A DNA stretch of 64,000 nucleotides from Dactylosporangium siamense (GTDB taxonomy: Bacteria; Actinomycetota; Actinomycetes; Mycobacteriales; Micromonosporaceae). Location: NCBI RefSeq assembly GCF_016862795.1, contig NZ_BONQ01000017.1, forward strand, positions 186,001 through 250,000, in the 5' to 3' direction. Below the pieces are notes generated by a model, which searched no databases, was not told where the DNA came from, and saw only the letters and a list, made by a program, of their open reading frames with translations. A program made the translations under genes and the position numbers. Of the stretch, positions 1-64,000 are shown piece after piece; positions within the stretch are counted from its first letter, which is position 1; each line of letters opens with the position of its first letter.

Positions 1-504
1 GGCGAGGTCGGCCCGCATCCGCTGGCCGAGCGACAGTTTCCGGCCGAGGACCGGCAGCACCTCGCCGAGCTCCAGGACCTCCTCGAACCTGGCCATGCGG
101 CGCCGGTACGTGCCGTGGTCGATGCCGTAGACGTCGCGCAGGACGGCCAGGGACTCCGACACCGGCAGGTCCCACCACAGCTGGGTCCGCTGCCCGAACA
201 GCACCCCGATCCGGTGCGACACCGCGATGCGGTCCTTCTGCGGCGACAGCCCGTCGATGCGGACCTCGCCGGAGGTCGGCTGCAGGATCCCGCTGAGCAG
301 TTTCACGGTCGTCGACTTGCCGGCGCCGTTGGGTCCCACGTAGGCGACCGCCTCACCGGCGTCGATCGACAGGTCGACGTGGTCGACGGCGGTCTTGTCC
401 ACGAACCGCCGCACGAAGAGATGTTTGACGGCGCCCCGCATGCCCGGATCCTTGTCCGGCCGGCGGAACACCTTGGTCAGTTGTCGAGCCTCCACGAGTG
501 CCAT
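1..504 (-). CDS. ABC transporter ATP-binding protein, COG4586 type (3' part missing)
   Basis: This is the N-terminal 168 residues of an ABC ATPase; the gene runs off the left edge. It energises an export-type ABC transporter at the cytoplasmic membrane, and its permease genes should lie outside the window. The Walker A motif GPNGAGKS is near residue 57. The segment [16 protein letters not shown] follows in the Q-loop region and is characteristic of the COG4586 branch (viologen-exporter type). The signature [12 protein letters not shown] sits at the edge. The ATG at 504 gives the usual start [11 protein letters not shown]. The family call is confident; the substrate is unknown. Confidence 0.85.
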
Positions 505-573
505 CGCCGGGAGCCTAGTATTTCTTCGCGATCCGTATTAACCCATTTTCATCCCGCGTCGCATGGATCACGA

Positions 574-1134
574 TCATCGGGCCACGGCGTACCGGACGAC
601 CTGGACGCCGCTCGGGAACGTCGTCGTGGAGCGGTGCTCCAGCGACAGCGGCACGGTGAACAGGGCCGGGCCCTCGGCGATGACGACCGGGTGGACGGCG
701 AGGAGCACCTCGTCGACGACCGGCCACAGCGCCGCGAGCGTGGCGGGGCCGGCGGAGAGGATGACGTCGCCGTCGGTGGTGTGCCGCAGCGCGGCGAGCT
801 GCGGGGCGAGATCCCCGCGCAGGACCGGCGCGTCCCGGAACTCCGGGTCGTTGGTGAAGACGACCTTGCGCATCCCGGCCAGGAGCTCGGCGAACTCGAG
901 GTCCGCGGCACCGATCGCGTCGACGTTGGCGGGGACCTTCCCGGCGGCGACCTGCTCCCACCAGGGGACGATCGCGTCGTAGAGGACGCTGCTCATCGCC
1001 CAGGTCCCGGCCTTGCGGTAGCAGTCGTTGATGTGCGCCTGCTCCTGCTCGCCCCACCGGAACGGCTCCCAGAAGGTGCCGCCCGCGGTCGCGATCCGGT
1101 GGTCGAGGGTGGTCTGCATGTGCACGACGATCAT
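574..1134 (-). CDS. Dihydrofolate reductase family protein (RibD C-terminal-like)
   Basis: A 186-residue protein with the RibD/DHFR-like fold: N-terminal strand MIVVHMQTTLDH, an RKAGTW..SSVLYDAI segment, and a C-terminal half with ILSAGPATLAAL where NADPH binds in the family. Such proteins are NADPH-dependent reductases of unknown small substrates; few have a known role. The ATG overlaps the stop of the upstream flavoprotein oxidase in an ATGA arrangement, so the two are translationally coupled and probably work on the same compound. True folate or riboflavin reduction is unlikely from this context. Confidence 0.8.
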   Translation of the reverse strand: MIVVHMQTTLDHRIATAGGTFWEPFRWGEQEQAHINDCYRKAGTWAMSSVLYDAIVPWWEQVAAGKVPANVDAIGAADLEFAELLAGMRKVVFTNDPEFRDAPVLRGDLAPQLAALRHTTDGDVILSAGPATLAALWPVVDEVLLAVHPVVIAEGPALFTVPLSLEHRSTTTFPSGVQVVRYAVAR

Positions 1135-2420
1135 GAGTGGTCTCCGGTGGGCGTGATGTTCTGGTTCAGGTGGAAGACGTTCGACGGGTCGTAGCGGTCC
1201 TTGAGCGCGGTCAGCCGGGCCAGCTTCGCGGGCGGGTACGCGCGGCGCACCCCGGCGGCACCCTCCTCACCCAGGGAGTTGACGTAGACGCCGCCGGCGA
1301 ACGGCTCGAGCAGCGCCGCCGCGGCCCGGGCACCGTCCCGGCGGGCGTCGTCGTCGGCCGGGTCGGTCCACGAGGAGCCGGCGCCGAACTCGAACATCGT
1401 GTCGCGGTGCCCGAACGCCGTGGCGTCCTCGGCCACGTCGGCGATCGCGCCGCCGTACCCCTGCAGGCCGGCGCCGCAGTGCTCACCGGCGGCGATGAAC
1501 GCGTCGACGGCCGCGTCGGGCATCGACTTCAGGTAGTGGGAGCGGCCGTACCGGCGCAGCGCGTGCCGCCCGTCGGTGTCGTCGCGGCGCTGCAGTTGCA
1601 GGTACGACATCGGCATCCGCCGCTCGACGCCACCGTTGGTGAAGGTGGGCCGGTAGCCGGTGTCGGGGCCGGTCCACACGTAGCCGAGGGTGAGCGTGCC
1701 CGGGGCCGTCGCCGCGGTGAACGTCGCCTGGCGCGGCGCGGTCAGGTGCTCGTCGCGCCACCGGCGCATCGCCTCGCGCCGCCGGTCGCCGGTGAACGTG
1801 CACTCGACGACCAGCGCCTCGGTGCCGGTGTCGTGCAGCGCGAACTCGAACTCCGTCACGATGCCGAAGTTGCCGCCGCCGCCCCGCAGCCCCCAGAACA
1901 GCTCCGGGTGCTCATCGGCGCTGACCGTTCTGACGTCCCCGTCGGCCGTGACGAGCTGGTAGGAGACGACGTTGTCGCAGGCCAGGCCGTATCGGCGGGC
2001 CAGCCAGCCCATGCCGCCGCCCAGCGTGAGCCCGCCGACACCGGTGTGCGACACGTTGCCCGCGGTGGTCGCGAGGCCGTGCCGCTGGGCGGCCTCGTCG
2101 AGGGCGCCGAGCAGCGCGCCGCCCTGCACGCGCGCCCGCCGCCGCGCCGGGTCGACGCTCGCCGCCCCCATCGGGGTCAGGTCGATCATCAGCCCGCCGT
2201 CGGTGACGCCGAACCCGGCCGCGCTGTGCCCGCCGCACCGCACCGACACCTCCAGGCCCTGCTCCCGGGCGTCGCGGACGGCGCCGACCACGTCCTGGAC
2301 CGTCCGGCACCGCACGATCATCGCCGGGCGGCGATCGAACATCGCGTTCCACACCTGCCGGGACCGGTCGTAGTCCTGGTCGCCGGGGCGGAGCACCTCC
2401 GCTGTCCCTGTCATCGTCAT
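1131..2420 (-). CDS. FAD-binding oxidoreductase with BBE domain (berberine bridge enzyme type)
   Basis: A 429-residue flavoprotein of the p-cresol methylhydroxylase/BBE superfamily. An FAD_binding_4 domain fills the first half: VRCGGHSAAG, whose His is the usual 8-alpha FAD attachment site, then VSHTGVGGLTLGGGMGWLARR. A C-terminal BBE segment ends with YDPSNVFHLNQNI. The position of the second covalent Cys is Ser here, so monocovalent FAD is expected. Start codons at 2420 and 2414 (MTMTGT) both work; longer reading into the MocR gene is rejected. It is coupled to the downstream reductase gene and divergent from the MocR regulator, suggesting a regulated oxidation/reduction pair. Confidence 0.85.
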   Translation of the reverse strand: MTMTGTAEVLRPGDQDYDRSRQVWNAMFDRRPAMIVRCRTVQDVVGAVRDAREQGLEVSVRCGGHSAAGFGVTDGGLMIDLTPMGAASVDPARRRARVQGGALLGALDEAAQRHGLATTAGNVSHTGVGGLTLGGGMGWLARRYGLACDNVVSYQLVTADGDVRTVSADEHPELFWGLRGGGGNFGIVTEFEFALHDTGTEALVVECTFTGDRRREAMRRWRDEHLTAPRQATFTAATAPGTLTLGYVWTGPDTGYRPTFTNGGVERRMPMSYLQLQRRDDTDGRHALRRYGRSHYLKSMPDAAVDAFIAAGEHCGAGLQGYGGAIADVAEDATAFGHRDTMFEFGAGSSWTDPADDDARRDGARAAAALLEPFAGGVYVNSLGEEGAAGVRRAYPPAKLARLTALKDRYDPSNVFHLNQNITPTGDHS

Positions 2421-2441
2421 GCATCGAGCTTCCCGCCGATT

Positions 2442-2460
2442 GGTCCCTGCGATAAGGTCC
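2442..2460. promoter_or_regulatory. Candidate MocR operator: GGTCC direct repeats in divergent promoter region
   Basis: The 46-bp gap between the divergent oxidase and MocR genes holds two same-orientation GGTCC half-sites, at 2442-2446 and 2456-2460, spaced 14 bp start to start. Studied MocR/PdxR regulators often bind direct repeats, so this is a reasonable operator candidate. Assignment is by position and symmetry only. Confidence 0.4.
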
Positions 2461-2466
2461 GTTTCC

Positions 2467-3861
2467 ATGGCGGGGGAGAAGACCAATTCAGCCGTGGACC
2501 TCCTGGTGGAACTCGACCGGGCCGGCGGCGGGCCGCTGCACCGCCAGCTCGAGGCGTCGATCCGGGCCGGCATCCGCAGTGGGCGGCTCGTCCCGGGCAG
2601 CGCCCTGCCGCCCAGCCGCGCCCTGGCCGGGTCCCTCGGCGTCTCCCGCGGCGTGGTGGTCACCGCATACGAGCAGCTGACCGCCGAGGGGTACCTGACC
2701 AGCCGTTCCGGCGGCTACACCACGATCGCCGCCGGCGCGGCCGGCCGGACCCCGGCCCCGGCGCCGCCCGTCGCACCCGCGGTGACCGTCAACTTCGGCT
2801 ACGGGCGGACCGACGTCTCGCAGTTCCCGCGCGCCGCCTGGCTCCGCTCGGTCCGCCGGGTCCTGACGACCGCGCCGACGGACCGGTTCGGCTACACCAG
2901 CGGGCAGGGCGCCCCGGAGCTGCGGGCCGCCCTCGCCGGATACCTCAACCGGGTCCGCGGCACCGACGCCCACCCCGACACGATCGTGATCTGCGCCGGC
3001 TACGCCCAGGCGGCGAACCTGCTGATCCAGGTGCTGGGAGGAACCCGCCTCGCCGTCGAGGACCCGTCCGCGGACGACGACGCCCGCACCCTGGCCGCCG
3101 CGGCCGGCATGTCGATCATCGGCGTGCCGGTCGGCCCCGACGGCGTCGACGTCACCGCACTGTCCACCGTGGACGCCGACGCGCTCGTGCTGACCCCGTC
3201 GCACCAGTGGCCGACGGGCGGGGTGCTGCCGGCCCCGGCCCGCGCCGCCGTGATCCGCTGGGCGGCGGCCCGCGACGCGCTCGTCGTCGAGGACGACTAC
3301 GACGCCGAGTACCGCTACGACCGTGCCGCCGTCGGCGCCATGCAGGGGCTGGCCCCGGACCGGGTCGCGTATGTCGGCTCGGCCAGCAAGACCCTGGCGC
3401 CGGGGCTCCGGCTCGGCTGGATGGTCCTGCCGCCCCGGCTGGTCGCCCCGGTGGTCGCGGCGAAACTCCTCGCCGACCGCGGCTCACCGGCGATCGACCA
3501 GCTCACGTTCGCCGACTTCCTGACCCGCGGCGAGTTCGACCGGCACCTGCGCCGGATGCGACCGCTGTACCGCCGCCGCCGCGACGTGCTGCTCGCCGCG
3601 CTGGCCCGGCACCTGCCGCAGCTGCGGCCTTCCGGGATCGCGGCGGGCCAGCACCTGGTCGCGTGGCTGCCGTCGCACCTGTCCGAGGCGGCGGTGGAGT
3701 CGGCGGCGCTGGCGCGGGGGGTGGCGGTGTTCGGGGTCGGGCGGTATCGCATCGATCCGGCGGGGGAGCCGGGGCTGCTGTTCGGGTACGGGTCGCTGTC
3801 GGAGCGGGCCATCGAGGAGGGTGTGGCGCTGCTCGCCGCTGCCCTCGCCTCGCTGCGCTGA
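2467..3861 (+). CDS. MocR-type PLP-dependent transcriptional regulator (GntR HTH + aminotransferase-like domain)
   Basis: A 464-residue regulator: winged-helix GntR domain at roughly 12-80 (PLHRQLEASIRAGIRSGRL, then ALAGSLGVSRGVVVTAYEQL) followed by a fold-type I aminotransferase domain. The PLP-lysine motif is SASKTLAPGLRLGW and the upstream DDYDAEYRYD carries the conserved Asp. Family members sense PLP or an amine and activate a neighbouring gene. The ATG at 2467 is preferred because an upstream extension would consume the shared promoter. It is divergent from the oxidase/reductase pair, its likely target. Confidence 0.88.
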   Translation: MAGEKTNSAVDLLVELDRAGGGPLHRQLEASIRAGIRSGRLVPGSALPPSRALAGSLGVSRGVVVTAYEQLTAEGYLTSRSGGYTTIAAGAAGRTPAPAPPVAPAVTVNFGYGRTDVSQFPRAAWLRSVRRVLTTAPTDRFGYTSGQGAPELRAALAGYLNRVRGTDAHPDTIVICAGYAQAANLLIQVLGGTRLAVEDPSADDDARTLAAAAGMSIIGVPVGPDGVDVTALSTVDADALVLTPSHQWPTGGVLPAPARAAVIRWAAARDALVVEDDYDAEYRYDRAAVGAMQGLAPDRVAYVGSASKTLAPGLRLGWMVLPPRLVAPVVAAKLLADRGSPAIDQLTFADFLTRGEFDRHLRRMRPLYRRRRDVLLAALARHLPQLRPSGIAAGQHLVAWLPSHLSEAAVESAALARGVAVFGVGRYRIDPAGEPGLLFGYGSLSERAIEEGVALLAAALASLR

Positions 3862-4087
3862 GGTTGCGTGGTCCCGGTCCGTGCCGTCCTGCGGTGATGC
3901 CAAGCCCGGTCCGCACTCGCTCCGCACTCGCTCCGCTGCTGCCCACGCCGCGCCACCGCCATCGTGCAGGCCATTCTCGCCCTGCACCGCGTCGAGAGCA
4001 GTCGCTACACAGGATGAGGATGGCGCACTGTTGCCGCACGTGGTCTTCGGGGTCGAAAACATGGCCGCGAGCTGACACAGTACGCAG

Positions 4088-4765
4088 GTGGCCGACGGGT
4101 TCGCCGCATCACGCGGCATCCTCGACGAAACCGACTGGCGCGGCTTCGAGAACTGGGACGACATCGCCAAAGGGTGGCCTCCGCTGGACTCGGCCGTCCG
4201 GCTTCGAGGGTTGGCATCCGACAACCTGCCACTCGTGGAAGCGGGACTCTGGCACCTCATGCACGACCTGGTGGCAGAGCACCCGAACGTGCACCCGGCA
4301 ACGGCGCCGGCGGTTCGATATGTGGCCGCGCTCCTGACGGAACCGCTGCCTGACGTTGTGCTCAAGTCCAGCTCGGACAGCAGGCTGCTGCCGTTGCGGG
4401 CGCACCTGCTGGCGTGGCTGGAAGCAGCGCTCCGGTCGGTAAATGACGCGAGTGTCCGCCACTTCGTCGAGCTCGCCGGTTTCTCGCCGATCGAGCACCC
4501 GGACTCACCATGGCATGCGGTCCGGCAGGTCCGGCCACAGGTGTTCGACGCCGTCGGGCCCGTCCTCGACGCTCTGGACCCCGTAGTGCGTAGATCCGCC
4601 CTCGCCGTGGCGGTGATGCTGGTGCAAGATGCAGGGCTCGAAGACCACCGTGAGCGCGTTGCCGCGGGTAGTTCAAGATTGCCGTTCGGGAGCGCTGGCA
4701 CCGACCGGTCCAGTGATCGATGGTGTTCGTGCTTTGACCGAAGGCGGTGTTGGAGCACCGAATGA
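4088..4765 (+). CDS. HEAT-repeat-like hypothetical protein, probably frameshifted at its 3' end
   Basis: A mostly helical 225-residue hypothetical protein (SAVRLRGLASDNLPLVEAGLWHLMHDL, helical pairs as in HEAT/ARM repeats). No enzymatic motif is seen. Up to about residue 192 (DHRERVAA) it reads well; after that the frame becomes Ser/Arg/Cys-rich and unlike the rest. Skipping one G in the GGG run at 4666-4668 restores a smooth continuation VVQDCRSGALAPTGPVIDGV and a stop at 4794-4796, giving 235 residues. So a 1-nt insertion or a sequencing error is likely. The restored stop touches the palindrome at 4793. Confidence 0.55.
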   Translation: MADGFAASRGILDETDWRGFENWDDIAKGWPPLDSAVRLRGLASDNLPLVEAGLWHLMHDLVAEHPNVHPATAPAVRYVAALLTEPLPDVVLKSSSDSRLLPLRAHLLAWLEAALRSVNDASVRHFVELAGFSPIEHPDSPWHAVRQVRPQVFDAVGPVLDALDPVVRRSALAVAVMLVQDAGLEDHRERVAAGSSRLPFGSAGTDRSSDRWCSCFDRRRCWSTE

Positions 4766-4792
4766 TGACCGCGCCGCCCTTGCCCCACTCTT

Positions 4793-4845
4793 ATGATCCG
4801 GTAGACCTTGTGCAGGTACCAGGTACACAAGGTCTACCGGATCAT
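4793..4845. repeat. Perfect 20-bp palindrome with 13-nt loop, between convergent genes
   Basis: Left arm 4793-4812 and right arm 4826-4845 are perfect reverse complements. Each arm contains TGATCCGGTAGACC or its complement. It sits between the convergent HEAT-like gene and the cellulase gene, so it could act as a bidirectional terminator, although no T-tract follows. The same arm core with one base changed (TGATCCGGAAGACC) recurs at 20680-20731, so it also looks like a member of a dispersed palindromic repeat family. Confidence 0.8.
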
Positions 4846-4859
4846 GAGAAAGCGGCGGC

Positions 4860-5990
4860 TCAGCTGCAGGCGAGTGCGGGTGCTGGGTTGGAGCCCGAGT
4901 ACGTGGCCTGGAAGCCGAACGTGGTTGAGCCGCCCGGCGGGATCGTGCCGTTGTAGGACAGGTTGCGGGCGGTCACCGAGGTGCCCGACTGGGTCACCGT
5001 GGCGTTCCAGGAGCTGGTGACGCGCTGGTTGCCGCTGAACGTCCAGGCCACCGTCCAGCCGTTCAGCGGGGCGGTGCCGGTGTTGGTCACCTTCACGTCG
5101 GCGGTGAAGCCGGTGCCCCAGTCGTTCTTCGTGTACGTGACGGCGCACCTGCCGTTGCCGGGGTTGGGCGGCGGGGAAGACGAGGTCGGCGGCTGGGAGG
5201 TCGGCGGCGTGCCGCCCGTGGTGACGGAGAAGCTGTTGACGGCCAGGCCCTGGCCGCCGGTCCACGGCTCGAAGCCGGCCTGGATGCTGGTGAGGTACCA
5301 GCTCGTCTGGGCGTAGCCACGGCTCACGGCGTCGTTGAGGAACGTCGCGGGGGCGAAGCTGACCGAGCCGGTGCCCTGGGTCCGCACGTAGGAGATGACG
5401 TTCCAGCCGATGTTGCCGAACCAGACGTCCCAGGTGCCGCCCGCGAGGCTCACCGTGGCGACCCGGCTGCCGACGGGCTGCGGGGCGCCGGCGTGGTTCA
5501 CCCACACCATGATCTCGGCGCCGGTGTTCTGGCCGTCGGTGCGTGGGGTCGGGTCGAACCAGATGTCGTAGGCGGCGTCCCACTGGCCGGAGCCGGGGTA
5601 GCTCATGCTGACGCTGGTCTGGATGGTGGCGAACCGGGAGTCGCTGACCCGCAGCGGCAGGATCGTGCCGCTGCTGCAGTTGGTGTAGTGGCAGCCGTAG
5701 AACACCGACGGGTACGAGGCCGGCGCCCCGTTGGTCGGCACGTTGTGGTTCGCCTGCGAGATGCTGAAGCCGGTGCTCGTGACGTTGATGCACTGGGTCT
5801 GGTCGGTGCCCCAGACGTTGTTCTGCACCACGTACCGTCCGCCCTGGATGGTCGTGGAGCCGTACTTCTCGCAGATCGTGGTGTCGGCGTGCGCGCTGGT
5901 CGCGGCGGCCAGGATGGCGGTCCCGGCGGCGGCGACGAGCCCGACGGCGGCGAGCCCCGTGACGAGCACGGAGCGCAGGTGTCTGCTCAT
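4860..5990 (-). CDS. Secreted endo-beta-1,4-glucanase, GH12 with C-terminal CBM2
   Basis: A 376-residue secreted cellulase. A signal peptide of about 36 residues ends ATSAHA. The GH12 catalytic domain spans about 37-255, with the predicted nucleophile Glu in GAEIMVW and the acid/base Glu in AGFEPWTGG. A Ser/Pro/Thr linker (about 258-275) leads to a family 2 cellulose-binding module starting CAVTYTKNDWGTGF and ending at the C-terminal Cys. GH12 enzymes cut internal beta-1,4-glucan bonds outside the cell. It is transcribed towards the palindrome at 4793. No CebR-like box was found in its upstream region. Confidence 0.93.
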   Translation of the reverse strand: MSRHLRSVLVTGLAAVGLVAAAGTAILAAATSAHADTTICEKYGSTTIQGGRYVVQNNVWGTDQTQCINVTSTGFSISQANHNVPTNGAPASYPSVFYGCHYTNCSSGTILPLRVSDSRFATIQTSVSMSYPGSGQWDAAYDIWFDPTPRTDGQNTGAEIMVWVNHAGAPQPVGSRVATVSLAGGTWDVWFGNIGWNVISYVRTQGTGSVSFAPATFLNDAVSRGYAQTSWYLTSIQAGFEPWTGGQGLAVNSFSVTTGGTPPTSQPPTSSSPPPNPGNGRCAVTYTKNDWGTGFTADVKVTNTGTAPLNGWTVAWTFSGNQRVTSSWNATVTQSGTSVTARNLSYNGTIPPGGSTTFGFQATYSGSNPAPALACS

Positions 5991-6054
5991 GGTCTCTCCC
6001 TTCCATCGAGCACCATGAGTGCTGTCCGGTGCGGGAGAGCGGCTCGTGCCGCGT

Positions 6055-6624
6055 TCAGGCGGGTTTGTTCCGAAAAGTGGGCGAAACTTTCAGGAGGCGG
6101 GCCGCGTCCTTGTGCGAGCGGATCCGGATGAACTCGACTTCGGTGCGTTCGGCCGCGGCCCGCGAGTAGCGCTCCCGGTAGACGCGGTGCCGGGTCCACG
6201 CCCAGCGCACCACGGACTCCTGCGGGTCGAGCCGGAACACGCTGCTGAGCCGCTCCCGGTTGCCGTTCCACAGCTCCTCGCGGGTGACGCCCCGCCGGAT
6301 CGTGCGCCACAGGACCTGCCGGATGACGGTGCGCCGGGGCAGGTCGAACCAGATGACGGTGTCGGCGCGCGCCCACACCAGGTCGCGGACGGCGCTGTAG
6401 TTGCCGTCGATCACCCAGCCGTCGCCGTCGACGATCGCGCCGACCGTCTTTCGGAACTCGTCGACGCCGATCGGCTCCCAGCCCGGGAGGTGGTGGATCG
6501 AGTCCAGCTCCACGAACGGCACCCCGAGCCGGGCCGCCAGCGCCCGGCCGAGGGTTGACTTGCCCGAGCCGGAGTTGCCCACCACCGACACCCGTCGCAC
6601 CCTGCCGCCCCGTTCTGTGCTCAC
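6055..6624 (-). CDS. P-loop NTPase, adenylate kinase/topology-modulation-like
   Basis: A 189-residue cytoplasmic P-loop protein. The Walker A motif GNSGSGKST is near residue 17. LDSIHHLPGW and WVIDGNYSAVRDLVW follow, as in the FlaR/topology-modulation group of small nucleotide kinases, with an Arg-rich lid-like region. Family members are predicted to phosphorylate small substrates, but the substrate is not known. It starts 5 nt after the Mth938-domain gene ends, so the two form an operon. Confidence 0.75.
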   Translation of the reverse strand: MSTERGGRVRRVSVVGNSGSGKSTLGRALAARLGVPFVELDSIHHLPGWEPIGVDEFRKTVGAIVDGDGWVIDGNYSAVRDLVWARADTVIWFDLPRRTVIRQVLWRTIRRGVTREELWNGNRERLSSVFRLDPQESVVRWAWTRHRVYRERYSRAAAERTEVEFIRIRSHKDAARLLKVSPTFRNKPA

Positions 6625-6629
6625 CGGCG

Positions 6630-6998
6630 TCAGCAGGTGCTGTGGAACAACCCGCCGACCGCCGTGGACCCGATCAGACTGTTATACAGGTCGATGGCTT
6701 CGCGGGTCTCCGCGACGTGCACCTCGACCCCGCGCGCCTCCAGCGCGTCGACCGTGGCGTCCGGCACGCCGAGCTGCTCGTCCATGCCCAGCGACAGCAC
6801 CACGACCGTGGCGCCGTGCTCGAGGAGCTCCTCGGCGTCGGCGACCTGGATGCCGGGGGAGTGCCGCGTCCCGGTCTCGCCCCAGTCCCACGCCCGGCCG
6901 CCGCCCGGCCACACCTTGAGGTCCTTGACCACGCCCAGCCCTTCGACCTCGAGCCGTCCCCAGCTCGCGTCGACGATGCGCGGCGATCGTGCCTCCAT
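6630..6998 (-). CDS. Mth938-like domain-containing protein
   Basis: A 122-residue single-domain protein of the Mth938 family (DUF498-like alpha/beta fold). Characteristic pieces are KDLKVWPGGGRAWDWGETGTRHSPG, noted here only by its core WDWGETGTRHSPGI, then VVVLSLGMDEQLGV and AIDLYNSLIGS near the end. No enzymatic activity is established for bacterial members. It is the first gene of a two-gene operon with the P-loop NTPase and is divergent from the SARP-LuxR regulator. Confidence 0.8.
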   Translation of the reverse strand: MEARSPRIVDASWGRLEVEGLGVVKDLKVWPGGGRAWDWGETGTRHSPGIQVADAEELLEHGATVVVLSLGMDEQLGVPDATVDALEARGVEVHVAETREAIDLYNSLIGSTAVGGLFHSTC

Positions 6999-7134
6999 GG
7001 CGGAAACCTCTCATCCGGTGACGGTCCGATCCCCGAAGGTACGCCGATCGCGCAGATCCGGTTGAACGGCTGAGGAGACGTCCGGGCGCGGCGCGGTACC
7101 TTGATCGCTCGGATCGGTGCGTCAGGGAGGATCG

Positions 7135-10100
7135 GTGCAGGTCACGCCGCTGTCCGGCAGGCTCTGGGTCAGTGTGCTCGGGGACACGACCGCGACCGTT
7201 GACGGCGCGTTCGTCGACCTGGGCGGGCGGCGCCAGCGGGCCGTGCTCGCGGTGCTCGTGCTCCACCGGGGTGACGTCGTGCCCACCGACCGGCTGATCG
7301 ACTGCGTCTGGGGCGACCGGCCACCGGCGAACGCCGCCGGGGCGCTGCAGGCGTACGTGTCGCACCTGCGCCGCAGGCTGGAGCCCGGCGCGACGGCACG
7401 GGCGCGTGGCAACGTGATCGCGTCGCGACCGCCCGGATACGCGCTGACGCTGGACACGGAGGCCGTCGACGCGTGGCGCTTCGACCGGTCCATCACCGCG
7501 GCGCTCGGCACCGGCGACCACGGCGCACAGCGGGACCTGCTCGAGGCGGCGCTGCGGCTGTGGCAGGGACCGGCCTACGCGGAGTACGCCGACGAGCCGT
7601 GGGCGCAGGCCGAGGTGGCGCGCCTCGCCGAGCTGCGCGAGGTCGCCCGGGAGCAGCTGCTCGCGGCCCGGCTCGCGCTGGGCGACAGCGCGCTGCTGGT
7701 GCCCGAGCTGGAGCAGCTGGTCGCCGAGGAACCACTGCGGGAGCAGCGCTGGCGGTTGCTGGTCCTGGCCCTGTACCGGGCGCACCGGCAGGGTGACGCC
7801 CTGGGTGCGCTGCGGCGGGCCCGGCAGACGCTGTCCGAGCAGCTCGGCGTCGATCCGGGGCCGGCGCTGCGGGCGCTGGAGGCCGAGGTTCTGGCCCAGG
7901 CCGAGACCCTGGACGCGCCACCGCGGCCGGGGGCCGCCGGCACAGCTGGGCCGGACGCCCGGGAAGGCGCGCCGCAGCGTCCGGGTGCGCGGGAGGACGG
8001 TGCTCCGGGAGAGCACCACGAGGCAGCGGATCGCACCTCCAGGGGAAACTCCTCGCCGGAGGCGGCGACCGGTCCGGGCCGGAACGTGCCGTCGGAGGGA
8101 TTGCCGGTACCCCCGCGAAAAACGACGGACGAGCACCTGGTGGATCGCGACCAGGAGGTGGCGGACCTGCGGCTCGCGGCCGGCGACGCGTTCGGTGGGG
8201 TGCCGAGACTGGCGATGATCGAGGGGCCGGCCGGGATCGGCAAGAGCCGGCTGCTGACCGAGGCGCGGCGGATCGCGGACGGTCACGGGGCGGTGACGCT
8301 CACCGCGCGGGGCAGCCAGCTGGAGAAGGAGTTCGGCTTCGGCGTGGTGCGGCAGCTGTTCGAGGCGCTGCTCACCGACCCGGTGGCGCGGGAACGGCTC
8401 CTGGCCGGCGCCGCCGCGTCGGCCGCGTCCGTGTTCGACATCGGGCTCGCCGCGGGTGAGCACTCCGAGCGGGGCGATCACACGTTCGCGGCGCTGCACG
8501 GGCTCTACTGGCTGACCGCGAACGTCGCCGCGACGCGCCCCCTGACCATCGTGGTGGACGACCTGCAGTGGTGCGACACGGGTTCGCTGCGGTTCCTGGC
8601 GTACCTGGTGCGCCGGCTCGACGGGCTGCCGGTGCTGCTCGTGGCGACGCTGCGCACCGGTGAGCAGTACGACGACGACGCGCTGATCTCGGAGCTGCAG
8701 CTCGACCCGGCGACCACCCCGGTGCGGCCCGGTCCGTTGAGCGCCGCCGGCGTCGCCGACCTCGTGCGGGAGCGGCTCGGCGACGAGGCCGAACCCCGGT
8801 TCGTCGCCGCGTGCCACCGGACCACGTCCGGCAACCCGCTGCTGCTGCGGCAGCTGCTGCGGGCCCTGGAGACCAACGACGTCCGGCCCACCGACGCGCA
8901 CGCCGGCACGGTGACCGCGATCGGCTCGCGGGCCGTGTCCAGCATGGTCCTCATCCGGCTGCGGCGGATGCCGGCGGCGAGCACCGCCGTCGCCCGGGCG
9001 ATCGCGGTCCTCGGCGACGGTGCGGGCCTGCCCACGATCGCGGCCCTCGCCGGTGTCGACGAGCCGGCCGCGGCGGCGGCGGTCGCCGCCCTCGCGCGGG
9101 CCGAGGTGGTGCGGCACGAGTACCCGGTCGGGTTCGTCCACCCGCTCGTGCGCGACGCGGTCTACCAGGACCTGCCGCCCGGCGAGCGGCAGCTGCACCA
9201 CGAGCGGGCGGCCCGGGTCCTCAGCGGGCTGTCGGCGGCGCCGGAGCAGGTCGCCGCGCACCTGCTGCAGATGCCCGAACGCGCCGACCAGTGGGTCGTC
9301 GACGTGCTGCGGGCCGCGGCCGACACGGCGCTGCACCGCGGCGCGCCCGACGGTGCCGCCGCCTACCTGCGCCGCGCCCTGGCCGAGCCGCCCGTGCCGC
9401 AGCAGCGACCGGCGGTGCTGCTGCAGCTGGGGCAGGTCGAGACGCTCAACGACGGCCCGGCGGCGATCGCGCACCTGCGGGCCGCGTACGACGATCCGGT
9501 CACCGACCCGGCGACGTTCGCGGCGGTGTCCCGGATGCTCATCCACACGCTGATCTTCACCGGGCCCGAGGGCAACGCGCCGGAGTTCGCGCGCCGGGCG
9601 TCGGCGCGCCTGGACGCGTCGTTCACCGACGAGCGGCAGGGCATGCAGGCCCTGGAGCGCATCGCCGGGTACATGTACAGCGGCGCCCCCGACGCGTTCC
9701 CGGCGGACACCCCGGAGGTCTCCGGCGACGGGCTCGGCGCCCGGATGCTCGCCGTGTGCCACGCCTGGCAGGCCTTCGTCAACGGCGAGCGGCGCGGCGA
9801 GGCGGTGCGGCTGGCCCGCTTCGCCCTGGCCGACGGGATCCTGCTGCGCGGCGATCCCGGGCTCTTCTGGGTCATCGCGGGCGTGGTGCTCGAGGAGGCC
9901 GACGAGGACGCCGGCACGCTGTGGGACGACGGGCTGAAGCTCGGGCACACCCGCGGGTCGCTGTTCACCGTCCTCGCCGCGCACCTGTGGCGCGGGTGGC
10001 GGGAATGGCAGCGGGGTGACCTGCCGGAGGCGTGCACGTCCCTCGTCGCCGCCAACGAGCAGAGCCTGCGCTGGGGTGGCGTGCCCGCGATCGGCATCTC

Positions 10101-10860
10101 CTACGGCGAGGCGTACCTGGTGCGGGCCCTCGTCGACCGCGGCGAGGTGGGCGAGGCCAGGGCGTTCGTCGAGGAGCACGGCAGCCGCCCGCGCGTCGGC
10201 GACGGCATCCGGCTGTTCAACCAGGCCTCGGCGACGCTGCTGATGGCGGAGGGGCAGCATGAGCGGGCCCTGTCCCTGCTGGGCACCGGCCACTCCGGCA
10301 ATCCGATGTGGTTCGAGGAGCGTGGCCTGCGCGCCTCGGCGCTGGCGGCGCTGGGGCGCACCGACGAGGCGGTGGCACTGGCGTTGTCCGATATTTCGGA
10401 TGTACGGCGTTGGGGTACGCCGCGCGGGGTCGGGCGTGCCCTGCGGGTCCTGGGCGAGCTGCGCCGGGACCGGGCCGACCTCGCCGCCGCCGTCGAGACC
10501 CTGGCCGGCACGCAGGCCCGGCTCGAGCACGCGCGGGCGCTGTTCGCCCTCGGCGACCTCGACCGCGACGCACCGATGCTCCGCGACGCGTTGCGGCTCG
10601 CCGAGGAGTGCGGGGCGGCGCCGCTGCGGTCCCAGGTCGCCGCCGCCCTCGCCGGGCTCGGCGAACAGGTCCCGGCCCAGCCGTCGGCGTCGCTGACCAC
10701 CGGCGAGCGCCGCATCGCCTCCCTCGCCGTGGGCGGCGCCGACGACCGCGACATCGCCCAGGCGCTGTTCCTGACCCCGCACACGGTGAGCGACACCCTC
10801 GCCGCGATCCGCCGCAAACTCGGCGTCACCACCCTCGCCGAGCTGCGGGCGCACGTCTGA
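7135..10860 (+). CDS. Large SARP-family regulator with AAA ATPase core and C-terminal LuxR HTH
   Basis: A 1241-residue regulator with two DNA-binding ends. Domains in order: OmpR-type trans_reg_C (about 5-95), BTAD (about 100-245), a Pro/Arg/Glu-rich linker, an AAA ATPase core with Walker A GPAGIGKSRLL near 363 and Walker B TIVVDDLQWCD near 472, a long TPR-like helical stretch, and a LuxR HTH in the last 65 residues (LTTGERRIASLAVGG). SARP-AAA proteins often switch on secondary-metabolite genes. The GTG at 7135 follows an AGGGAGG Shine-Dalgarno; GTG 7117 is an in-frame alternative. No biosynthetic cluster is next to it; the flavoprotein oxidase 51 bp downstream is the nearest candidate target. 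Confidence 0.88.
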   Translation: MQVTPLSGRLWVSVLGDTTATVDGAFVDLGGRRQRAVLAVLVLHRGDVVPTDRLIDCVWGDRPPANAAGALQAYVSHLRRRLEPGATARARGNVIASRPPGYALTLDTEAVDAWRFDRSITAALGTGDHGAQRDLLEAALRLWQGPAYAEYADEPWAQAEVARLAELREVAREQLLAARLALGDSALLVPELEQLVAEEPLREQRWRLLVLALYRAHRQGDALGALRRARQTLSEQLGVDPGPALRALEAEVLAQAETLDAPPRPGAAGTAGPDAREGAPQRPGAREDGAPGEHHEAADRTSRGNSSPEAATGPGRNVPSEGLPVPPRKTTDEHLVDRDQEVADLRLAAGDAFGGVPRLAMIEGPAGIGKSRLLTEARRIADGHGAVTLTARGSQLEKEFGFGVVRQLFEALLTDPVARERLLAGAAASAASVFDIGLAAGEHSERGDHTFAALHGLYWLTANVAATRPLTIVVDDLQWCDTGSLRFLAYLVRRLDGLPVLLVATLRTGEQYDDDALISELQLDPATTPVRPGPLSAAGVADLVRERLGDEAEPRFVAACHRTTSGNPLLLRQLLRALETNDVRPTDAHAGTVTAIGSRAVSSMVLIRLRRMPAASTAVARAIAVLGDGAGLPTIAALAGVDEPAAAAAVAALARAEVVRHEYPVGFVHPLVRDAVYQDLPPGERQLHHERAARVLSGLSAAPEQVAAHLLQMPERADQWVVDVLRAAADTALHRGAPDGAAAYLRRALAEPPVPQQRPAVLLQLGQVETLNDGPAAIAHLRAAYDDPVTDPATFAAVSRMLIHTLIFTGPEGNAPEFARRASARLDASFTDERQGMQALERIAGYMYSGAPDAFPADTPEVSGDGLGARMLAVCHAWQAFVNGERRGEAVRLARFALADGILLRGDPGLFWVIAGVVLEEADEDAGTLWDDGLKLGHTRGSLFTVLAAHLWRGWREWQRGDLPEACTSLVAANEQSLRWGGVPAIGISYGEAYLVRALVDRGEVGEARAFVEEHGSRPRVGDGIRLFNQASATLLMAEGQHERALSLLGTGHSGNPMWFEERGLRASALAALGRTDEAVALALSDISDVRRWGTPRGVGRALRVLGELRRDRADLAAAVETLAGTQARLEHARALFALGDLDRDAPMLRDALRLAEECGAAPLRSQVAAALAGLGEQVPAQPSASLTTGERRIASLAVGGADDRDIAQALFLTPHTVSDTLAAIRRKLGVTTLAELRAHV

Positions 10861-10911
10861 CTCAGGTCTCTCGCAAGTTGGATCCAAGGGCGTTGCCGCA
10901 GCTTGTAGCGC

Positions 10912-12252
10912 ATGACCACTGTTGCGAACACACTGCGCGGCCTCTGCGGCGGCGCGCTCCACCTTCCCGGTGACCCGGGCTACGACACCGCACGGACCCC
11001 GTGGAACGTCGCGGTCGACCAGCGGCCGGCGGCGGTCGCGTACCCCGCCGACGCCGCCGAGGTCGCCGCCGTCGTCCGCGCCGCGGCCGGCGCCGGGCTG
11101 CGGGTCGCGGCGCAGGGCACCGGCCACAACGCGGGCCCGCTGGGCCCCCTCGACGACGTGGTCCTGCTGCGCACGTCCGCGATGACCGGCGTCACCGTCA
11201 CCGGCCGCACCGCCCGGGTCGAGGCCGGCGCCCTGTGGATCGACGTGGTCGAGCAGGCCACCCCGCACGGGCTCGCCGCGCTGCACGGCTCGTCGCCGGA
11301 CGTCGGCGTCGTCGGGTACTCCCTCGGCGGCGGCATGGGCTGGTACTCCCGCGCCCTGGGCCTGCAGGCGAACGCCCTCACCGCGGCCGAGCTGGTCACC
11401 GCCGACGGCACGCTGGTGCGCGTCGACGCCGACCACGAGCCGGAGCTGTTCTGGGCCCTGCGCGGCGGCGGCGGCAACTTCGGCGTCGTCACCGCCGTCG
11501 AGTTCGACCTGTTCCCGATCAGGACCGCGTACGCCGGCCTGCTCGCCTGGGACTGGCAGGAGGCCGCCCGGGTCCTGCCGGCGTGGCTGGACTGGGCCGC
11601 GACCGCACCCGACGAGGTGACCACCGCCCTGCGGCTGCTGCAGCTGCCGCCGCTGCCGCAGCTCCCGCCGGCGCTGCAGGGCCGCCAGCTGCTCGTCGTC
11701 GACGGCGCCGTCCTGGGCGGTTCGGACGTCCTCGCGCCGCTGCGGGCGCTCAGACCGTTCCTCGACACGTTCGCCGACGTGCCGGCCGCCTCGCTGATCC
11801 GGCTGCACCTGGACCCGGAAGGCCCGACCCCGACGGTGTCGAGGACGGCGCTGCTGGGTGACCTGTCCGGGGCGGCGGTCGACGCGCTGCTCGCGGCGGC
11901 CGGCCCGGACTCCGGCACGTCGCTGCTGGTCCCCGCCGAACTGCGGCAGCTCGGTGGAGCGCTGGGCCGGCCCGCCCCTGGCGGCGGCGCGCTGTCGTCC
12001 GTCGACGGGGCGTTCGCGCTGTTCTCCTGCGGGATCGCGGCCACGCCTGAGATGGGTCGGGCGGCTGCCGCCGACGCCGGCCGGGTCGTGTCGGCGCTCG
12101 CGCCGTGGGCGACGGGTTCGCAGTACCTCAACTTCGCCGAGGTGCCGGTCGCGGCGGAGACCGCGTTCGAGCCGGCCACCCTGCGGCGGCTGCGGGCGGT
12201 CCGGGCCGGGGTGGACCCGTCGGGGCTGTTCGTCGCCAACCACGCCATCTGA
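10912..12252 (+). CDS. FAD-linked oxidase with BBE domain
   Basis: A 446-residue flavoprotein of the same superfamily as the gene at 1131-2420, but diverged. An FAD_binding_4 domain carries QGTGHNAGPLG, with the presumptive FAD-linking His, and GVVGYSLGGGMGWYSRALG. The C-terminal segment ends VDPSGLFVANHAI as in BBE-type oxidases. It probably oxidises a small molecule with O2 as acceptor; the substrate is unknown. It follows the SARP-LuxR gene by 51 bp in the same direction, so co-regulation is plausible. Confidence 0.83.
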   Translation: MTTVANTLRGLCGGALHLPGDPGYDTARTPWNVAVDQRPAAVAYPADAAEVAAVVRAAAGAGLRVAAQGTGHNAGPLGPLDDVVLLRTSAMTGVTVTGRTARVEAGALWIDVVEQATPHGLAALHGSSPDVGVVGYSLGGGMGWYSRALGLQANALTAAELVTADGTLVRVDADHEPELFWALRGGGGNFGVVTAVEFDLFPIRTAYAGLLAWDWQEAARVLPAWLDWAATAPDEVTTALRLLQLPPLPQLPPALQGRQLLVVDGAVLGGSDVLAPLRALRPFLDTFADVPAASLIRLHLDPEGPTPTVSRTALLGDLSGAAVDALLAAAGPDSGTSLLVPAELRQLGGALGRPAPGGGALSSVDGAFALFSCGIAATPEMGRAAAADAGRVVSALAPWATGSQYLNFAEVPVAAETAFEPATLRRLRAVRAGVDPSGLFVANHAI

Positions 12253-12260
12253 ACTTCGCG

Positions 12261-12290
12261 GACCGGCATCCTGCGCGCGGGGTGCCGGTC
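12261..12290 (+). terminator. Hairpin downstream of the FAD-linked oxidase
   Basis: GACCGGCA at 12261-12268 pairs with TGCCGGTC at 12283-12290. Further pairing continues inside after one mismatch. It lies 8 bp after the oxidase stop and before the desaturase start at 12315. There is no T-tract, which is common for actinobacterial hairpin terminators. Confidence 0.45.
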
Positions 12291-12314
12291 ATCGCGGCGG
12301 GTTAGCGTGCCGGC

Positions 12315-13220
12315 GTGGCACTCCCGATGCTGGCCGCGAAGCGGCCACTGCCCGCCCAGGTGGCGGTGTACGCGTTCGTGACGGTGCCGTTCCTGGCCCT
12401 CGTCGCCGCGGTCCCGTTGGCCTGGGGCTGGGGCCTCAGCTGGCTCGACGTCGCCCTCGCGGCGGCCTTCTACACCGCGACGTGCCTCGGCACAACGGTC
12501 GGCTTCCACCGGTACTTCACCCACGGCGCGTTCAAGGCCCGCCGGTCGCTGCGGATCGGCCTCGCCGTCGCCGGCAGCATGGCGGTGCAGGGGCCGATCC
12601 TGCACTGGGTCGCCGACCACCGCCGGCACCACGCGTTCGCCGACAAGGAGGGCGACCCGCACTCGCCGTGGCTGTTCGGCACGGGTCCCGCCGCGCTCGC
12701 CCGCGGGTTCTGGCACGCCCACCTCGGCTGGGTCCTCGACCGGGACCTGACCAACCAGCGGCGCTTCGCCCCGGACCTCCTCGCCGACCGCGACATCCGG
12801 CTGGTGCACCGGCTCTTCGGGCCGCTGACGGTGCTGACCCTGCTGCTCCCGGCCGTCATCGGCGGCCTCGCGACCTGGACCTGGTGGGGCGCGGCGACCG
12901 CGTTCTTCTGGGCCGGTCTGGTCCGGGTCACCGCCCTGCACCACGTCACCTGGTCGGTGAACAGCGTCTGCCACATGATCGGCGAGCGGCCGTTCGCGGC
13001 CCGGGACCGGTCCGCGAACTTCTGGCCCCTCGCCGTGCTCAGCATGGGCGAGTCGTGGCACAACCTGCACCACGCCGACCCGACCAGCGCCCGGCACGGC
13101 GTCCTGCCCGGGCAGATCGACATCTCGGCGTGGCTGATCCGGCGCTTCGAACGGGCCGGCTGGGCGTGGGACGTGCGCTGGCCCACCCCGGAGCGGCTGG
13201 CCCGGCTGGCGGCCGGCTAG
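12315..13220 (+). CDS. Acyl-CoA desaturase (stearoyl-CoA 9-desaturase type)
   Basis: A 301-residue integral membrane diiron desaturase. All three histidine boxes are present: HRYFTH near residue 63, HRRHH near 100 and HNLHH near 252. Hydrophobic pairs (about 12-50 and 170-210) span the membrane. It inserts a double bond into a saturated acyl chain and needs an electron donor that is not encoded here. The start is GTG. It is convergent with the Gln-rich protein gene, with 11 bp between stops. Confidence 0.88.
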   Translation: MALPMLAAKRPLPAQVAVYAFVTVPFLALVAAVPLAWGWGLSWLDVALAAAFYTATCLGTTVGFHRYFTHGAFKARRSLRIGLAVAGSMAVQGPILHWVADHRRHHAFADKEGDPHSPWLFGTGPAALARGFWHAHLGWVLDRDLTNQRRFAPDLLADRDIRLVHRLFGPLTVLTLLLPAVIGGLATWTWWGAATAFFWAGLVRVTALHHVTWSVNSVCHMIGERPFAARDRSANFWPLAVLSMGESWHNLHHADPTSARHGVLPGQIDISAWLIRRFERAGWAWDVRWPTPERLARLAAG

Positions 13221-13231
13221 AGATTGAGCTG

Positions 13232-13687
13232 TTACAGGTAGACGTCCAGGCGGCCGCTGAACATGCCGTTGCCCTGCACCAGCCGCGCCTGGGCGGCGGC
13301 GTCGGTGGCCCGGTCGAGCTGCAGCCGGTTTTCCTCCGCCCGCTGCCGCAGCTGGTCCTCCAGGCGCGCCTGGTCCTGGATGCGCTGCTGGTCGTCGAGG
13401 CGCTGCTGGTCCTGCACCCGCTGCTGCTGGATGCGGTACTGGTCGTCCTGGGACTGCTGCACGTCGTCGGCGCGGCGCTGGTCCTGGCGGACGAGGTCCT
13501 GGCGGACCGACTGCTGGTCCTCGACCCGGCGCTGGTCCTGCAGGCGCTGCTCCTGCTGCCGGTCCTGGGTCCGCTGGTCGTCCAGGCGCTGCTGGGCCAC
13601 CAGGTCGGTCTGGCGCTGCTGTTGCACCTGGGTGGCCGTGGTGGCCGTGATGCCCGTGGTGGTGGCTGCTACCGGTGTGATCGACAT
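13232..13687 (-). CDS. Gln/Arg/Asp-rich coiled-coil protein ending in LDVYL
   Basis: A 151-residue protein of unknown function. After an Ala/Thr-rich head (MSITPVAATTTGITATTATQ), residues about 22-120 are one long charged, Gln-rich heptad-like helix (repeats such as RLQDQRR, RVQDQQRLDDQQ), predicted coiled coil. The tail GMFSGRLDVYL resembles the tail GVDVYL of the small protein at 39489-39680. No signal peptide or membrane segment is seen. The strand is supported by G/C-rich third positions and an ATG start; low complexity makes the annotation less certain. Confidence 0.55.
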   Translation of the reverse strand: MSITPVAATTTGITATTATQVQQQRQTDLVAQQRLDDQRTQDRQQEQRLQDQRRVEDQQSVRQDLVRQDQRRADDVQQSQDDQYRIQQQRVQDQQRLDDQQRIQDQARLEDQLRQRAEENRLQLDRATDAAAQARLVQGNGMFSGRLDVYL

Positions 13688-13948
13688 CGCGCATCCCCGT
13701 CCTGCGACCCGATTACTCTCCGCATGCTCCTGACGACTCCACGTTACCCGTCATGATCGCCGCCCACCAGCCCGGTGCCCAGTGTTCCCCGTGTGTTCCA
13801 TGAGGTGCGGCGGGATCGAGGGCCGTGCAACCGCTTGCCTGACCGTAGGCTGGGATTCGCGAGACGCCGGTCACGTTCTGGAATCGTTGCTGTGCGTGGC
13901 GGTTGACTCGTAGTGTCACGGCGGCAGTCCGAGGAGAGGCGCGCATCC

Positions 13949-15475
13949 ATGCCCAGCGAGAACGGCACGATCGGCGAGCACGTCACCATCCCGCAGGAGT
14001 CCGACGACCGGCAGGCCCCACCGGCGACGGTCGTCATCTTCGGTGCCTCCGGAGACCTGACGCGGCGCAAGCTGATCCCCGCGATCGAGAGCCTGGCCCG
14101 GCACAACCGGCTCACCGAGCGGTTCGCCGTCGTCGGCGTCGCCCGGACCCCGATGGACGACGACCAGTTCATCCACGCGGTGCTCGGCGACCGGGGCCTG
14201 TCGGGCATGCCGCAACTGGCCGGCGCGGTGCGGTACATCTCCGGCGGCTACGACGACCCGGAGACGTACAAGCGCCTGGCCACCGTGCTCGACGAGCTGG
14301 ACCACCAGCGCGGCACCGCGGGCAACCGGATCTTCTACCTGTCGACCCCCGCCGAGGCGTTCCCGCTCGTCATCAACGGCCTCGCCGGCGCCGGCCTGCA
14401 CCAGTCCCGCGAGGACTCCTTCGCCCGCCTCGTGATCGAGAAGCCCTACGGGCACAACGAGGCCAGCGCCAAGCAGCTCGACGCCACCGTGCACGCCGCC
14501 TTCGACGAGTCGCAGGTCTTCCGCATCGACCACTACCTGGGCAAGGACACCGTCCAGAACGTGCTGGCGCTGCGCTTCGCCAACGCCATCTTCCAGCCGA
14601 TCTGGGACCGCACCTGGGTCGACCACGTGCAGATCACCGTCGCGGAGACCCTCGGCGTCGGCACCCGCGGCAGCTTCTACGAGCACGCCGGCGCGATGCG
14701 CGACATCGTGCAGAACCACGTGCTGCAGGTCCTCGCCCTCGCGCTGATGGAGCCGCCCGCGTCGTTCAGCGCCGAGGCGGTCCGCAACGAGAAGGTCAAG
14801 CTCCTCCAGGCGATCCGCCTGCCCAGCGGCCGCGCGATCGACGACATCGCGGTGCGCGGGCAGTACACCCGCGGCGGCTCCCGCTCCGAGCTCATGGCCG
14901 GCTACCGCGAGGAGCCCGGCGTCGACCCCCTGTCGCGCACCGAGACCTACGCGGCGCTGCGCCTGGACGTCGACAACTGGCGCTGGGCCGGCGTGCCGTT
15001 CTACGTCCGCACCGGCAAGCGCCTGCCGAGCCGGGTCACCGAGGTCGCTCTGCAGTTCCAGCGCCCGCCGCACCTGCCGATCCCCAACCGGCAGCTGACC
15101 GAGCTGCAGCCCGACGCCCTCATCCTGCGCATCCAGCCCGACGAGGGCATCGCCCTGCGCTTCGGCGCGAAGGTCCCGGGCCACTCGTTCCGGGTCCGCT
15201 CCGCGAGCATGGACTTCTCCTACGACAAGACCTTCCGCGAGGAGTCCCCCGAGGCCTACGAGCGGCTCCTGCTCGACGCCCTGATCGGCGACACCACGCT
15301 GTTCATCCGCTCCGACGAGGTCGAGCAGTGCTGGCGGATCGTCGACCCGATCCTGGAGCGCTGGGCCGAGGACACCGGCCCGATCCCGACCTACGAGGCC
15401 GCCTCCTGGGGCCCGACGGAGGCGAACCGCCTCATCGAGCGCAGCGGCCGCGCCTGGCGCAACACGGTCGCCTGA
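13949..15475 (+). CDS. zwf: Glucose-6-phosphate 1-dehydrogenase
   Basis: A 508-residue enzyme that oxidises glucose 6-phosphate to 6-phosphogluconolactone with NAD(P)+, the entry step of the oxidative pentose phosphate pathway. The N-terminal nucleotide motif FGASGDLTRRKLIPA, the substrate/catalytic motif RIDHYLGKDTVQN and the EKPYG segment are all present. Length matches the family. The ATG at 13949 is preferred over 13913 because GAGGAGAGG sits about 10 nt upstream. It stands alone, without the pgl, gnd or tal neighbours often seen, so it may be one of several G6PDH copies. Confidence 0.93.
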   Translation: MPSENGTIGEHVTIPQESDDRQAPPATVVIFGASGDLTRRKLIPAIESLARHNRLTERFAVVGVARTPMDDDQFIHAVLGDRGLSGMPQLAGAVRYISGGYDDPETYKRLATVLDELDHQRGTAGNRIFYLSTPAEAFPLVINGLAGAGLHQSREDSFARLVIEKPYGHNEASAKQLDATVHAAFDESQVFRIDHYLGKDTVQNVLALRFANAIFQPIWDRTWVDHVQITVAETLGVGTRGSFYEHAGAMRDIVQNHVLQVLALALMEPPASFSAEAVRNEKVKLLQAIRLPSGRAIDDIAVRGQYTRGGSRSELMAGYREEPGVDPLSRTETYAALRLDVDNWRWAGVPFYVRTGKRLPSRVTEVALQFQRPPHLPIPNRQLTELQPDALILRIQPDEGIALRFGAKVPGHSFRVRSASMDFSYDKTFREESPEAYERLLLDALIGDTTLFIRSDEVEQCWRIVDPILERWAEDTGPIPTYEAASWGPTEANRLIERSGRAWRNTVA

Positions 15476-15489
15476 CCGGCCGCGTCAGG
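15471..15489. terminator. Short hairpin between convergent zwf and mazF genes
   Basis: CCTGAC at 15471-15476 pairs with GTCAGG at 15484-15489 around a GC-rich loop. It overlaps both stop codons of the convergent genes, which end 9 bp apart. A modest bidirectional terminator candidate. Confidence 0.3.
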
Positions 15490-15787
15490 TCTCCAGGTCG
15501 AACGCGACCGTGATCGCTCTGGCGAGTGCCTGCTCCTGATCGGGGAGCAGGTATCCCACCAGGGGACCGAGCGCATCACGGTCCACGGTTTCGATGTTGT
15601 CGCAGGACACCACCGATGGCCTGTCGAGGCCGTTCTGGGGGCCGACCGGCACCTCCGTGAGAAGGCCGCGGATCCTTGTCGTGATCGGTGCGATGGTCAC
15701 CGATCGCATATGCGGTCGGATCCGTTCCCGGGTGAGAACGAGGACCGGACGCGGCTTGTCTGTCTGCGCCAGGCGGATCTGCCGCAT
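15485..15787 (-). CDS. mazF: MazF/PemK-family toxin (endoribonuclease)
   Basis: A 100-residue PemK/MazF-like protein: MRQIRLAQTDKPRPVLVLTRE at the start (core KPRPVLVL), SVTIAPITTRIRG in the middle and the tail LLPDQEQALARAI. Family members are sequence-specific mRNA endonucleases that halt translation unless bound by their antitoxin. The ATG at 15787 overlaps the antitoxin stop by 1 nt (TGATG), so translation is coupled; a longer start at 15823 is rejected because it would run into the antitoxin gene. Confidence 0.88.
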   Translation of the reverse strand: MRQIRLAQTDKPRPVLVLTRERIRPHMRSVTIAPITTRIRGLLTEVPVGPQNGLDRPSVVSCDNIETVDRDALGPLVGYLLPDQEQALARAITVAFDLET

Positions 15788-16020
15788 CAGTCGATGTCCA
15801 GCGGCCGCCGGGCAGCGGCCCACGCATGGAAGTCGGCGAACTCGTCCGACTGGTCCGCCGCGTAGATCCGTGCGTCATGCTCCGCGTCCTGATGTCTCTT
15901 GTCGCGTTTGAGTGCGCGCAGCACGACCGCCGCGCGACTGGTCGCGGTGCCGTCGGCGATCTCCTGGTCGATGTACTTCACGATGTCGTCCGGCAACCGC
16001 ACGGCAATCTGTGTCGTCAT
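15787..16020 (-). CDS. Ribbon-helix-helix antitoxin of the MazEF pair
   Basis: A 77-residue protein with an N-terminal ribbon-helix-helix DNA-binding motif (MTTQIAVRLPDDIVKYIDQE, then TATSRAAVVLRAL) and an acidic C-terminal part that should wrap the toxin. It presumably neutralises the downstream MazF and represses their shared promoter. The ATG at 16020 starts exactly at the conserved motif; an upstream start at 16062 would add unrelated residues. First gene of the two-gene operon. Confidence 0.85.
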   Translation of the reverse strand: MTTQIAVRLPDDIVKYIDQEIADGTATSRAAVVLRALKRDKRHQDAEHDARIYAADQSDEFADFHAWAAARRPLDID

Positions 16021-16105
16021 ACCACGATGGTACCGATCTGGGATGCAGTCCGGTGTCGTCATGCGGCGATATTAGCCCTATGGCCACTAGGCTGCAAGTC
16101 GTGAT

Positions 16106-16489
16106 TCAGGGCCAGCGGGTGGCGTTGGCCTCGGTGAGGATGCCGGGGCGGTCCAGGACGACGCAGAAGGTGACGCCGGCCGGGTCGCGCATGACCCACC
16201 AGCGGTCCTGACGCTCGACCCGGGTCGCGCCGAGCGCCTCCAGGCGGGCCACCTCGGCGTCGAGGTCGTCGGTGTGGATGTCGACGTGCACGCGCGGCCC
16301 GCCGTCGCCGAGCTGCTGGGCGAGCAGCACCAGGTCGTGGTGCGGGATCAGTGCCCCGTGGAACTCCGGATACCGGCCGACCTGTTCCAGCGGGGCGCCG
16401 AGGGCACCCCGCCAGAAGGTCACCGTCGCGTCGTGGTCGGCGGCGGGCACGTCCAGGACGATCGTGTAGAGCCTGCTGAGATGAGCCAC
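16106..16489 (-). CDS. VOC (glyoxalase/bleomycin resistance) family protein
   Basis: A 127-residue protein with two beta-alpha-beta-beta-beta units of the VOC fold: LYTIVLDVPAADHDATVTFW at the start and VHVDIHTDDLDAEVARLEAL, then WVMRDPAGVTFCVV in the second half. VOC proteins are metal-dependent lyases/dioxygenases or drug-binding proteins; this one cannot be placed further. The only in-frame start before the conserved region is GTG 16489 (VAHLSRLY). Confidence 0.8.
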   Translation of the reverse strand: MAHLSRLYTIVLDVPAADHDATVTFWRGALGAPLEQVGRYPEFHGALIPHHDLVLLAQQLGDGGPRVHVDIHTDDLDAEVARLEALGATRVERQDRWWVMRDPAGVTFCVVLDRPGILTEANATRWP

Positions 16490-16509
16490 GCCGCAGAATG
16501 TACCGGCCG

Positions 16510-17232
16510 CTACACGGCCAGGATGATCGATGTGGGCAGGGCCGGGGCGCCGTCGACCGGGGCCGGGTCCTCGGGTGTCGGGGCGACCCCGCCGGCGGCG
16601 ATCCGGTCCAGGGTGTGCAGGCCCAGCGGCCGGACCTGGCCGAAGATCGTGTAGTTGGGCCGCAGCGCCGAGTCGGCGAAGACGAGGAAGAACTGGCTGC
16701 CGTTGGTGTCCGGGCCGGCGTTGGCCATGGCGAGGACGCCGCGGGCGTACACCTTGCGCGCGCCCGTCGGGTCGGTCGGCGCCGGCGGCAGGTTCGTGGG
16801 CAGCTCGTCCTTGTAGCGGTACCCCGGGCCGCCCTCGCCGGTGCCGGACGGGTCGCCGCACTGCAGGACCTTCAGCGTCGGATACGTCGTCAGCCGGTGG
16901 CACACGGTGCGGTGGTAGAAGCCGTGCCGGGTCAGGTGCAGGAAGCTCTGCACCGTGCAGGGCGCCTGCGCCCGGTCCAGGGTCAGCGGGATGAGGCCCA
17001 GGTTGGTGACCAGCGTGACGGTGACCGTGCCCCGCGACGGGGTGTGCCGCGGATCCCTGGGCAGTGGCACCGGCCGGACCGCGGGATCGTCCGGTGTCGG
17101 CGTGTACGCGCACGGCCCGCCGGTGGGAACGGGCTCGCCGGACGCCTGCGCGGGCGTGGCGGCGAACGCCGAGGTGGCGATCAGGGCGAGCACGACCACG
17201 GCGACACGAGTTCGGACCACGATGTCCTCCAT
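16510..17232 (-). CDS. Secreted cyclophilin-type peptidyl-prolyl isomerase
   Basis: A 240-residue exported protein. A signal peptide of about 30 residues (VAVVVLALIATSAFAATPAQA) precedes a cyclophilin domain. Recognisable motifs are FYHRTVCHRL, in which family members usually have FHRVI, then GVLAMANAGPDTNGSQFFL and YTIFGQV. It catalyses cis-trans isomerisation of prolyl bonds and probably helps fold exported proteins. The insert before GYRYKDELP is typical of secreted actinobacterial forms. Several catalytic positions differ from the canonical enzyme, so activity may be reduced. Confidence 0.85.
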   Translation of the reverse strand: MEDIVVRTRVAVVVLALIATSAFAATPAQASGEPVPTGGPCAYTPTPDDPAVRPVPLPRDPRHTPSRGTVTVTLVTNLGLIPLTLDRAQAPCTVQSFLHLTRHGFYHRTVCHRLTTYPTLKVLQCGDPSGTGEGGPGYRYKDELPTNLPPAPTDPTGARKVYARGVLAMANAGPDTNGSQFFLVFADSALRPNYTIFGQVRPLGLHTLDRIAAGGVAPTPEDPAPVDGAPALPTSIILAV

Positions 17233-17454
17233 CGAAGATTAGGAATCTCAAAGGTCTAACGGATATCGATGTCTGGCGTCAAGACCCGTTTTCGACGTTT
17301 GCGGTGGAACGGTGGTATAGCAACGGTCCTGCCCCTTCCTGTTGTTCACCTCTTGCATGTCCGGCGTGCGCGCGTGGCCGCGCCTGTTGGTCATGCGCCG
17401 TCCCGAACGTGTGTCCCAGTGGGTGGGCGTTCCTGGCGGGCGAGGGAGCAGCGG

Positions 17455-18003
17455 GTGCACCAATCGAGGTTCGTCTTCTTAGCACTGGCCGGGGCGGCCG
17501 CCGATGACGGCACGGTCGCCGCGGCCACCACCTGGATGCTGGTGTCGCCGAACAACCGGCCGCTGGGCAGAGCGGCACGGACGTTCGACACCTACGGCGC
17601 GTGCCGGGACGCGGTGCTGCGCCTGCAGGCCGGGTTCGCCGCGGTGCGCAGCACCGTCGCCGCCGTGGAGTCCAACGGGCAGTGGGTCTGGCGGGCGGAG
17701 GTCGACGGCGCGACCGTCGGCATGTCCAGCCGTTCCTACCTGCGCGCCCGGGAATGCCACTACAACCTGGAACGCTTCCTGGAAGCCGTGCCGGCGGCGC
17801 TCGTGGTGGCCGGCACCCGCAGCGTCCGAGGCGGTCACCGCATGGCGTTCAACGCCACCGGCGATCTGGCGGCCCTTCCGCCGAGCCCGGCGCCGTGGGG
17901 CGCCCGGGCCCCGTACGCCGACCGCCCCCGCCACGGGGATCGCGGCGCGCGGGCCCGGGGCGCCCACCCGCTGTCCCCGGCACCCGGCAGCCCGACGGCG
18001 TGA
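17455..18003 (+). CDS. Hypothetical protein with YegP/DUF1508-like segments
   Basis: A 182-residue protein. Two similar stretches, WMLVSPNNRPLGRAARTFDT and VWRAEVDGATVGMSSRSYLR, recall tandem DUF1508 (YegP) units, a small beta-sandwich fold of unknown role. The last 45 residues are Pro/Arg/Gly-rich and probably disordered. GTG at 17455 follows GAGGGAG by about 7 nt and is chosen over upstream starts that read through non-coding-looking sequence. The domain call is tentative; no neighbour suggests a function. Confidence 0.55.
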   Translation: MHQSRFVFLALAGAAADDGTVAAATTWMLVSPNNRPLGRAARTFDTYGACRDAVLRLQAGFAAVRSTVAAVESNGQWVWRAEVDGATVGMSSRSYLRARECHYNLERFLEAVPAALVVAGTRSVRGGHRMAFNATGDLAALPPSPAPWGARAPYADRPRHGDRGARARGAHPLSPAPGSPTA

Positions 18004-18092
18004 CCGGCGCGCGGTCACCGTCGGTACACCGGTTCGGCACTCGGTGAATCTCACCCGACAAGGGTGGCTGGCATCGATGTAGGTTTCCGGGC

Positions 18093-18353
18093 ATGGACGT
18101 GTTCCTGCTGTGGCACGTGCACCATGCGGGCCCTGACCACCGTGACACCGACGGCGAGCTGAGCTGGGACGAGGCGGACGGCGACGACGTGAAGATCCTC
18201 GGGGTCTATTCGACCGAGGAGCGGGCCCGGGAGCGCATCGCGCGGGCGCGTGAGCTTCCGGGGTTCTCCGACGAGCCGGACTGCTTCCTCATCGCGGCCT
18301 CCGTCGTCGACGACGACCAGTGGACGGAGGGGTTCGTCACCGTGACGGACTGA
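18093..18353 (+). CDS. DUF7336-like small protein
   Basis: An 86-residue cytoplasmic protein matching the DUF7336 pattern: MDVFLLWHVHH start, VKILGVYSTEERARERIARA, LPGFSDEPDCFLI and the terminal DDDQWTEGFV. Function is unknown; members are small solitary proteins found across bacteria. Its last 17 nt overlap the convergent desaturase gene. Confidence 0.75.
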   Translation: MDVFLLWHVHHAGPDHRDTDGELSWDEADGDDVKILGVYSTEERARERIARARELPGFSDEPDCFLIAASVVDDDQWTEGFVTVTD

Positions 18354-19269
18354 GCGGCTCGAGCCGTAGCAGGGCCGGTTCCGGGACCGGCCCGCGCAGC
18401 TGGCGGCCGACGGCGGTGGCCCAGCCGAGGTGCCATTCGTCGGCGTCGGCGTGGAAGGCGGCGCGCAGCTCGAACCAGTGCAGCCCCGGGTGCCGGTGGT
18501 GCACGCTGTGCAGGTTGAACGCGAGGACGAACAGCTCTAGCGGCCGCGGCAGCCGCAGGTTCATCGCGTCCAGGGGACGTTCGAGCCGGGTCCGGTAGTG
18601 GTAGGCGTTGTCGGCGAGGGACACCAGCAGCGCCCGGCCACCGACGGCGGCGGCGAGCATCCACGCGTGCCGCCCGTAGCCGGCCACGGCGGCGGCGTAG
18701 GTCGCCACGACGGCGAGCGCCTCGACCCGAAACCGGCGCAGCGTGTCGCGCCGGGAGACCCGGTCGAGGAGCAGGCCGGTGACGGAGTCCAGGGAGTCGG
18801 TGTGGCGCACCAGCCACCGCCACCCGGCGGCGGGCACGGCGGCGAGGACCACCGACGCGGCCTCCACGAGGTAGAGGCCGCCGAGCAGGCGCGGGTAGTA
18901 GCCGCGCGCCGCGGCGAGCCACGTGGTGACGGCCGGGTCGTAGACCTCGGTCCGCTCGCGGCGGGTCCGGCTGTAGCGGTGGTGCAGCAGGTGCCCGACC
19001 TTCAGCAGCGCGAACGGCGCGCCGTAGCCGGTGGCCAGGACCCGGGCGAGGCGGTCGTTCCAGCGGCGGTCGCGCAGCAGGGTCCCGTGGATCCCCTCGT
19101 GGATGAGCGACCACAGCGGGACGGTGGTGAGCACGACCGGCACCAGCAGCCAGCCCCAGCGCGGGTCGGCGGGCAGCAGCCACACCGGCAGGATCAGCAG
19201 TTGCAGCACGAGCGTGCCGGCGGCGGCGGTGGTCAGTACCCCCGAGATCAATGTCTGACGGGCAGCCAT
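18337..19269 (-). CDS. Membrane fatty acid desaturase family protein
   Basis: A 310-residue membrane protein with the three histidine clusters of the FA_desaturase family: HEGIHG near residue 57, HLLHHRY near 93, and HSVHHRHPGLHW near 257. Two or more transmembrane segments occur at about 5-50 and 135-150. It differs from the acyl-CoA desaturase at 12315, so the substrate may be another lipid or a carotenoid-like compound. It is convergent with the DUF7336 gene (17-nt overlap). Confidence 0.82.
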   Translation of the reverse strand: MAARQTLISGVLTTAAAGTLVLQLLILPVWLLPADPRWGWLLVPVVLTTVPLWSLIHEGIHGTLLRDRRWNDRLARVLATGYGAPFALLKVGHLLHHRYSRTRRERTEVYDPAVTTWLAAARGYYPRLLGGLYLVEAASVVLAAVPAAGWRWLVRHTDSLDSVTGLLLDRVSRRDTLRRFRVEALAVVATYAAAVAGYGRHAWMLAAAVGGRALLVSLADNAYHYRTRLERPLDAMNLRLPRPLELFVLAFNLHSVHHRHPGLHWFELRAAFHADADEWHLGWATAVGRQLRGPVPEPALLRLEPLSPSR

Positions 19270-19308
19270 GCCCGCAAGGTAACTCCCGTGCGGGTCGCCC
19301 GGGAGAAC

Positions 19309-20298
19309 TCAGCCTGAACTGCGGCGGACGGTCAGCGAGGTCGGGAAGGTGCCGTGCCAGCCGGCGCCGACCTCGCCGGCGAGCAGGGCCCGGGTCGCGG
19401 CGGCCGCCATCTCCTCGACGGGCTGGCGCACCGACGTCAGCGGCGGGGTGGTGCACGCGGCGATGAGGCTGTCGTCGAAGGCGATGACCGCGACGTCCTC
19501 CGGCACCCGCCGGCCGGCCGCGGCGAGGACCTGCAGCGCCCCGGAGGCCATCAGGTCGCAGGCGACGAACAGCGCGTCGAGATCCGGGTGCTCCGCCAGC
19601 AGCTGCCGGGTGGTGGCGGCGCCGGTCTCCCGGTTGAACTCGCCACCCTCGCCGGTGATCGGCTCGAGGCCGGCGTCGTGGATCGCGGCGAGATACCCGG
19701 CCCGCCGGTCGACGGCGTCGCTGATGTGCGCCGGCCCCGGGACGGCCGCGATCCGCTTGCGCCCGTTGCGGTGCAGGAGCCGGACCGCCTCATACGCCCC
19801 CGTGGTGTTGTCCGGCACGATCGACGGCACCGGCTCGGCGGTGCGGCCCATCGACACGACCCGCGGGCAGACGGCGTGGAAGTCCGCGGCGAGCGCGGGC
19901 GGCACGTTGACGAGGATCGCGCCCACGCTGGCCGAGTGCGCGACCCGGTCGAGCAGCCGGGACGCCTCGGCCAGCCCGACGACGTGCACCCGCATCTGCG
20001 CCTCGGAGTGCCGCAGCCCCTCGACGATCCCGGCGACGACCCGCCCGTAGTAGGGGTTGGTGCCGAAGCACGTCGGCTCGTCGTCGACGACGATCAGCTC
20101 GACGACGTCGCCGTGCCCGCGGGCCAGGGCCCGGGCGACCGGGTCGGGCCGGTAGCCGAGCTGCTCGACGGCCCGCCGCACCTGCTCACGGACCTCCTCC
20201 GCGACGCGCGAGTTGCCGTTGATGACCCGCGAGACGGTGGCCCTGGAGAACCCGGCGACCTGCGCGACGTCGTCAAGGGTTGGCCGTTTGTGTTGCAT
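19309..20298 (-). CDS. LacI-family transcriptional regulator
   Basis: A 329-residue regulator: N-terminal LacI HTH (TLDDVAQVAGFSRATVSRVI) with hinge helix YRPDPVARALA, followed by a periplasmic-binding-protein-like effector domain (about 60-329). It likely represses sugar-use genes and is released by a sugar. ATG 20298 overlaps the TGA of the upstream epoxide hydrolase remnant (TGATG), showing that the two were once coupled. GTG 20301 is an alternative start one codon upstream. The target genes are unknown because the old operon partner is broken. Confidence 0.87.
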   Translation of the reverse strand: MQHKRPTLDDVAQVAGFSRATVSRVINGNSRVAEEVREQVRRAVEQLGYRPDPVARALARGHGDVVELIVVDDEPTCFGTNPYYGRVVAGIVEGLRHSEAQMRVHVVGLAEASRLLDRVAHSASVGAILVNVPPALAADFHAVCPRVVSMGRTAEPVPSIVPDNTTGAYEAVRLLHRNGRKRIAAVPGPAHISDAVDRRAGYLAAIHDAGLEPITGEGGEFNRETGAATTRQLLAEHPDLDALFVACDLMASGALQVLAAAGRRVPEDVAVIAFDDSLIAACTTPPLTSVRQPVEEMAAAATRALLAGEVGAGWHGTFPTSLTVRRSSG

Positions 20299-20640
20299 CA
20301 CGTGAGTTTATGGTCTTCCCGGAAGGCATTGCGAATCCCGCTCACGAACAGTGCGGGCCGCTCAGCCGCCAGGAAGTGCCCGCCGGTGCCCGCGTGCGCG
20401 ACCCGGGTCAGCCGCGGATACGCGCGGCGCAGCCACTCCTCCGGCGGCACCGGCAGCCACGGCTCGTCGGTCACCAGCACCGGCGCGGGCACCTGGATCA
20501 CCTCCCGCGGCCCCGGCGGCGACAGTGCATAGAGCCGGGTCGAACTGCGATGGTGTCGGTCAGCCAGTACAGCATCACGTTGGTCAGCATCAGGTCGGCG
20601 CCCGGAGGGGACGCGGGGTCGCTCCAGCGACGCGCTCCTC
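20298..20640 (-). pseudogene. C-terminal remnant of an epoxide hydrolase-type alpha/beta hydrolase, frameshifted
   Basis: Only the last ~110 residues of the family can be read. First comes LMLTNVMLYWLTDTIA, matching the conserved YWLT segment; then the reading frame shifts at about 20556 and continues as SSTRLYALSPPG, then PAPVLVTDEPWLP and the catalytic-His motif GTGGHFLAAERPALFV. A single missing base between GC and AGTTCG explains the shift. The N-terminal catalytic half is absent; homology stops close to the palindrome at 20680. The stop overlaps the LacI start. Confidence 0.75.
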
Positions 20641-20679
20641 CTGGAGCACCGGGTGACCCCGGCCCTCGCCGCCTTTCCC

Positions 20680-20731
20680 GTGATCCGGAAGACCCGGTGC
20701 GCCCCTGGGTGCTCGAGGTCTTCCGGATCAC
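20680..20731. repeat. 15-bp palindrome with 22-nt loop, second member of the TGATCCGGWAGACC family
   Basis: Left arm 20680-20694 (GTGATCCGGAAGACC) and right arm 20717-20731 are perfect complements. Arm core and overall length (52 bp versus 53 bp) match the palindrome at 4793-4845, with one base difference in the arm core; GTGC follows the left arm in both. It lies between the epoxide hydrolase remnant and cutC. Confidence 0.75.
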
Positions 20732-20777
20732 AGCAGTGAAACGGGCCGAGGGCGGACGGCGCTGGCAGGATTGGGTC

Positions 20778-21452
20778 ATGATCATGCCGCTGTTGGAGGT
20801 CATCGCCCTTGATGCCGCAGATGCCCGGAATGCGTGTGACGGTGGTGCGGACCGGGTCGAACTGGTCAGCGACATGGCCGCGGCGGGGCTGAGCCCGGCG
20901 CCGGCGACCGTTGCCGCCGTGCGCGCGGCGGTCGACCTGCCGGTGCGGGTGATGCTGCGGTCCCGGGCGGACTTCGCGGCGGGTGACCTCGACGCCCTGC
21001 GGCGCACCGCGCAGGAGCTGCGGTCCGCCGGGGGTGACCAGTTCGTCCTCGGGTTCCTGGACCGCAACGGCGACGTCGACCTGCCGGCGGTCCGCACGGT
21101 GGTCGACGCCCTGGACGGCGCGCCGTGGACGTTTCACCGCGCGATCGACCACGCCGGCGACCGGGCCGCCGTGTGGGCGGCGCTCGCCGGGTTGCCCGGG
21201 CTCGACACGGTGCTCACCGCCGGTGCCCCGGCAGGGCTTTCCGAAGGGCTCGCCACGGTCCTGGGCGAGGCGTCGGCGAGCGGCCCGCGGCTGCTGGTCG
21301 GGGGTGGGCTGCGCGACGAGCACATCGCGCCGTTGCGTGCGGCCGGGGTGACCGCGTTCCACTCCGGCGCCGCCGTCCGGCGGGACCGGGACTGGGACAA
21401 CCCCGTCGACCCGGCCCTCGTGCACCGGCTCCGGTCGAGCCTCACGGACTAA
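20778..21452 (+). CDS. cutC: CutC family protein (copper homeostasis protein-like)
   Basis: A 224-residue TIM-barrel protein of the CutC family. The start LLEVIALDAADARNACDGGA, the segment GGADRVELVSDMAAAGLSPA, the catalytic-like PWTFHRAIDHA and the C-terminal TAFHSGAAVR all match. The historic link to copper tolerance is weakly supported; the biochemical role is unclear. ATG 20778 is used; ATG 20784 is two codons later. Its TAA is inside the left arm of the 169-bp inverted repeat that follows. Confidence 0.88.
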   Translation: MIMPLLEVIALDAADARNACDGGADRVELVSDMAAAGLSPAPATVAAVRAAVDLPVRVMLRSRADFAAGDLDALRRTAQELRSAGGDQFVLGFLDRNGDVDLPAVRTVVDALDGAPWTFHRAIDHAGDRAAVWAALAGLPGLDTVLTAGAPAGLSEGLATVLGEASASGPRLLVGGGLRDEHIAPLRAAGVTAFHSGAAVRRDRDWDNPVDPALVHRLRSSLTD

Positions 21453-21617
21453 GGCGCGTTTGGTAAGTGGATGCCGGGCTGCGGCGGACCCAGACGCCGC
21501 CTGGAACCACGCCGGTCACACCCGGATACAACCCCGGCATCCGGCCGCGCCCGGCGCGGCCCCAGCCGACGTCTGGGCCTCGCCTCGCTCCGACCCCACT
21601 TACCAAACACGCCTTAG
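21449..21617. mobile_element. 169-bp MITE-like element with 22-bp terminal inverted repeats
   Basis: The left end 21449-21470 and right end 21596-21617 are inverted repeats matching at 21 of 22 positions (CTAAGGCG..TTTGGTAAGTGG). The interior also pairs imperfectly, for example CCCAGACG near 21488 with CGTCTGGG near 21569, so the whole unit folds back. It encodes nothing. It begins on the cutC stop codon and ends 9 bp before the methyltransferase ATG. It could be a non-autonomous transposable element or a long terminator; insertion would have supplied the present cutC stop. Confidence 0.6.
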
Positions 21618-21626
21618 GCTCGGGGG

Positions 21627-22430
21627 ATGCTGGAGTATCGGACGCTCGACCCGCTGCGGGTGCGCATCGAGACACACCTGCGGCACAGCGATCACGACGA
21701 CGACGTGGACGCCGCCGTCCTCGCGGCCGTCGGGCACACCGCCACCGATGCGGTGCTCGACGTCGGCTGCGGCACCGGAGCGTTCCTGCGCCGGCTGGCA
21801 ACCTCCGGCGGGCCCCTGAGCGCGATCCCGAGCGCGAACCCGCGAGCGACGGTGAAGGCCGCCGGGGTCGACACCTCGCCGGCCGCCGTCGCCGCGCTCG
21901 ACGGCTTGCCCGGGGTCGAGGTGCGCCTCGGTGACGCGGCCGCGCTGCCGTGGCCCGACGGCACGTTCGACGTCGTCACCGCCCGGCACATGCTGTATCA
22001 CGTCGGCGAACCCGTCGAAGCGATCCGGGAGGCGCGGCGCGTGCTGCGGCCCGGCGGGCGGTTCGCGGCCGTGGTCAACATCCGGGACGCGTATCCGAGG
22101 ATCCACGGGCTCATCAGGGACGCGGTCGCGGCGCACGGGTTCGACCCCGGCGTCTACACCGTTCCGGTGCACGGCGACAACCTGCCGGGCCTGGTGGCGG
22201 CGGTGTTCGGGGAGACGCGCGTGGAGCGGCACGACAACGCCCTGGTGTTCCACGAGCCGGCGCCGCTCGTGGCGTACGCGGTGTCGATGCTCACCGGGTT
22301 CGGCGTCAGCGACGACGACCCGGCGCGGCCGGCGGTCGTGGCGCGGATCGCGGCGGAGGCCGCCCGGTGGTTCGACGGCGGTGGGACGGTCCGGGACCCG
22401 AAGGGCTACGTGATCGTCACCGGCTGGTAG
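21627..22430 (+). CDS. Class I SAM-dependent methyltransferase
   Basis: A 267-residue methyltransferase with motif I VLDVGCGTGAFLRRL near residue 43, the acidic motif GVDTSPAAVAAL, motif post-I LGDAAALPWPDGTFDVV and motif III RVLRPGGRFAAV. This is the Methyltransf_11/25 class that methylates small molecules. The substrate is unknown. The region SGGPLSAIPSANPRATVKAA between motif I and the acidic motif is unusually long. It is preceded by the inverted-repeat element and convergent (25-nt overlap) with the DUF4291 gene. Confidence 0.85.
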   Translation: MLEYRTLDPLRVRIETHLRHSDHDDDVDAAVLAAVGHTATDAVLDVGCGTGAFLRRLATSGGPLSAIPSANPRATVKAAGVDTSPAAVAALDGLPGVEVRLGDAAALPWPDGTFDVVTARHMLYHVGEPVEAIREARRVLRPGGRFAAVVNIRDAYPRIHGLIRDAVAAHGFDPGVYTVPVHGDNLPGLVAAVFGETRVERHDNALVFHEPAPLVAYAVSMLTGFGVSDDDPARPAVVARIAAEAARWFDGGGTVRDPKGYVIVTGW

Positions 22431-22981
22431 GGGCGTTCCGCCGGGAGCAGCGCCTGTGCCTCGTCCAGCGACCGGGCCCGCACCAGGGCGTGGATCTCGT
22501 GGGCGAGGGGCGTGACGTCGCTGATGGAGACGGTCCAGTCGTCCACGTATCGGTGCACGGCGTCGCCGCTGAGCCCCAGCTGCAGCGACCGGTGGCCCAG
22601 CGGCTGCAGCTGCAGCGAGCGCTCCGGGTCCCACTGGACGCGGACCGGGCTGATGCGCAGCCGCCGGGACCAGTCGGCCCGGCTGGCGTGCACGGCGGGG
22701 GAGTAGTGGCTGAGGCACGCGCCGGCGACCGCGGCATCGAACCCGGCCCGGCGCAGCCGGACCGCGAGCACGTGTTCCTGGCCTTCCTTCATGGCCCAGC
22801 CGCTGCGGTACATCATCCACAGGAACGACGGCTTGACCCACGTCATCCGGTCCCGTTTGAACGGCGGCACGAACCGCTGCGCGGCGACGGCCGGCACCGC
22901 GATCGCGGGGGAGTAGGCCTGGTAGACGGTGATCGTCTCGTCGTCGTGGACGGCGCGGATCTCCTGGTACGGGACGGGCAC
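22406..22981 (-). CDS. DUF4291 family protein
   Basis: A 191-residue protein matching DUF4291 along its length: PYQEIRAVHDDETITVYQAY, FVPPFKRDRMTWVKPSFLWM and RSGWAMKEGQEHVLAV. The function is unknown; the fold is distantly linked to ADP-ribosyltransferase-like proteins in some analyses, which I could not test here. GTG 22981 gives the usual start VPVPYQE; longer starts would overlap the divergent MazG-like gene. Confidence 0.82.
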   Translation of the reverse strand: MPVPYQEIRAVHDDETITVYQAYSPAIAVPAVAAQRFVPPFKRDRMTWVKPSFLWMMYRSGWAMKEGQEHVLAVRLRRAGFDAAVAGACLSHYSPAVHASRADWSRRLRISPVRVQWDPERSLQLQPLGHRSLQLGLSGDAVHRYVDDWTVSISDVTPLAHEIHALVRARSLDEAQALLPAERPYQPVTIT

Positions 22982-23011
22982 GAGGAAACCGTAGAGGGCT
23001 AGGGTGCCGGG

Positions 23012-23338
23012 ATGCCATTCGATTTGAACGACCTGCCCGACACGGCGGCCGACATCGCCAAGCACCTGGAGGCGGCCGGGTTCACCGAGTCGGCGCAGCT
23101 GCGGCAGACCCTGGCCCTCGCCGAGGAGGTCGGGGAGTTCGTCGGGGCGGTCCGCCGGCACGCCGGGATGGCGCGGCGGCCGGGGCCGTTCAGCGACGTC
23201 GAGGCGGAGCTGGCCGACGTGGTGATCACCGCGTTCGTCACCGCGCACACCATGGGCATCGACCTGCGACAGGCGGTCGAGGACAAGCTGGCCGTCGTCT
23301 ACACCCGGGGCTGGCGCCAGGCCGGCGACACGCCGTAG
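23012..23338 (+). CDS. MazG-like nucleotide pyrophosphohydrolase family protein
   Basis: A 108-residue all-alpha protein. The conserved EE..E..D arrangement is visible: ALAEEVGEFVGAV, then EAELADVVITAF. These four acidic residues bind Mg2+ in the family, which hydrolyses (d)NTPs to monophosphates and pyrophosphate as house-cleaning. The length fits a single-domain MazG-like protein. It is divergent from the DUF4291 gene with only 30 bp between start codons. Confidence 0.82.
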   Translation: MPFDLNDLPDTAADIAKHLEAAGFTESAQLRQTLALAEEVGEFVGAVRRHAGMARRPGPFSDVEAELADVVITAFVTAHTMGIDLRQAVEDKLAVVYTRGWRQAGDTP

Positions 23339-23344
23339 GGATCA

Positions 23345-23368
23345 TTAGCCCGGCTAACGAGCTATATT
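23345..23368 (+). promoter_or_regulatory. Palindromic operator and -10 box of the DrrAB-type exporter operon
   Basis: TTAGCC-C-GGCTAA at 23345-23357 is a perfect palindrome. A TATATT -10 hexamer follows at 23363-23368. The GTG start codon at 23375 lies at the expected transcription start, suggesting a leaderless mRNA. The palindrome would cover the promoter spacer, as for a TetR or MarR repressor; the regulator is not adjacent. Confidence 0.55.
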
Positions 23369-23374
23369 GGCGGT

Positions 23375-24169
23375 GTGGAACCCGACGAACCGGCCGTGCG
23401 CATCGACGGGCTCCGGCACCGGTTCAAGGAGACCGTCGCGGTCGACGCCCTTGACCTGGTCGTCCGCCGGGCGGAGATCTTCGGCCTGCTCGGGCCCAAC
23501 GGCGCCGGCAAGACCACGACCATCCGGGTGCTGACGACCCTGCTGCCGCCGCAGGCCGGCACGGTCGAGGTGTTCGGCCTCGACGTGCGCCGCCGCCGGA
23601 TGGCGGTGCGCCGGCTGATCGGCTACGTGCCGCAGGCGCTGTCCGCGGACCCCGCGCTCAGCGGCCGGGAGAACGTCGCGCTGTTCGCCCGGCTGTTCGA
23701 CGTGCCGCGGGCGCAGCGCCGGGACCGCACCGCCGAGGTCATCGACGCGATGGGCCTTGCCGACGCCGCCGACCGGCCCGCCGGCACCTACTCCGGTGGC
23801 ATGGTCCGCCGCCTCGAGCTGGCGCAGGCCCTGGTGAGCGCGCCGCGGCTGCTCGTGCTCGACGAGCCGACGATCGGCCTCGACCCGGTCGCCCGGGCCG
23901 GGGTCTGGGAGCGCATCCACGAGACCCGTGCCCGCACCGGCATGACGGTCCTGGTCACCACCCACTACATGGAGGAGGCCGCGGCCAACTGCGACCGGGT
24001 CGCCCTCATGCACCGGGGCCGGATCCGCGCCCTGGACACCCCGGCCGCGCTGGTCGCGTCGCTGCAAGGGGAGGCGGCGAACCTGGACGACGTGTTCCGG
24101 GAATACACCGGCGACGACCTCGACGGGGGAGGGTTCAAAGATGTCCGTGTCGCTCGCCGCGCCCGTTGA
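23375..24169 (+). CDS. ABC exporter ATP-binding protein (DrrA type)
   Basis: A 264-residue ATPase. Walker A is GPNGAGKTTT near residue 42, the signature is YSGGMVRRLELAQAL, and Walker B is LLVLDEPTIGLD followed by an H-loop in VTTHYMEEA. The resemblance is to the daunorubicin-resistance DrrA/ABC-2 group that expels drugs or lipids. GTG 23375 is probably a leaderless start. It overlaps the permease gene by 29 nt, so the pair forms one transporter. Confidence 0.88.
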   Translation: MEPDEPAVRIDGLRHRFKETVAVDALDLVVRRAEIFGLLGPNGAGKTTTIRVLTTLLPPQAGTVEVFGLDVRRRRMAVRRLIGYVPQALSADPALSGRENVALFARLFDVPRAQRRDRTAEVIDAMGLADAADRPAGTYSGGMVRRLELAQALVSAPRLLVLDEPTIGLDPVARAGVWERIHETRARTGMTVLVTTHYMEEAAANCDRVALMHRGRIRALDTPAALVASLQGEAANLDDVFREYTGDDLDGGGFKDVRVARRAR

Positions 24170-24935
24170 GCCGGTCCGGCTGCTGGCCTCGCGCACGTTC
24201 GCGCTGTGCCTGGTGGAGCTGCAGAAGCTGCGCCGGGACCGCACCGAGGTCGTCACCAGGGCGATCCAGCCGGCCCTGTGGCTGATCATCTTCGGGCAGA
24301 CGTTCACCCGGCTGCGCGTCGTGCCCACTGGGGACGTGCCGTACCTCGACTTCCTGGCCCCGGGCATCCTGGCCCAGTCGGCGCTGTTCGTCTCGATCTT
24401 CTACGGCATCCACATCATCTGGGAGCGCGACGCCGGCGTGCTCGCGAAGCTCATGGTGACACCCACCCCACGGGCCGCGCTGGTGACCGGGAAGGCATTC
24501 GCCGCGAGCGTGCGGGCCCTCACCCAGGCGCTGGTCGTCGTCGTGCTCGCCGCGTTGCTCGGCGTCTCCTTCGACCTGAACCCGCTGCACCTGCTCGGCG
24601 TCGCCGCCGTCCTCGTCCTCGGCTCGGCGTTCTTCTGCTGCCTGTCGATCACCCTCGCCGGCCTCGTGCTGAAACGCGACCGGATGATGGGCATCGGCCA
24701 GGCGATCATCATGCCGCTGTTCTTCGCCTCCAACGCGCTCTACCCGGTCACCGTCATGCCCGGCTGGCTGCAGGTCCTCAACCACGTCAACCCGCTCAGC
24801 TACGAGGTCGAGGCGCTGCGCGGCCTGCTCATCGGCACGCACGCCCGGCTGCTGCTCGACTACGGCGTCCTGGTCGGCTCCGCCGCCGTCGCGATCGTCG
24901 TGGCCTCGGCGATCCTCGGGCGGCTCACTCGCTGA
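24141..24935 (+). CDS. ABC-2 type exporter permease (DrrB type)
   Basis: A 264-residue membrane protein with about six transmembrane segments, from LWLIIFGQTF to AVAIVVASAILG. The ABC-2 signature region LYPVTVMPGWLQVLNHVNPL near 210-230 is characteristic of DrrB-type permeases. The ATG at 24141 lies in the ATPase 3' end and follows a GGGGGAGGG stretch. It partners the preceding ATPase. It is convergent with the LacI gene (11-nt overlap). Confidence 0.87.
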   Translation: MSVSLAAPVEPVRLLASRTFALCLVELQKLRRDRTEVVTRAIQPALWLIIFGQTFTRLRVVPTGDVPYLDFLAPGILAQSALFVSIFYGIHIIWERDAGVLAKLMVTPTPRAALVTGKAFAASVRALTQALVVVVLAALLGVSFDLNPLHLLGVAAVLVLGSAFFCCLSITLAGLVLKRDRMMGIGQAIIMPLFFASNALYPVTVMPGWLQVLNHVNPLSYEVEALRGLLIGTHARLLLDYGVLVGSAAVAIVVASAILGRLTR

Positions 24936-25947
24936 GGCGCGGTCCGGTGGATCCCCGCACGGTCAGATGCACGGGCAGCATCACCGACTGCCGCATCGCC
25001 GGGGCGCTCGGGTCGAGACGGGACAGCAGCATCGACACCGCGACCCGCCCGGCCTGCTCGATCGGGGCGGTGAGGGTGGTCAGCGGCGGGTGGCAGAAGT
25101 CGGCGCCGAAGATGTCGTCGCAGCCCACGACGCTGAGATCCTCCGGCACCCGGATCTCCCGCTCGCGCAGCCGCTGCAGGACGCCGATGGCGAGGAGGTC
25201 GTTGAACACGATGCAGGCGGTCGCCCCGGTGTTGAGCACCGCGTCGGCGGCCGCGGAGCCGGAGCGGCGCCCCGACGGGAACGGCCCGACCCGGGTGAAC
25301 GTCAACCGGTGCCGGGCCGCGACGGCCTTGACCGCGTGCCAGCGGGCCTCGTTCGGCCAGGACCGTTCGGGCCCGGACACGTAGGCGATGGACCGGTGGC
25401 CGAGGGAGATGAGGTGCTCCGCCGCCTGGCCCATCCCGGCCGGTGTGTCGATGATCGCGCTCGGCACCCCGCGGACGTTGCGGTTGATGGTCACGAGCGG
25501 GATGTCCTCGGCGAGCGCGGCGAGCGCCCGGTCCGGCAGGCGGGACGCGGCGAGGATGGCGCCGTCGAGGGAGCGGCGCATCTTGTGCAGCAGCTCCACC
25601 TCCAGGTCCCCGGAGTCCTCGGTGTCGATCAGCAGCTGCGCGTAGCCGGCCGCCTTCAGCTGCATCTGGGTGCCGCGCAGCACGCCGAAGTAGAACGGGT
25701 TGGTCACGTCGGAGACCAGCACCGCGATCGCGCCGGTCCGCCCGGAGCTCAGCGCGCGCGCCTGCGAGTTCGGCACGTAGCGCAGCTCGCGGGCGGCGGC
25801 CTCGATCCGCTCCCGGGTCGCCGGGTTGACCCGGCCGGGGTTGTTCAACGCGCGCGACACCGTCGACGCGGCGACCCCCGTGGCCGCGGCGATGTCGTTG
25901 ATGGTGACCGGCCGGTCACCGGATCCGAACTGGTGTGCACGGGGCAT
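24925..25947 (-). CDS. LacI-family regulator of the sugar ABC operon
   Basis: A 340-residue regulator: HTH TINDIAAATGVAASTVSRAL with hinge YVPNSQARALSSG, then a sugar-binding effector domain. ATG 25947 is chosen because the longer possible start at 25998 would put the operator palindrome inside the coding region. It is divergent from the sugar uptake operon starting at 26115 and very likely represses both that operon and itself, with the imported sugar as inducer. Confidence 0.87.
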   Translation of the reverse strand: MPRAHQFGSGDRPVTINDIAAATGVAASTVSRALNNPGRVNPATRERIEAAARELRYVPNSQARALSSGRTGAIAVLVSDVTNPFYFGVLRGTQMQLKAAGYAQLLIDTEDSGDLEVELLHKMRRSLDGAILAASRLPDRALAALAEDIPLVTINRNVRGVPSAIIDTPAGMGQAAEHLISLGHRSIAYVSGPERSWPNEARWHAVKAVAARHRLTFTRVGPFPSGRRSGSAAADAVLNTGATACIVFNDLLAIGVLQRLREREIRVPEDLSVVGCDDIFGADFCHPPLTTLTAPIEQAGRVAVSMLLSRLDPSAPAMRQSVMLPVHLTVRGSTGPRLSE

Positions 25948-25979
25948 GACCAACAGCAGAGCAGACGATGGCAAACGAT

Positions 25980-25993
25980 GGCAAGCGGTTGCC
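25980..25993. promoter_or_regulatory. LacI-type operator palindrome
   Basis: GGCAAGCGGTTGCC is a near-perfect palindrome with the central CG-containing form typical of LacI-family sites. It lies in the 167-bp divergent gap between the LacI gene and the solute-binding protein gene. A second half-site-like GGCAAACGATGG sits directly upstream. Confidence 0.65.
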
Positions 25994-26114
25994 GCCATGA
26001 ATGCGCCGCTGATAGCGTCCGGCTCAATCCGCCGTCAAGCAGCATCGATGCGCCCCAGCCACACCCCCAGGAACGCCGGCGAAGGCGCACCGCTCACGAG
26101 GAGTGGACACCCCC

Positions 26115-27446
26115 ATGAGACGAATCATCGCCATTGTTACGACCAGCCTGCTGTTAGCCGCCTGCGGCAATTCCGGCGACAGCCCGAAAACGGAAGAGAC
26201 CGGCCTCAACGGCGCCGGCAAGACGCTCAACGTCCTCGTCCAGGCCAACACCATCTACCCGGACCAGCAGCGCGCCTGGTTCACCGAGATCAACGACAAG
26301 TTCAAGGCGCAGACCGGCGCCGAGGTGAAGTTCGAGACGTTCGCCTCGCCCAACGACGAGCTGACGAAGATCCAGACGTCGGTGCTGTCCGGTCAGGGCC
26401 CCGACATCTACTCCCTCGGCACCACGTTCACCCCGACCGCGTATGCGACCGGCGCGTTCCTGGAGCTCAAGGACGACGACTGGAAGAAGCTCGGCGGCAA
26501 GGACGCGTTCCTGCCGGCGACCCTCGGCATCTCCGGCCCGGACGCGGAGCACCAGGTGGGCATCCCGTTCACCAGCCGCCCGTTCGTCATGGCGTACAAC
26601 ACCGACCTGCTCAAGGCGGCCGGCATCGACAAGCCGGCGGACAGCTGGGACGGCCTGCTCGAGCAGGCGAAGAAGCTGACCAGCGGCGGCACCTACGGCC
26701 TCGCGGTCGCCTACGCCGACGGGTTCGACCCGTGGAAGTTCATCTGGGCGATGAGCGTCCAGGCCGGCAACCCCCTGGTCAAGGACAAGAAGGCGTCGCT
26801 GAGCGACCCGAGCACGCTGAAGGCCTACCAGACCTACCTCGGCTGGCTCGCCACCGACAAGGTCGTCAACCCGGCCGCCGTCGGCTGGAAGAACGCGCAG
26901 GCGATCGCCGACTTCGGCGCCGGCAAGGCCGCGTTCCTGCCGATGGTCTCCGCCACGTCCAAGGTCACCCTGGACAAGTCCGCCGTCGCCGGCAAGTACG
27001 CCTACGCCATCATGCCGACGATCCCGCCGGGGCAGACCAGCAAGCCGGGCAACGGGGTCGGCGCGACCAGCATCCTGTCCGGCGACAACCTCGTCGTGGC
27101 GAAGTACACCAAGAACAAGGACCTCGCCCTCGCGCTGGTGAAGCTGCTGACCAGCCCCGAGCAGCAGGAGTCGTACTACAAGACGTTCGGCGAGCTGCCG
27201 ACCAACGCGACCGCCGCCAAGAAGCTGCAGTCCGACCCGGCGCTCGCGCCGATCATCGACTCGGCGTCGAAGGCCAGCGGCACCCCGTTCAACGGCGCCT
27301 GGAGCCAGGTCCAGCTGGCCCTGGTCAACGTGGTCGTCCAGTCGATCCCGGCGCTGAAGGACGGCAAGCTCGACGAGGCGAAGCTCAAGGCGCTCATCGC
27401 CGACGGCCAGAAGGCCGCGCAGGACGCGCTGGACAAGAGTAAATAG
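26115..27446 (+). CDS. Sugar ABC transporter substrate-binding lipoprotein
   Basis: A 443-residue extracellular binding protein (SBP_bac_1 class). The lipobox LLLAACGN places the lipidated Cys at residue 18 and anchors it outside the membrane. The body has YPDQQRAWFTEINDKFKAQT and a conserved GIPFTSRPFVMAYNTDLL hinge region. The ATG at 26115 follows GAGGAG. It captures a sugar for the two permeases downstream; no ATPase gene is present, so a shared MsiK-like ATPase is expected elsewhere. Confidence 0.9.
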   Translation: MRRIIAIVTTSLLLAACGNSGDSPKTEETGLNGAGKTLNVLVQANTIYPDQQRAWFTEINDKFKAQTGAEVKFETFASPNDELTKIQTSVLSGQGPDIYSLGTTFTPTAYATGAFLELKDDDWKKLGGKDAFLPATLGISGPDAEHQVGIPFTSRPFVMAYNTDLLKAAGIDKPADSWDGLLEQAKKLTSGGTYGLAVAYADGFDPWKFIWAMSVQAGNPLVKDKKASLSDPSTLKAYQTYLGWLATDKVVNPAAVGWKNAQAIADFGAGKAAFLPMVSATSKVTLDKSAVAGKYAYAIMPTIPPGQTSKPGNGVGATSILSGDNLVVAKYTKNKDLALALVKLLTSPEQQESYYKTFGELPTNATAAKKLQSDPALAPIIDSASKASGTPFNGAWSQVQLALVNVVVQSIPALKDGKLDEAKLKALIADGQKAAQDALDKSK

Positions 27447-27450
27447 ATTC

Positions 27451-28374
27451 ATGGCGATCGAAACTGTCGCACCGCCGGCGGCCCGGGACTCCAACCCCGG
27501 GCCGCCGCCCCGCCGCCGGAACCGAAACCGTCCACTGTGGATGCTGGCACCGGGCGGGATCCTGCTCGTCCTGGTCATCCTGGTGCCGCTCGGGGTCGCG
27601 CTCACGGTGTCGCTGCTGGACCTGGACCAGTACACGCTGCGCGAGTGGACGGGTGCGCCGTTCATCGCGTTCGACAACTACGTCGAGGCGGTCACCGACA
27701 CCGCGCTGCCGCACGCCATCTGGGTGTCCGTCGGCTACTCGGCCCTCGTCACCGTCGCGACCCTGCCCGTCGGGCTCGCCGCCGCCCTGGCGACCCAGCA
27801 ACGGTTCAAGGGCCGCGCGCTGGTCCGGTCGGCATTCCTCATCCCGTACGTGCTGCCGGCCTTCGTCGTCGGCACCGTGTGGCGCACGATCCTCATGCCG
27901 GCCGGCCCCGCCAACAGCGTCCTCGGCGAGCAGCACCTGTGGCTCAACGGCCCCAACAGCTACTGGACGCTCGTCGTCGTGCAGCTGTGGACGTCCTGGC
28001 CGCTGCTGTACCTGCTGGCCGCGTCCGGCCTGCAGAGCATCAGCGAGGAGGTGCACGAGGCGGCCGCGCTGGACGGCGCCGCCTGGTGGGCGAAGCTGCG
28101 CTACGTGATCTTCCCGCACCTGCGCGGCGTCCTGGCCCTCGCGCTCATCATCGCGTTCCTGCACAACCTCAACAGCTTCACGCTGCCGTACGTGCTGTTC
28201 GGGGTGCCCGCCCCGCACGACGTCGAGGTGCTGCCGGTGCTCACGTATGTGGAGAGCTTCCAGAACTTCCGGTTCGGGCTCAGCGCCGCCATGGCCGTGC
28301 TGTCGCTGGTCCTGGTCGCGATCCCGCTGTCGGTGTACCTGCGCGCGGTGAGGCTGAACCAGCATGAGAACTGA
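27451..28374 (+). CDS. Sugar ABC transporter permease (MalF type)
   Basis: A 307-residue inner membrane permease with about six transmembrane segments. The EAA loop appears as HEAAALDGAAWWAKLRYVIF (about 203-222). A Pro/Arg-rich cytoplasmic head precedes the first segment (PGGILLVLVILVPLGVALT). It starts 5 nt after the binding-protein stop and overlaps the next permease gene by 11 nt, so the three are translated together. The substrate is not readable from the sequence. Confidence 0.9.
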   Translation: MAIETVAPPAARDSNPGPPPRRRNRNRPLWMLAPGGILLVLVILVPLGVALTVSLLDLDQYTLREWTGAPFIAFDNYVEAVTDTALPHAIWVSVGYSALVTVATLPVGLAAALATQQRFKGRALVRSAFLIPYVLPAFVVGTVWRTILMPAGPANSVLGEQHLWLNGPNSYWTLVVVQLWTSWPLLYLLAASGLQSISEEVHEAAALDGAAWWAKLRYVIFPHLRGVLALALIIAFLHNLNSFTLPYVLFGVPAPHDVEVLPVLTYVESFQNFRFGLSAAMAVLSLVLVAIPLSVYLRAVRLNQHEN

Positions 28375-29221
28375 TGTCCAGAGGCTGCTGCCGAGATGGG
28401 TCCAGGCTGCGGTCATCGCGGTGCTGCTGGTGTTCGTCATGACGCCGGTGCTGTACATGCTGTTCGCGTCCGTCAACGACGACCTCGAGGTCGCCCGCGG
28501 CGCGTTCTGGCCGACCAGCCTGCACCTGGACAACTACGCCAAGATCTGGTCGACGGTCGAGCTCGGCGCCGGCCTCGCCAACAGCGTCGTCGTCGCCGGC
28601 AGCGTCGCGCTCGTGTCCGCGCTGGTCGCCGTCGCCACCGCCTACGTCCTGGTCCGCTTCCAGTTCCTCGGCCGCGGCCTCATCCTGCGCGGCCTCCTGG
28701 CGCTGCAGTCCATCCCCGGCACGCTCATGCTGCTGCCGGTGTTCGTGTTGTTCGCGAACCTGTCCGCGGTCCTCGGCATGCAGGTCATCGGCACCCGCTG
28801 GGCGCTGTTCGTCACGTACCTCACGTTCGCGCTGCCGTTCTCCACCTGGGTGATGGTCACGTACCTGCGCGGCCTGCCGGCCGAGCTGGACGAGGCCGCC
28901 CGCCTCGACGGGGCCTCGTCCTGGCGGATCCTGCGCTCGATCATCATCCCGCTCAGCTGGCCCGGCCTCGTCGTGGCGAGCATCTTCGCGTTCCTCCTCG
29001 GCTGGAACGACGTGCTGTTCGCCTCCGTCATGACCAACCCCGACAGCCGCACCGTCGCGGTCGCCCTGCAGGTGTTCGGCGCCACCCAGGAAGGTGGCGC
29101 CATCCCGATCTACGGGCAGCTGATGGCCTCCGCGCTCATCTGCGCGCTGCCGGTGGTGGTGTTGTACCTCGTGTTCCAGCGGTTCCTGGTCGGCGGCCTG
29201 ACCGCCGGGGGAGTGAAATGA
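28364..29221 (+). CDS. Sugar ABC transporter permease (MalG type)
   Basis: A 285-residue permease, second half of the membrane channel, with about six transmembrane segments. The EAA loop is DEAARLDGASSWRILRSIII near 175-194, which should contact the ATPase. The ending VVLYLVFQRFLVGGLTAGGVK is typical of MalG-type proteins. Start overlaps the upstream permease; its stop overlaps the dehydrogenase start as ATGA. Confidence 0.9.
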   Translation: MRTDVQRLLPRWVQAAVIAVLLVFVMTPVLYMLFASVNDDLEVARGAFWPTSLHLDNYAKIWSTVELGAGLANSVVVAGSVALVSALVAVATAYVLVRFQFLGRGLILRGLLALQSIPGTLMLLPVFVLFANLSAVLGMQVIGTRWALFVTYLTFALPFSTWVMVTYLRGLPAELDEAARLDGASSWRILRSIIIPLSWPGLVVASIFAFLLGWNDVLFASVMTNPDSRTVAVALQVFGATQEGGAIPIYGQLMASALICALPVVVLYLVFQRFLVGGLTAGGVK

Positions 29222-30336
29222 CAGACCTGATCAACGTGGCGATCGTCGGCAGCGGCATCATCGGCGGCAACCACGCCGACGCCATCCTGCGCCATCCCCG
29301 TCTGCGGATCGTGGCCCTCGTCGACGCCGTCGACGCCGCCAACGCCGCCCTCGCCGCCCGCATCGACCCGCCCCCCTCCTGCCACCGCACGCTCGGCGAC
29401 GCCCTGGCCGCGGAGCAGGTCGACCTCGTCGCCATCTGCACCCCCAGCGGGCTGCACGTCGAGGCCGCCGAGGAGACGCTGCGGGCCGGCGCGCACCTCC
29501 TCGTCGAGAAGCCCCTCGACGTGTCGCTGCCGAAGGCCCGCGCGTTCGCCAAGGTCGCCGCCGAGGCGGAGCACCGGGGGCTCGTCTGCGCCGTGGTCAG
29601 CCAGCACCGGTTCGACCCGGCGATGGTCGCCGTGCAGCGGGCGGTGCGCGAGGGCCGCCTCGGCCGGCTCACGTCCGCGGTCGTGTCCATGCCGTGGTGG
29701 CGCGACCAGGCGTACTACGACTCCGCCGACTGGCGCGGCACCTGGGAGTTCGACGGCGGCGGCGCCGTGGCCAACCAGGGCATCCACCTCGTCGACCAGA
29801 TGCTCGCCCTGCTCGGCCCGCCGGTCGAGGTCACCGCCCGCACCGCCCGCATCGCCCACGACCGGATCGAGGTCGAGGACCTCGCCGTGGCCACGCTCCG
29901 CTTCGCCGGCGGCGCCCTCGCCGTCCTGCACGCCAGCACCAGCGCCCACCCCGGGCTGCCGGTGCGGCTCCAGGTGCACGGCACCCGCGGATCCGCCGTC
30001 CTGCACGACGACCAGCTGGAGTACTTCTCGTCGGCCGGCTCCGAGGAGACAGCCACGGACCTCGTCGGCCCCGAGCACATCTCCGGCGCGCCGAAACCCG
30101 CCGACGGCTTCGTGCTCGGGCACCTGCGCCAGTACCAGGACCTCGTCGAGGCCATCGACGAGCGGCGCCCACCGGGCGTGCGGGTCGCCGACGGCCTCCT
30201 CGCCCTCGCCACGGTGCGGGCCGTCTACGTGGCGGCCACCCTCGGCCGTCCGGTGCTGTTCGACCAGGTCCTCGACGGGGTGCACGACGACGTGCGCCCC
30301 GCGGTGACCGACGTGATCAAGGAGGAGCAGGCGTGA
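29218..30336 (+). CDS. Gfo/Idh/MocA family oxidoreductase
   Basis: A 372-residue NAD(P)-dependent sugar dehydrogenase. The N-terminal Rossmann motif is VAIVGSGIIGGNHADAI; EKPLDVSLPKARAF carries the conserved EKP, and GGGAVANQGIHLVDQM holds the catalytic-region His. It probably oxidises the sugar imported by the operon's ABC transporter, such as an inositol or hexose derivative. It is coupled by ATGA upstream and GTGA downstream. Confidence 0.88.
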   Translation: MTDLINVAIVGSGIIGGNHADAILRHPRLRIVALVDAVDAANAALAARIDPPPSCHRTLGDALAAEQVDLVAICTPSGLHVEAAEETLRAGAHLLVEKPLDVSLPKARAFAKVAAEAEHRGLVCAVVSQHRFDPAMVAVQRAVREGRLGRLTSAVVSMPWWRDQAYYDSADWRGTWEFDGGGAVANQGIHLVDQMLALLGPPVEVTARTARIAHDRIEVEDLAVATLRFAGGALAVLHASTSAHPGLPVRLQVHGTRGSAVLHDDQLEYFSSAGSEETATDLVGPEHISGAPKPADGFVLGHLRQYQDLVEAIDERRPPGVRVADGLLALATVRAVYVAATLGRPVLFDQVLDGVHDDVRPAVTDVIKEEQA

Positions 30337-31169
30337 GGTTCTCGGTCTTCACCGCGTCGACCCCGGACTGGACCCCGGAGGAGGCCGTGCGGCACCTCGC
30401 CGGGCAGGGCTGGGACGGCATCGAATGGCGGGTCGTCGACCAGGACGACGCCCCAGAGCCCGGGTTCTGGAAGGGCAACCGCGCCACCTGGGCCCTCACC
30501 GGCCTGGAGGCGGCCCTGCCGGAGCTCGCGGCGCTCACCAGGGGCGCCGGCCTGGAGTACTCCGGCATCGGCGGCTACGCCCGCAGCTTCGAGCACGACG
30601 ACGTCGCCCGGCTCCTCGCCGCGACCGCGACCCTCGGCGCCGGCCGGGTCCGGGTCACCATGCCGATGCTGTCGACCGGCCGCTACCCGGACCTGTTCGA
30701 CGCCACCCGCAAGGACCTCGAATGGGCCACCGGGCTGGCCGCGCGGCACGGCGTCACGATCCTGGTCGAACTGCACCACGAGACGATCGTGTCCTCGGCG
30801 TCGGCGGCGATGCGGCTCGTCGACGGCCTCGACCCGCGGCACATCGGCGTCATCCACGACCTGGGCAACCTCGTCATCGAGGGGCACGAGGACCACCGCG
30901 CCGCGTTCGAGCTGCTCGGCCCGTACCTGCAGCACGTCCACGTGAAGAACGTCGCCTGGCTGCCGGCGGACACCGCCCCGGACGGCACCGTCACCTGGGT
31001 CCACGACTGGGCGCCGCTGCGCACCGGGCAGGCGCACGTCGGCCGGTACCTCGCCGCGCTCGTCGCGCACGGCTACGACGGCTGGGTCACCGTCGAGGAC
31101 TTCTCCACCGCCCTGCCCCTGGAGCAGCGGACCGCCGACAATCTCGAGTATCTGCGGAGCCTGCTGTAA
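30333..31169 (+). CDS. Sugar phosphate isomerase/epimerase (xylose isomerase-like TIM barrel)
   Basis: A 278-residue AP_endonuc_2-type TIM barrel. Metal-binding residues are seen in ILVELHHETI, GVIHDLGN, HVHVKNV and the terminal VTVEDFS. Family members are isomerases, epimerases or dehydratases of keto-sugars. It is the last gene of the LacI-controlled operon; with the Gfo/Idh/MocA enzyme it should convert the imported sugar to a central-metabolism intermediate. GTG start overlaps the upstream TGA. Confidence 0.85.
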   Translation: MRFSVFTASTPDWTPEEAVRHLAGQGWDGIEWRVVDQDDAPEPGFWKGNRATWALTGLEAALPELAALTRGAGLEYSGIGGYARSFEHDDVARLLAATATLGAGRVRVTMPMLSTGRYPDLFDATRKDLEWATGLAARHGVTILVELHHETIVSSASAAMRLVDGLDPRHIGVIHDLGNLVIEGHEDHRAAFELLGPYLQHVHVKNVAWLPADTAPDGTVTWVHDWAPLRTGQAHVGRYLAALVAHGYDGWVTVEDFSTALPLEQRTADNLEYLRSLL

Positions 31170-31200
31170 CCATCACCGCACCGGCGACATAGAACGGGGT

Positions 31201-31707
31201 ATGGACGACGATCGTGACACCGGCTGGTTCCGGAGCGTGTACGCCCGGCACTACGCCGACGTCGTGCGCTACGGACTGCGCCGGCTCGACGGCAGCCCGG
31301 CGGCGGAGGAGCTGGCCCAGGAGGTGTTCCTGGTCGCCTGGCGCCGCCGCTGGGACGTGCCCCCGCTCGCCCTGCCGTGGCTGTACGGGGTGGCCCGGCG
31401 CCTCCTCGCCAACCACTGGCGGGCCCAGCGTGCGCTGCCGTTCCACGACGAGCTGGGTGAGCATCCCGCGGCCGACCGGCACGACGGCGTCACCGACCTC
31501 CTCGACGTGCGGGCGGCACTGACCCGCCTCTCCGACGACGACCAGGAGATCCTCCGGCTCGTCGCGTGGGAGCAGCTCACGGTCGCCGAGGCCGCCCTGG
31601 TCCTCGGCTGCGGCGCGACCGCGGCCAAGGTGCGGCTGCACCGCGCCCGCCGCCGGCTCACCGCCCTGGTCGCCGAGACCCCGTCGCCGGTGGGAGGCAC
31701 CCGATGA
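31201..31707 (+). CDS. ECF-type RNA polymerase sigma factor
   Basis: A 168-residue sigma-70 family factor. Region 2 is YARHYADVVRYGLRRL to EELAQEVFLVAWRR, and region 4 is LSDDDQEILRLVAWEQLTVA followed by VLGCGATAAKVRLHRARRRL. No region 3 is present, as in ECF factors. It directs polymerase to a small regulon. The stop overlaps the start of the membrane partner gene as ATGA, an arrangement usual for sigma/anti-sigma pairs. Confidence 0.9.
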   Translation: MDDDRDTGWFRSVYARHYADVVRYGLRRLDGSPAAEELAQEVFLVAWRRRWDVPPLALPWLYGVARRLLANHWRAQRALPFHDELGEHPAADRHDGVTDLLDVRAALTRLSDDDQEILRLVAWEQLTVAEAALVLGCGATAAKVRLHRARRRLTALVAETPSPVGGTR

Positions 31708-32690
31708 ACGAGCAGATCATGCACCTGCTGACCGCCGCCGACCCGGCGCGGGACGTGCCCGTCGCCCCCGGCGACGTCGAGGCCCTGCTGTATCGCGCCA
31801 CCCAGGACGTCACCGGCTACGACCTGCGCCCGCCGGTGCGCCGCCGCCGGGTCCTCGCCGCCGCCGCCGCGATCCTTGCCGTCTCCGCGGTCACCGGCAC
31901 GACCGCCGCGATCCTGCTGCGCGGCGGCGACCAGCCGCCCGCGGGGCCCCCGGTGGTGCCGGCGCCGAGCGGCACGCCCGGCTGCCTGGACCGGCTCGCC
32001 GACAGCGCGATGACCGACATGCGCGATGGGGTCGGCGGCCCGTACGAGTACCTGCGGACGGCCGGGACCAGCGGCAGCACCGTGCAGATGCCGAACGGGA
32101 ACTTCGCCAGGTTCACGTATCAGGTGGAGACCCGGACGTGGACGGCCGAGGACGGATCGGTGCATCGCCGCATCGTCAACCAGCAGCCCGAATACGCCGA
32201 CGCGGCGTCCCGGACCTTCTTCCGGAACAACCCGTCGTGGCTGCCGCACACCGGCACCCGCGAGGAGGACCTGCCGGCCGGCACCCCGCGCAAGCAGGTC
32301 CCGGCCGCGGACCCGGCGGCGATGGCCGAGGCGCTCTACCAGCCGAGGGACAACGGCCCGTCCCAGGCGATCACCGGCGTCGAGGAACTGGTCGGCCAGC
32401 GGATCCTCGACCGCGAGCACCGGATCGCGCTGCTGCGCTTCCTGGCCCGCACCGACGGGATCATCTGCGGCGCCGAGGCGACCGACCCGTCCGGCCGCGT
32501 CGGTGTCGTGGTGACCGGCCCGGAGGGCGCCGGCCCGCAGCCCAGCCCCGGCGAGCACGGCGGCCGCAGCATCCTGGTCTCGCCGAACACCGGCGTCGTC
32601 CTCGCCGCCGGCTACACCGACGCCACCGGCACCACCTGGCACACGGTGTTCCTGGACCAGTACTTCACGAGCGTCGCCGGAGCACCGTGA
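31704..32690 (+). CDS. Membrane protein coupled to ECF sigma factor (CU044_5270-like; possible anti-sigma partner)
   Basis: A 328-residue bitopic protein: about 52 cytoplasmic residues, one transmembrane segment (VLAAAAAILAVSAVTGTTAAIL), then a large extracellular domain with PGCLDRLADSAMTDMRDGV. The layout and the ECF-coupled position match the CU044_5270 family. No HXXXCXXC ZAS motif is visible, so anti-sigma function is inferred only from the operon. Its end overlaps the convergent MFS gene by 26 nt. Confidence 0.65.
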   Translation: MNEQIMHLLTAADPARDVPVAPGDVEALLYRATQDVTGYDLRPPVRRRRVLAAAAAILAVSAVTGTTAAILLRGGDQPPAGPPVVPAPSGTPGCLDRLADSAMTDMRDGVGGPYEYLRTAGTSGSTVQMPNGNFARFTYQVETRTWTAEDGSVHRRIVNQQPEYADAASRTFFRNNPSWLPHTGTREEDLPAGTPRKQVPAADPAAMAEALYQPRDNGPSQAITGVEELVGQRILDREHRIALLRFLARTDGIICGAEATDPSGRVGVVVTGPEGAGPQPSPGEHGGRSILVSPNTGVVLAAGYTDATGTTWHTVFLDQYFTSVAGAP

Positions 32691-34026
32691 CGGCGCCGTC
32701 ATGGTCCACGTTCGTAGCGCTGCTGTTCGTGTCCTGCGCTTCCGGCTTCTCTTCCGGCTTCTCTGCCGGCTTCGATGGCAGGTCGCGGTGTGCGCGGATC
32801 GGGCTGGCCAGCAGCAGGACGCAGGTCAGCGCCAGCCACGCGGCCGCGCACCAGATCGCGGCGCGCACGCTCAGCCAGCTCGCCAGCGCCCCGCCGATCA
32901 ACGCCCCGAGCGGCATCGTCCCGAAGTTGAGCAGATGCATGCTCGCCACCACCCGGCCGAGCAGCTGGCGCGGCGTGTACGTCTGCCGCCAGCTGGCCTT
33001 GATGACGTTGCCGGCGACCACGCCCGTGCCGATCAGGACGCCGCCGGCCACGGCCGCCGCCAGCCGCGGGCCGGGACCGGTCAACGGGATGAGCAACGCC
33101 GCGGGCATCGCCACGAGCTGGCACAGCAGGGTCGCCCGCGCGGTGCCGAGCCGCCGGCCGAGCGCGGGCGCCACGAACGCGCCGAGGGCACCGCCGGCGC
33201 TCATCGCCGCGACGACCGCGCCGACGGCCACGGACCCCAGGCCGATGTCGTGGACCAGGAACACGACGAGGATCGACTGATACGCGACGAGCCCGAGGTT
33301 GCTGGCCGCCCCGTACACCGCGAACACCCGCAGATACGGGTCCCGGCCCACGAACCGGATCCCGTCGGCGACCTGCTGCCGCAGCGGCGCACTTCTTGGT
33401 TTCCGTGCTACGGCGGGTGGGCGGATCGCGAGCAGGCACAGCCCGGAGACGAGGAACGTTCCCGCGTCGAACAGCAACGCCCACACGGCGCCGAACGCCC
33501 CGGCGATCAGCCCGGCCAGCCCAGGCCCGCCGACCTGGGTGATCGCCTCCGTGCCCTGCAGCCTGGCGTTGCCGGCCGGCAGGTCGGCCGGGCGGAGCAG
33601 GGAGGGCAGCAACACCTGGTACGCGGTCTTGAAGAAGACACTCGCCGTGCCGGTCCCGAACGCCACGGCGAACAGGTGCACAGTGGACAGTGCGCCGGCC
33701 AGGGCCGCCAGCGGCACACTCAGGTACAGCACCAGCGACACGGCGTCGCAGCACATCATCAACGCCCGGGGCGGCAACCGGTCCACCCACGCCCCGGCCG
33801 GCAACCCGATCAGGAGCCACGGCACCCAGGTGGCCGCCGACAGCGCGGCGACCTGAAACGCGGAGGCGTCCAGCATGGTGATCGCCACCAGCGGCAGGGC
33901 GACCGAGGTCACGCTGGTGCCGAGGTTGCTGGTCGCCTGACCGGCCCACAACAGCCGGAACGCACGCTGCCCGATCCGGCCTCCGTCGTGCACGGCCTGC
34001 GCGCCGTGGCGCACGGCCGCGGTCAC
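32665..34026 (-). CDS. MFS transporter (enterobactin-exporter-like)
   Basis: A 453-residue twelve-helix transporter of the MFS_3/EntS-like group. The N-terminal helix begins RAFRLLWAGQATSNLGTSVT; the loop GLPAGAWVDRLPPR between helices 2 and 3 matches the family. A long Lys/Glu/Pro-rich cytoplasmic tail (PSKPAEKPEEKPEAQDTNS) follows the last helix. It is likely a drug or metabolite exporter. GTG 34026 overlaps the ArsR stop as GTGA, so the regulator and exporter are one operon. Confidence 0.88.
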   Translation of the reverse strand: MTAAVRHGAQAVHDGGRIGQRAFRLLWAGQATSNLGTSVTSVALPLVAITMLDASAFQVAALSAATWVPWLLIGLPAGAWVDRLPPRALMMCCDAVSLVLYLSVPLAALAGALSTVHLFAVAFGTGTASVFFKTAYQVLLPSLLRPADLPAGNARLQGTEAITQVGGPGLAGLIAGAFGAVWALLFDAGTFLVSGLCLLAIRPPAVARKPRSAPLRQQVADGIRFVGRDPYLRVFAVYGAASNLGLVAYQSILVVFLVHDIGLGSVAVGAVVAAMSAGGALGAFVAPALGRRLGTARATLLCQLVAMPAALLIPLTGPGPRLAAAVAGGVLIGTGVVAGNVIKASWRQTYTPRQLLGRVVASMHLLNFGTMPLGALIGGALASWLSVRAAIWCAAAWLALTCVLLLASPIRAHRDLPSKPAEKPEEKPEAQDTNSSATNVDHDGAVTVLRRRS

Positions 34027-34598
34027 GGCTTCGCCGGGACGCCGTGCGCGAAGAAGAACACCGGCGCCCGCCGGGCACCGTCGTCGGGAACCGCCCGGCT
34101 GGCCCACCTGTCGATGAGGCCCTGCAACTCCCCTTCGAAGGCCGCGAGCTCCTCGGCGGACATCGAGAGCCACTTGTCCGTGGAGAACGGCGCGTCGCCC
34201 CAGTCGGCCCGCTGCTCATCGGATGCCCCGTGCCAGGCCCGCACGAGACCGACCTGCCGCTCCAGGTTGATCGACATGGCGGCACTGGCGACCGCCTGCC
34301 CGACGGGGTCGTCGGCGAAGTCCGAATCGGACCAGCGCAGGGCGGTCGAGGCGAGGTTCCACCATCGTTCACGCTTGTCCCGCGCCCGCTCCGGCACCTC
34401 GACGATCAGGCCGGCGGCGGCGAGCACCTTCAGGTGGTGGCTGACATTGCCGACGGCCTGATCGGTGCGGGCCGCCAGGATGCTCGCCGTGGCCGGCCCC
34501 TCAACCTTGAGCACATCCATCAACCGCCGCCGCAACGGATGCGACGCAGCAGCAAGCACCCGCGAATCCCGAACCTGAGTAACACCCTGTCCCGTCAC
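34023..34598 (-). CDS. ArsR-family (winged-helix) transcriptional regulator
   Basis: A 191-residue regulator. The N-terminal HTH_20/ArsR domain reads RVLAAASHPLRRRLMDVLKV, then ASILAARTDQAVGNVSHHLKVLAAAGLI. The rest is a helical effector domain with WWNLASTALRWSDS. No metal-binding Cys pair is present, so the signal is probably not a metal. GTG 34598 is preceded by a GGTGGGGG purine stretch. It is coupled to the MFS exporter and probably controls it. Confidence 0.83.
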   Translation of the reverse strand: MTGQGVTQVRDSRVLAAASHPLRRRLMDVLKVEGPATASILAARTDQAVGNVSHHLKVLAAAGLIVEVPERARDKRERWWNLASTALRWSDSDFADDPVGQAVASAAMSINLERQVGLVRAWHGASDEQRADWGDAPFSTDKWLSMSAEELAAFEGELQGLIDRWASRAVPDDGARRAPVFFFAHGVPAKP

Positions 34599-35076
34599 AC
34601 CCCCACCATGCCACACACAAGAACAATTGCACAACACCTCTTGTGCATCTCGGTTGAAGTCCTGATCGATACCTGTCCGGATTGACCGCTTGCATGCACG
34701 TCCCAGCCGGCTTCGACTACCGGGGAGATCCACTCTCGGAGCAGAACAGGCGGGCAAAGCGGCTGATCTGGACATGGGTGGTGCTGGATCGGGCGGCGGC
34801 ATACGACGTCGTTGCCGGATTTCCACAACCGGAAGGATCCCCGGGTGCCTGACCCCGGAGATCGTTCGGCTTGTCGCGATATCTCGCCTGGCAAGACCGT
34901 TGGCGGATCGACGGCGTCCTTGGTCGTGACGGCCATGGAACGACTTGGATCAACCTTCGCAGCTCGACGCGGGGCCGCGCACCAGCCGGCGATCGTCGTC
35001 CCCGGCACGCCGGCTGTCTGTGTTGCGTCGCGATCGGATGTCGGATCTGGTCGTGGTGGCGACTGTCCCGCGACTT

Positions 35077-35146
35077 CGATCACGGCCGCGCGATCACGGC
35101 CGCGCGATCACGGCGGCGCGATGACGGCGGCGCGATCACGGCCGGG
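35077..35146. repeat. Five tandem copies of a 14-bp unit (CGATCACGGCCGCG)
   Basis: Five back-to-back 14-mers with few substitutions span this interval (CGATCACGGCCGCG twice, then CGATCACGGCGGCG, CGATGACGGCGGCG and CGATCACGGCCGGG). Two more copies appear at about 35695-35722, next to the other end of the inverted repeat. Each unit contains CGATC and GGCCG mini-palindromes. Confidence 0.85.
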
Positions 35147-35692
35147 TCGCGTCCGCTCGGGTGGTGTACGACCGGCCGGACCGCGGCGTGCCCCCATTTT
35201 CGGTGGGCGACCCGGCCTGTCCGGGCGCCCCGGGCGTTGCCCGCGCCGCCCAGACTGCGGGAAACCGCATCTACCTGGTTGATCGGTGGTGTTCCAGAGC
35301 CAGTAATCAACCAGGTAGTTGCAAGATCGCGGTGCTGCCAGGTTTTTGGTCATCGATGGGATTCGTTCTTCCCGGCGACGGTGTTGCAGCACGGCGCCGG
35401 ATCAGGTGAGTTCGGACCTGGCTTGGGATCACCGCGGCCACGGCACGGACCGCGACCACGCCACCCGTCCCGCACTGCCGCGAAGCGGCTGTGCGAAACC
35501 ACCGAGCCCCGAGGACCGACACCCGGATCCACTCCACGCGGATCACCCACACCAACCACCGCAACCGACAGCTGCCACAGACGCTCGGGAGACGACCACC
35601 ACCAACGGCACCGATCCCAGGCGGATGATCGGCAACCGTGACCGAAGTCGCGGCCAGGACGAAGGCCGTACACCACACCAGTGGACGCGACC
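35145..35692. repeat. Imperfect 29-bp terminal inverted repeats enclosing ~490 bp
   Basis: Positions 35145-35173 and the reverse complement of 35664-35692 match at 25 of 29 bases (GGTCGCGTCC..GTGGTGTACG..CC). The 14-bp tandem units flank both ends on the outside. No transposase is readable inside. This looks like a decayed composite or a non-autonomous element. Confidence 0.6.
35271..35318. repeat. 13-bp perfect inverted repeat with 22-nt loop
   Basis: CTACCTGGTTGAT at 35271-35283 pairs with ATCAACCAGGTAG at 35306-35318; pairing extends by three more bases after one mismatch. It is inside the gene-free island. It could be a terminator or a nested insertion remnant. Confidence 0.65.
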
Positions 35693-35759
35693 TCACGGCC
35701 GCGCGATCACGGCCGCGCGATGTGGCAGGGGCCTACGCGGCGAAGATCCCAGCCCCCAC

Positions 35760-35816
35760 AAGGCCGAACTGCCCTGGCAAGGCCGAACTGCCCCGGCAAG
35801 GCCGAACTGCGGGGCG
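35760..35816. repeat. Three tandem copies of a 19-bp unit
   Basis: AAGGCCGAACTGCCCTGGC (35760-35778) and AAGGCCGAACTGCCCCGGC (35779-35797) differ at one base; a third copy from 35798 diverges after AAGGCCGAACTGC. They end about 55 bp before the stop of the L,D-transpeptidase gene. Confidence 0.75.
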
Positions 35817-35872
35817 AAACCCCGAACAGCGGAGCGAATCGAACGGCCCGGGGCGGTGGAGGTTGGAGCGGG

Positions 35873-37111
35873 TCACCACTGGGCGTAGGGGATGTTCCAG
35901 TCGCCGAGGCCGTCGGTGAGGGGGAGGTTCTTCGGGGTGTTGCGGACCTCGACGACGTCGCCCACGTCGAAGTTGTCGTAGAACCACTTGGCGTGGTCCG
36001 GGGCGACGTTGATGCAGCCGTGCGAGGTGTTCTCCTTGCCGTGCTTGGGGATGTTCCAGTCGGCGAGGTGGACGTACTCACCCGAGAGGGAGATGCGGCA
36101 GGCGAGCCGGATCTTCTCCTCGTAGAAGTTCGGGTCGTTCTTGTTGGTCACGCCGTAGCTGGCGGAGCTCATCGTGACGAGGGGTTCCTTCGTCATGAGG
36201 ACGTGCACGCCGCTGGCGGTCAGGTAGTCGATCTTCTCGCCCTTGGAGCCGATGGTGCCCTTGCCGCCGCGGCCCATGCTGCAGGGGATCTTGCGGACCA
36301 TCTGGCCGTCGACGTAGCACTCCATCTGCTTGGTGTTGGAGTCGGCGATGGCGATGCGGGACTTGCCGATGGAGAAGTTCGCCGAGGCGTTGGTGCCGCC
36401 GTAGACGCCGTTGCCGACGTCGACGCCGAGCAGGTTGGCGTCGACCTTGACCTTGGTGCCGGGGGCCCAGTACTTCTCGGGGCGCCAGTGCGCGCTCTGG
36501 CCGCTCACCCAGTGCCACTTGCCCTCGACCTCGGGGGACGTGCTGACCTTCATCGCCTGCTCGACGGCGTCCTTGTTGGTGACGGCCTTGTTGAAGAAGA
36601 CGATGACGGGCTGGCCGACGCCGTAGGTGCTGCCGTTCTTCAGGGCGAGCATCGGGTTGGCCTGGAACGTGATCGACACGGTGCTGGCCGGCTTCAGCGT
36701 GGTGAACGTCGCCGTCTGGTTCACGGCGGTGCCGGTCGCGTCGACACCGGTGACCGTCACGGTGTACGTCTGGCCGTAGGCAAGGGCGCCGGTGGACTGC
36801 CAGTTGTGCTTGTCGTCGGCGAGGGTGCCGGCCACGGACTTGCCGCTGGCGGCGACCGTGACGGTGTCGAGCGTGCCGTTCTCGATCGCGACGGTGACCG
36901 GGCTGCCCGGCGGGACGTCCTTGGCGTCGGCGGCGGGCGTGATGGTGAGCTTCACCTGCTGCGCGGCGCCCCCGCCCGGCCCCCCGGTCGCGCCGGTGGC
37001 GGCACCGCCGGTCTTCTTGGCTCCGTCGGAGCAGCCGGCCAGGACGGACCCGGCAACCACAGCACCGGCGACTCCCGCACCGGTGACCAGCATCTTGCGA
37101 CGACTCAGCAT
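35873..37111 (-). CDS. L,D-transpeptidase lipoprotein with Ig-like domains (LppS/Ldt type)
   Basis: A 412-residue cell-envelope enzyme. A lipoprotein signal peptide ends VLAGC at about residue 23. One or two Ig-like domains follow (YTVTVTGVDATGTAVNQTAT; QPVIVFFNKAVTNKDAVEQA). The C-terminal YkuD domain has the catalytic motif SHGCINVAPDHAKWFYDNF, with catalytic Cys and His. Such enzymes make 3-3 cross-links in peptidoglycan and can confer tolerance to beta-lactams. ATG 37111 follows GGGAGGG. No partner gene is adjacent. Confidence 0.92.
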   Translation of the reverse strand: MLSRRKMLVTGAGVAGAVVAGSVLAGCSDGAKKTGGAATGATGGPGGGAAQQVKLTITPAADAKDVPPGSPVTVAIENGTLDTVTVAASGKSVAGTLADDKHNWQSTGALAYGQTYTVTVTGVDATGTAVNQTATFTTLKPASTVSITFQANPMLALKNGSTYGVGQPVIVFFNKAVTNKDAVEQAMKVSTSPEVEGKWHWVSGQSAHWRPEKYWAPGTKVKVDANLLGVDVGNGVYGGTNASANFSIGKSRIAIADSNTKQMECYVDGQMVRKIPCSMGRGGKGTIGSKGEKIDYLTASGVHVLMTKEPLVTMSSASYGVTNKNDPNFYEEKIRLACRISLSGEYVHLADWNIPKHGKENTSHGCINVAPDHAKWFYDNFDVGDVVEVRNTPKNLPLTDGLGDWNIPYAQW

Positions 37112-37229
37112 GATTCGCACCCTCCCCGTTCGCGAACGGTACCCACACGAAGACGTCTCGCAAAACCCTTCACGTTGCATGCGACGACGATCATTCGCGC
37201 GGGCCCATCCGACAAAGCGTGCAAAACGC

Positions 37230-37586
37230 TCACTCGACGGTCAGGTCGACCTGGTTGGTGTAGAAGGCGACCCGCTTCGTGATCGGCTCGACCGCCGGAT
37301 AGGGCGTCTCGTAGGTCCAGATCACGTTGGTGAGCTCGCGGTCGGCGGTCACGACGCTGTAGTAGGAGGCGTCGCCCTTGTACGGGCAGTGCGTCGAGTG
37401 CTCGGTCCGCCGCAGCAGTGTCTGGTCGACGTCGTCCAGCGGCAGGTAGTACACCGGTGGATACGTCGACTCCTGCAGCGTCAGCGCGTCCGTGGTGTCG
37501 GCGACGGTCACGCCATCGACGCGGACCGTGACGCGCCGTCCGGTCGGGGTCACGGTGATCGGGTGGTCGGGCCCTGGGATCTTCAT
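37230..37586 (-). CDS. DUF427 domain protein
   Basis: A 118-residue protein matching DUF427: VRVDGVTVADTTDALTLQES, then VYYLPLDDVDQTLL, THCPYKGDASYYSV and IWTYETPYPAVEPITKRVAF. The family has a small beta-tent fold and unknown biochemistry. ATG 37586 overlaps the TetR stop by ATGA, so it is translated with the regulator and probably shares its signal. Confidence 0.87.
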   Translation of the reverse strand: MKIPGPDHPITVTPTGRRVTVRVDGVTVADTTDALTLQESTYPPVYYLPLDDVDQTLLRRTEHSTHCPYKGDASYYSVVTADRELTNVIWTYETPYPAVEPITKRVAFYTNQVDLTVE

Positions 37587-38137
37587 GCCTCCGACGCTAC
37601 CTCGGGGGTATGACACAACAGCCGGTCGACGCAGCGCACGGCGAGCTCCGGCGTCAGCGTCCACGGCAGGAAGATCACGCGGTAGATGATCGGCGCGATG
37701 ACCAGTTCGATGAGGTCGTCGGCGGCGAAGGCGGACGACGACCGGTCGGCCAGCACCTGCGCCTCCGCCCGCCGGTTGCGCAGGCAGTCGGACTCGGTGT
37801 CGCCCGCCGAGGCCGCCCCGCCGCGCAGCAGTGCCGCGTTCACCGGCTTGGCGTAGTGCGCGACGATCTCGCCGGCCCAGGCGATGAGATCGGCACGCAG
37901 CGAACCGGTGTCGGGCAGCGGCCGGTCGGAGTCGAGCCGATACGTGGCGATGTCGTTGAGCATCGTCGGCAGGTCACCCCAGCGCCGGTAGATCGACGTC
38001 GGGTTGACCCCGGCGCGCTCCGCGATCAGGGGGATGGTGACCCGCTCCGCGCCGCGCTCCCGCACGAGCTCCTCGACCGCGCTCCTGACCTGCGCCACCA
38101 CGACGGCGCTGCGACCGCCGGTCCGTTTCTCAGGCAT
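37583..38137 (-). CDS. TetR-family transcriptional regulator
   Basis: A 184-residue regulator: HTH VTIPLIAERAGVNPTSIYRR in the first 55 residues, then an all-helical ligand-binding domain (TetR_C-type). It is divergent from the MFS gene at 38231. The two identical 24-bp operator-like repeats in the gap should be its binding sites, so it likely represses both the exporter and its own operon with DUF427. Confidence 0.88.
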   Translation of the reverse strand: MPEKRTGGRSAVVVAQVRSAVEELVRERGAERVTIPLIAERAGVNPTSIYRRWGDLPTMLNDIATYRLDSDRPLPDTGSLRADLIAWAGEIVAHYAKPVNAALLRGGAASAGDTESDCLRNRRAEAQVLADRSSSAFAADDLIELVIAPIIYRVIFLPWTLTPELAVRCVDRLLCHTPEVASEA

Positions 38138-38145
38138 GTGACGCT

Positions 38146-38219
38146 CCTAACGCAACGAAAATTGCTTTAAGCCCAAAGCAAGCGAGTAGCTTCAGCCTAA
38201 CGCAACGAAAATTGCTTTA
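38146..38219. promoter_or_regulatory. Two identical 24-bp operator-like repeats 50 bp apart
   Basis: The sequence at 38146-38169 is repeated exactly at 38196-38219. Each contains the interrupted palindrome AACGCAACGAAAATTGCTTT, whose symmetric parts are AA.GCAA and TTGC.TT. They lie between the divergent TetR and MFS genes. One copy ends 9 bp from the TetR start codon and the other 12 bp from the MFS start codon, so each could block one promoter. Confidence 0.75.
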
Positions 38220-38230
38220 GGGGGTACGGC

Positions 38231-39433
38231 ATGACCACCGCACTGGTCCGACCCGTCACACTGCCCGCCGGGGCCGCGTTCGCCGGCGCCGGCCTGGCGT
38301 TCGCGTCGCTGTACCTGGCCGCGGGCGCACCGACGCCACTGCTCGTGCTGTTCGAACGGGAGTGGGGCTTCGCGCCGTGGGTGCTGACCGTCGCGTTCGC
38401 CGCGTACGCGTTCGGGCTGCTCGCCGCGCTGCTCGTGGTCGGGTCGCTGTCCGACCACGTCGGCCGCCGGCCCGTCCTGGTCGGCGCGCTCAGCGTGGAG
38501 GTCGCCGCGATGCTCATGTTCGTGTTCGCGCCGAACATCGGCTGGGTCATCGCCGCCCGCGTCGTGCAGGGCATCGCCACCGGCGCCGCCAGCAGCGCGT
38601 TCACCGCGGCACTGGTCGAGCTGGCCCCGCCGCACCGCAAGCGGCTCGGCACGATCGTCGCCGGCGCCGCCCCCGCCGGTGGGCTCGGCCTCGGCGCGCT
38701 GCTGACCGGCGCCGCCGTGCAGTTCACCCACTCGGCGAACCTCATCGTCTTCGGTGCGCTCACCGTCATCATGGTCTTCGGTACGCTCACCGCCGCGTTC
38801 TCCGGCGAGACCGCCACCCGCCGGGCCGGCGCCCTCGACTCGCTCAAGCCCCGGGTCACGGTGCCCCGCGCCGCCCGCCGCGAGTTCGGCGCCGCGATCC
38901 CCGTGCACCTGGCCAGCTGGATGTTCGCCGGGCTGTTCATGGGCCTCGCCCCGACGATCGTGCGGGACATCTTCCACCTCGACAGCGGCCTGCTCAACGG
39001 CGCGACCGCGTTCCTGCCGCCCGCGTCCGCCGCGATCGCCGGCTACGTCCTGGGCCGCCTGCACCCGCGCCGCACCATCCTGCTCGGCGGCGCCGCGGTC
39101 CTGCTCGGCGCCGCGGTCGTGCTCACCGGCATCCTCGCCGTGCTGCTGCCCCTGGTCTGGGTCGGCGGGATCATCGGCGGCGCCGGCTTCGGCGCCACGT
39201 TCTCCGGGGCGCTGCGCGCCGTCGGGCCCCTGGCCGAGACCCACCAGCGGGCCGGACTGTTCGCCGCGGTGTTCCTCGTCGCCTACCTGTCCTTCGGCAT
39301 CCCCGCGATCGTCGCCGGCCAGCTCGTCGCCCCGCTCGGCCTGCTGACCACCGTCGTGCTGTACGGCACCGTGATCCTCGCCGCGGCCGGGGCCGGCCTG
39401 CTCAGCCAGTGGCGGCTGACCCGGACCGCATAA
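38231..39433 (+). CDS. MFS transporter, drug-efflux type
   Basis: A 400-residue transporter with about twelve transmembrane helices. The motif A region between helices 2 and 3 is VGSLSDHVGRRPVLVGAL. It resembles AraJ/multidrug-type exporters. A GGGG Shine-Dalgarno precedes the ATG. It is divergent from and very likely repressed by the TetR protein through the 24-bp repeat at 38196. The drug or metabolite is unknown. Confidence 0.88.
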   Translation: MTTALVRPVTLPAGAAFAGAGLAFASLYLAAGAPTPLLVLFEREWGFAPWVLTVAFAAYAFGLLAALLVVGSLSDHVGRRPVLVGALSVEVAAMLMFVFAPNIGWVIAARVVQGIATGAASSAFTAALVELAPPHRKRLGTIVAGAAPAGGLGLGALLTGAAVQFTHSANLIVFGALTVIMVFGTLTAAFSGETATRRAGALDSLKPRVTVPRAARREFGAAIPVHLASWMFAGLFMGLAPTIVRDIFHLDSGLLNGATAFLPPASAAIAGYVLGRLHPRRTILLGGAAVLLGAAVVLTGILAVLLPLVWVGGIIGGAGFGATFSGALRAVGPLAETHQRAGLFAAVFLVAYLSFGIPAIVAGQLVAPLGLLTTVVLYGTVILAAAGAGLLSQWRLTRTA

Positions 39434-39488
39434 CCCTTCAGGTCGGCGGCGCGCCGCCGATGGGGGACACGACCGAGAGGAGCGCAGC

Positions 39489-39680
39489 ATGAACGTCGCC
39501 CAGATCGCCTCGTCCATCACGTGGAGCGTCCCGCCCGCCGGTCGCGGCGTCGACCCCGACACCGCGCAGGCCCAGGTCAACGCCCAGGCAGACACGCTCA
39601 GCGCCCTCATGGGCACCAGGCACAACACCGCCGTCGCCAACAACATCACCGACGGCCAGGGCGTCGACGTCTACCTGTAG
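39489..39680 (+). CDS. Small YjfB-like protein ending GVDVYL
   Basis: A 63-residue protein. The start MNVAQIASSI and C-terminal GQGVDVYL recall the YjfB family of putative motility proteins (N-terminal M(D/N).A.(L/I)(A/S)S, C-terminal L(D/N)(V/I).(V/L)). A GAGAGGAGCG Shine-Dalgarno precedes the ATG. No flagellar gene is near. The C-terminal pentapeptide is also found in the coiled-coil protein at 13232-13687. Confidence 0.6.
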   Translation: MNVAQIASSITWSVPPAGRGVDPDTAQAQVNAQADTLSALMGTRHNTAVANNITDGQGVDVYL

Positions 39681-39696
39681 GCACTAGATTCGACGG

Positions 39697-40365
39697 ATGA
39701 ACCGGCAGGAGATCAGCGACGCGGTCATCGACGTCGGATGGCGGTACATCCTGAGCACCATCATGACCACGGTGCCGGTGGGTTCGATCGGGCAGGCCGC
39801 CGAGGTCGCGGCCCGGTGCACCGCCGTCGCCGGTGACGACGCCGACCGGCACCTGTGGCTCGACCTGCGCGCCGATCACGTCCTGCTGACGCTGCAGACT
39901 CTCGGTGCGGCCAAGGTCACCGTCCGGGACATCGAGCTGGCCCGGGCCCTCAGCGGATCCCTGCGGGAGATCGGCCTCGCGACCGTACCCGCGACCGAGC
40001 GGTCGGTGCAGCTCCTCGAGATCGCTGTCGACGCCCTCGACATCCCCGCGGTCCGCCCCTTCTGGAAGGCCGTCCTCGGCTACGAAGACGAGGAGGGCAA
40101 CGCCGGCGACCCCGGCGCGGCCGTCGTCGACCCGCACCGGCTCGGGCCCGCCGTGTGGTTCCAGCAGATGGCCGAGCCCAGGGTCGAGCGCAACCGGATC
40201 CACTTCGACATCAGCGTCCCGCACGACGCGGCCGAAGGCCGGATCGCCGCGGCCCTCGCCGCCGGCGGCATCCTGGTGTCGGAGGCGGCGGCCCCGGCGT
40301 TCTGGATCCTCGCCGACGTCGAGGGCAACGAGGTCTGCGTCACGACCTGGCAGGGCCGGGACTGA
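39697..40365 (+). CDS. Fusion of pterin-4a-carbinolamine dehydratase-like and VOC domains
   Basis: A 222-residue two-domain protein. Residues about 1-100 resemble pterin carbinolamine dehydratase (VGWRYILSTIMTTVPV, VTVRDIELARAL), but the usual active-site HHPD-like histidines are not evident. Residues about 105-222 form one VOC-type module (VDALDIPAVRPFWKAVLGYE, RIHFDISVPHDAAEGRI, FWILADVEGNEVCV). The pairing occurs in other actinomycetes as VOC family protein. It is TGATG-coupled to the esterase gene downstream. Confidence 0.7.
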   Translation: MNRQEISDAVIDVGWRYILSTIMTTVPVGSIGQAAEVAARCTAVAGDDADRHLWLDLRADHVLLTLQTLGAAKVTVRDIELARALSGSLREIGLATVPATERSVQLLEIAVDALDIPAVRPFWKAVLGYEDEEGNAGDPGAAVVDPHRLGPAVWFQQMAEPRVERNRIHFDISVPHDAAEGRIAAALAAGGILVSEAAAPAFWILADVEGNEVCVTTWQGRD

Positions 40366-41225
40366 TGGCCGACGTCTTCGCCGACCAGGCCGTCGCGGCC
40401 ATGGTCGCGGCATCCCGCGAACCCCAACTGGCCGTGAGCGTCGCCGAGCTGCGCCGGGGCGGGAAGGCGCGCGCCGCGCTGCGCCCGCCGGGCCCGGCGA
40501 TGCCCGTCGAGGACCGCACCGTGGGCGGCGTCGGGGTCCGCGTGTACCACCAGAGCGGCGACGCGGTCATCGTCTTCGCCCATGGCGGCGGCTTCGTGCT
40601 GGGCGATCTCGAGACGCACGACGCGTTCGTCCGCAGGCTCGCCCACGCGACCGGCCGGACCGTCGTCGCCGTTGACTACCGGCGGGCGCCGGAGGACCCG
40701 TTCCCGGCCGCGGTCGACGACGTCCTCACCGTCCTGGACGCGCAGACCGCCGCGAGGGTGGCCGTGGCCGGGGACTCCGCCGGTGGGTTCCTCGTCGTCC
40801 AGGCCGCCCTGGTCCGGCGGGAGCGGATCGACGCGCAGCTGCTCGTCTGCCCGCTGATCGACGTCACCCTGCCGGCCGCGACCCAGCCGAGCGTCGCGGA
40901 GAAGGGCACCGGCTACACCCTGGACGTCGCGCAGCTGCGCGAGTGGATCGGCTGGTGGGCGCCGGAGAAGGCACCGGATCCGCTGGCCGAGGACCTCACG
41001 GGCATGCCGCCGGCCCTGGTCGCCGTCGCCGAACACGACCCGCTGCGCGACGGCGGCAGCCAGTACGCGCAACGGCTCACCGCGGCCGGTGTGCCGGTCG
41101 TACACCGGACCGCGGTGGGACACGTGCACAACTTCGCCCAGTCCGTCCACGTGTCAACCGCCTGCGCCGAAGTTGACGCTCAGTGGCTGCGTGACGCTGC
41201 CCAGTTACTTTCCGGGTCGGGCTGA
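40365..41225 (+). CDS. Alpha/beta hydrolase, HSL-like esterase
   Basis: A 286-residue serine hydrolase of the hormone-sensitive lipase group. The oxyanion-hole motif HGGGF is near residue 71, the nucleophile motif GDSAGG near 141, an Asp in AEHDPLRDGG and the catalytic His in VGHVHNF. It hydrolyses esters of short acyl chains. The start overlaps the stop of the PCD-VOC gene (TGATG). The natural substrate cannot be inferred. Confidence 0.88.
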   Translation: MADVFADQAVAAMVAASREPQLAVSVAELRRGGKARAALRPPGPAMPVEDRTVGGVGVRVYHQSGDAVIVFAHGGGFVLGDLETHDAFVRRLAHATGRTVVAVDYRRAPEDPFPAAVDDVLTVLDAQTAARVAVAGDSAGGFLVVQAALVRRERIDAQLLVCPLIDVTLPAATQPSVAEKGTGYTLDVAQLREWIGWWAPEKAPDPLAEDLTGMPPALVAVAEHDPLRDGGSQYAQRLTAAGVPVVHRTAVGHVHNFAQSVHVSTACAEVDAQWLRDAAQLLSGSG

Positions 41226-41303
41226 GACACCAGTGGCGGAGGCGGTGCAGACTGGGTGCCGGCGTCCCCGACCGGACGTCTGACGATCGGCAGGGGGCGC
41301 GAA

Positions 41304-42401
41304 GTGGGACTGTGGGACAGGATCCAGGGCGAGTTCGTCGACATCATCGAGTGGCTCGACGACAGCCGGGACACCATCGTCTGGCGGTTCCCCCGCTTCC
41401 AGAACGAGATCAAGATGGGCGCGCAGCTCATCGTGCGCGAGTCGCAGACCGCCGTGTTCGTCAACGAGGGGCAGGTCGCCGACGTCTTCAAGCCCGGCAC
41501 CCACACGCTGACGACGCAGAACCTGCCGATCCTGTCGACGTTGAAGGGCTGGAAGTACGGGTTCGAGTCGCCGTGGAAGGCGGAGGTCTACTTCGTCAAC
41601 ACCCGCCAGTTCACCGACCTCAAGTGGGGCACCCAGAACCCGGTCATGCTCCGCGACGCCGAGTTCGGCATGGTGCGGCTGCGTGCGTTCGGCGCATACG
41701 CGCTGCAGGTCACCGAACCGGACAAGCTGCTGCGCGAGCTGGTCGGCACCGACCCGCAGTTCCGCACCGAGGAGGTCTCGGAGTTCGTCCGGCAGCTCAT
41801 CGTCGGGCACCTCGGCAGCGCCCTGGCGACCGCGCAGGTGCCGGTCCTGGACCTCGCCGCACGGCAGCTGGAGATCGGCCAGCGGCTCGCGGGCGTCCTC
41901 ACGAGCGAGCTCACCGGGTATGGCATCCAGATCCCGAAGTTCGTCATCGAGAACATCTCGGTGCCGCCGGAGGTCGAGGAGGCCATCGACAAGCGCACCT
42001 CGATGGGGGTCGTCGGCAACCTGGACAACTACACGAGGTTCCAGACGGCGAACGCGATCGAGGACGCCGCGAACAACTCCGGCGGCGCGGGCGAGGCGTT
42101 CGGGTTCGGTCTCGGCATGGCGGCCGGACAGCGGATGACGAACGCCGCGACCCAGGGCGCCCCGCCGTCCGGTGGCCCGCCGCCGTTGCCCCAGCAGGAT
42201 CAGTGGTTCGCCGGCATCGGCGGCGCCCAGCAGGGGCCGTATGACCTGGCCGGGCTCGGCGCGCAGATCCGGGGCGGCACCGTCACCCGTGAGACGCTCG
42301 TGTGGCACAACGGCATGGCGCAGTGGACCCCGGCGGGTCAGGTGCCGGAGCTCGGCGCCCTGTTCGCCGCCGTCCCCCCGCCGCTGCCCCCGCAGGCGTA
42401 G
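41304..42401 (+). CDS. SPFH-domain protein with C-terminal GYF_2 domain (YdjI-like)
   Basis: A 365-residue protein. The SPFH (stomatin/prohibitin) domain covers about 25-245: IVWRFPRFQNEIKMGAQLIV, RESQTAVFVNEGQ and VLTSELTGYGIQIPKFVIEN. A Gly/Pro linker leads to a GYF_2 domain (WFAGIGGAQQGPYDLAGLGA to TLVWHNGMAQWTPA). This is the COG4260 'virion core protein' type related to Bacillus YdjI. It forms membrane-associated scaffolds. It is 7 bp upstream of the zinc-ribbon gene. GTG 41304 follows AGGGGG. Confidence 0.85.
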   Translation: MGLWDRIQGEFVDIIEWLDDSRDTIVWRFPRFQNEIKMGAQLIVRESQTAVFVNEGQVADVFKPGTHTLTTQNLPILSTLKGWKYGFESPWKAEVYFVNTRQFTDLKWGTQNPVMLRDAEFGMVRLRAFGAYALQVTEPDKLLRELVGTDPQFRTEEVSEFVRQLIVGHLGSALATAQVPVLDLAARQLEIGQRLAGVLTSELTGYGIQIPKFVIENISVPPEVEEAIDKRTSMGVVGNLDNYTRFQTANAIEDAANNSGGAGEAFGFGLGMAAGQRMTNAATQGAPPSGGPPPLPQQDQWFAGIGGAQQGPYDLAGLGAQIRGGTVTRETLVWHNGMAQWTPAGQVPELGALFAAVPPPLPPQA

Positions 42402-42408
42402 CCCGCCG

Positions 42409-43476
42409 ATGCGGCAGTATCCGTGCGCCGGCTGCGGCGCCACCGTCGAGTTCGCCCCGGGCACCAACGCGCTGCGCTGCCCGTACTGCGGACACACCAC
42501 CGTCATCGAACGGCAGCCGGACCGCGTCGTGCGCGAACACGACTGGGCCGAGTTCGCGGCGCTGCCCCGCAAGCCGATCGCGTTGCTGGCCGCCAACGTC
42601 TACGTGTGCGGTGGCTGCGGCGCGCAGACGGAGAGCGACACCGTCTCCGACCGCTGCCGGTTCTGCGGCGCCGCCGTCGTCGCCCAGGTCGACCCCGTCG
42701 ACCAGGTGGTCCCGGAGGCGGTGCTGCCGTTCACCGTCGACCGTCCGGCGCTGCGCGCCGCCCTCGGCGCCTGGGCCGCGTCGCGCTGGTTCGCGCCGTC
42801 GGGCCTGAAGAAGGTCAGCGAGGCCGAGTCGGCGAAGAGCACGTATCTGCCGCACTGGACCTACGACAGCCGCACCGTGTCGCAGTACCAGGGGCAGCGC
42901 GGCGACCACTACTGGGACACCGAGACGTACCAGGCCAACGGCGAGACCCGCACCCGGCAGGTCCGGCGGACCCGGTGGCGCGGCGCGTCCGGCACCGTCG
43001 CCAGCGACTTCGACGACGTGCTCGTCACCGGCACCACGAAGGTCACCCGGGAGCACCTCGACGCCCTCGAGCCGTGGCCGCTGACCGACGCCGCGCCGTT
43101 CCGCCCCGACTACCTCGCCGGGCACGAGACGCTGCGCTACGACGTCGAGCCGGAGCAGGCCCTCGACGCCGCGAAGGCGCTCATGGCGGTGGTCATCGAG
43201 GAGGAATGCCGCGCCGACATCGGCGGCGACGAGCAGCGCGTCGAACACGTCGACACGACCTACGCCGACCTGACGTTCAAGCTGATGCTGCTGCCGGTGT
43301 GGCTGGCCTGCTACGTGTACGCCGGGAGGACCTACAACATCCAGGTCAACGGCCGCACCGGCGAGGTGGCCGGCGAACGGCCCTACAGCGTGCCGAAGAT
43401 CGCCGCGGCGGTCACGGGCGGCGTCCTGCTGGTCGCCCTCGTCGTGTTCCTCATCTGGCGCGGGCGGCAGCCGTGA
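42409..43476 (+). CDS. Double zinc-ribbon protein with C-terminal transmembrane anchor
   Basis: A 355-residue protein. Two zinc ribbons lie in the first 90 residues: CAGC..CPYC and CGGC..CRFC. A mostly beta central region with THW/TYDSRT follows, and one transmembrane segment at the very end (ITAAAVTGG-like VLLVALVVFLIWRG). The N-terminal part is thus cytoplasmic. It forms a pair with the SPFH-GYF gene, as YdjG/YdjI do in Bacillus. The stop overlaps a GTG (GTGA) that opens the mini-ORF chain. Confidence 0.8.
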   Translation: MRQYPCAGCGATVEFAPGTNALRCPYCGHTTVIERQPDRVVREHDWAEFAALPRKPIALLAANVYVCGGCGAQTESDTVSDRCRFCGAAVVAQVDPVDQVVPEAVLPFTVDRPALRAALGAWAASRWFAPSGLKKVSEAESAKSTYLPHWTYDSRTVSQYQGQRGDHYWDTETYQANGETRTRQVRRTRWRGASGTVASDFDDVLVTGTTKVTREHLDALEPWPLTDAAPFRPDYLAGHETLRYDVEPEQALDAAKALMAVVIEEECRADIGGDEQRVEHVDTTYADLTFKLMLLPVWLACYVYAGRTYNIQVNGRTGEVAGERPYSVPKIAAAVTGGVLLVALVVFLIWRGRQP

Positions 43477-43624
43477 CCGGCGCGCTCCGGCACGAGCGGG
43501 CGTCGGCGGTCCTCACCGTGTTCCTCGTCTGGTGCGGGCGGCAGCGGTGACCGGCGCGGTCCGGCACGAGCGGGCGTCGGCGGTCCTCACCGTGTTCCTC
43601 GTCTGGTGCGGGCGGCAGCGGTGA
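43462..43624 (+). repeat. 74-bp tandem triplication of the gene junction, making two coupled 25-codon mini-ORFs
   Basis: Copies begin at 43462, 43536 and 43610 (GGGCGGCAG). Each unit carries the zinc-ribbon gene's 3' tail and the kinase-like gene's 5' end. Within it, GTG at 43473 opens a 25-codon frame ending TGA 43548-43550. GTG 43547 opens a second 25-codon frame ending TGA 43622-43624, and GTG 43621 starts the next real gene. Every step keeps the GTGA overlap because 74 = 25x3-1. The peptides VTGALRHERASAVLT..GRQR are probably by-products of the duplication. Confidence 0.85.
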
Positions 43625-44589
43625 CCCGCGCGCTCCGGCATGAGCGGGTGTCGGCGGCCCTCACCCTGCTCAGCGACGCCGGTGTGGCCGCGCTGCTCGA
43701 CGAGCACGCCCGGCCCGACGCGGTCGGCATCGGCGGGCACACCGCGACCCTGTCGGTGGCCGGTTCGCCGGTGTTCATCAAGCAGGTCCCGGTCACCGCC
43801 CTGGACCTGCAGCACCCGCACTCGACCGCGAACCTGTTCGGCCTGCCCATGTACTGCCAGTACGGGGTCGGCTCGACCGGCTTCGGCGCGTGGCGTGAGC
43901 TCGCCGCGCACCGGATCACGACCGGCTGGGTCCTCGCCGGGCGGCACGCCGCGTTCCCGATCCTGCACCACTGGCGGGTCCTGCCCGCGGGGTTCGCGTG
44001 GCAGCCCGTCGACATCGAGGAGCGGGTGGCGTACTGGGGCGGCGCGCCGTCCGTGCGGCACCGGCTGACGCAGCTCCAGGACGCGCCGGCGCGGCTCGTG
44101 CTGTTCCTCGAGCACCTCCCGCGGACCGTGCACGACCTGCTGCGGGCCGACCCGTCCGCCGCCGGCCGGGTCGACGCGCGGCTGCGGGACGCGATCGCGT
44201 TCATGAACGCCGCCGGGCTGTGGCACTTCGACGGGCACTTCAACAACGTCCTCACCGACGGCGATCAGGTGTACTTCGCCGACTACGGGCTCGCCCTGCA
44301 CGAGGGGTTCGACCTGACCGCTCCGGAGCGCGCGTGGCTGCGCGAACACGTCGACTACGACCTGCGGTACACGACCGGGCACCTGGCGACCTGGCTCGCC
44401 GAGGAGTTCCGTGGACCGTCGTCACGGGCGGCGGTGTTACGCGGCGAGGCGCCGTTCCTCGGGCCCGCCGTGGCGGCGGAGCTCGTCCGCCGCTACGGGG
44501 AGCGGGCCCTGGTGACGGACGCCTTCTTCGACGCGCTCGTCACCGGGGCGAAGACGACGCCCTACCCGTCCTGTCCGGGGAGCTTGTAG
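43621..44589 (+). CDS. Protein kinase-like fold phosphotransferase
   Basis: A 322-residue protein with a kinase-type catalytic loop: HFDGHFNNVL (H-x-D-x4-N) near residue 203, followed by FADYGLAL in place of DFG. The N-terminal ATP-binding half has VFIKQVPVTALDL. No Gly-rich loop of classical Ser/Thr kinases is seen, so aminoglycoside-phosphotransferase-like or Fam20-like function is possible. It was GTGA-coupled to the zinc-ribbon gene before the 74-bp duplication. It overlaps the convergent epimerase gene by 28 nt. Confidence 0.65.
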   Translation: MTRALRHERVSAALTLLSDAGVAALLDEHARPDAVGIGGHTATLSVAGSPVFIKQVPVTALDLQHPHSTANLFGLPMYCQYGVGSTGFGAWRELAAHRITTGWVLAGRHAAFPILHHWRVLPAGFAWQPVDIEERVAYWGGAPSVRHRLTQLQDAPARLVLFLEHLPRTVHDLLRADPSAAGRVDARLRDAIAFMNAAGLWHFDGHFNNVLTDGDQVYFADYGLALHEGFDLTAPERAWLREHVDYDLRYTTGHLATWLAEEFRGPSSRAAVLRGEAPFLGPAVAAELVRRYGERALVTDAFFDALVTGAKTTPYPSCPGSL

Positions 44590-45407
44590 GCCGGCCGGAA
44601 CCCCAGGAGCCGTTCGACGGCACCGGTGTCGATCGGCACCCGGCGGCCGGGGACCGGCGTGCGGATCGGCACACCCGGGTGGTGGGCGGCGATCAGCTCC
44701 TCGGTCGGCCGGTCGCTCAGGGTCTCCGGGGCGGCGAGGAAGACCCGGTGGAACCCGTGCAGCGGCGCCGAGGCGGCCAGCCACGCGGCCTCGGCGGCGT
44801 CCTCGACGTGCAGGTACGCCCACGAGTTCCGGGCGCCCGTCGCCGGGTCGGTGCGCACGTCCGCGGCGGCCTTCTCGAGCCTCGGCGTGTCGCCGGTGAA
44901 CGGGAACCGCAGCGCGACCACGTCCATGCCGTGCCGGCGGTGGACCATCTCGCCGGTCAGCTCGTCGACCAGCTTCGACAGCGCGTAGGGATCCTCGATC
45001 TGCGGCGGTGCCTGCTCGTCCAGGGGGTAGTACGGCGGATGGAGGTCGTGCGGCGAGAACGGCATGCCGAGCAGCGCGTAGCTGCTGGCGAGCACGGCCC
45101 GCGGCACGCCCCGGCGGGCGGCCTCGTCGAGCACCACGAACGTGGCCCGGGTGTTGCCGGCGAACACGTCGAGGGCGGTGCCGAGCGTCGGCGCCGGGAT
45201 CGCGGCCAGGTGGATGACCGCGTCGGTGTCCTCCTGGAACGCCTCGGCGACGACGTCCGGGTCGCCGGCCGAGCCGACCACGACCCTGGCGTGCTCGAAC
45301 GTGGCCGGCTCCAGCGTGAGGGCGACGACCTCGACGCCCTGCCGGCGCAGGCGGGCCACGACGGCCCGCCCGATGTTGCCGCCGGCGCCGGTGACGACGA
45401 CCCTCAC
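44562..45407 (-). CDS. NAD(P)-dependent epimerase/dehydratase (extended SDR)
   Basis: A 281-residue extended SDR. The cofactor motif VVVTGAGGNIGRAVVARL opens the protein; SSYALLGMP and YALSKLVDE give the Ser and Tyr-x3-Lys region. Such enzymes oxidise or epimerise sugars and sugar acids. GTG 45407 overlaps the stop of the enolase-superfamily gene (GTGA), so the two form an operon and probably act in the same sugar-acid pathway. Confidence 0.82.
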   Translation of the reverse strand: MRVVVTGAGGNIGRAVVARLRRQGVEVVALTLEPATFEHARVVVGSAGDPDVVAEAFQEDTDAVIHLAAIPAPTLGTALDVFAGNTRATFVVLDEAARRGVPRAVLASSYALLGMPFSPHDLHPPYYPLDEQAPPQIEDPYALSKLVDELTGEMVHRRHGMDVVALRFPFTGDTPRLEKAAADVRTDPATGARNSWAYLHVEDAAEAAWLAASAPLHGFHRVFLAAPETLSDRPTEELIAAHHPGVPIRTPVPGRRVPIDTGAVERLLGFRPAYKLPGQDG

Positions 45408-46693
45408 GGTGCTTCCAGGGCGCCGTCGGGGCGGCGCACGACGGCGGCCCACCGGTCGAACAGGAACTTCGTCGGCGGATACTTCGCCGCCTCCACCTCG
45501 TCCACGTCGACGCCCCAGCCGGGCCGCTCCGACGGGTACATGTACCCCTTGACCACGTCGGGGCAGCCGGGGAACACCTCGTGGGTGGCCTCGTTGTACT
45601 CGTGCGACTCCTGGAACCCGAACGCGTGGCTGGAGATGTCGACGGCCAGGTTCGCCGCGACCCCGACCGGCGACACGTCGGCGGGGGAGTGGAACGCGGT
45701 CCGCACGCCGCACAGCTCGGCGAGCGCGGCCAGCTTCCGCGTCGGGGTGAGCCCGCCGACCGCCGAGGTGTGCAACCGGATCAGGTCGACCCCTCCGTCG
45801 CGGATGAGCCGCGCCGCGTCCGCGACCGAGCTGATCTGCTCACCGACCGCGAGGGGCACCGGCGAGGCGGCCCTGATCTCGGGCAGCCGGTCGTACAGCT
45901 CCGACGGGATCGGGTCCTCCAGGAACGACAACCCGAACGGCTCCAGGGCCCGGGCCAGGACCACCGCCTGCTTCGGGGTGAGCCGGCTGTGCACGTCGTG
46001 CATGAGGTTCACGCCCGTCCCGAGCCGCTCCCGGGCGGCCGCGAACAGCGACGGCGTGCCCCGCAGGTAGCGCTCGGGGTCCCAGCCGTCCGGGTTCGGC
46101 GAGTCCGGGTAGTGCCCGCCGGTGCCGGCCGCGCCGTAGCTGCCCAGACCCGGCTCCGCCCGTTGCAGGCGGATGCAGCGGTACCCCTGCGCGATGAGCC
46201 GCTCGGCCTCGTCGAGCACCTCGCCGGTGTCGTTGCCGGAGGCGTGCGTGTACACCTCGACCCCGCCGCGGACCCGCCCGCCGAGCAGCTCGTGCACCGG
46301 CAGGCCGGCCCGCTTCCCGGCGATGTCCCACAACGCCTGGTCCAGCCCCGACAGCGCGTTGTTGAGGACCGGCCCGTTGCGCCAGTACGACGAGTAGTGC
46401 ACGGTGCGGGTGATGTCCTCGATGTCCGCCGGGTGCCGCCCGACGGCGAGTGGGCCGACGTGCTCCTTCACCGCCGCCGCCACGGCCGCGTAGCGCTGCG
46501 TGAACGTCGCGCAGCCCAGCCCGTACAGCCCCGGCTCCGTCGTCTCGACCTTCACCACGACGAGCGGCAGGCCTTCCGGCGCGGTGACGATCGGCCGGAC
46601 CGCGGTGATCCTGAGCGCGTCACGGGCCGGCCACGGCGGGACAGACTCGGGCAGACCACCGTCAGGGCCCAGCAACTGGTTCGGGTCGTGCAC
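45404..46693 (-). CDS. Enolase-superfamily sugar acid dehydratase (mandelate racemase type, ManD/RspA-like)
   Basis: A 429-residue enzyme. Features of the ManD/RspA branch are CIRLQ, LMHDVHSRLTPKQA, LSFLEDPIP, GEQI, LHTSAVGGLTP and the HSPADVSPVG loop. Metal ligands are the Asp in MHDVHS and the Glu residues in FLEDP and GEQ. Members dehydrate aldonates such as D-mannonate or D-gluconate, or are near-inactive homologues. It is divergent from a ROK kinase, so a sugar-acid route ending in kinase phosphorylation is plausible. Confidence 0.85.
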   Translation of the reverse strand: MHDPNQLLGPDGGLPESVPPWPARDALRITAVRPIVTAPEGLPLVVVKVETTEPGLYGLGCATFTQRYAAVAAAVKEHVGPLAVGRHPADIEDITRTVHYSSYWRNGPVLNNALSGLDQALWDIAGKRAGLPVHELLGGRVRGGVEVYTHASGNDTGEVLDEAERLIAQGYRCIRLQRAEPGLGSYGAAGTGGHYPDSPNPDGWDPERYLRGTPSLFAAARERLGTGVNLMHDVHSRLTPKQAVVLARALEPFGLSFLEDPIPSELYDRLPEIRAASPVPLAVGEQISSVADAARLIRDGGVDLIRLHTSAVGGLTPTRKLAALAELCGVRTAFHSPADVSPVGVAANLAVDISSHAFGFQESHEYNEATHEVFPGCPDVVKGYMYPSERPGWGVDVDEVEAAKYPPTKFLFDRWAAVVRRPDGALEAP

Positions 46694-46758
46694 GTGGAAA
46701 CCTCCCGGCAGCGGTCGCTCATGAATCCGACGATCATGCGTGCGATAACGTTACGCCC

Positions 46759-47649
46759 GTGCACGCGCCCGAAGCAGACTCCCGGCCGGTGTGGGTCCTC
46801 GAGATCGGGGGCAGCCACGTCACGGCCGCCGGCGTGTTGCTGGACGACCGCAAGGTGATCCAGCGGCAACGCCACCCCCTCGATCCCGGCCTCGCGGCCG
46901 ACGGCATCGTGAACGCGCTCGCCGCCGCCGCGAAGCTCCTCGAACCGCACCCAGGGGACCGCTGGGCCGTCGCGATGCCGGGCCCCTTCGACTACCGCAC
47001 CGGCGTCTCCTTGCACGCCGGCGTCGGCAAGTTCGACAGCCTCCGCGGCGTCGACCTGCGCGCCGCGCTCGCACACGCGATCCCGGCCGCCCCGGACGCG
47101 TTCACCTTCGTCAACGACGCCGACTCCTTCCTCCTCGGCGAATGGGTCGACGGCGCCGCCAAGGGCGCGGCCCGCTGCGTCGCCATCACCCTCGGCACCG
47201 GCATCGGCTCCGCCTGGCTCGCCGACGGCAGTGTGGTCACCACCGGCCCCGACGTGCCGCCCGACGGCGAGGTGCACTTCTGCACCATCGACGGCGTCGA
47301 GCTCGAGGAGGTCGTCTCCGACCGCGCGCTGATCCGGGCGTACCGGTCGCTGACCGGCGTCGACGTCGACGGCATGCGCGGCCTCGCCACCCGGGCCCGC
47401 GAACTCGACGCCGCCGCGCAGTCGGTCATCGACACCGCGTTCGGCGCGCTGGGCGTGCTGCTCACCGACTGGCTCACCCGTTTCAAGGCCGAGGTCGTGG
47501 TCTTCGGCGGCTCGATGACCGGCGCCTGGGACCTGATCGAGCCCGCCCTCGCGCTGACCCTGCCCGCCCGCCCGGTGTCGGACACGGAGCACGCCGCCCT
47601 GCTGGGCGCCGCCTGGGCCGCCGCCCATCCCACGGCCGCCGTGTACTGA
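46759..47649 (+). CDS. ROK family protein, glucokinase-like
   Basis: A 296-residue ROK/ASKHA kinase. The phosphate-1 motif VWVLEIGGSHVTAA is near the start; FVNDADSFLLGEW supplies the catalytic Asp (NDAD) and ITLGTGIGSAWL the phosphate-2 motif. The ROK zinc Cys cluster CXCGXXGC is not present, and VHFCTIDGVELEEVVSD replaces it. It may phosphorylate a sugar; no HTH is present so it is not a repressor. Divergent from the enolase/epimerase operon. Confidence 0.8.
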   Translation: MHAPEADSRPVWVLEIGGSHVTAAGVLLDDRKVIQRQRHPLDPGLAADGIVNALAAAAKLLEPHPGDRWAVAMPGPFDYRTGVSLHAGVGKFDSLRGVDLRAALAHAIPAAPDAFTFVNDADSFLLGEWVDGAAKGAARCVAITLGTGIGSAWLADGSVVTTGPDVPPDGEVHFCTIDGVELEEVVSDRALIRAYRSLTGVDVDGMRGLATRARELDAAAQSVIDTAFGALGVLLTDWLTRFKAEVVVFGGSMTGAWDLIEPALALTLPARPVSDTEHAALLGAAWAAAHPTAAVY

Positions 47650-47716
47650 GCGGCGAGGCCGCCGCTTTTTTCGGATATTTCCGACATGTTGGTGCCTTCG
47701 CGCCGAGAATCATGCG

Positions 47717-47923
47717 GTGCGGGGGATGCGGGTGCTCGTCACCGGGGACGGCCGGTGGCGGCTCGAGGTGCGGGCGCGGGGCGTCGACGTCTACGATCGC
47801 GGCACCCAGGACACCCGCCGGACCCGGGTCGGCGCACTGGTGCTGCGCCAGGCGGACCTGGACCGCGCCGTGCGCTTCCTGCTCGACCACGGCGCCGACG
47901 TCGAGACGCTGCGCGAGCGCTGA
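47717..47923 (+). CDS. Hypothetical 68-residue protein
   Basis: A small basic protein of unknown family: MRVLVTGDGRWRLEVRARGV with DVYDRGTQDTRRTRVGAL and a helical end LDRAVRFLLDHGADVETLRER. Codon usage is normal. GTG 47717 or ATG 47726 could start it. It lies alone after the ROK gene. Not recognised. Confidence 0.4.
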   Translation: MRGMRVLVTGDGRWRLEVRARGVDVYDRGTQDTRRTRVGALVLRQADLDRAVRFLLDHGADVETLRER

Positions 47924-48021
47924 CCACCCCCGCAACCGTCACGAGTGACCGGTCCGCGACTCCGATCAACGCCCGCAGGCCGCCCGCCCAACGGTTTGCC
48001 GCATCCCGCGCACCGCTCACA

Positions 48022-48071
48022 GATCGAAGTCGCGGCCGGGTCGTCCGGACGGCCGTGGGGCGACTTCGATC
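48022..48071. repeat. 12-bp inverted repeat sharing sequence with the 35-kb island
   Basis: GATCGAAGTCGC at 48022-48033 pairs with GCGACTTCGATC at 48060-48071. The right arm continues as GCGACTTCGATCACGG, identical to 35070-35085, and a relative (ACCGAAGTCGCGGCC) occurs at 35641. It lies in the 237-bp gene-free stretch between the 68-residue protein gene and the SDR gene, which otherwise shows only an AAGGGC run. Confidence 0.6.
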
Positions 48072-48160
48072 ACGGAAGCAGGACGAGGGCGCGACCCGCG
48101 ACGCGCGACGCGCTTCGGGCAAGGGCAGCGCAAGGGCAAGGGCAAGGCAACGGGTGGCGG

Positions 48161-48892
48161 TCAGCGGCCGCCGGCCACCCGCAGCGTCGTGCCGGTGACG
48201 TAGGAGGCGGCGGGGCTCAGCAGCCAGGCGATCGCCTCGGCGACCTCGGACGGCTCGCCGGGGCGGCCGAGCGGGGCGCCCGGGCCGGCCCGTTCGGCGC
48301 GGTCGGGATCGCCGGAGACGGCGTGGATCTCGGTGCGGATGATGCCCGGGGCCACGCCGTTGACGCGGATGCCGGCGGGGCCGAGCTCCTTCGACAGGCC
48401 GATCGTGAGGGTGTCGAGGGCGGCCTTGCTCGCCGCGTAGTGGATGTACTCGCCGGGGCTGCCCAGGGTCGCGGCGCCCGAGGAGACGTTGACGATGGCG
48501 CCGCCGCGGGGCAGGACGCGGGTGGCCTCGCGGGCACACAGGAAGGCGCCGACGATGTTGACGTCGACGACGCGGCGCAGGTCGGCGGTGTCGAGGTCGG
48601 CGAACGGGCCGATCGCGGAGGTGGTGCCGGCGTTGTTGACCAGGCCGGTGACCGGGCCGAGCGCGGCGGCGGCGGTCGCGAAGAGCCGCACCACGTCGTC
48701 CTCGGCGGACGTGTCGACCTGCACGGCGACGGCGGTCCCGCCGGTGGACTCGACCGCGGCGACGACCGCGGCCGCCGCGTCCGCGGAGCGCTGGTAGCCG
48801 ACGGCGACGCGGTGGCCGTCGCCGGCGAGGCGGACGGCGGTCGCCGCGCCGATGCCCCGGCTGCCGCCGGTGACGATGGTGACCCGGTCCAT
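48161..48892 (-). CDS. Short-chain dehydrogenase/reductase (FabG-like)
   Basis: A 243-residue classical SDR. Cofactor motif TGGSRGIGAAT, NNAG motif VNNAGTTS, catalytic Ser in VNVSSG and YAASK for the Tyr and Lys. The ending TGTTLRVAGGR is usual. A basic residue near the cofactor loop (GYQRS) suggests NADPH. It is the last of three co-directional genes after a 2-nt gap from the hydroquinone reductase. Confidence 0.9.
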   Translation of the reverse strand: MDRVTIVTGGSRGIGAATAVRLAGDGHRVAVGYQRSADAAAAVVAAVESTGGTAVAVQVDTSAEDDVVRLFATAAAALGPVTGLVNNAGTTSAIGPFADLDTADLRRVVDVNIVGAFLCAREATRVLPRGGAIVNVSSGAATLGSPGEYIHYAASKAALDTLTIGLSKELGPAGIRVNGVAPGIIRTEIHAVSGDPDRAERAGPGAPLGRPGEPSEVAEAIAWLLSPAASYVTGTTLRVAGGR

Positions 48893-48894
48893 GG

Positions 48895-49815
48895 TCAGAT
48901 CCTAGGCGCCACGGGGAGGTCCCAGCCGGACAGGTCGGGGCCGAGCGGGACGATGCCCGACGGGTTGATGTCGCGGTGGACCTCGTAGTAGTGCCGTTTG
49001 ATGTGGTCGAAGTTCACCGTGTCGCCGAAGCCCGGGGTCTGGAAGAGGTCCCGGGCGTAGTTCCACAGGACCGGCAGCTCGGTGAGCTTGTCGCGGTTGC
49101 ACTTGAAGTGGCCGTGGTAGACCGCGTCGAACCTGACGAGGGTGGTGAAGAGGCGGATGTCGGCCTCGGTGATCTGGTCGCCGACGAGGTAGCGCCGGGT
49201 CGAGAGCCGCTCCGAGAGCCAGTCCAAGCGGTCGAACAACCGCGTGTACGCGGCGGCGTAGGCCTCCTGCGAACCGGCGAAACCGGCCCGGTACACGCCG
49301 TTGTTGACGTCGCGGAAGACCAGGTCGTTGACCTCGTCGATCTCCTCGCGCAGCGCCTCGGGATACAGCTGCGGCGCACCGGGAGCATGAAACTGCGCCC
49401 ACTGCGTGGACAGGTCGAGGGTGATCTGGGCGTAGTCGTTGGTGACGACCTGCCCGGTGGTGACGTCGACGATGCAGGGCACGGTGATGCCGCGCTCGTA
49501 GCCGGGGAAACGGGCGAAGTACGCGTCCTGGATGCGCTCGATGCCCAGCACCGGGTCGCGGCCGCCCGGGTCGAGGTCGAAGGTCCAGCTGCGCTGGTCG
49601 TGGGTGGGTCCGCAGACGCCCATCGACAGCACGTCCTGCAGCCCGAGCAGCTCCCGCACGATGATCGCGCGGCTGGCCCAGGGGCAGGCCCGGCTCACCA
49701 CCAGTCGGTAGCGGCCGGGCTCGACCGGGTAGCCGTCGCGGCCGTCGGCGGTGATGCGGGACGTGATGTAGTTCCGGTCCCGCTGGAACTCGCCGGTCGA
49801 CCGGTAGGCACCCAT
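48895..49815 (-). CDS. Glutathionyl-hydroquinone reductase-type GST (Xi class, YqjG-like)
   Basis: A 306-residue GST-like protein: RACPWASRAIIVRELLGL contains the catalytic Cys of the Xi class (CPWA). The C-terminal helical domain reads LVGDQITEADIRLFTTLVRF, then RDINPSGIVPLGP. These enzymes reduce glutathionyl- or mycothiol-conjugated hydroquinones, so in an actinomycete the thiol is likely mycothiol. Middle gene of an operon between two SDR genes, with gaps of 2 and 5 nt. Confidence 0.9.
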   Translation of the reverse strand: MGAYRSTGEFQRDRNYITSRITADGRDGYPVEPGRYRLVVSRACPWASRAIIVRELLGLQDVLSMGVCGPTHDQRSWTFDLDPGGRDPVLGIERIQDAYFARFPGYERGITVPCIVDVTTGQVVTNDYAQITLDLSTQWAQFHAPGAPQLYPEALREEIDEVNDLVFRDVNNGVYRAGFAGSQEAYAAAYTRLFDRLDWLSERLSTRRYLVGDQITEADIRLFTTLVRFDAVYHGHFKCNRDKLTELPVLWNYARDLFQTPGFGDTVNFDHIKRHYYEVHRDINPSGIVPLGPDLSGWDLPVAPRI

Positions 49816-49820
49816 ACGTC

Positions 49821-50519
49821 CTATCCTGCCATCGCCGCGTACCGCGCCGCCGGGTCCGCGGTCAGCGAGGCCTTGGCGCCGCGGGACGTGTCGTCGGCGA
49901 GGACCTCGTCGCGGTCCTGCTCGACCGCGTCGAACACCTGCGCCGCGACGGACGAGGGGCTGATCTTCGGGGCGTCGACGGACGCGGCCATGTCGGTGTC
50001 GACGTAGCCGACGTGCAGGCCGGTGACGCCGACGCCCTGCGGGGCGAGCTCGAGGCGCAGCGCGTCGCTGGCGGACCAGAGGGCGGCCTTGGTGGCGCTG
50101 TACGACTGCCCGAACGCGACCCACGACAGCGCCGAGTGCACGTTGACGATCCGCCCGCCGCCGTTCGCGAGGAGCTGCGGCAGGAAGGCGCGGGTCACGT
50201 GGATCGGGCCGTAGAAGTTGGTCTCGAACTCGCGCCGCACCTCGTCGAGGTCGCCGGTGACGAGGCTGGCTCCGACGTAGATGCCGGCGTTGTTGATCAG
50301 CACGGTGACGTCGCCGGTCTGCGAGGCGGCCCGGAGGACCGACGCGGGGTCGGTGACGTCGAGGGCGACGGCCTCGACGCCCGGGGTGGTGACGGTGCGC
50401 GGGTCGCGGGCGGCGGCGTAGACCTTCCGGGCGCCACGGGCGACGGCCTCGGCCGCCAGCGCCTTGCCGATGCCCCGGTTCCCGCCGGTGACCAGGACAA
50501 CTGCCGTCTTGAGATCCAT
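49821..50519 (-). CDS. Short-chain dehydrogenase/reductase
   Basis: A 232-residue SDR. TGGNRGIGKALA and NNAGIYVG in the first half, then VNVHSALSW for the catalytic Ser and YSATKAA for Tyr and Lys. ATG 50519 is chosen because the longer possible start at 50609 overlaps the TetR gene and its operators. First gene of the operon divergent from the TetR gene, and so its likely target. Confidence 0.88.
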   Translation of the reverse strand: MDLKTAVVLVTGGNRGIGKALAAEAVARGARKVYAAARDPRTVTTPGVEAVALDVTDPASVLRAASQTGDVTVLINNAGIYVGASLVTGDLDEVRREFETNFYGPIHVTRAFLPQLLANGGGRIVNVHSALSWVAFGQSYSATKAALWSASDALRLELAPQGVGVTGLHVGYVDTDMAASVDAPKISPSSVAAQVFDAVEQDRDEVLADDTSRGAKASLTADPAARYAAMAG

Positions 50520-50534
50520 GCCGAGCTCCTCAAT

Positions 50535-50582
50535 AAACCGATCGGTTTCCGGTGAACGTGCCAACCATAAACCGATCGGTTT
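50535..50582. promoter_or_regulatory. Two TetR operators (AAACCGATCGGTTT)
   Basis: The 14-bp perfect palindrome AAACCGATCGGTTT occurs at 50535-50548 and again at 50569-50582, 34 bp apart. It lies between the divergent SDR operon and TetR gene. TACACT at 50582-50587 fits a -10 box whose start point would fall on the GTG 50594, giving a leaderless regulator mRNA. Confidence 0.85.
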
Positions 50583-50593
50583 ACACTTGGCAT

Positions 50594-51169
50594 GTGACGT
50601 CACCGACACGCGAACGCCTCTTGCGCGCCGCCGCCGACCTGTTCTATGCCGAAGGTGTCGGCGCGGTGGGCGTCGAGCGCCTGTGCCAGACCGCGGGCGT
50701 GTCGAAACGGTCGATGTATCAGCTGTTCGCGACCAAGGACGACCTGGTCGCCGAGGCGCTGCGGGTGCACGGGCCGGCCATCGTCGCGCACTACTTCCCG
50801 CCCGAGGACGCCGACCTCACCCCGCGCGAGCGGATCCTGCACGTGTTCAGGGTCCTCGAGGAGCAGTCCGGCGCGCCGGGCTTCCACGGTTGCCCGTTCG
50901 CCAACACCACCATCGAGCTGCACGACGCGTCGCACCAGGCCAGCCGCGTCGCCTGGGAGTTCAAACTGCAGTTGGAGGTGTACTTCCAGCGCCAGGCCGC
51001 CCGGCTCGGCGCCCCGGATCCGCGGCAGCTCGGCACGCAACTGCTGATGCTGTTCGACGGCGCCTCGGTCCGCGCCGTGATGCGCGGCGGCGGCCTCGAC
51101 GGCGTCGCCACCCGCACCGCCGAGATGCTGCTGGATGTCAGGCCCGAGGTGATCGACCCATCCCGTTGA
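50594..51169 (+). CDS. TetR-family transcriptional regulator
   Basis: A 191-residue regulator. The HTH is VGVERLCQTAGVSKRSMYQL at residues ~25-45; the ligand domain follows with FHGCPFANTTIEL. GTG 50594 gives the usual MTSPTRERLLRAA-type start. The two AAACCGATCGGTTT sites in the divergent gap are its probable operators. By neighbour it should respond to a quinone, aldehyde or similar electrophile. Confidence 0.9.
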   Translation: MTSPTRERLLRAAADLFYAEGVGAVGVERLCQTAGVSKRSMYQLFATKDDLVAEALRVHGPAIVAHYFPPEDADLTPRERILHVFRVLEEQSGAPGFHGCPFANTTIELHDASHQASRVAWEFKLQLEVYFQRQAARLGAPDPRQLGTQLLMLFDGASVRAVMRGGGLDGVATRTAEMLLDVRPEVIDPSR

Positions 51170-51246
51170 CGCGCTGGCACGTCAACCAACGGCGGAGTGC
51201 GGGACCGGAATGGCCGTCGCGATTTGGACGGCCGCCCCCTGACGCG

Positions 51247-52053
51247 TCAGGTGAAGACGGCGGCGAAGGCCGCGTGGACCGGGGTGCCCTTGAGCCGGTC
51301 GTACACCGCGAACACCACGCGATCGAAGTGCTGGACGTCGGCCAGGGCGGCGGCGAACGCGGTCGCCACGTCGGCGGGCACGTTGCGGAACACGCCGCAG
51401 CCCCACCCGCCGAGGACCAGGGTGCGGTGCCCGTGCGCGGCGGCGACGGCCAGCACGCGGCGGGCCCGGCGGTGCAGCACGGCCGGGACGTCGGCGGCGT
51501 CCTGCGGCTGGTTGCGCAGGATCGCACCGAGGTTCGGCGCGGCGGCGGTCAGGAACGTGGCGTGGTGCGGCGCGTCGAGCAGCCGGGCCTTGTCGTCGCG
51601 GAACACGGGGACGCCGGGGGAGTGGATGACCCGGTCGCTGTAGCGCAGGTCGTGGTGCTCGCGGTGGAACGCGTAGAACTCCGGTGCCGCGCGCAGGCAC
51701 GGATACAGCGCGGACGCGCGGGCCAGGCTCTCCTCCTGCGCCTCGGCGCCGCCGAGGAAGCCGCCGCCCGGGTTCTTCGCGGAGGCGAACACGAGACACG
51801 CGACGCCGCCCGGCGTCCCGGCCAGGCGGCGGGCCGCGGCCAGGGTCGACTCGCCGGTGACCTCGACGGCGGGCACGGCGGCCGGGCCGGCGGGTGGCGG
51901 CAGCGGGTCGTCGGGCCGGAACAGCCTGGTCCCGGCGACGGCCGCGGTCACCGCAGGGCCGATGCGGACCAGGTCGCCGGCCTGGTTGCGGTATTCGCCG
52001 GCGGCCGCGATCGCGACGCTCTGCCGGGCGATCTCCCGCAGCCGCCCGCTCAC
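51247..52053 (-). CDS. TIGR02452 family protein (bacterial PARG-like)
   Basis: A 268-residue macrodomain-type protein. The motif VFASAKNPGGGFLGGAEAQE (PARG-like GGG-x6-8-QEE) is near 88-107; GGWGCGVFRNVPADVA is further on. Bacterial PARGs cleave poly(ADP-ribose) chains. No ADP-ribosyltransferase is next to it; it stands alone between the TetR gene and small membrane protein genes. Confidence 0.85.
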   Translation of the reverse strand: MSGRLREIARQSVAIAAAGEYRNQAGDLVRIGPAVTAAVAGTRLFRPDDPLPPPAGPAAVPAVEVTGESTLAAARRLAGTPGGVACLVFASAKNPGGGFLGGAEAQEESLARASALYPCLRAAPEFYAFHREHHDLRYSDRVIHSPGVPVFRDDKARLLDAPHHATFLTAAAPNLGAILRNQPQDAADVPAVLHRRARRVLAVAAAHGHRTLVLGGWGCGVFRNVPADVATAFAAALADVQHFDRVVFAVYDRLKGTPVHAAFAAVFT

Positions 52054-52171
52054 GGTTCCCCCCGAAGATCAAGTGCGGACATGCCGCCACGGTACCGACC
52101 ACCGCCGCCGCCGACCATCGAGTTTCCTCTGTGCCAGGGTTCGCGCCGGGCCCGGCGGGTACGGGACCGGT

Positions 52172-52423
52172 ATGCCCATCGACGCGCAACCGCCGGGGCG
52201 GCGAGGGACCGTCGGGCACCCGTACAGCCCCCTGAACCTGCGGCTGGTCCTGGCCACGTTCGGGCTCGTCACGTCCGTCGTCTTCGCGGTGCTGCTGTTC
52301 CGGGCCGACCTGCCCCTGCCGGCCTGGCTGTTCGTGTTCCTCGCGGCCGTCGCCGCGGTCGACCTCGTCGTGATCCAGCGCCGCCGCCACGCCCGCGGCG
52401 GCCACCACTCGCTGTTCGAGTAG
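52172..52423 (+). CDS. DUF6343 family small membrane protein
   Basis: An 83-residue protein with two transmembrane segments (LRLVLATFGLVTSVVFAVLL; AWLFVFLAAVAAVDLVVI). The motif GTVGHPYSPLNLRLVLA and Arg-rich tail ending HSLFE match the DUF6343 family of Actinobacteria. Function is unknown. Confidence 0.75.
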   Translation: MPIDAQPPGRRGTVGHPYSPLNLRLVLATFGLVTSVVFAVLLFRADLPLPAWLFVFLAAVAAVDLVVIQRRRHARGGHHSLFE

Positions 52424-52461
52424 GCGGGTTGGAGCATCGATCCGCGGGGCATGTACCGGTC

Positions 52462-52602
52462 ATGCCGTGGGTCGTGTGGGTGCTGGTCGGGGCCGTGTCA
52501 CTGCGGGCCGGGCTCGGGCTGCTGGTGTTGTGGGACCGGCGCCCCCGAGCGGCGGGCCGCGCAGCGACGGCGGCGCGCCGAGCATCGACGGCGGCCCGCT
52601 GA
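52462..52602 (+). CDS. Possible 46-residue membrane peptide
   Basis: A short frame starting MPWVVWVLVGAVSLRAGLGL with one clear membrane segment and an Arg/Ala-rich tail. It has no recognised family, and the ATG has only a weak ribosome site. It may be a chance frame in GC-rich DNA, but hydrophobic character and position between small membrane protein genes give mild support. Confidence 0.3.
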   Translation: MPWVVWVLVGAVSLRAGLGLLVLWDRRPRAAGRAATAARRASTAAR

Positions 52603-52722
52603 CCTTCGCGCGCCCCGCCCACGTTCGGGCGACAGGTGCTATCGACCGTGCGTTATGCGAGGCTGACGGTTGGGTATCACCTCCAGACACCCGTGACCCC
52701 GACTTCACGGAGGGATGGCTCG

Positions 52723-53337
52723 ATGTCCGAACCCGTGAGGCGAGCACACGCGAGGCGCACCCCGGCCGAGCGTCGCATGGTGGCCGCGGTCCTCGCGGTC
52801 GCATTGTTGGTGTTGCTGGTGCTGCTGCTGTCGTACTGCACCGCGCTCCGCCGCAACGGCACCCCCGGCGCGACCGGCACGGCATCCCCGACCGCCACCC
52901 GCACCAACCCCGGCCCGTCCGGCAGCGCCGCCCGCACCTCGGGCCCCGCCACCGGCGGCTCGACCGGCGCCGGCAGCGGCGCGACGGGCGGCGGCGCGGC
53001 CGGCCGCTCCTCGGGTCCGGCCGGCACCGCGACCGGCGGCTCCTCGACCGGCGCAGGCGGCAGCTCTGCGGGCGCGACCGGCGGCGGCGCGACAGCCGCG
53101 GGCGGCGGTGCGACGGCCGGCGGCGGTGCGACGGCGGGCGGCAGTTCCGCGGGTGTGGCGGGCGGTGGGGCGACGACCACGGCCGGCCCGGTGACACCGA
53201 GCGGCGCCCCCGGCACGGGCGGCGGCGGTGGTCTCGGCATGCGTTCCCCGCTGCTCGCCGGCACCGGCATCGCCCTGCTCCTGGCGGCCGCGGCGCTCGT
53301 CGTGTTCCGCCTGCGACCGGCCACCGGCTGGCGCTGA
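52723..53337 (+). CDS. Gly/Ser/Thr/Ala-rich membrane-anchored protein next to sortase
   Basis: A 204-residue low-complexity surface protein. An N-terminal transmembrane segment (MVAAVLAVALLVLLVLLLSY) is followed by ~125 residues of Gly/Ala/Ser/Thr repeats (GGGATAGGGATAGG) and a C-terminal hydrophobic segment (LLAGTGIALLLAAAALVVF) with Arg tail. No LPxTG or LAxTG motif is clear before the last segment. GGAGGG precedes the ATG. It is TGATG-coupled to the sortase gene and thus its likely partner or substrate. Confidence 0.7.
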   Translation: MSEPVRRAHARRTPAERRMVAAVLAVALLVLLVLLLSYCTALRRNGTPGATGTASPTATRTNPGPSGSAARTSGPATGGSTGAGSGATGGGAAGRSSGPAGTATGGSSTGAGGSSAGATGGGATAAGGGATAGGGATAGGSSAGVAGGGATTTAGPVTPSGAPGTGGGGGLGMRSPLLAGTGIALLLAAAALVVFRLRPATGWR

Positions 53338-54149
53338 TGCACCCCGGCCCACCACCGTCCGGTCCGCGGCGGCGTGGTGGTGTGGTGCGCGGGATGCGGG
53401 AGCGGATCGGGGCGATGGAGCCCCGGCGGCGGCGCCGGATCGTCGACGTGGTGACGGCCGTCTGCGCGGTCGCGGGCCTCACGCTCGTGGTGATCGGCGC
53501 GGCGCCGGCCGAGGAGCCGCAGCGCCGGGCCGAGCAGCAGCGCCGGGCCGGGCAACAGATCGCCGCGGAGCAGGAGCCGCTCGGACCGCCCGGCCCCAGC
53601 CCGGCGACCGCGAGCACCGCGACCAGCGCGGCGACCACCACCGCGACCACACCGGGTGGCACGAGCGGCCCGGCGGTGGTGGGGATGGAGGCTTCGCTGC
53701 CCGTACACCTCGACATCCCGGCGATCGGGGTCAGCACCGGACTCATGGAGCTCGGCCTCAACCCCGACGGCACGATCGCGGTGCCGCCGCTGACGGCCGG
53801 CGCGCCCGCGGGCTGGTACCGCAACCTCGCCACCCCGGGCGAGGTCGGGCCGGCGGTGATCCTCGGGCACGTCGACACCGCCCGGGACGGGCCGGCGGTG
53901 TTCTACCAGCTGCGCGACCTGCGCCCGGGCGACGAGGTCAGCGTGCGCAGGGCCGACGGGCGGACCGCGGTGTTCGGCGTCGACCGGGTCGTCGAGTACC
54001 CGAAGGAGCGGTTCCCCTCCGGCGAGGTCTACGGCCCGGTCGACCGGCCCGCGCTGCGGCTGATCACGTGCGGTGGGACGTTCGACCGGCTGCGCCGCTC
54101 GTACCGTGGCAACGTCGTCGTCTTCGCGACGCTGCGCCGGACCGCGTGA
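53337..54149 (+). CDS. Sortase, class E/F type
   Basis: A 270-residue sortase. An N-terminal basic stretch and transmembrane segment (VVTAVCAVAGLTLVVIGAA) precede a Pro/Thr linker and the sortase domain from about residue 120. Catalytic His is in ILGHVDTA, Cys in RLITCGGTFD, and the Arg is in RRSYRGNVV. It joins surface proteins to the wall or pilin-like polymers. The TGATG overlap with the Gly-rich protein gene makes that its probable partner. Confidence 0.88.
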   Translation: MHPGPPPSGPRRRGGVVRGMRERIGAMEPRRRRRIVDVVTAVCAVAGLTLVVIGAAPAEEPQRRAEQQRRAGQQIAAEQEPLGPPGPSPATASTATSAATTTATTPGGTSGPAVVGMEASLPVHLDIPAIGVSTGLMELGLNPDGTIAVPPLTAGAPAGWYRNLATPGEVGPAVILGHVDTARDGPAVFYQLRDLRPGDEVSVRRADGRTAVFGVDRVVEYPKERFPSGEVYGPVDRPALRLITCGGTFDRLRRSYRGNVVVFATLRRTA

Positions 54150-54172
54150 GGGCGCCCAGTAGGGTCTTCAGG

Positions 54173-54403
54173 ATGTTCGCGACGATGTCCGTTGCCGCGC
54201 TGCTCGTGGTCGTCTACTGCGTCCTGATCGCGCGGCACCTGGCCCGGGCCCACCTGGAACGCAGGGCCCGGGAGGCGCCGGACGACGTGGAGATCGCGGC
54301 GGTGCGTGGGCTGCTGGAGGGCACGACGACCAGGGCCGCCTACCGCGCGACCATGGAGTCCGTCGCGCGGCAGGCGGGCCACCTGCTGCGGATCCCCGAC
54401 TAG
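54173..54403 (+). CDS. Hypothetical small membrane-associated protein
   Basis: A 76-residue protein with one N-terminal hydrophobic segment (MSVAALLVVVYCVLIARHLA) and a charged helical tail (ARREAPDD-like REAPDDVEIAAVRGLLEG). No family recognised. It follows the sortase gene by 23 bp and is convergent with the EcsC gene, overlapping by 4 nt. Confidence 0.55.
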   Translation: MFATMSVAALLVVVYCVLIARHLARAHLERRAREAPDDVEIAAVRGLLEGTTTRAAYRATMESVARQAGHLLRIPD

Positions 54404-55257
54404 TACTTGCGCGGCTCGCCGGAGGGCAGCTGCAGCGGCGGGCGCTGGCCGGGCAGCTGGGGCCGGCTGTAGAGCGCCATCGCCTTCTGGGCGAGGGCCT
54501 TCGTGGCGCCCGCGTTGGCGAAGCTGCCGAGGATGATCGCCGCGCCGGGGACGAGCTTCGCGAAGATGCGCTTCGCGGCCTTGATCCCGGCCATCTGGGC
54601 GAGCTTCAGGCCGAGGCGCATCAGCATCTGGTTCAAGGGCCGGCGCTTGTCCGGCAGCAGCGTCTCGATGCCCTGGCGGCCGCGGGCGACCTGCAGCGCG
54701 GCGCGGGCCGTGTCGGTGTACTTGTGGACGCCCTGCAGCACGAGCAGCTCGATGGCGCGTTCGGGGTCGGCCGGGTCGCGTCCGTAGATGACGGCGATGA
54801 GCAGGACCATCTTGGCCTGGGTCCAGGCCAGGACGCCGACGTCGAGGACCGCGCCGGCCAGGCCGACGGCACCGGAGACCGCGCCGGAGAGGCGGGCGTG
54901 GTTGGTGTACCGGTAGACGACCATGCTGGCAAGGGCGTCCGGCGGTGCGCCCGGGTTCATGGCGCGCAGCTTCTGCAGCTCGACGACCATCTTCGGGCCG
55001 ATCCGGGTGACCGCCTCGATCGCGAGGTACTCCGGCGCGTACTCGGGGTCGGCGCGCATCTTCTTCCACAGCCCGGGCGGCGGCCCGTCGTCGACGCCGT
55101 CGGGCGACGGCGGCGGCGTGTGCCCGGGTTCGAAAGGCACAGACCCCGAGTCGGCGGGCACGGACTCGAAAGCGGCGGGATCGAACGGCGCCGCGTACGG
55201 AGCCCGCGGAGGCCCCTGGTCGAGATGGTCTGGTGAGGGCGGCGGCGCGTCGGTCAC
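54400..55257 (-). CDS. EcsC family protein
   Basis: A 285-residue protein. About 75 disordered Pro-rich residues lead to an EcsC domain: YLAIEAVTRIGPKMVVELQK, TNHARLSGAVSGAVGLAGAV and the hydrophobic ILGSFANAGATKALAQKAMA. The family is widespread; EcsC of Bacillus is encoded with an ABC transporter, but its biochemistry is not known. It is likely membrane-associated. GTG 55257 gives the start VTDAPPPSPD. Confidence 0.8.
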   Translation of the reverse strand: MTDAPPPSPDHLDQGPPRAPYAAPFDPAAFESVPADSGSVPFEPGHTPPPSPDGVDDGPPPGLWKKMRADPEYAPEYLAIEAVTRIGPKMVVELQKLRAMNPGAPPDALASMVVYRYTNHARLSGAVSGAVGLAGAVLDVGVLAWTQAKMVLLIAVIYGRDPADPERAIELLVLQGVHKYTDTARAALQVARGRQGIETLLPDKRRPLNQMLMRLGLKLAQMAGIKAAKRIFAKLVPGAAIILGSFANAGATKALAQKAMALYSRPQLPGQRPPLQLPSGEPRKY

Positions 55258-55307
55258 ACGAGGACTGTAGGAGATCCCCGCAACCCGGCGACAGAGCGAC
55301 GCGCGGG

Positions 55308-55769
55308 TTACCTGGTCAGACGTTCGGCGTGGCGGTGCTGCTGGTCGGTGGCGAAGGTCAGGAACTCGATCATGTGGCGGAGGGTGGCGTCGTCGTATCG
55401 CGCGAGATGCGCGTCGCCCTCGGCCACGATCGGCCCGTAGATCTCCGCGACCACCCGCCGGGCCTGGTCGGTCGGGTGCACCGTGACCCGGCGCCGGTCG
55501 GCGGAGTCGCGCTCGCGGGTCACGTACCCGGCGCGTTCCAGGCGGTCGATGGCGGTCGTCACGCCCCCGGTGGTGAGTCCGGCGGCGGTGGCGAGCTCGC
55601 CGGGGCTGAGCGGCGAGGGCGCGAACAGCAGCTCCAGGCACCGCATGTCGGTGCGGTTGAGCCCGAGCCGGTCGGCGACGCGCTGGTCGAGCACGTCGAT
55701 GGCGCGCTGATAGGTCTGCATGACCTGGCCGAGCTCGGCGAGCAGGTCGGCGCGTGCGGTCGTTCCCAC
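55308..55769 (-). CDS. MarR-family transcriptional regulator
   Basis: A 153-residue winged-helix regulator. The HTH and wing read LSPGELATAAGLTTGGVTTA, IDRLERAGYVTRERDSADRRRVTV. It is divergent from a flavin monooxygenase and probably represses it. The interrupted palindrome at 55807 should be its site. A dimeric MarR protein of this kind normally responds to a small aromatic or phenolic ligand. Confidence 0.88.
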   Translation of the reverse strand: MGTTARADLLAELGQVMQTYQRAIDVLDQRVADRLGLNRTDMRCLELLFAPSPLSPGELATAAGLTTGGVTTAIDRLERAGYVTRERDSADRRRVTVHPTDQARRVVAEIYGPIVAEGDAHLARYDDATLRHMIEFLTFATDQQHRHAERLTR

Positions 55770-55806
55770 ACTTGCCGATCCTACGGGACCCCTCGTAGGC
55801 TAAGTA

Positions 55807-55821
55807 ACTAGAAAGTCGAGT
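55807..55821. promoter_or_regulatory. Candidate MarR operator
   Basis: ACTAGAAAGTCGAGT has the interrupted dyad ACT.GA...TC.AGT. It lies in the 75-bp divergent gap, upstream of the GAGGAG ribosome site of the monooxygenase gene. Weak but well placed. Confidence 0.45.
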
Positions 55822-55844
55822 AATAAGAACTTCGAGGAGAAGTC

Positions 55845-57113
55845 ATGCGCGTGATCGTCATCGGCGGCGGCACCGGCGGTATGTGCCTCGCGCACGGCCT
55901 GCGCCGGGCCGGCATCGACGTCCAGGTCTTCGAGCGGCACCGGACCCGCACGGACGGCCTGCACGGCTACCGGGTCGGCATCGACCCCGACGGCAGCCGC
56001 GCGCTGAAGGCCTGCCTGCCGCCGGAGGTGTACGACCTGTTCCGGCGCACCTGTGCCGCCCCGCCGGAGACGTTCGCGTTCCTCGACGAGCGGCTGCGCC
56101 ACACCCTGACCGTGCCGCTGCGCCCACCGGCCGACGATGTCAACGACGAGAAGTCGGTGAGCCGGATGACGCTGCGGCAGGTCCTGTACACCGGGATCGA
56201 GGTCCGGTTCGGCCGCGAGTTCACGCACTACGAGCAGCACGACGGCGCCGTCACCGCGCACTTCGCCGACGGCTCCACCGCGACCGGTGACCTGCTCGTC
56301 GGTGCCGACGGCACGAACTCCCGGGTGCGGGCCCAGCTGCTGCCGCACGCCCGGGTCGAGGACTCCGGCGTGGTCGCGATCGGCGGGAAGGTGGCCCTCA
56401 CCGAGCGGACCCGGGCGCTGCTGCCCGAGGGCGTGTTCCCGGGCATCGGGCTGATCCTCGCCCCGCACGGGCTGGCCTGCATCCTGCACGTGATGGAGTT
56501 CCCGTGGGGACCGGACGGCGCTTCGCCGGTGCCGGACGACCCGACCCGCGACCACGTCAACTGGGGCATCTCCGCCCACCGCGACCGTTTCCCCGCCGGC
56601 GTCACCGGCTTCGACGGCCCCCGGCTCATCGAGCAGACCCTGGCCATGACCCCGCGGTGGGACCCGGGGCTGCGGCGGCTGTTCGCGGACACCGACCCGG
56701 CCAGCTGCTTCCCGATCGCCATCCGCACCTCGGTGCCGGTCCCGGCCTGGCCGTCCGGCAACGTCACGCTGCTGGGCGACGCGATCCACACCATGACCCC
56801 CGGCCAGGGCGTCGGCGCCAACACCGCGCTGCGCGACGCGCGCAACCTCCTGCGGGCACTCACGTCCGGCGACGGCCCGCTGCCCGGCCGGATCGAGGGC
56901 TACGAGCGTCGGATGCGCGACTACGGCTTCGCCGCGGTGGCCGCCTCCAAGGCCCGCACGGGCGGCGACCAGCTGGTCCACCGGCCGGTGATCGGGCGGC
57001 TCGCCCTCGCTGGTCAGCGGGCGTTCCTGCGGGCCACCGACCGCGTGCCGGCGCTCAAGCGGAAGTTCGAGGCATCGCTGTACACCACCCGCGGCGGCGA
57101 TCGCGAGGACTGA
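55845..57113 (+). CDS. FAD-dependent aromatic monooxygenase-like protein (PHBH fold)
   Basis: A 422-residue flavoprotein. The FAD motif VIVIGGGTGGMCLAHGL opens the protein, GADGTNSRVRAQLL follows, and the second FAD motif VTLLGDAIHTMTPGQGVGAN is near 305. It belongs to class A flavin monooxygenases (PHBH/TetX-like), which hydroxylate aromatic compounds or inactivate tetracycline-type drugs. Regulation by the divergent MarR protein is probable. GAGGAG precedes the ATG. Confidence 0.88.
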   Translation: MRVIVIGGGTGGMCLAHGLRRAGIDVQVFERHRTRTDGLHGYRVGIDPDGSRALKACLPPEVYDLFRRTCAAPPETFAFLDERLRHTLTVPLRPPADDVNDEKSVSRMTLRQVLYTGIEVRFGREFTHYEQHDGAVTAHFADGSTATGDLLVGADGTNSRVRAQLLPHARVEDSGVVAIGGKVALTERTRALLPEGVFPGIGLILAPHGLACILHVMEFPWGPDGASPVPDDPTRDHVNWGISAHRDRFPAGVTGFDGPRLIEQTLAMTPRWDPGLRRLFADTDPASCFPIAIRTSVPVPAWPSGNVTLLGDAIHTMTPGQGVGANTALRDARNLLRALTSGDGPLPGRIEGYERRMRDYGFAAVAASKARTGGDQLVHRPVIGRLALAGQRAFLRATDRVPALKRKFEASLYTTRGGDRED

Positions 57114-57156
57114 AATCCAGGCAGCGGCCCGCAAGGGCGCCGGTAGGGTGCGGTGC

Positions 57157-58212
57157 GTGACAGGCATCGTGGGGGGCACCGTGGCTCCCGGGTTCGAGAC
57201 GGTCCGTGCGACGTTCGAGCGGCTGTTCGCCGACGGGGTGGAGACGGGCGCGTCCGTCGCCGCGTATGCCGGCGGGGCCCTGGTGGTGGATCTCTGGGGC
57301 GGCTGGGCCGACGCCGCCCGGACCCGGCCGTGGCGGGCGGACACGCTGTCGACGGTGTTCTCAGCCGGCAAGCCGGTAGCCGCCATGGCGGTGCTGCGCC
57401 GGGTCGCGGACGGGCGGATCGAGCTCGACGCGCCGATCGCGTCGTACTGGAAGGCGTTCCCGCACCCGGCCGCAACGGTCCGCCACGCGCTGTCCCACGC
57501 GGCCGGCCTGCCCGCCGCAAACGCTTCGGATATTTCCGAAATTCTGGACAGGGAGCGGTTCGCGGCGGCGATCGCGGCGACGCCCCTCGAATGGGAGCCC
57601 GGCACCGCGGTCGGCGAGCACGCGCTCACCTACGGCACGATCCTCGGCGAGATCCTGCGCGGCGCCACCGGCGAGAGCGTCGGTGACGTCGTTCGCACCC
57701 TCGGCCTCGACGTCCACTTCGGGCTCGCCCCGGCCGACGCCGCCCGGTGTGCCGAGGTCGAGCACGCCACCCCCGACTGGCCCGAGCGGCAGCTGCGCGG
57801 CCACGGCGACCTGTGGGCCCGCGCGCTGGGCCCGGCCGCCCTGCTCGCCACCGACGTCGTCAACGGGCCGCTCTGGCGCGGTGGCGAGCTCCCCGCGGTC
57901 AACTGCCACGCGACCGCCCGCGGCCTGGCCGCCTTCTACGCCACGCTGCCGGACCTGCTGCCGCCGGCCGTGCTCGCCGAGGCCATCGGCCCGCAGGTGG
58001 TCGGCTTCGACCTGCTGCTGCAGGAGGACGCCACCTGGACGCTCGGCTGGCGGCGCGAGGACGCGTGGTTCGGCATGGGCGGCATCGGCGGCTCCTCGGC
58101 CGGCAGCGACGAGTCGTCCGGCTACAGCCTCGCGTACGTCACCCGCCGCCTCGGCGACCACGACCGCAGCAACGCCATGTATGACGCCCTCGAAGCGGTC
58201 CTTGCGGCGTAG
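57157..58212 (+). CDS. Serine hydrolase, beta-lactamase class C/CubicO family
   Basis: A 351-residue penicillin-binding-protein-fold hydrolase. The S-x-x-K motif is STVFSAGKPVAAMAV (Ser-Ala-Gly-Lys); HALSHAAGLP and a conserved GIGGSSAG near the end are typical. No signal peptide, so it is cytoplasmic, with esterase or amidase activity likely. Start among GTG 57148, 57157 or later is unsettled. It contains the TTCGGATATTTCCGAA palindrome at 57525. Confidence 0.82.
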   Translation: MTGIVGGTVAPGFETVRATFERLFADGVETGASVAAYAGGALVVDLWGGWADAARTRPWRADTLSTVFSAGKPVAAMAVLRRVADGRIELDAPIASYWKAFPHPAATVRHALSHAAGLPAANASDISEILDRERFAAAIAATPLEWEPGTAVGEHALTYGTILGEILRGATGESVGDVVRTLGLDVHFGLAPADAARCAEVEHATPDWPERQLRGHGDLWARALGPAALLATDVVNGPLWRGGELPAVNCHATARGLAAFYATLPDLLPPAVLAEAIGPQVVGFDLLLQEDATWTLGWRREDAWFGMGGIGGSSAGSDESSGYSLAYVTRRLGDHDRSNAMYDALEAVLAA

Positions 58213-58403
58213 CCGTCGCACCACCCGCTGTTCACCGCTCGGTCCCTGGTCGGCGCACCGCCCGCCACCTGTAGAATTGGCGCCCGGATTGAGCGAGTTG
58301 CAGGACTTCGACTGATTGATATCGATATCCCCCCTGCGGCCCGCTCGCTTCCGCGTGCATCCGGCGCGTCGGTCAGCCATGGCCCAGGAGCGGTAGGAGC
58401 GCA

Positions 58404-59444
58404 ATGACAGTGAACGAGGCCGCGGTCGACGCGCCGCATGACAGCGGCACGACCGAGTCGGTGTGGGGATCGTCGTTGCCCCGGGCACTGCTCGCGATCG
58501 CCGTGGCGGTCACCGTCGTCGTCCTCGCCGTGACGCACTGGTCGACCGTCAGCGCCGGCGCCGCCGGGCTGGCCCGCGCCAACAGCGCCTGGCTGGTCGT
58601 CGCCGGGCTCGGCACCGCGTCCATCTGGGTCGCCGGGACGATCACGCAGATCGGGTCCATGTCGCTGCGGCCCCCGGTCGGCAAGCTTCTCGCGGTGCAG
58701 GTCGCCGCGTCGTTCGCCAATCACGTCCTGCCGGCCGGTTCGGGCGGGATGGGGATCAACATCCGGTTCCTGCGCCGGCACGGCCTCGGCACGGGTGCCG
58801 CGGTCGGGTCGGTCGGGCTCAACACCCTCGTCGGCATGCTGACCCACACGCTGCTGCTGGTGGTGGCCGTGGCGGTCAGCCCGTCCCTGGCCCGCGGCAT
58901 CCACGTGCCCGGCTCCTGGCGGGACGCGGCGTCGCACGCGGCGGAGCCGGTCGGCTGGGTGCTGCTGGGCCTGTGCGCCGCGCTGCTGGCCGGGGTGCTG
59001 GTCGCCTCGGCGCGGCCGGCGTGGCGGCACCGGCTCACCGGCAGGGTCGCCGCCGTGGGCCGGCGGGTGACGGAGGACCTGCGGGGGCTGTGGGGCGTGC
59101 TGCGCGACCCGTACCGGGCGGCGGCGCTGTGGCTCGGGTCGCTGTCGACGCCGCTGCTGCACTCGGTCATCCTCTACGCGGTGCTGCGCAGCCTCGGCGT
59201 CACGGTGACGGTCGGCACGGCCGTCGTGGTCTACCTGGTCGTGTCGACGCTGTCGGCGTTCGTGCCGTCACCCGGTGGCATCGGCGCGCTGGACGTCGCC
59301 ATGCTGGCCGGGCTCGCGGCGATCGGCGTCACCTCCGCGGTCGCGCTCGGTGCGGTGGTGGGGTATCGGCTGATCACCGTATGGCTGCCGCTGCTGCCCA
59401 GCGCGTTCGTCCTCGCGGTGCTCCTGCGCCGGCGCATCATCTAG
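58404..59444 (+). CDS. Lysylphosphatidylglycerol synthase TM-region / flippase-like (UPF0104) protein
   Basis: A 346-residue protein with about eight transmembrane helices. Conserved segments are AASFANHVLPAGSGGMGINI and VPSPGGIGALDVAML. UPF0104 members are glycolipid flippase-like proteins or the membrane part of MprF. No catalytic MprF half follows. A TAGAAT -10 box near 58272 is a possible promoter. Its last 177 nt overlap the convergent PAP2 reading frame on the other strand. Confidence 0.82.
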   Translation: MTVNEAAVDAPHDSGTTESVWGSSLPRALLAIAVAVTVVVLAVTHWSTVSAGAAGLARANSAWLVVAGLGTASIWVAGTITQIGSMSLRPPVGKLLAVQVAASFANHVLPAGSGGMGINIRFLRRHGLGTGAAVGSVGLNTLVGMLTHTLLLVVAVAVSPSLARGIHVPGSWRDAASHAAEPVGWVLLGLCAALLAGVLVASARPAWRHRLTGRVAAVGRRVTEDLRGLWGVLRDPYRAAALWLGSLSTPLLHSVILYAVLRSLGVTVTVGTAVVVYLVVSTLSAFVPSPGGIGALDVAMLAGLAAIGVTSAVALGAVVGYRLITVWLPLLPSAFVLAVLLRRRII

Positions 59445-60335
59445 CGCCGCGCTCCGGAGCGCGGCATTCCGGAGCGGCGCGTTGTTGAGCGCAGCGTTGT
59501 TGAGCGCCGTGTTGTTGCGCGGCGCGTTGTTGAGCGCCGTGTTGTTGCGCGGCGCGTTGTTGAGCGCCGCCCACTTCCATGGCCAGGTCGTGAGGCGGGC
59601 CGGCAGCGGCGGCAGCGTCGGGGCCACGGCGACCGCGGCGAGCCCGACGCCGACCCCGGCGACGACGTCGAGGACCCAGTGGTTCGCGGTGACGACCACG
59701 ACGATCCCAGTGATGGTGGGGTACAGGAAGCACAGCGCCCGCCCGCGCCGGCCGGCCAGCAGCGCCGACGCGACGCACGCCGTCCACACGGCCCAGGCCA
59801 GGTGCAGCGACGGCATCGCCGCGTACTGGTCGGCGGGCACCTGACCGCCGTGGTCCAGGCTGAACCCCGCGGCCGCGATCGTGTCGACGTAGCCGCCGCC
59901 CGGCATCAGCCTCGGCGGCATCACCGGCAGCAGGTAGAAGACGGTCATCCCGGTCACGTTGGTGATGACCAGGGCGTTGCGCATCGGCCGGTACAGGTGC
60001 GGCCCGGCGATGTAGCACCAGACCAGCACGGCCAGGGACACCCCGATGTGGGCGAACTGGTACCAGTACACCGCGGCCAGGGCGAGCGGCGGATGGTCGG
60101 TCAGCCACCGGTTGGCGGCCAGCTCCCAGTCCAGGTGCAGCAGCCGCTCGATGGACAGCACCTCGGCGCCGTGCCGGTGCGCGGGCGCCTCCCGCACCGC
60201 GGCGAGGGAGCGGATCAGGTCGTACACCTTGACCAGCAGCACCACGATCAGCAGCTCGCCGAGGACGTTCGGGCGACGGCGGCGGACGGGTGGGACGGTC
60301 GTGACCGGGCGGTCCGTGACGGGGCGCAGGGTCAC
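59268..60335 (-). CDS. PAP2 family phosphatase with pentapeptide-like repeat tail
   Basis: A 355-residue membrane protein. About five transmembrane helices carry PAP2/InositolP-synthase-type motifs: MPPRLMPGGG, MPSLHLAWAV (SLH) and HWVLDVVAGVGVG. After about residue 235 comes a repeat tail of N-A-x-L-N pentapeptides (NTALNNAPRNNTALNNAALN), then a charged end that is antisense to the flippase gene. Family members end before this tail; stop loss through repeat growth is probable. GTG 60335 overlaps the glycosyltransferase stop. Confidence 0.8.
   Translation of the reverse strand: MTLRPVTDRPVTTVPPVRRRRPNVLGELLIVVLLVKVYDLIRSLAAVREAPAHRHGAEVLSIERLLHLDWELAANRWLTDHPPLALAAVYWYQFAHIGVSLAVLVWCYIAGPHLYRPMRNALVITNVTGMTVFYLLPVMPPRLMPGGGYVDTIAAAGFSLDHGGQVPADQYAAMPSLHLAWAVWTACVASALLAGRRGRALCFLYPTITGIVVVVTANHWVLDVVAGVGVGLAAVAVAPTLPPLPARLTTWPWKWAALNNAPRNNTALNNAPRNNTALNNAALNNAPLRNAALRSAALDDAPAQEHREDERAGQQRQPYGDQPIPHHRTERDRGGDADRREPGQHGDVQRADATG
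59511..59570. repeat. 30-bp tandem repeat coding for the PAP2 tail
   Basis: 59511-59540 and 59541-59570 are 30-bp copies differing only in the last base; each splits into two 15-bp halves. Further 15-bp half-units (GCGTTGTTGAGCGCA, GCGTTGTTGAGCGCC) lie at 59479-59508. They encode the pentapeptides of the PAP2 C-terminal tail on the minus strand. Confidence 0.85.
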
Positions 60336-61450
60336 GCTCCGGCGCCGATCGGTGCGCGGTGCGCCGCGGCGAGCTCGTAGAGCCCGGTGGTCCTGGCGAG
60401 GACGTCCGGCCACGCCACCGGCGGCGACGTCGCCAGGTTGTGCGCGGCGATGCGCCCGCGCCGCGCCGGATCCATGACGAGGGCGGCGATCGCGTCCGCC
60501 ATCGCGGCGTCGCTGTCGACCAAGACACCCTCCCTGCCGTCGGCGATGAGCTGGCCGATCCCGCCCTCGGCCCGCGCGACCACCGGGAGCCCGGCGCACC
60601 GTGCCTCCAGTGCGGCGATCCCGAAGGACTCCAGGATCGCCGGCGCGACGAACAGGTCACTCTGCGCGAACAGGGACCTGATCTGCGGTCGGGACAGCCT
60701 ACCCGGCAGACTCACCCAGCCGGTCATCCCGTGCCGGCGCAGGAAGCGCTCCATCGCCGGGCGCCGGGGCCCCTCACCGGCGATGACCACCCGCAGGCCG
60801 GCCGCCGCCGGCAGGGTCGCCCGGGCCTGGCGCAGCAGCCGAAGCAGCTGCATCGGGCGTTTCCGGGCCGCGAGGCGCATCACCGCGACGACCAGCACGC
60901 CGGCCGGGTCCGCCGGGTGCGGGTCGACCCGCCACCGGTCGGTGTCGATCCCGTTCGGCAGGACGTGCACCTCCATGGGCCAGACGAGGCGCTGCAGCGG
61001 TGCCGCCGCCACGTCGCTGACCGCGGTCCACACCGCCGGCCAGCGGGTCCAGCCGGAGGCGGTGTCCAGCGCGCGGAACGCGTGCTCCAGGTGTGACAGC
61101 AGTGAGTGGATCGTCACCACCGTCGGGACCCGGTCGGCGAGGGCCGCGGCGGCGAAGGCGAGCGGTGAGGCCGGCCCGGCGTGCACGTGCAGCACGTCGT
61201 ACCGGCCGTTCAGCAGCAGCTCACGGCCGGCCCGCAGCACGCCGGGGCGCACCTCGGCGGGCAGCAGCCACAGGCGCTCGGAGAGCCGGTGCACCCGCAG
61301 CTCACCGTCGTCGGCGGGACCGCCGGGCGTGGTGGTGATGATCTCGACCTCGTGGCCGGCCGCCTGCTGCCGGACGGCCAGGTCGTGCACCTGCATCTCG
61401 ATGCCGCCGAGGCGGGGGAGGAAGAAGTCGGTGACGTGCGCGATTCTCAT
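60332..61450 (-). CDS. Glycosyltransferase family 4
   Basis: A 372-residue GT-B enzyme. The N-terminal acceptor domain starts RIAHVTDFFLPRLGGIEMQV; the C-terminal donor domain has RLAARKRPMQLLRLL, then VAPAILESFGIAALEARCAG with the E-x7-E motif. Such enzymes transfer mannose or similar sugars to lipid acceptors, as PimB and MshA do. It is coupled by GTGA to the PAP2 phosphatase, suggesting a glycolipid or polyprenyl-phosphate pathway. Confidence 0.88.
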   Translation of the reverse strand: MRIAHVTDFFLPRLGGIEMQVHDLAVRQQAAGHEVEIITTTPGGPADDGELRVHRLSERLWLLPAEVRPGVLRAGRELLLNGRYDVLHVHAGPASPLAFAAAALADRVPTVVTIHSLLSHLEHAFRALDTASGWTRWPAVWTAVSDVAAAPLQRLVWPMEVHVLPNGIDTDRWRVDPHPADPAGVLVVAVMRLAARKRPMQLLRLLRQARATLPAAAGLRVVIAGEGPRRPAMERFLRRHGMTGWVSLPGRLSRPQIRSLFAQSDLFVAPAILESFGIAALEARCAGLPVVARAEGGIGQLIADGREGVLVDSDAAMADAIAALVMDPARRGRIAAHNLATSPPVAWPDVLARTTGLYELAAAHRAPIGAGA

Positions 61451-61509
61451 GAACAGGGGCTCCGAAGCGGTCGCGGCCGGCGCCCGGGGAAAGGTGGGAG
61501 CATTGGCCG

Positions 61510-62319
61510 GTGCCGTACACGATGGTGTCGTTTCATGCTCATCCGGACGACGAGGCGTTGCTGACCGCCGGGACTCTCGCCCGCGCGGCCGCCGAGGGGC
61601 ACCGCGTCGTCCTGGTCGTGGCCACCGCCGGTGGGGCGGGGCTGGCGTCCTCCGAGGTCCTGGCGGAGGGCCCCCTCGCGGGGCGCCGGCTGGCCGAGCT
61701 GCACCGCTCCGCCGAGGCGCTGGGGTGCGCCCGGGTCGAGTGCCTCGGCTACGGGGACTCCGGGATGGCGGATGCCCCGTCCGGCGCCGCGGACGCGTTT
61801 GCCGGCACCGACCCGGAGGAGGCGGCCCGGCGGCTGGCCGAGCTGCTGCGGCAGGAGCGCGCCGACGTGCTCACGATCTACGACCCGGCCGGCGGCTACG
61901 GGCACCCCGACCACGTGCAGGTGCACGCCGTGGGCGCCAGGGCCGCGGAGCTGGCCGGGACCCCGGTGGTGCTGGAGGCGACCGTCGACCGGCGGCTGCT
62001 GCAGCGGGTCCTGCGGGCCGTGCACTGGCTGCCCGGCGTGCCGGCGGACTTCCACCCGGCGCGGTTCGCCGGTGCGTTCGCCGCGCCGGAGCGGCTCACC
62101 CACCGGGTCGACGTGCGGCGCTTCGCGGGTGCCAAGCGGGCCTCGATGGCCGCGCACGCCAGCCAGGCCGGGGCCGACACCGGCCGGCGCACCCTGGCGG
62201 TCCTGCTGAAACTGCCGCAGCCGCTGTTCCGGATCCTGATGGGGCGCGAGTGGTTCGTCCAGCACGGCCGCACTCCCGCCCACCCACTGATCGACGACGT
62301 CTTCGCCGGACTGCGGTAA
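61510..62319 (+). CDS. PIG-L family deacetylase
   Basis: A 269-residue zinc hydrolase of the LmbE/PIG-L fold. The signature HAHPDDEALLTAGTL (AHPDDE) is at the N-terminus, and GYGHPDHVQVHAVG supplies another metal-ligand region. Family members remove N-acetyl groups from GlcNAc conjugates such as mycothiol precursors. Divergent from the glycosyltransferase, so it may process the same sugar lipid. Confidence 0.88.
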   Translation: MPYTMVSFHAHPDDEALLTAGTLARAAAEGHRVVLVVATAGGAGLASSEVLAEGPLAGRRLAELHRSAEALGCARVECLGYGDSGMADAPSGAADAFAGTDPEEAARRLAELLRQERADVLTIYDPAGGYGHPDHVQVHAVGARAAELAGTPVVLEATVDRRLLQRVLRAVHWLPGVPADFHPARFAGAFAAPERLTHRVDVRRFAGAKRASMAAHASQAGADTGRRTLAVLLKLPQPLFRILMGREWFVQHGRTPAHPLIDDVFAGLR

Positions 62320-62523
62320 GCCGTCTCCCCGAGCAGGCAATGCGCCCCCGATCGTCGATCATGCAGTAGCCGTGCATCCTTGCGGCGGCAACCAGTCTTC
62401 CGCGAACCGTCGGGGAATTGTAGGTGGTCCTTTTCCTGCGTAGGGGGGAGGCGCACCCGCCGTTTGGCTCAGATACGCCCGCTGTGTGCCGATTGCAGCA
62501 GGGTGGCGGCGCTGCGGCGGTCG

Positions 62524-63573
62524 ATGATCCTCGCCCGGGACCGGGTGGCCGCGACGCGTGCCGTCGCGTATTTCCTCATGGCCGGCGGCGCGGTCGTCGG
62601 CACCTGCGCCCTGCTCGTGCCCGGGTTCGCCGGCGGCACCACCGCGGGCGTGTTCGCCACGGTGGTGACCGGTGGCGCGATGGTCCTGGCCGGCGCGTGC
62701 TGCCGGGTGCTGCCGGAGCGGGTGCCCGAGCCGTTCTGGGTGGGCGTGCCGATGCTCGGCGTGCTGATCATCGGTGGGCTGAACCTCGCCACCGAGGACG
62801 TGAGCGTCAGCGCGCATCTCTACTATCTGTGGCCGCTGCTCTACGGAGCGACGTTTCTGCGGCAGGACCTCGCCTATCTGCTGCTCGCCGCCGCGAGCGT
62901 GTCCGACGCCGCGGTGACGTTCACGCTGCAGCCGGTCAAGGTCGGGGTCACCGACGTCGCGGCCCTGGTCACCGCGTACTGCGTGCTGACCGTCGTGGTC
63001 ACGAAGCTGCGCGGGCGGGCCGACGCCCTGGTCGCGGCGCTGGAGCAGCAGGCGATGAGCGACCCGCTCACGGGCCTGCCCAACCGGCGCGCGTTCGACC
63101 GTGACCTCGCCGCCGCCCTGGCGGACGGGCGGCGGACGGGCGCCGAGCGCTGCCTGCTCATCATCGACGTCGACCACTTCAAGACGATCAACGACACCTG
63201 GGGCCACGCGACCGGTGACAAGGTCCTGGTGCAGGTCGCGGCGGCGTTGCGGTCCGCCGCTCCGGAGGGTGGCGCCAGCGTTGCCCGCCTCGGTGGCGAC
63301 GAGTTCGCGGTGGTTGTGGCGGGGGACACCCTGGCCGCGCAGCGCATCGCCGCACTGGCGCGGGCGTCGGTCGCCGACATGACCGACCTGCCCGACGGCC
63401 TGCCGACCCTCAGCATCGGCCTGGCGTCCACCCGCGCGACGGCCGTGGAGCCCGAGGCGCTGCTGGCCGCCGCCGACCGGGCGCTCTACGACGCGAAGGT
63501 CCGCGGCCGGGACCGCGTCTCGGTCGTGGAGACCGCGCCGCGCCGCCGGCCCCGGACCGTGCCGCAGCCGTAA
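62524..63573 (+). CDS. Diguanylate cyclase with membrane domain (GGDEF)
   Basis: A 349-residue signalling enzyme. About five to six transmembrane helices (MASE-like, about 12-170) are followed by a GGDEF domain: DPLTGLPNRRAFDRDL, IDVDHFKTINDTWGHATGD, ARLGGDEFAVVV. The active site is intact, so it should make c-di-GMP from GTP. No R-x-x-D inhibitory site is at the usual position before GGDEF. ATG 62524 is the best start; longer frames lack coding character. Confidence 0.88.
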   Translation: MILARDRVAATRAVAYFLMAGGAVVGTCALLVPGFAGGTTAGVFATVVTGGAMVLAGACCRVLPERVPEPFWVGVPMLGVLIIGGLNLATEDVSVSAHLYYLWPLLYGATFLRQDLAYLLLAAASVSDAAVTFTLQPVKVGVTDVAALVTAYCVLTVVVTKLRGRADALVAALEQQAMSDPLTGLPNRRAFDRDLAAALADGRRTGAERCLLIIDVDHFKTINDTWGHATGDKVLVQVAAALRSAAPEGGASVARLGGDEFAVVVAGDTLAAQRIAALARASVADMTDLPDGLPTLSIGLASTRATAVEPEALLAAADRALYDAKVRGRDRVSVVETAPRRRPRTVPQP

Positions 63574-63617
63574 CAGCCCATCTGGATCAGGCAACCTTCC
63601 GGCCTGTTCGCACGCTA

Positions 63618-63662
63618 TTGACATGCTCCGATCTCGCCTCGATGCTGTGAGAGCGCTCTCAC
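63618..63662 (+). promoter_or_regulatory. Promoter and palindromic operator of the GH64 gene
   Basis: TTGACA at 63618-63623 is a consensus -35; GATGCT at 63641-63646 is at 17-bp spacing as a weaker -10. The 16-bp perfect palindrome GTGAGAGCGCTCTCAC spans 63647-63662, over the expected start of transcription. It resembles CebR/CelR-type boxes (TGGGAGCGCTCCCA), so a LacI-family repressor responding to beta-glucan oligosaccharides is likely. Confidence 0.75.
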
Positions 63663-63779
63663 TAAAGAGTCTTCACAGTTAGTGGGGTGCACCGGCGGAT
63701 CACACCAACGTCGGCGACAGCCCGGTCCGGCCGCCACCGGAGGCAATCCCGGGCTGTCCAGTGGAACCGAGGAGCCATC

Positions 63780-64000
63780 TTGCGCACCTTGACCAGGCTG
63801 CTACGCGCGGCCGCGACCCTCGTCCTGGCAGTCCCGATCGCCCTCGCGGCGGGCACCGCCGCCCAGGCCATCGGGCCGAGCCTCCTGCCCCTGACCGTCA
63901 CCAACTCGACCGGCCGCGGCGACGCCGTGTACCTCTACGTGCTCGGCGTCAACCTGAGCACCGGCCGGCTCGGCTACGTCAACGCCGCCGGCACCTTCAA
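63780..64000 (+). CDS. Glycoside hydrolase family 64-like secreted beta-1,3-glucanase, N-terminal part
   Basis: The first 73 codons only; the gene continues past the window. A signal peptide (LLRAAATLVLAVPIALAAGT..AQA) is followed by LLPLTVTNSTGRGDAVYLYV, then GRLGYVNAAGTF, the N-terminal signature of GH64 laminaripentaose-type beta-1,3-glucanases. TTG 63780 is the probable start, 5 nt after GAGGAG. It would be exported to degrade beta-1,3-glucan, for instance fungal walls, under control of the 63647 operator. Confidence 0.78.
   Translation, partial: MRTLTRLLRAAATLVLAVPIALAAGTAAQAIGPSLLPLTVTNSTGRGDAVYLYVLGVNLSTGRLGYVNAAGTF

Follow-up and report, generated by a model that had tools for sequence, protein, structure and literature searches.

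The junction between two neighboring genes, one for a zinc-ribbon membrane protein and one for a kinase-like protein, is present three times in tandem in Dactylosporangium siamense (contig NZ_BONQ01000017.1, positions 186,001 to 250,000; this whole stretch of 64,000 nucleotides is referred to here as the window), and the question is how such an array came about, whether ribosomes can pass along it and whether it does anything for the cell. We suggest, with a probability of roughly 0.6, that it is a local duplication of the junction between codon-phased sites, which has arisen from the genes themselves and works in a manner like that of a MIRU.

The array and its flanking genes

The initial annotation had described the junction as a 74-bp tandem triplication, and this was borne out by TRF, which found a period of 74, 3.0 copies, 93% matches and a score of 390. 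The span given in the initial annotation, 43462-43624, was too narrow, since the outer half-units coincide with the ends of the two genes; the array extends over 43443-43665 on the plus strand, with copies at 43444-43517, 43518-43591 and 43592-43665. Comparison of the unit with both flanking genes showed that it consists of the zinc-ribbon tail and the kinase head. When the copies were compared pairwise and in phase, no indels were found, and of the 74 bases 4 differed between copies 1 and 2, 5 between copies 2 and 3, and 7 between copies 1 and 3, giving 8 differing sites in total. A repeat of this kind is far beyond chance, the relay by itself less so. That it was produced by misassembly, as one might suspect in a draft genome of 296 contigs, is very improbable in view of the 8 differing sites, whose pattern fits two duplications, the shortness of the array (223 bp), and the position of the window within a 278-kb contig that is syntenic with D. 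aurantiacum.

The upstream gene (42409..43476, plus strand) ends at its native TGA stop codon at 43474-43476 and was assigned to a zinc-ribbon membrane protein by weak zinc-ribbon Pfam matches below the cut-off. Its last 34 codons up to the stop are the same length as in the congeners G002, G003, D. fulvum and D. roseum. It is preceded by a gene encoding SPFH/Band-7 and GYF_2 domains (41256..42401, plus strand), which is a conserved partner in the genus.

Two mini-ORFs span the distance between the zinc-ribbon and kinase-like genes, their ends overlapping the flanking stop and start. The GTG at 43473 overlaps the zinc-ribbon TGA and opens mini-ORF 1 (43473..43550, plus strand; 25 codons and a TGA, VTGALRHERASAVLTVFLVWCGRQR*), in which 15 codons of the kinase head are followed by 10 codons of the zinc-ribbon tail. 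Mini-ORF 2 (43547..43624, plus strand), also of 25 codons and a TGA, differs from it by one residue and at 1 of 74 bases. Both the GTGA chain and the peptides fusing two gene ends, as originally proposed, are therefore present: the GTG codons at 43473, 43547 and 43621 each overlap the preceding TGA, and the stop/start overlap has the -4 nt spacing at all three links (zinc ribbon to mini-ORF 1, mini-ORF 1 to mini-ORF 2, and mini-ORF 2 to the kinase-like gene). Neither mini-ORF contains an indel or a stop despite divergence from the parent sequences. Among the differences from copy to copy, 7 of 8 affect the first or second codon position, versus 115 of 214 when the zinc-ribbon gene is compared with that of D. 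roseum; small as these numbers are, the differences in the mini-ORFs do not look like those of constrained coding sequence.

The kinase-like gene (43621..44589, plus strand; 322 amino acids) starts at the GTG that overlaps the TGA of mini-ORF 2, although an in-frame GTG at 43606 is an alternative start that the gene may use instead of 43621. Protein kinases are characterized by a set of motifs comprising the catalytic Lys, HxDxxxxN and DxG, and all of these residues are found in the protein encoded in the window, as expected of a protein-kinase-like fold. When this protein was aligned with those from 15 of the 24 homologue loci examined, K54, H202, D204, N209, D221 and G223 were invariant in all 16 sequences. 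The profile of this family matched protein kinases in the PDB, the best match being CDK6 (E of 1.3e-6, positions 156-239). Pkinase matches at E <=0.1 were obtained for 11 of the 16 aligned members, the window protein not being one of them, and the latter also had a weak match to Bud32, far below the cut-off. The family was found at E <=0.001 in 26 of 61 genomes of the order, including that of D. siamense, and kinase-like paralogues are located elsewhere in genomes of the genus, this one included. Downstream, the kinase-like ORF converges on a gene that resembles NAD-dependent epimerases (44562..45407, minus strand), and the 3' ends of the two overlap by 28 nt (44562-44589). The names that we use for the epimerase-like, enolase-superfamily-like (45404-46693), MFS, VOC and hydrolase genes are presumptive and were given from the look of the sequence.

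In the genome of D. siamense the array matched one place at E <=0.001, with 40 of 390 first-look candidates scored. With a 231-bp query containing the array, 168 of 300 genomes of the family, the genome of D. siamense included, gave matches at E <=0.001 when two candidates were scored per genome. Apart from the window itself, the matches listed were short, partial and GC-rich, the longest being about 110 bases at 72%, and were rejected as reflecting base composition.

Origin and phase of the repeat

We infer that the ancestral junction was a single-copy GTGA overlap of the zinc-ribbon and kinase-like genes, with GCCCTC sites 74 bp apart. Such sites are found at the two ends of the array: the left microhomology is at 43435..43440 (plus strand) in the zinc-ribbon frame and the right one at 43657..43662 (plus strand) in the kinase frame, both reading as the codons GCC CTC. 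Their spacing is exactly 222 = 3 x 74 bp, each is codon-phased in its own gene, and the similarity is wider than the six bases, with one sequence of the pattern GCC CTC nnC nTG nTC in each gene. The first step would have been a 74-bp tandem duplication between these codon-phased similar sites, by slippage or unequal exchange. In a second step the resulting hybrid mini-ORF would have diverged and then been copied again, giving rise to the two near-identical 25-codon mini-ORFs.

The near-identity of the mini-ORFs, taken together with the polarised sites, suggests that one mini-ORF probably existed and had diverged before it was copied, or else that the two were homogenised. Over 33 nt the tails of copies 2 and 3 show no difference, while mini-ORF 1 is separated from the native tail (copy 1) by 3 sites and from the native head (copy 3) by 4. 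At the site where the mini-ORFs have GTC, 4 of 6 congeners have ATC, the other two being too different there. At the two residues R/G and A/V, a remnant of the kinase-like gene in D. aurantiacum sides with the kinase copy rather than with the mini-ORFs; at a position with V in the kinase and A in the mini-ORFs, it carries the hydrophobic residue L. For the CAC/CAT difference, it is the kinase copy that has the derived codon, CAT, and two of the three tail sites are unpolarised. The proposed order of events depends on a few polarised sites; before polarising, a simultaneous triplication followed by later changes would take the same number of substitutions, 8.

The initial annotation had treated the relay of overlapping ORFs as something special, which our analysis did not confirm; relay geometry is the default outcome of codon-phased homology, and no special selection is needed for it. 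At the GTGA overlap one gene is shifted by -1 relative to the other, so that a duplication between codon-phased sites has a length of 3n-1; the hybrid ORF stays open since both of its halves are coding sequence read in their own frames. With a 3n-1 period the relay arises of itself, on the antisense strand as well. For the array, the antisense relay (43516..43664, minus strand) has GTGA at 43664, 43590 and 43516 and constitutes an internal control, since no gene pair is present on that strand.

How commonly such homology is available was seen at 149 RTGA junctions in the window and in 1.197 Mb of congeneric stretches from three genomes, where both ORFs had at least 150 codons and a GC3 above 0.85; being defined by ORF length and GC3 only, these junctions may include spurious ORFs, and the zinc-ribbon/kinase junction is not among them. 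The words shared across them were at 3n-1 offsets in 516 of 909 cases for 6-mers, 209 of 312 for 7-mers and 71 of 103 for 8-mers, and in 28 of 35 for 9-mers and 14 of 14 for 10-mers. The GC content of the sampled DNA is 71-73%, and words shared across junctions in such DNA are mostly codon-phased. Direct 4-nt overlaps were found in 141 of 449 sampled co-directional pairs, and chains of exactly two short (<=150 nt) ORFs linked by RTGA numbered 71 on both strands of the 1.197 Mb, with tail-sharing chains counted apart and longer chains occurring besides. A genome-wide excess of relays was not detected: among the non-direct pairs in which the first start forms an RTGA, the ratio of class 2 to class 1 offsets was 15:7 where the upstream stop was part of an RTGA and 28:15 for other stops. 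When tandem repeats with a period of at least 40 were collected by TRF from the sample and the window, 44 of 61 had periods divisible by 3 and 13 of 61, including the array, had 3n-1 periods.

Several candidates were set aside during this survey. A looser count of 33 relays in 351 pairs was dropped, since some of its loci had been picked by hand and some of its ORFs were likely spurious. An equal-length chain at locus L149 contained no repeat as judged by eye, a 14-bp case at locus L122 was only 64% alike, and a 41-bp array (L122) and a 23-bp array (L125) form relays but are not clearly located at gene junctions. In the window itself, 14-bp tandem repeats (of the CGATCACGGCCGCG type) are found at 35077-35144 and 35693-35721 and are seemingly intergenic; on the minus strand these 14-bp (3n-1) repeats give 5-codon ORFs chained by GTGA (35111, 35097 and 35083).

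Relatives, re-initiation and the fate of the kinase-like gene

The SPFH-GYF gene adjoins the zinc-ribbon gene in all 6 congeners searched, and an intact kinase-like gene after the zinc ribbon was found in none of the 6 (in D. aurantiacum only about 400 nt of contig extend beyond the zinc ribbon). The single-copy junction with a direct GTGA overlap that was expected in relatives was thus not seen in these congeners, and the genomes searched included no further strain of D. siamense. D. fulvum has the same order as the window, MFS-VOC-hydrolase-SPFH-zinc ribbon, which is followed by other sequence and by a 19-residue remnant of the 3' part of the kinase-like gene before the epimerase-like gene (locus L105, about 9850-9907). 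Congener G003 has two kinase fragments beside the epimerase-like gene (locus L104, about 912-992 and 1018-1329), and in D. aurantiacum (L029/L108) the hydrolase gene is joined by a direct GTGA overlap to a kinase remnant that has lost an internal part. Insertion of the SPFH/zinc-ribbon pair between the hydrolase and kinase-like genes of the window was considered and rejected, as D. fulvum has the hydrolase-SPFH-zinc ribbon order with a kinase remnant beyond; for the same reason, D. aurantiacum has probably lost the pair from this place. With a remnant at the corresponding place in three relatives and no kinase found there in the other congeners, the kinase-like gene of this cluster looks dispensable in the genus, although it has paralogues at other places.

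The loss of this gene in relatives bears on a reading that overlaps with the one that we prefer, in which the array is purely a neutral by-product: the cell needs little kinase and is in the process of losing the gene, so that the duplication was tolerated, and the mini-ORFs are inert. We give this close to an even chance, and since our preferred explanation leaves fitness open, the odds of the two are not exclusive. It is favored by the internally deleted, 19-residue and fragmented forms of the same-cluster kinase in D. aurantiacum, D. fulvum and G003, and by the codon positions at which the copies differ, whereas it is disfavored by the kinase ORF of the window, which is full length and has kept the conserved kinase residues, and by the mini-ORFs, which have stayed free of indels and stops though diverged from their parents.

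Local duplication between codon-phased sites, as we propose it, would have left a path for ribosomes. It has been reported that termination-reinitiation needs stop/start overlaps (PMC10666635 and PMC6728339), and that for the gene pairs studied with reporters in Haloferax and E. coli coupling was nearly lost at a distance of about 20 nt (PMC10666635). Because of the latter result, re-initiation along the mini-ORFs, as put forward in the initial annotation, is plausible: a plain gap of 148 nt should uncouple the kinase-like gene, whereas a relay of -4 overlaps need not. Ribosomes terminating on the zinc-ribbon gene would probably re-initiate at each overlap along the stop/start chain and so reach the kinase-like gene. 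If a fraction r of the ribosomes gets past each step, the output of the kinase would be r cubed instead of r. No Shine-Dalgarno-like run was visible by eye before any of the three GTG starts. On this scheme the duplication would have done much less harm than a plain gap of 148 nt, and its effect on fitness may have been weak or nil.

The further proposal that the relay tunes the ratio of the two proteins found no support, given the kinase remnants in three relatives, its not being found in the others, and differences unlike those of constrained coding sequence. A selected rheostat, in which each relay step loses some ribosomes and the copy number sets the ratio of kinase to zinc-ribbon protein, is permitted by the geometry, by a type of tandem repeat whose copy number changes easily and by copies that have stayed open. 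However, the same geometry is the default outcome and appears on the antisense strand too, there is no genome-wide enrichment, and the gene pair is not conserved, so that we consider such a rheostat unlikely. It is more improbable still that the repeats act as a promoter or another cis element for separate expression of the kinase-like gene. A precedent is the senX3-regX3 intergenic region, which contains MIRUs and has promoter activity according to PMC4213456. Against this, no sigma-70-like promoter or terminator was predicted in 43200-43800, where actinobacterial promoters are poorly covered by the prediction, RNA folding was no better than that of shuffled sequences (z of 0.47) and no Rfam matches at E <=1 were obtained in 41000-45000, all of these scans being weak for actinobacteria.

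Junction duplications, a dispersed element and known systems

A junction next door has changed in a similar way. The enolase-superfamily-like and epimerase-like genes are joined by a single direct GTGA in the window and in D. fulvum. At the same junction, D. aurantiacum has a 29-bp (3n-1) tandem duplication that creates a 10-codon mini-ORF, MRMLVTGAAP*, made of head and tail (L108 9118-9089, minus strand), and congener G002 has an 83-nt insertion that forms an open relay of 28 codons; in congener G003 the stretch analyzed starts inside a similar insertion. These cases support the view that junction duplication is recurrent and that relays may be a tolerated outcome, and three junction events are too few to show selection. 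Elsewhere in the window, a mini-ORF is coupled before the gene whose product contains RFSVFTASTP... (30304-30333; 29 nt, 10 codons), and one is found before the same gene in D. aurantiacum (L108 12267, minus strand; 44 nt, 15 codons); their lengths differ by a multiple of 3, the relay is kept, and they share the end EEQA.

The 83-nt insertion of G002 is a member of a dispersed element with the pattern RTGAGCGGnnCGGAGCGnAGCGGAGG... (also RTGAGCGG...GGAGCGnAGCGGAGG). Allowing at most one mismatch, this pattern was found 322 times, with matches in all 7 of the 7 Dactylosporangium genomes (11 in that of D. siamense and 75 in D. aurantiacum), and only 2 matches, in 2 of 114 genomes, elsewhere in the family; a reversed control pattern had none. 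Loci of the element include L103 14523 (minus strand), L136, L145, L149, L155 and L187-L226. Forty loci were picked from the matches listed, mostly exact ones, with 20 from D. aurantiacum, 13 from D. fulvum and 7 from D. roseum. In 32 of the 40 a coding-like ORF upstream has its stop overlapped by the first RTGA of the element, and in 34 the element leads to a coding-like downstream ORF, by a relay in 23 and in frame in 11; both the upstream and the downstream connection are present in 28. Among the matches listed, tandem units in D. aurantiacum are mostly spaced by 89 nt (3n-1), with spacings of 88, 90 and 33 also seen, and those in D. fulvum and D. roseum are spaced by 84 or 30 nt (3n). Broad literature searches returned no report of an interspersed element of Dactylosporangium among the matches listed, few subscription papers being covered. 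Judged by the matches to its pattern, the element is genus-specific and MIRU-like, and it is located at RTGA junctions.

The array resembles this element in occupying an RTGA junction, and the sampled loci of D. aurantiacum form mostly 89-nt relays that are sometimes in tandem. In contrast, the element is dispersed and unrelated in sequence to the array, and in the sampled loci of D. fulvum and D. roseum the tandem units are in frame, with the last one sometimes relayed, which is unlike the array. Such elements do occur in the genus at like junctions, and insertion of one of them could in principle have produced the array. This is barely conceivable: the array has a single match place in the genome, none of the 11 places of the element pattern in this genome is on the contig of the array, and the composition of the unit, which is built from the two flanking genes, refutes the insertion for this array.

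If the array did arise by duplication of its own junction, it shows how a MIRU-like relay can be derived from the genes themselves, with an arithmetic reason for staying in register, and it provides a natural test of the passage of ribosomes over several successive stop/start overlaps. If relays work, duplications at operon junctions would be less damaging than gaps of equal length, which would help to account for the accumulation of repeats where gene ends overlap. We would go further only tentatively, with the odds rather against us: duplication of GTGA or ATGA junctions in GC-rich genomes might be self-preserving, since 3n-1 relays keep the downstream gene on line, and might be a birth route for MIRU-like repeats, the dispersed family of Dactylosporangium using the same docking rule. 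The wider outcome of this work is a proposed birth rule for relays and a genus-specific MIRU-like family.

MIRU units are about 50-100 bp in size, and the array, a tandem repeat between co-directional genes, has a 74-bp unit that falls within this range. For instance, three 77-bp units are found at the senX3-regX3 MIRU in H37Rv, and two 77-bp units and one 53-bp unit in CDC1551 (PMC4213456). The array is similar to these in having tandem units of comparable size between co-directional genes, and 77 and 53 are also 3n-1. It has also been described, in a review (PMC12548453, citing Supply et al. 1997), that MIRUs insert at start codons and that the ORF of each unit is coupled at -4 spacing, as in the array. 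However, MIRUs are dispersed at many loci, apparently mobile and foreign to their flanks, whereas the array, with its one match among the scored candidates in its own genome, is a local copy of two gene ends. It is MIRU-like in geometry and would be so in its working, yet it is not a MIRU. With termination-reinitiation coupling at ATGA or GTGA, as described in PMC6728339 and PMC10666635, the array shares the -4 overlap at all three links; it differs in that two 25-codon ORFs are interposed, and its coupling is a predicted one. Bicistronic designs and uORFs likewise couple a short ORF to the next gene (PMC12548453), but in the array the short ORFs are preceded by a complete gene and are themselves junction duplicates.
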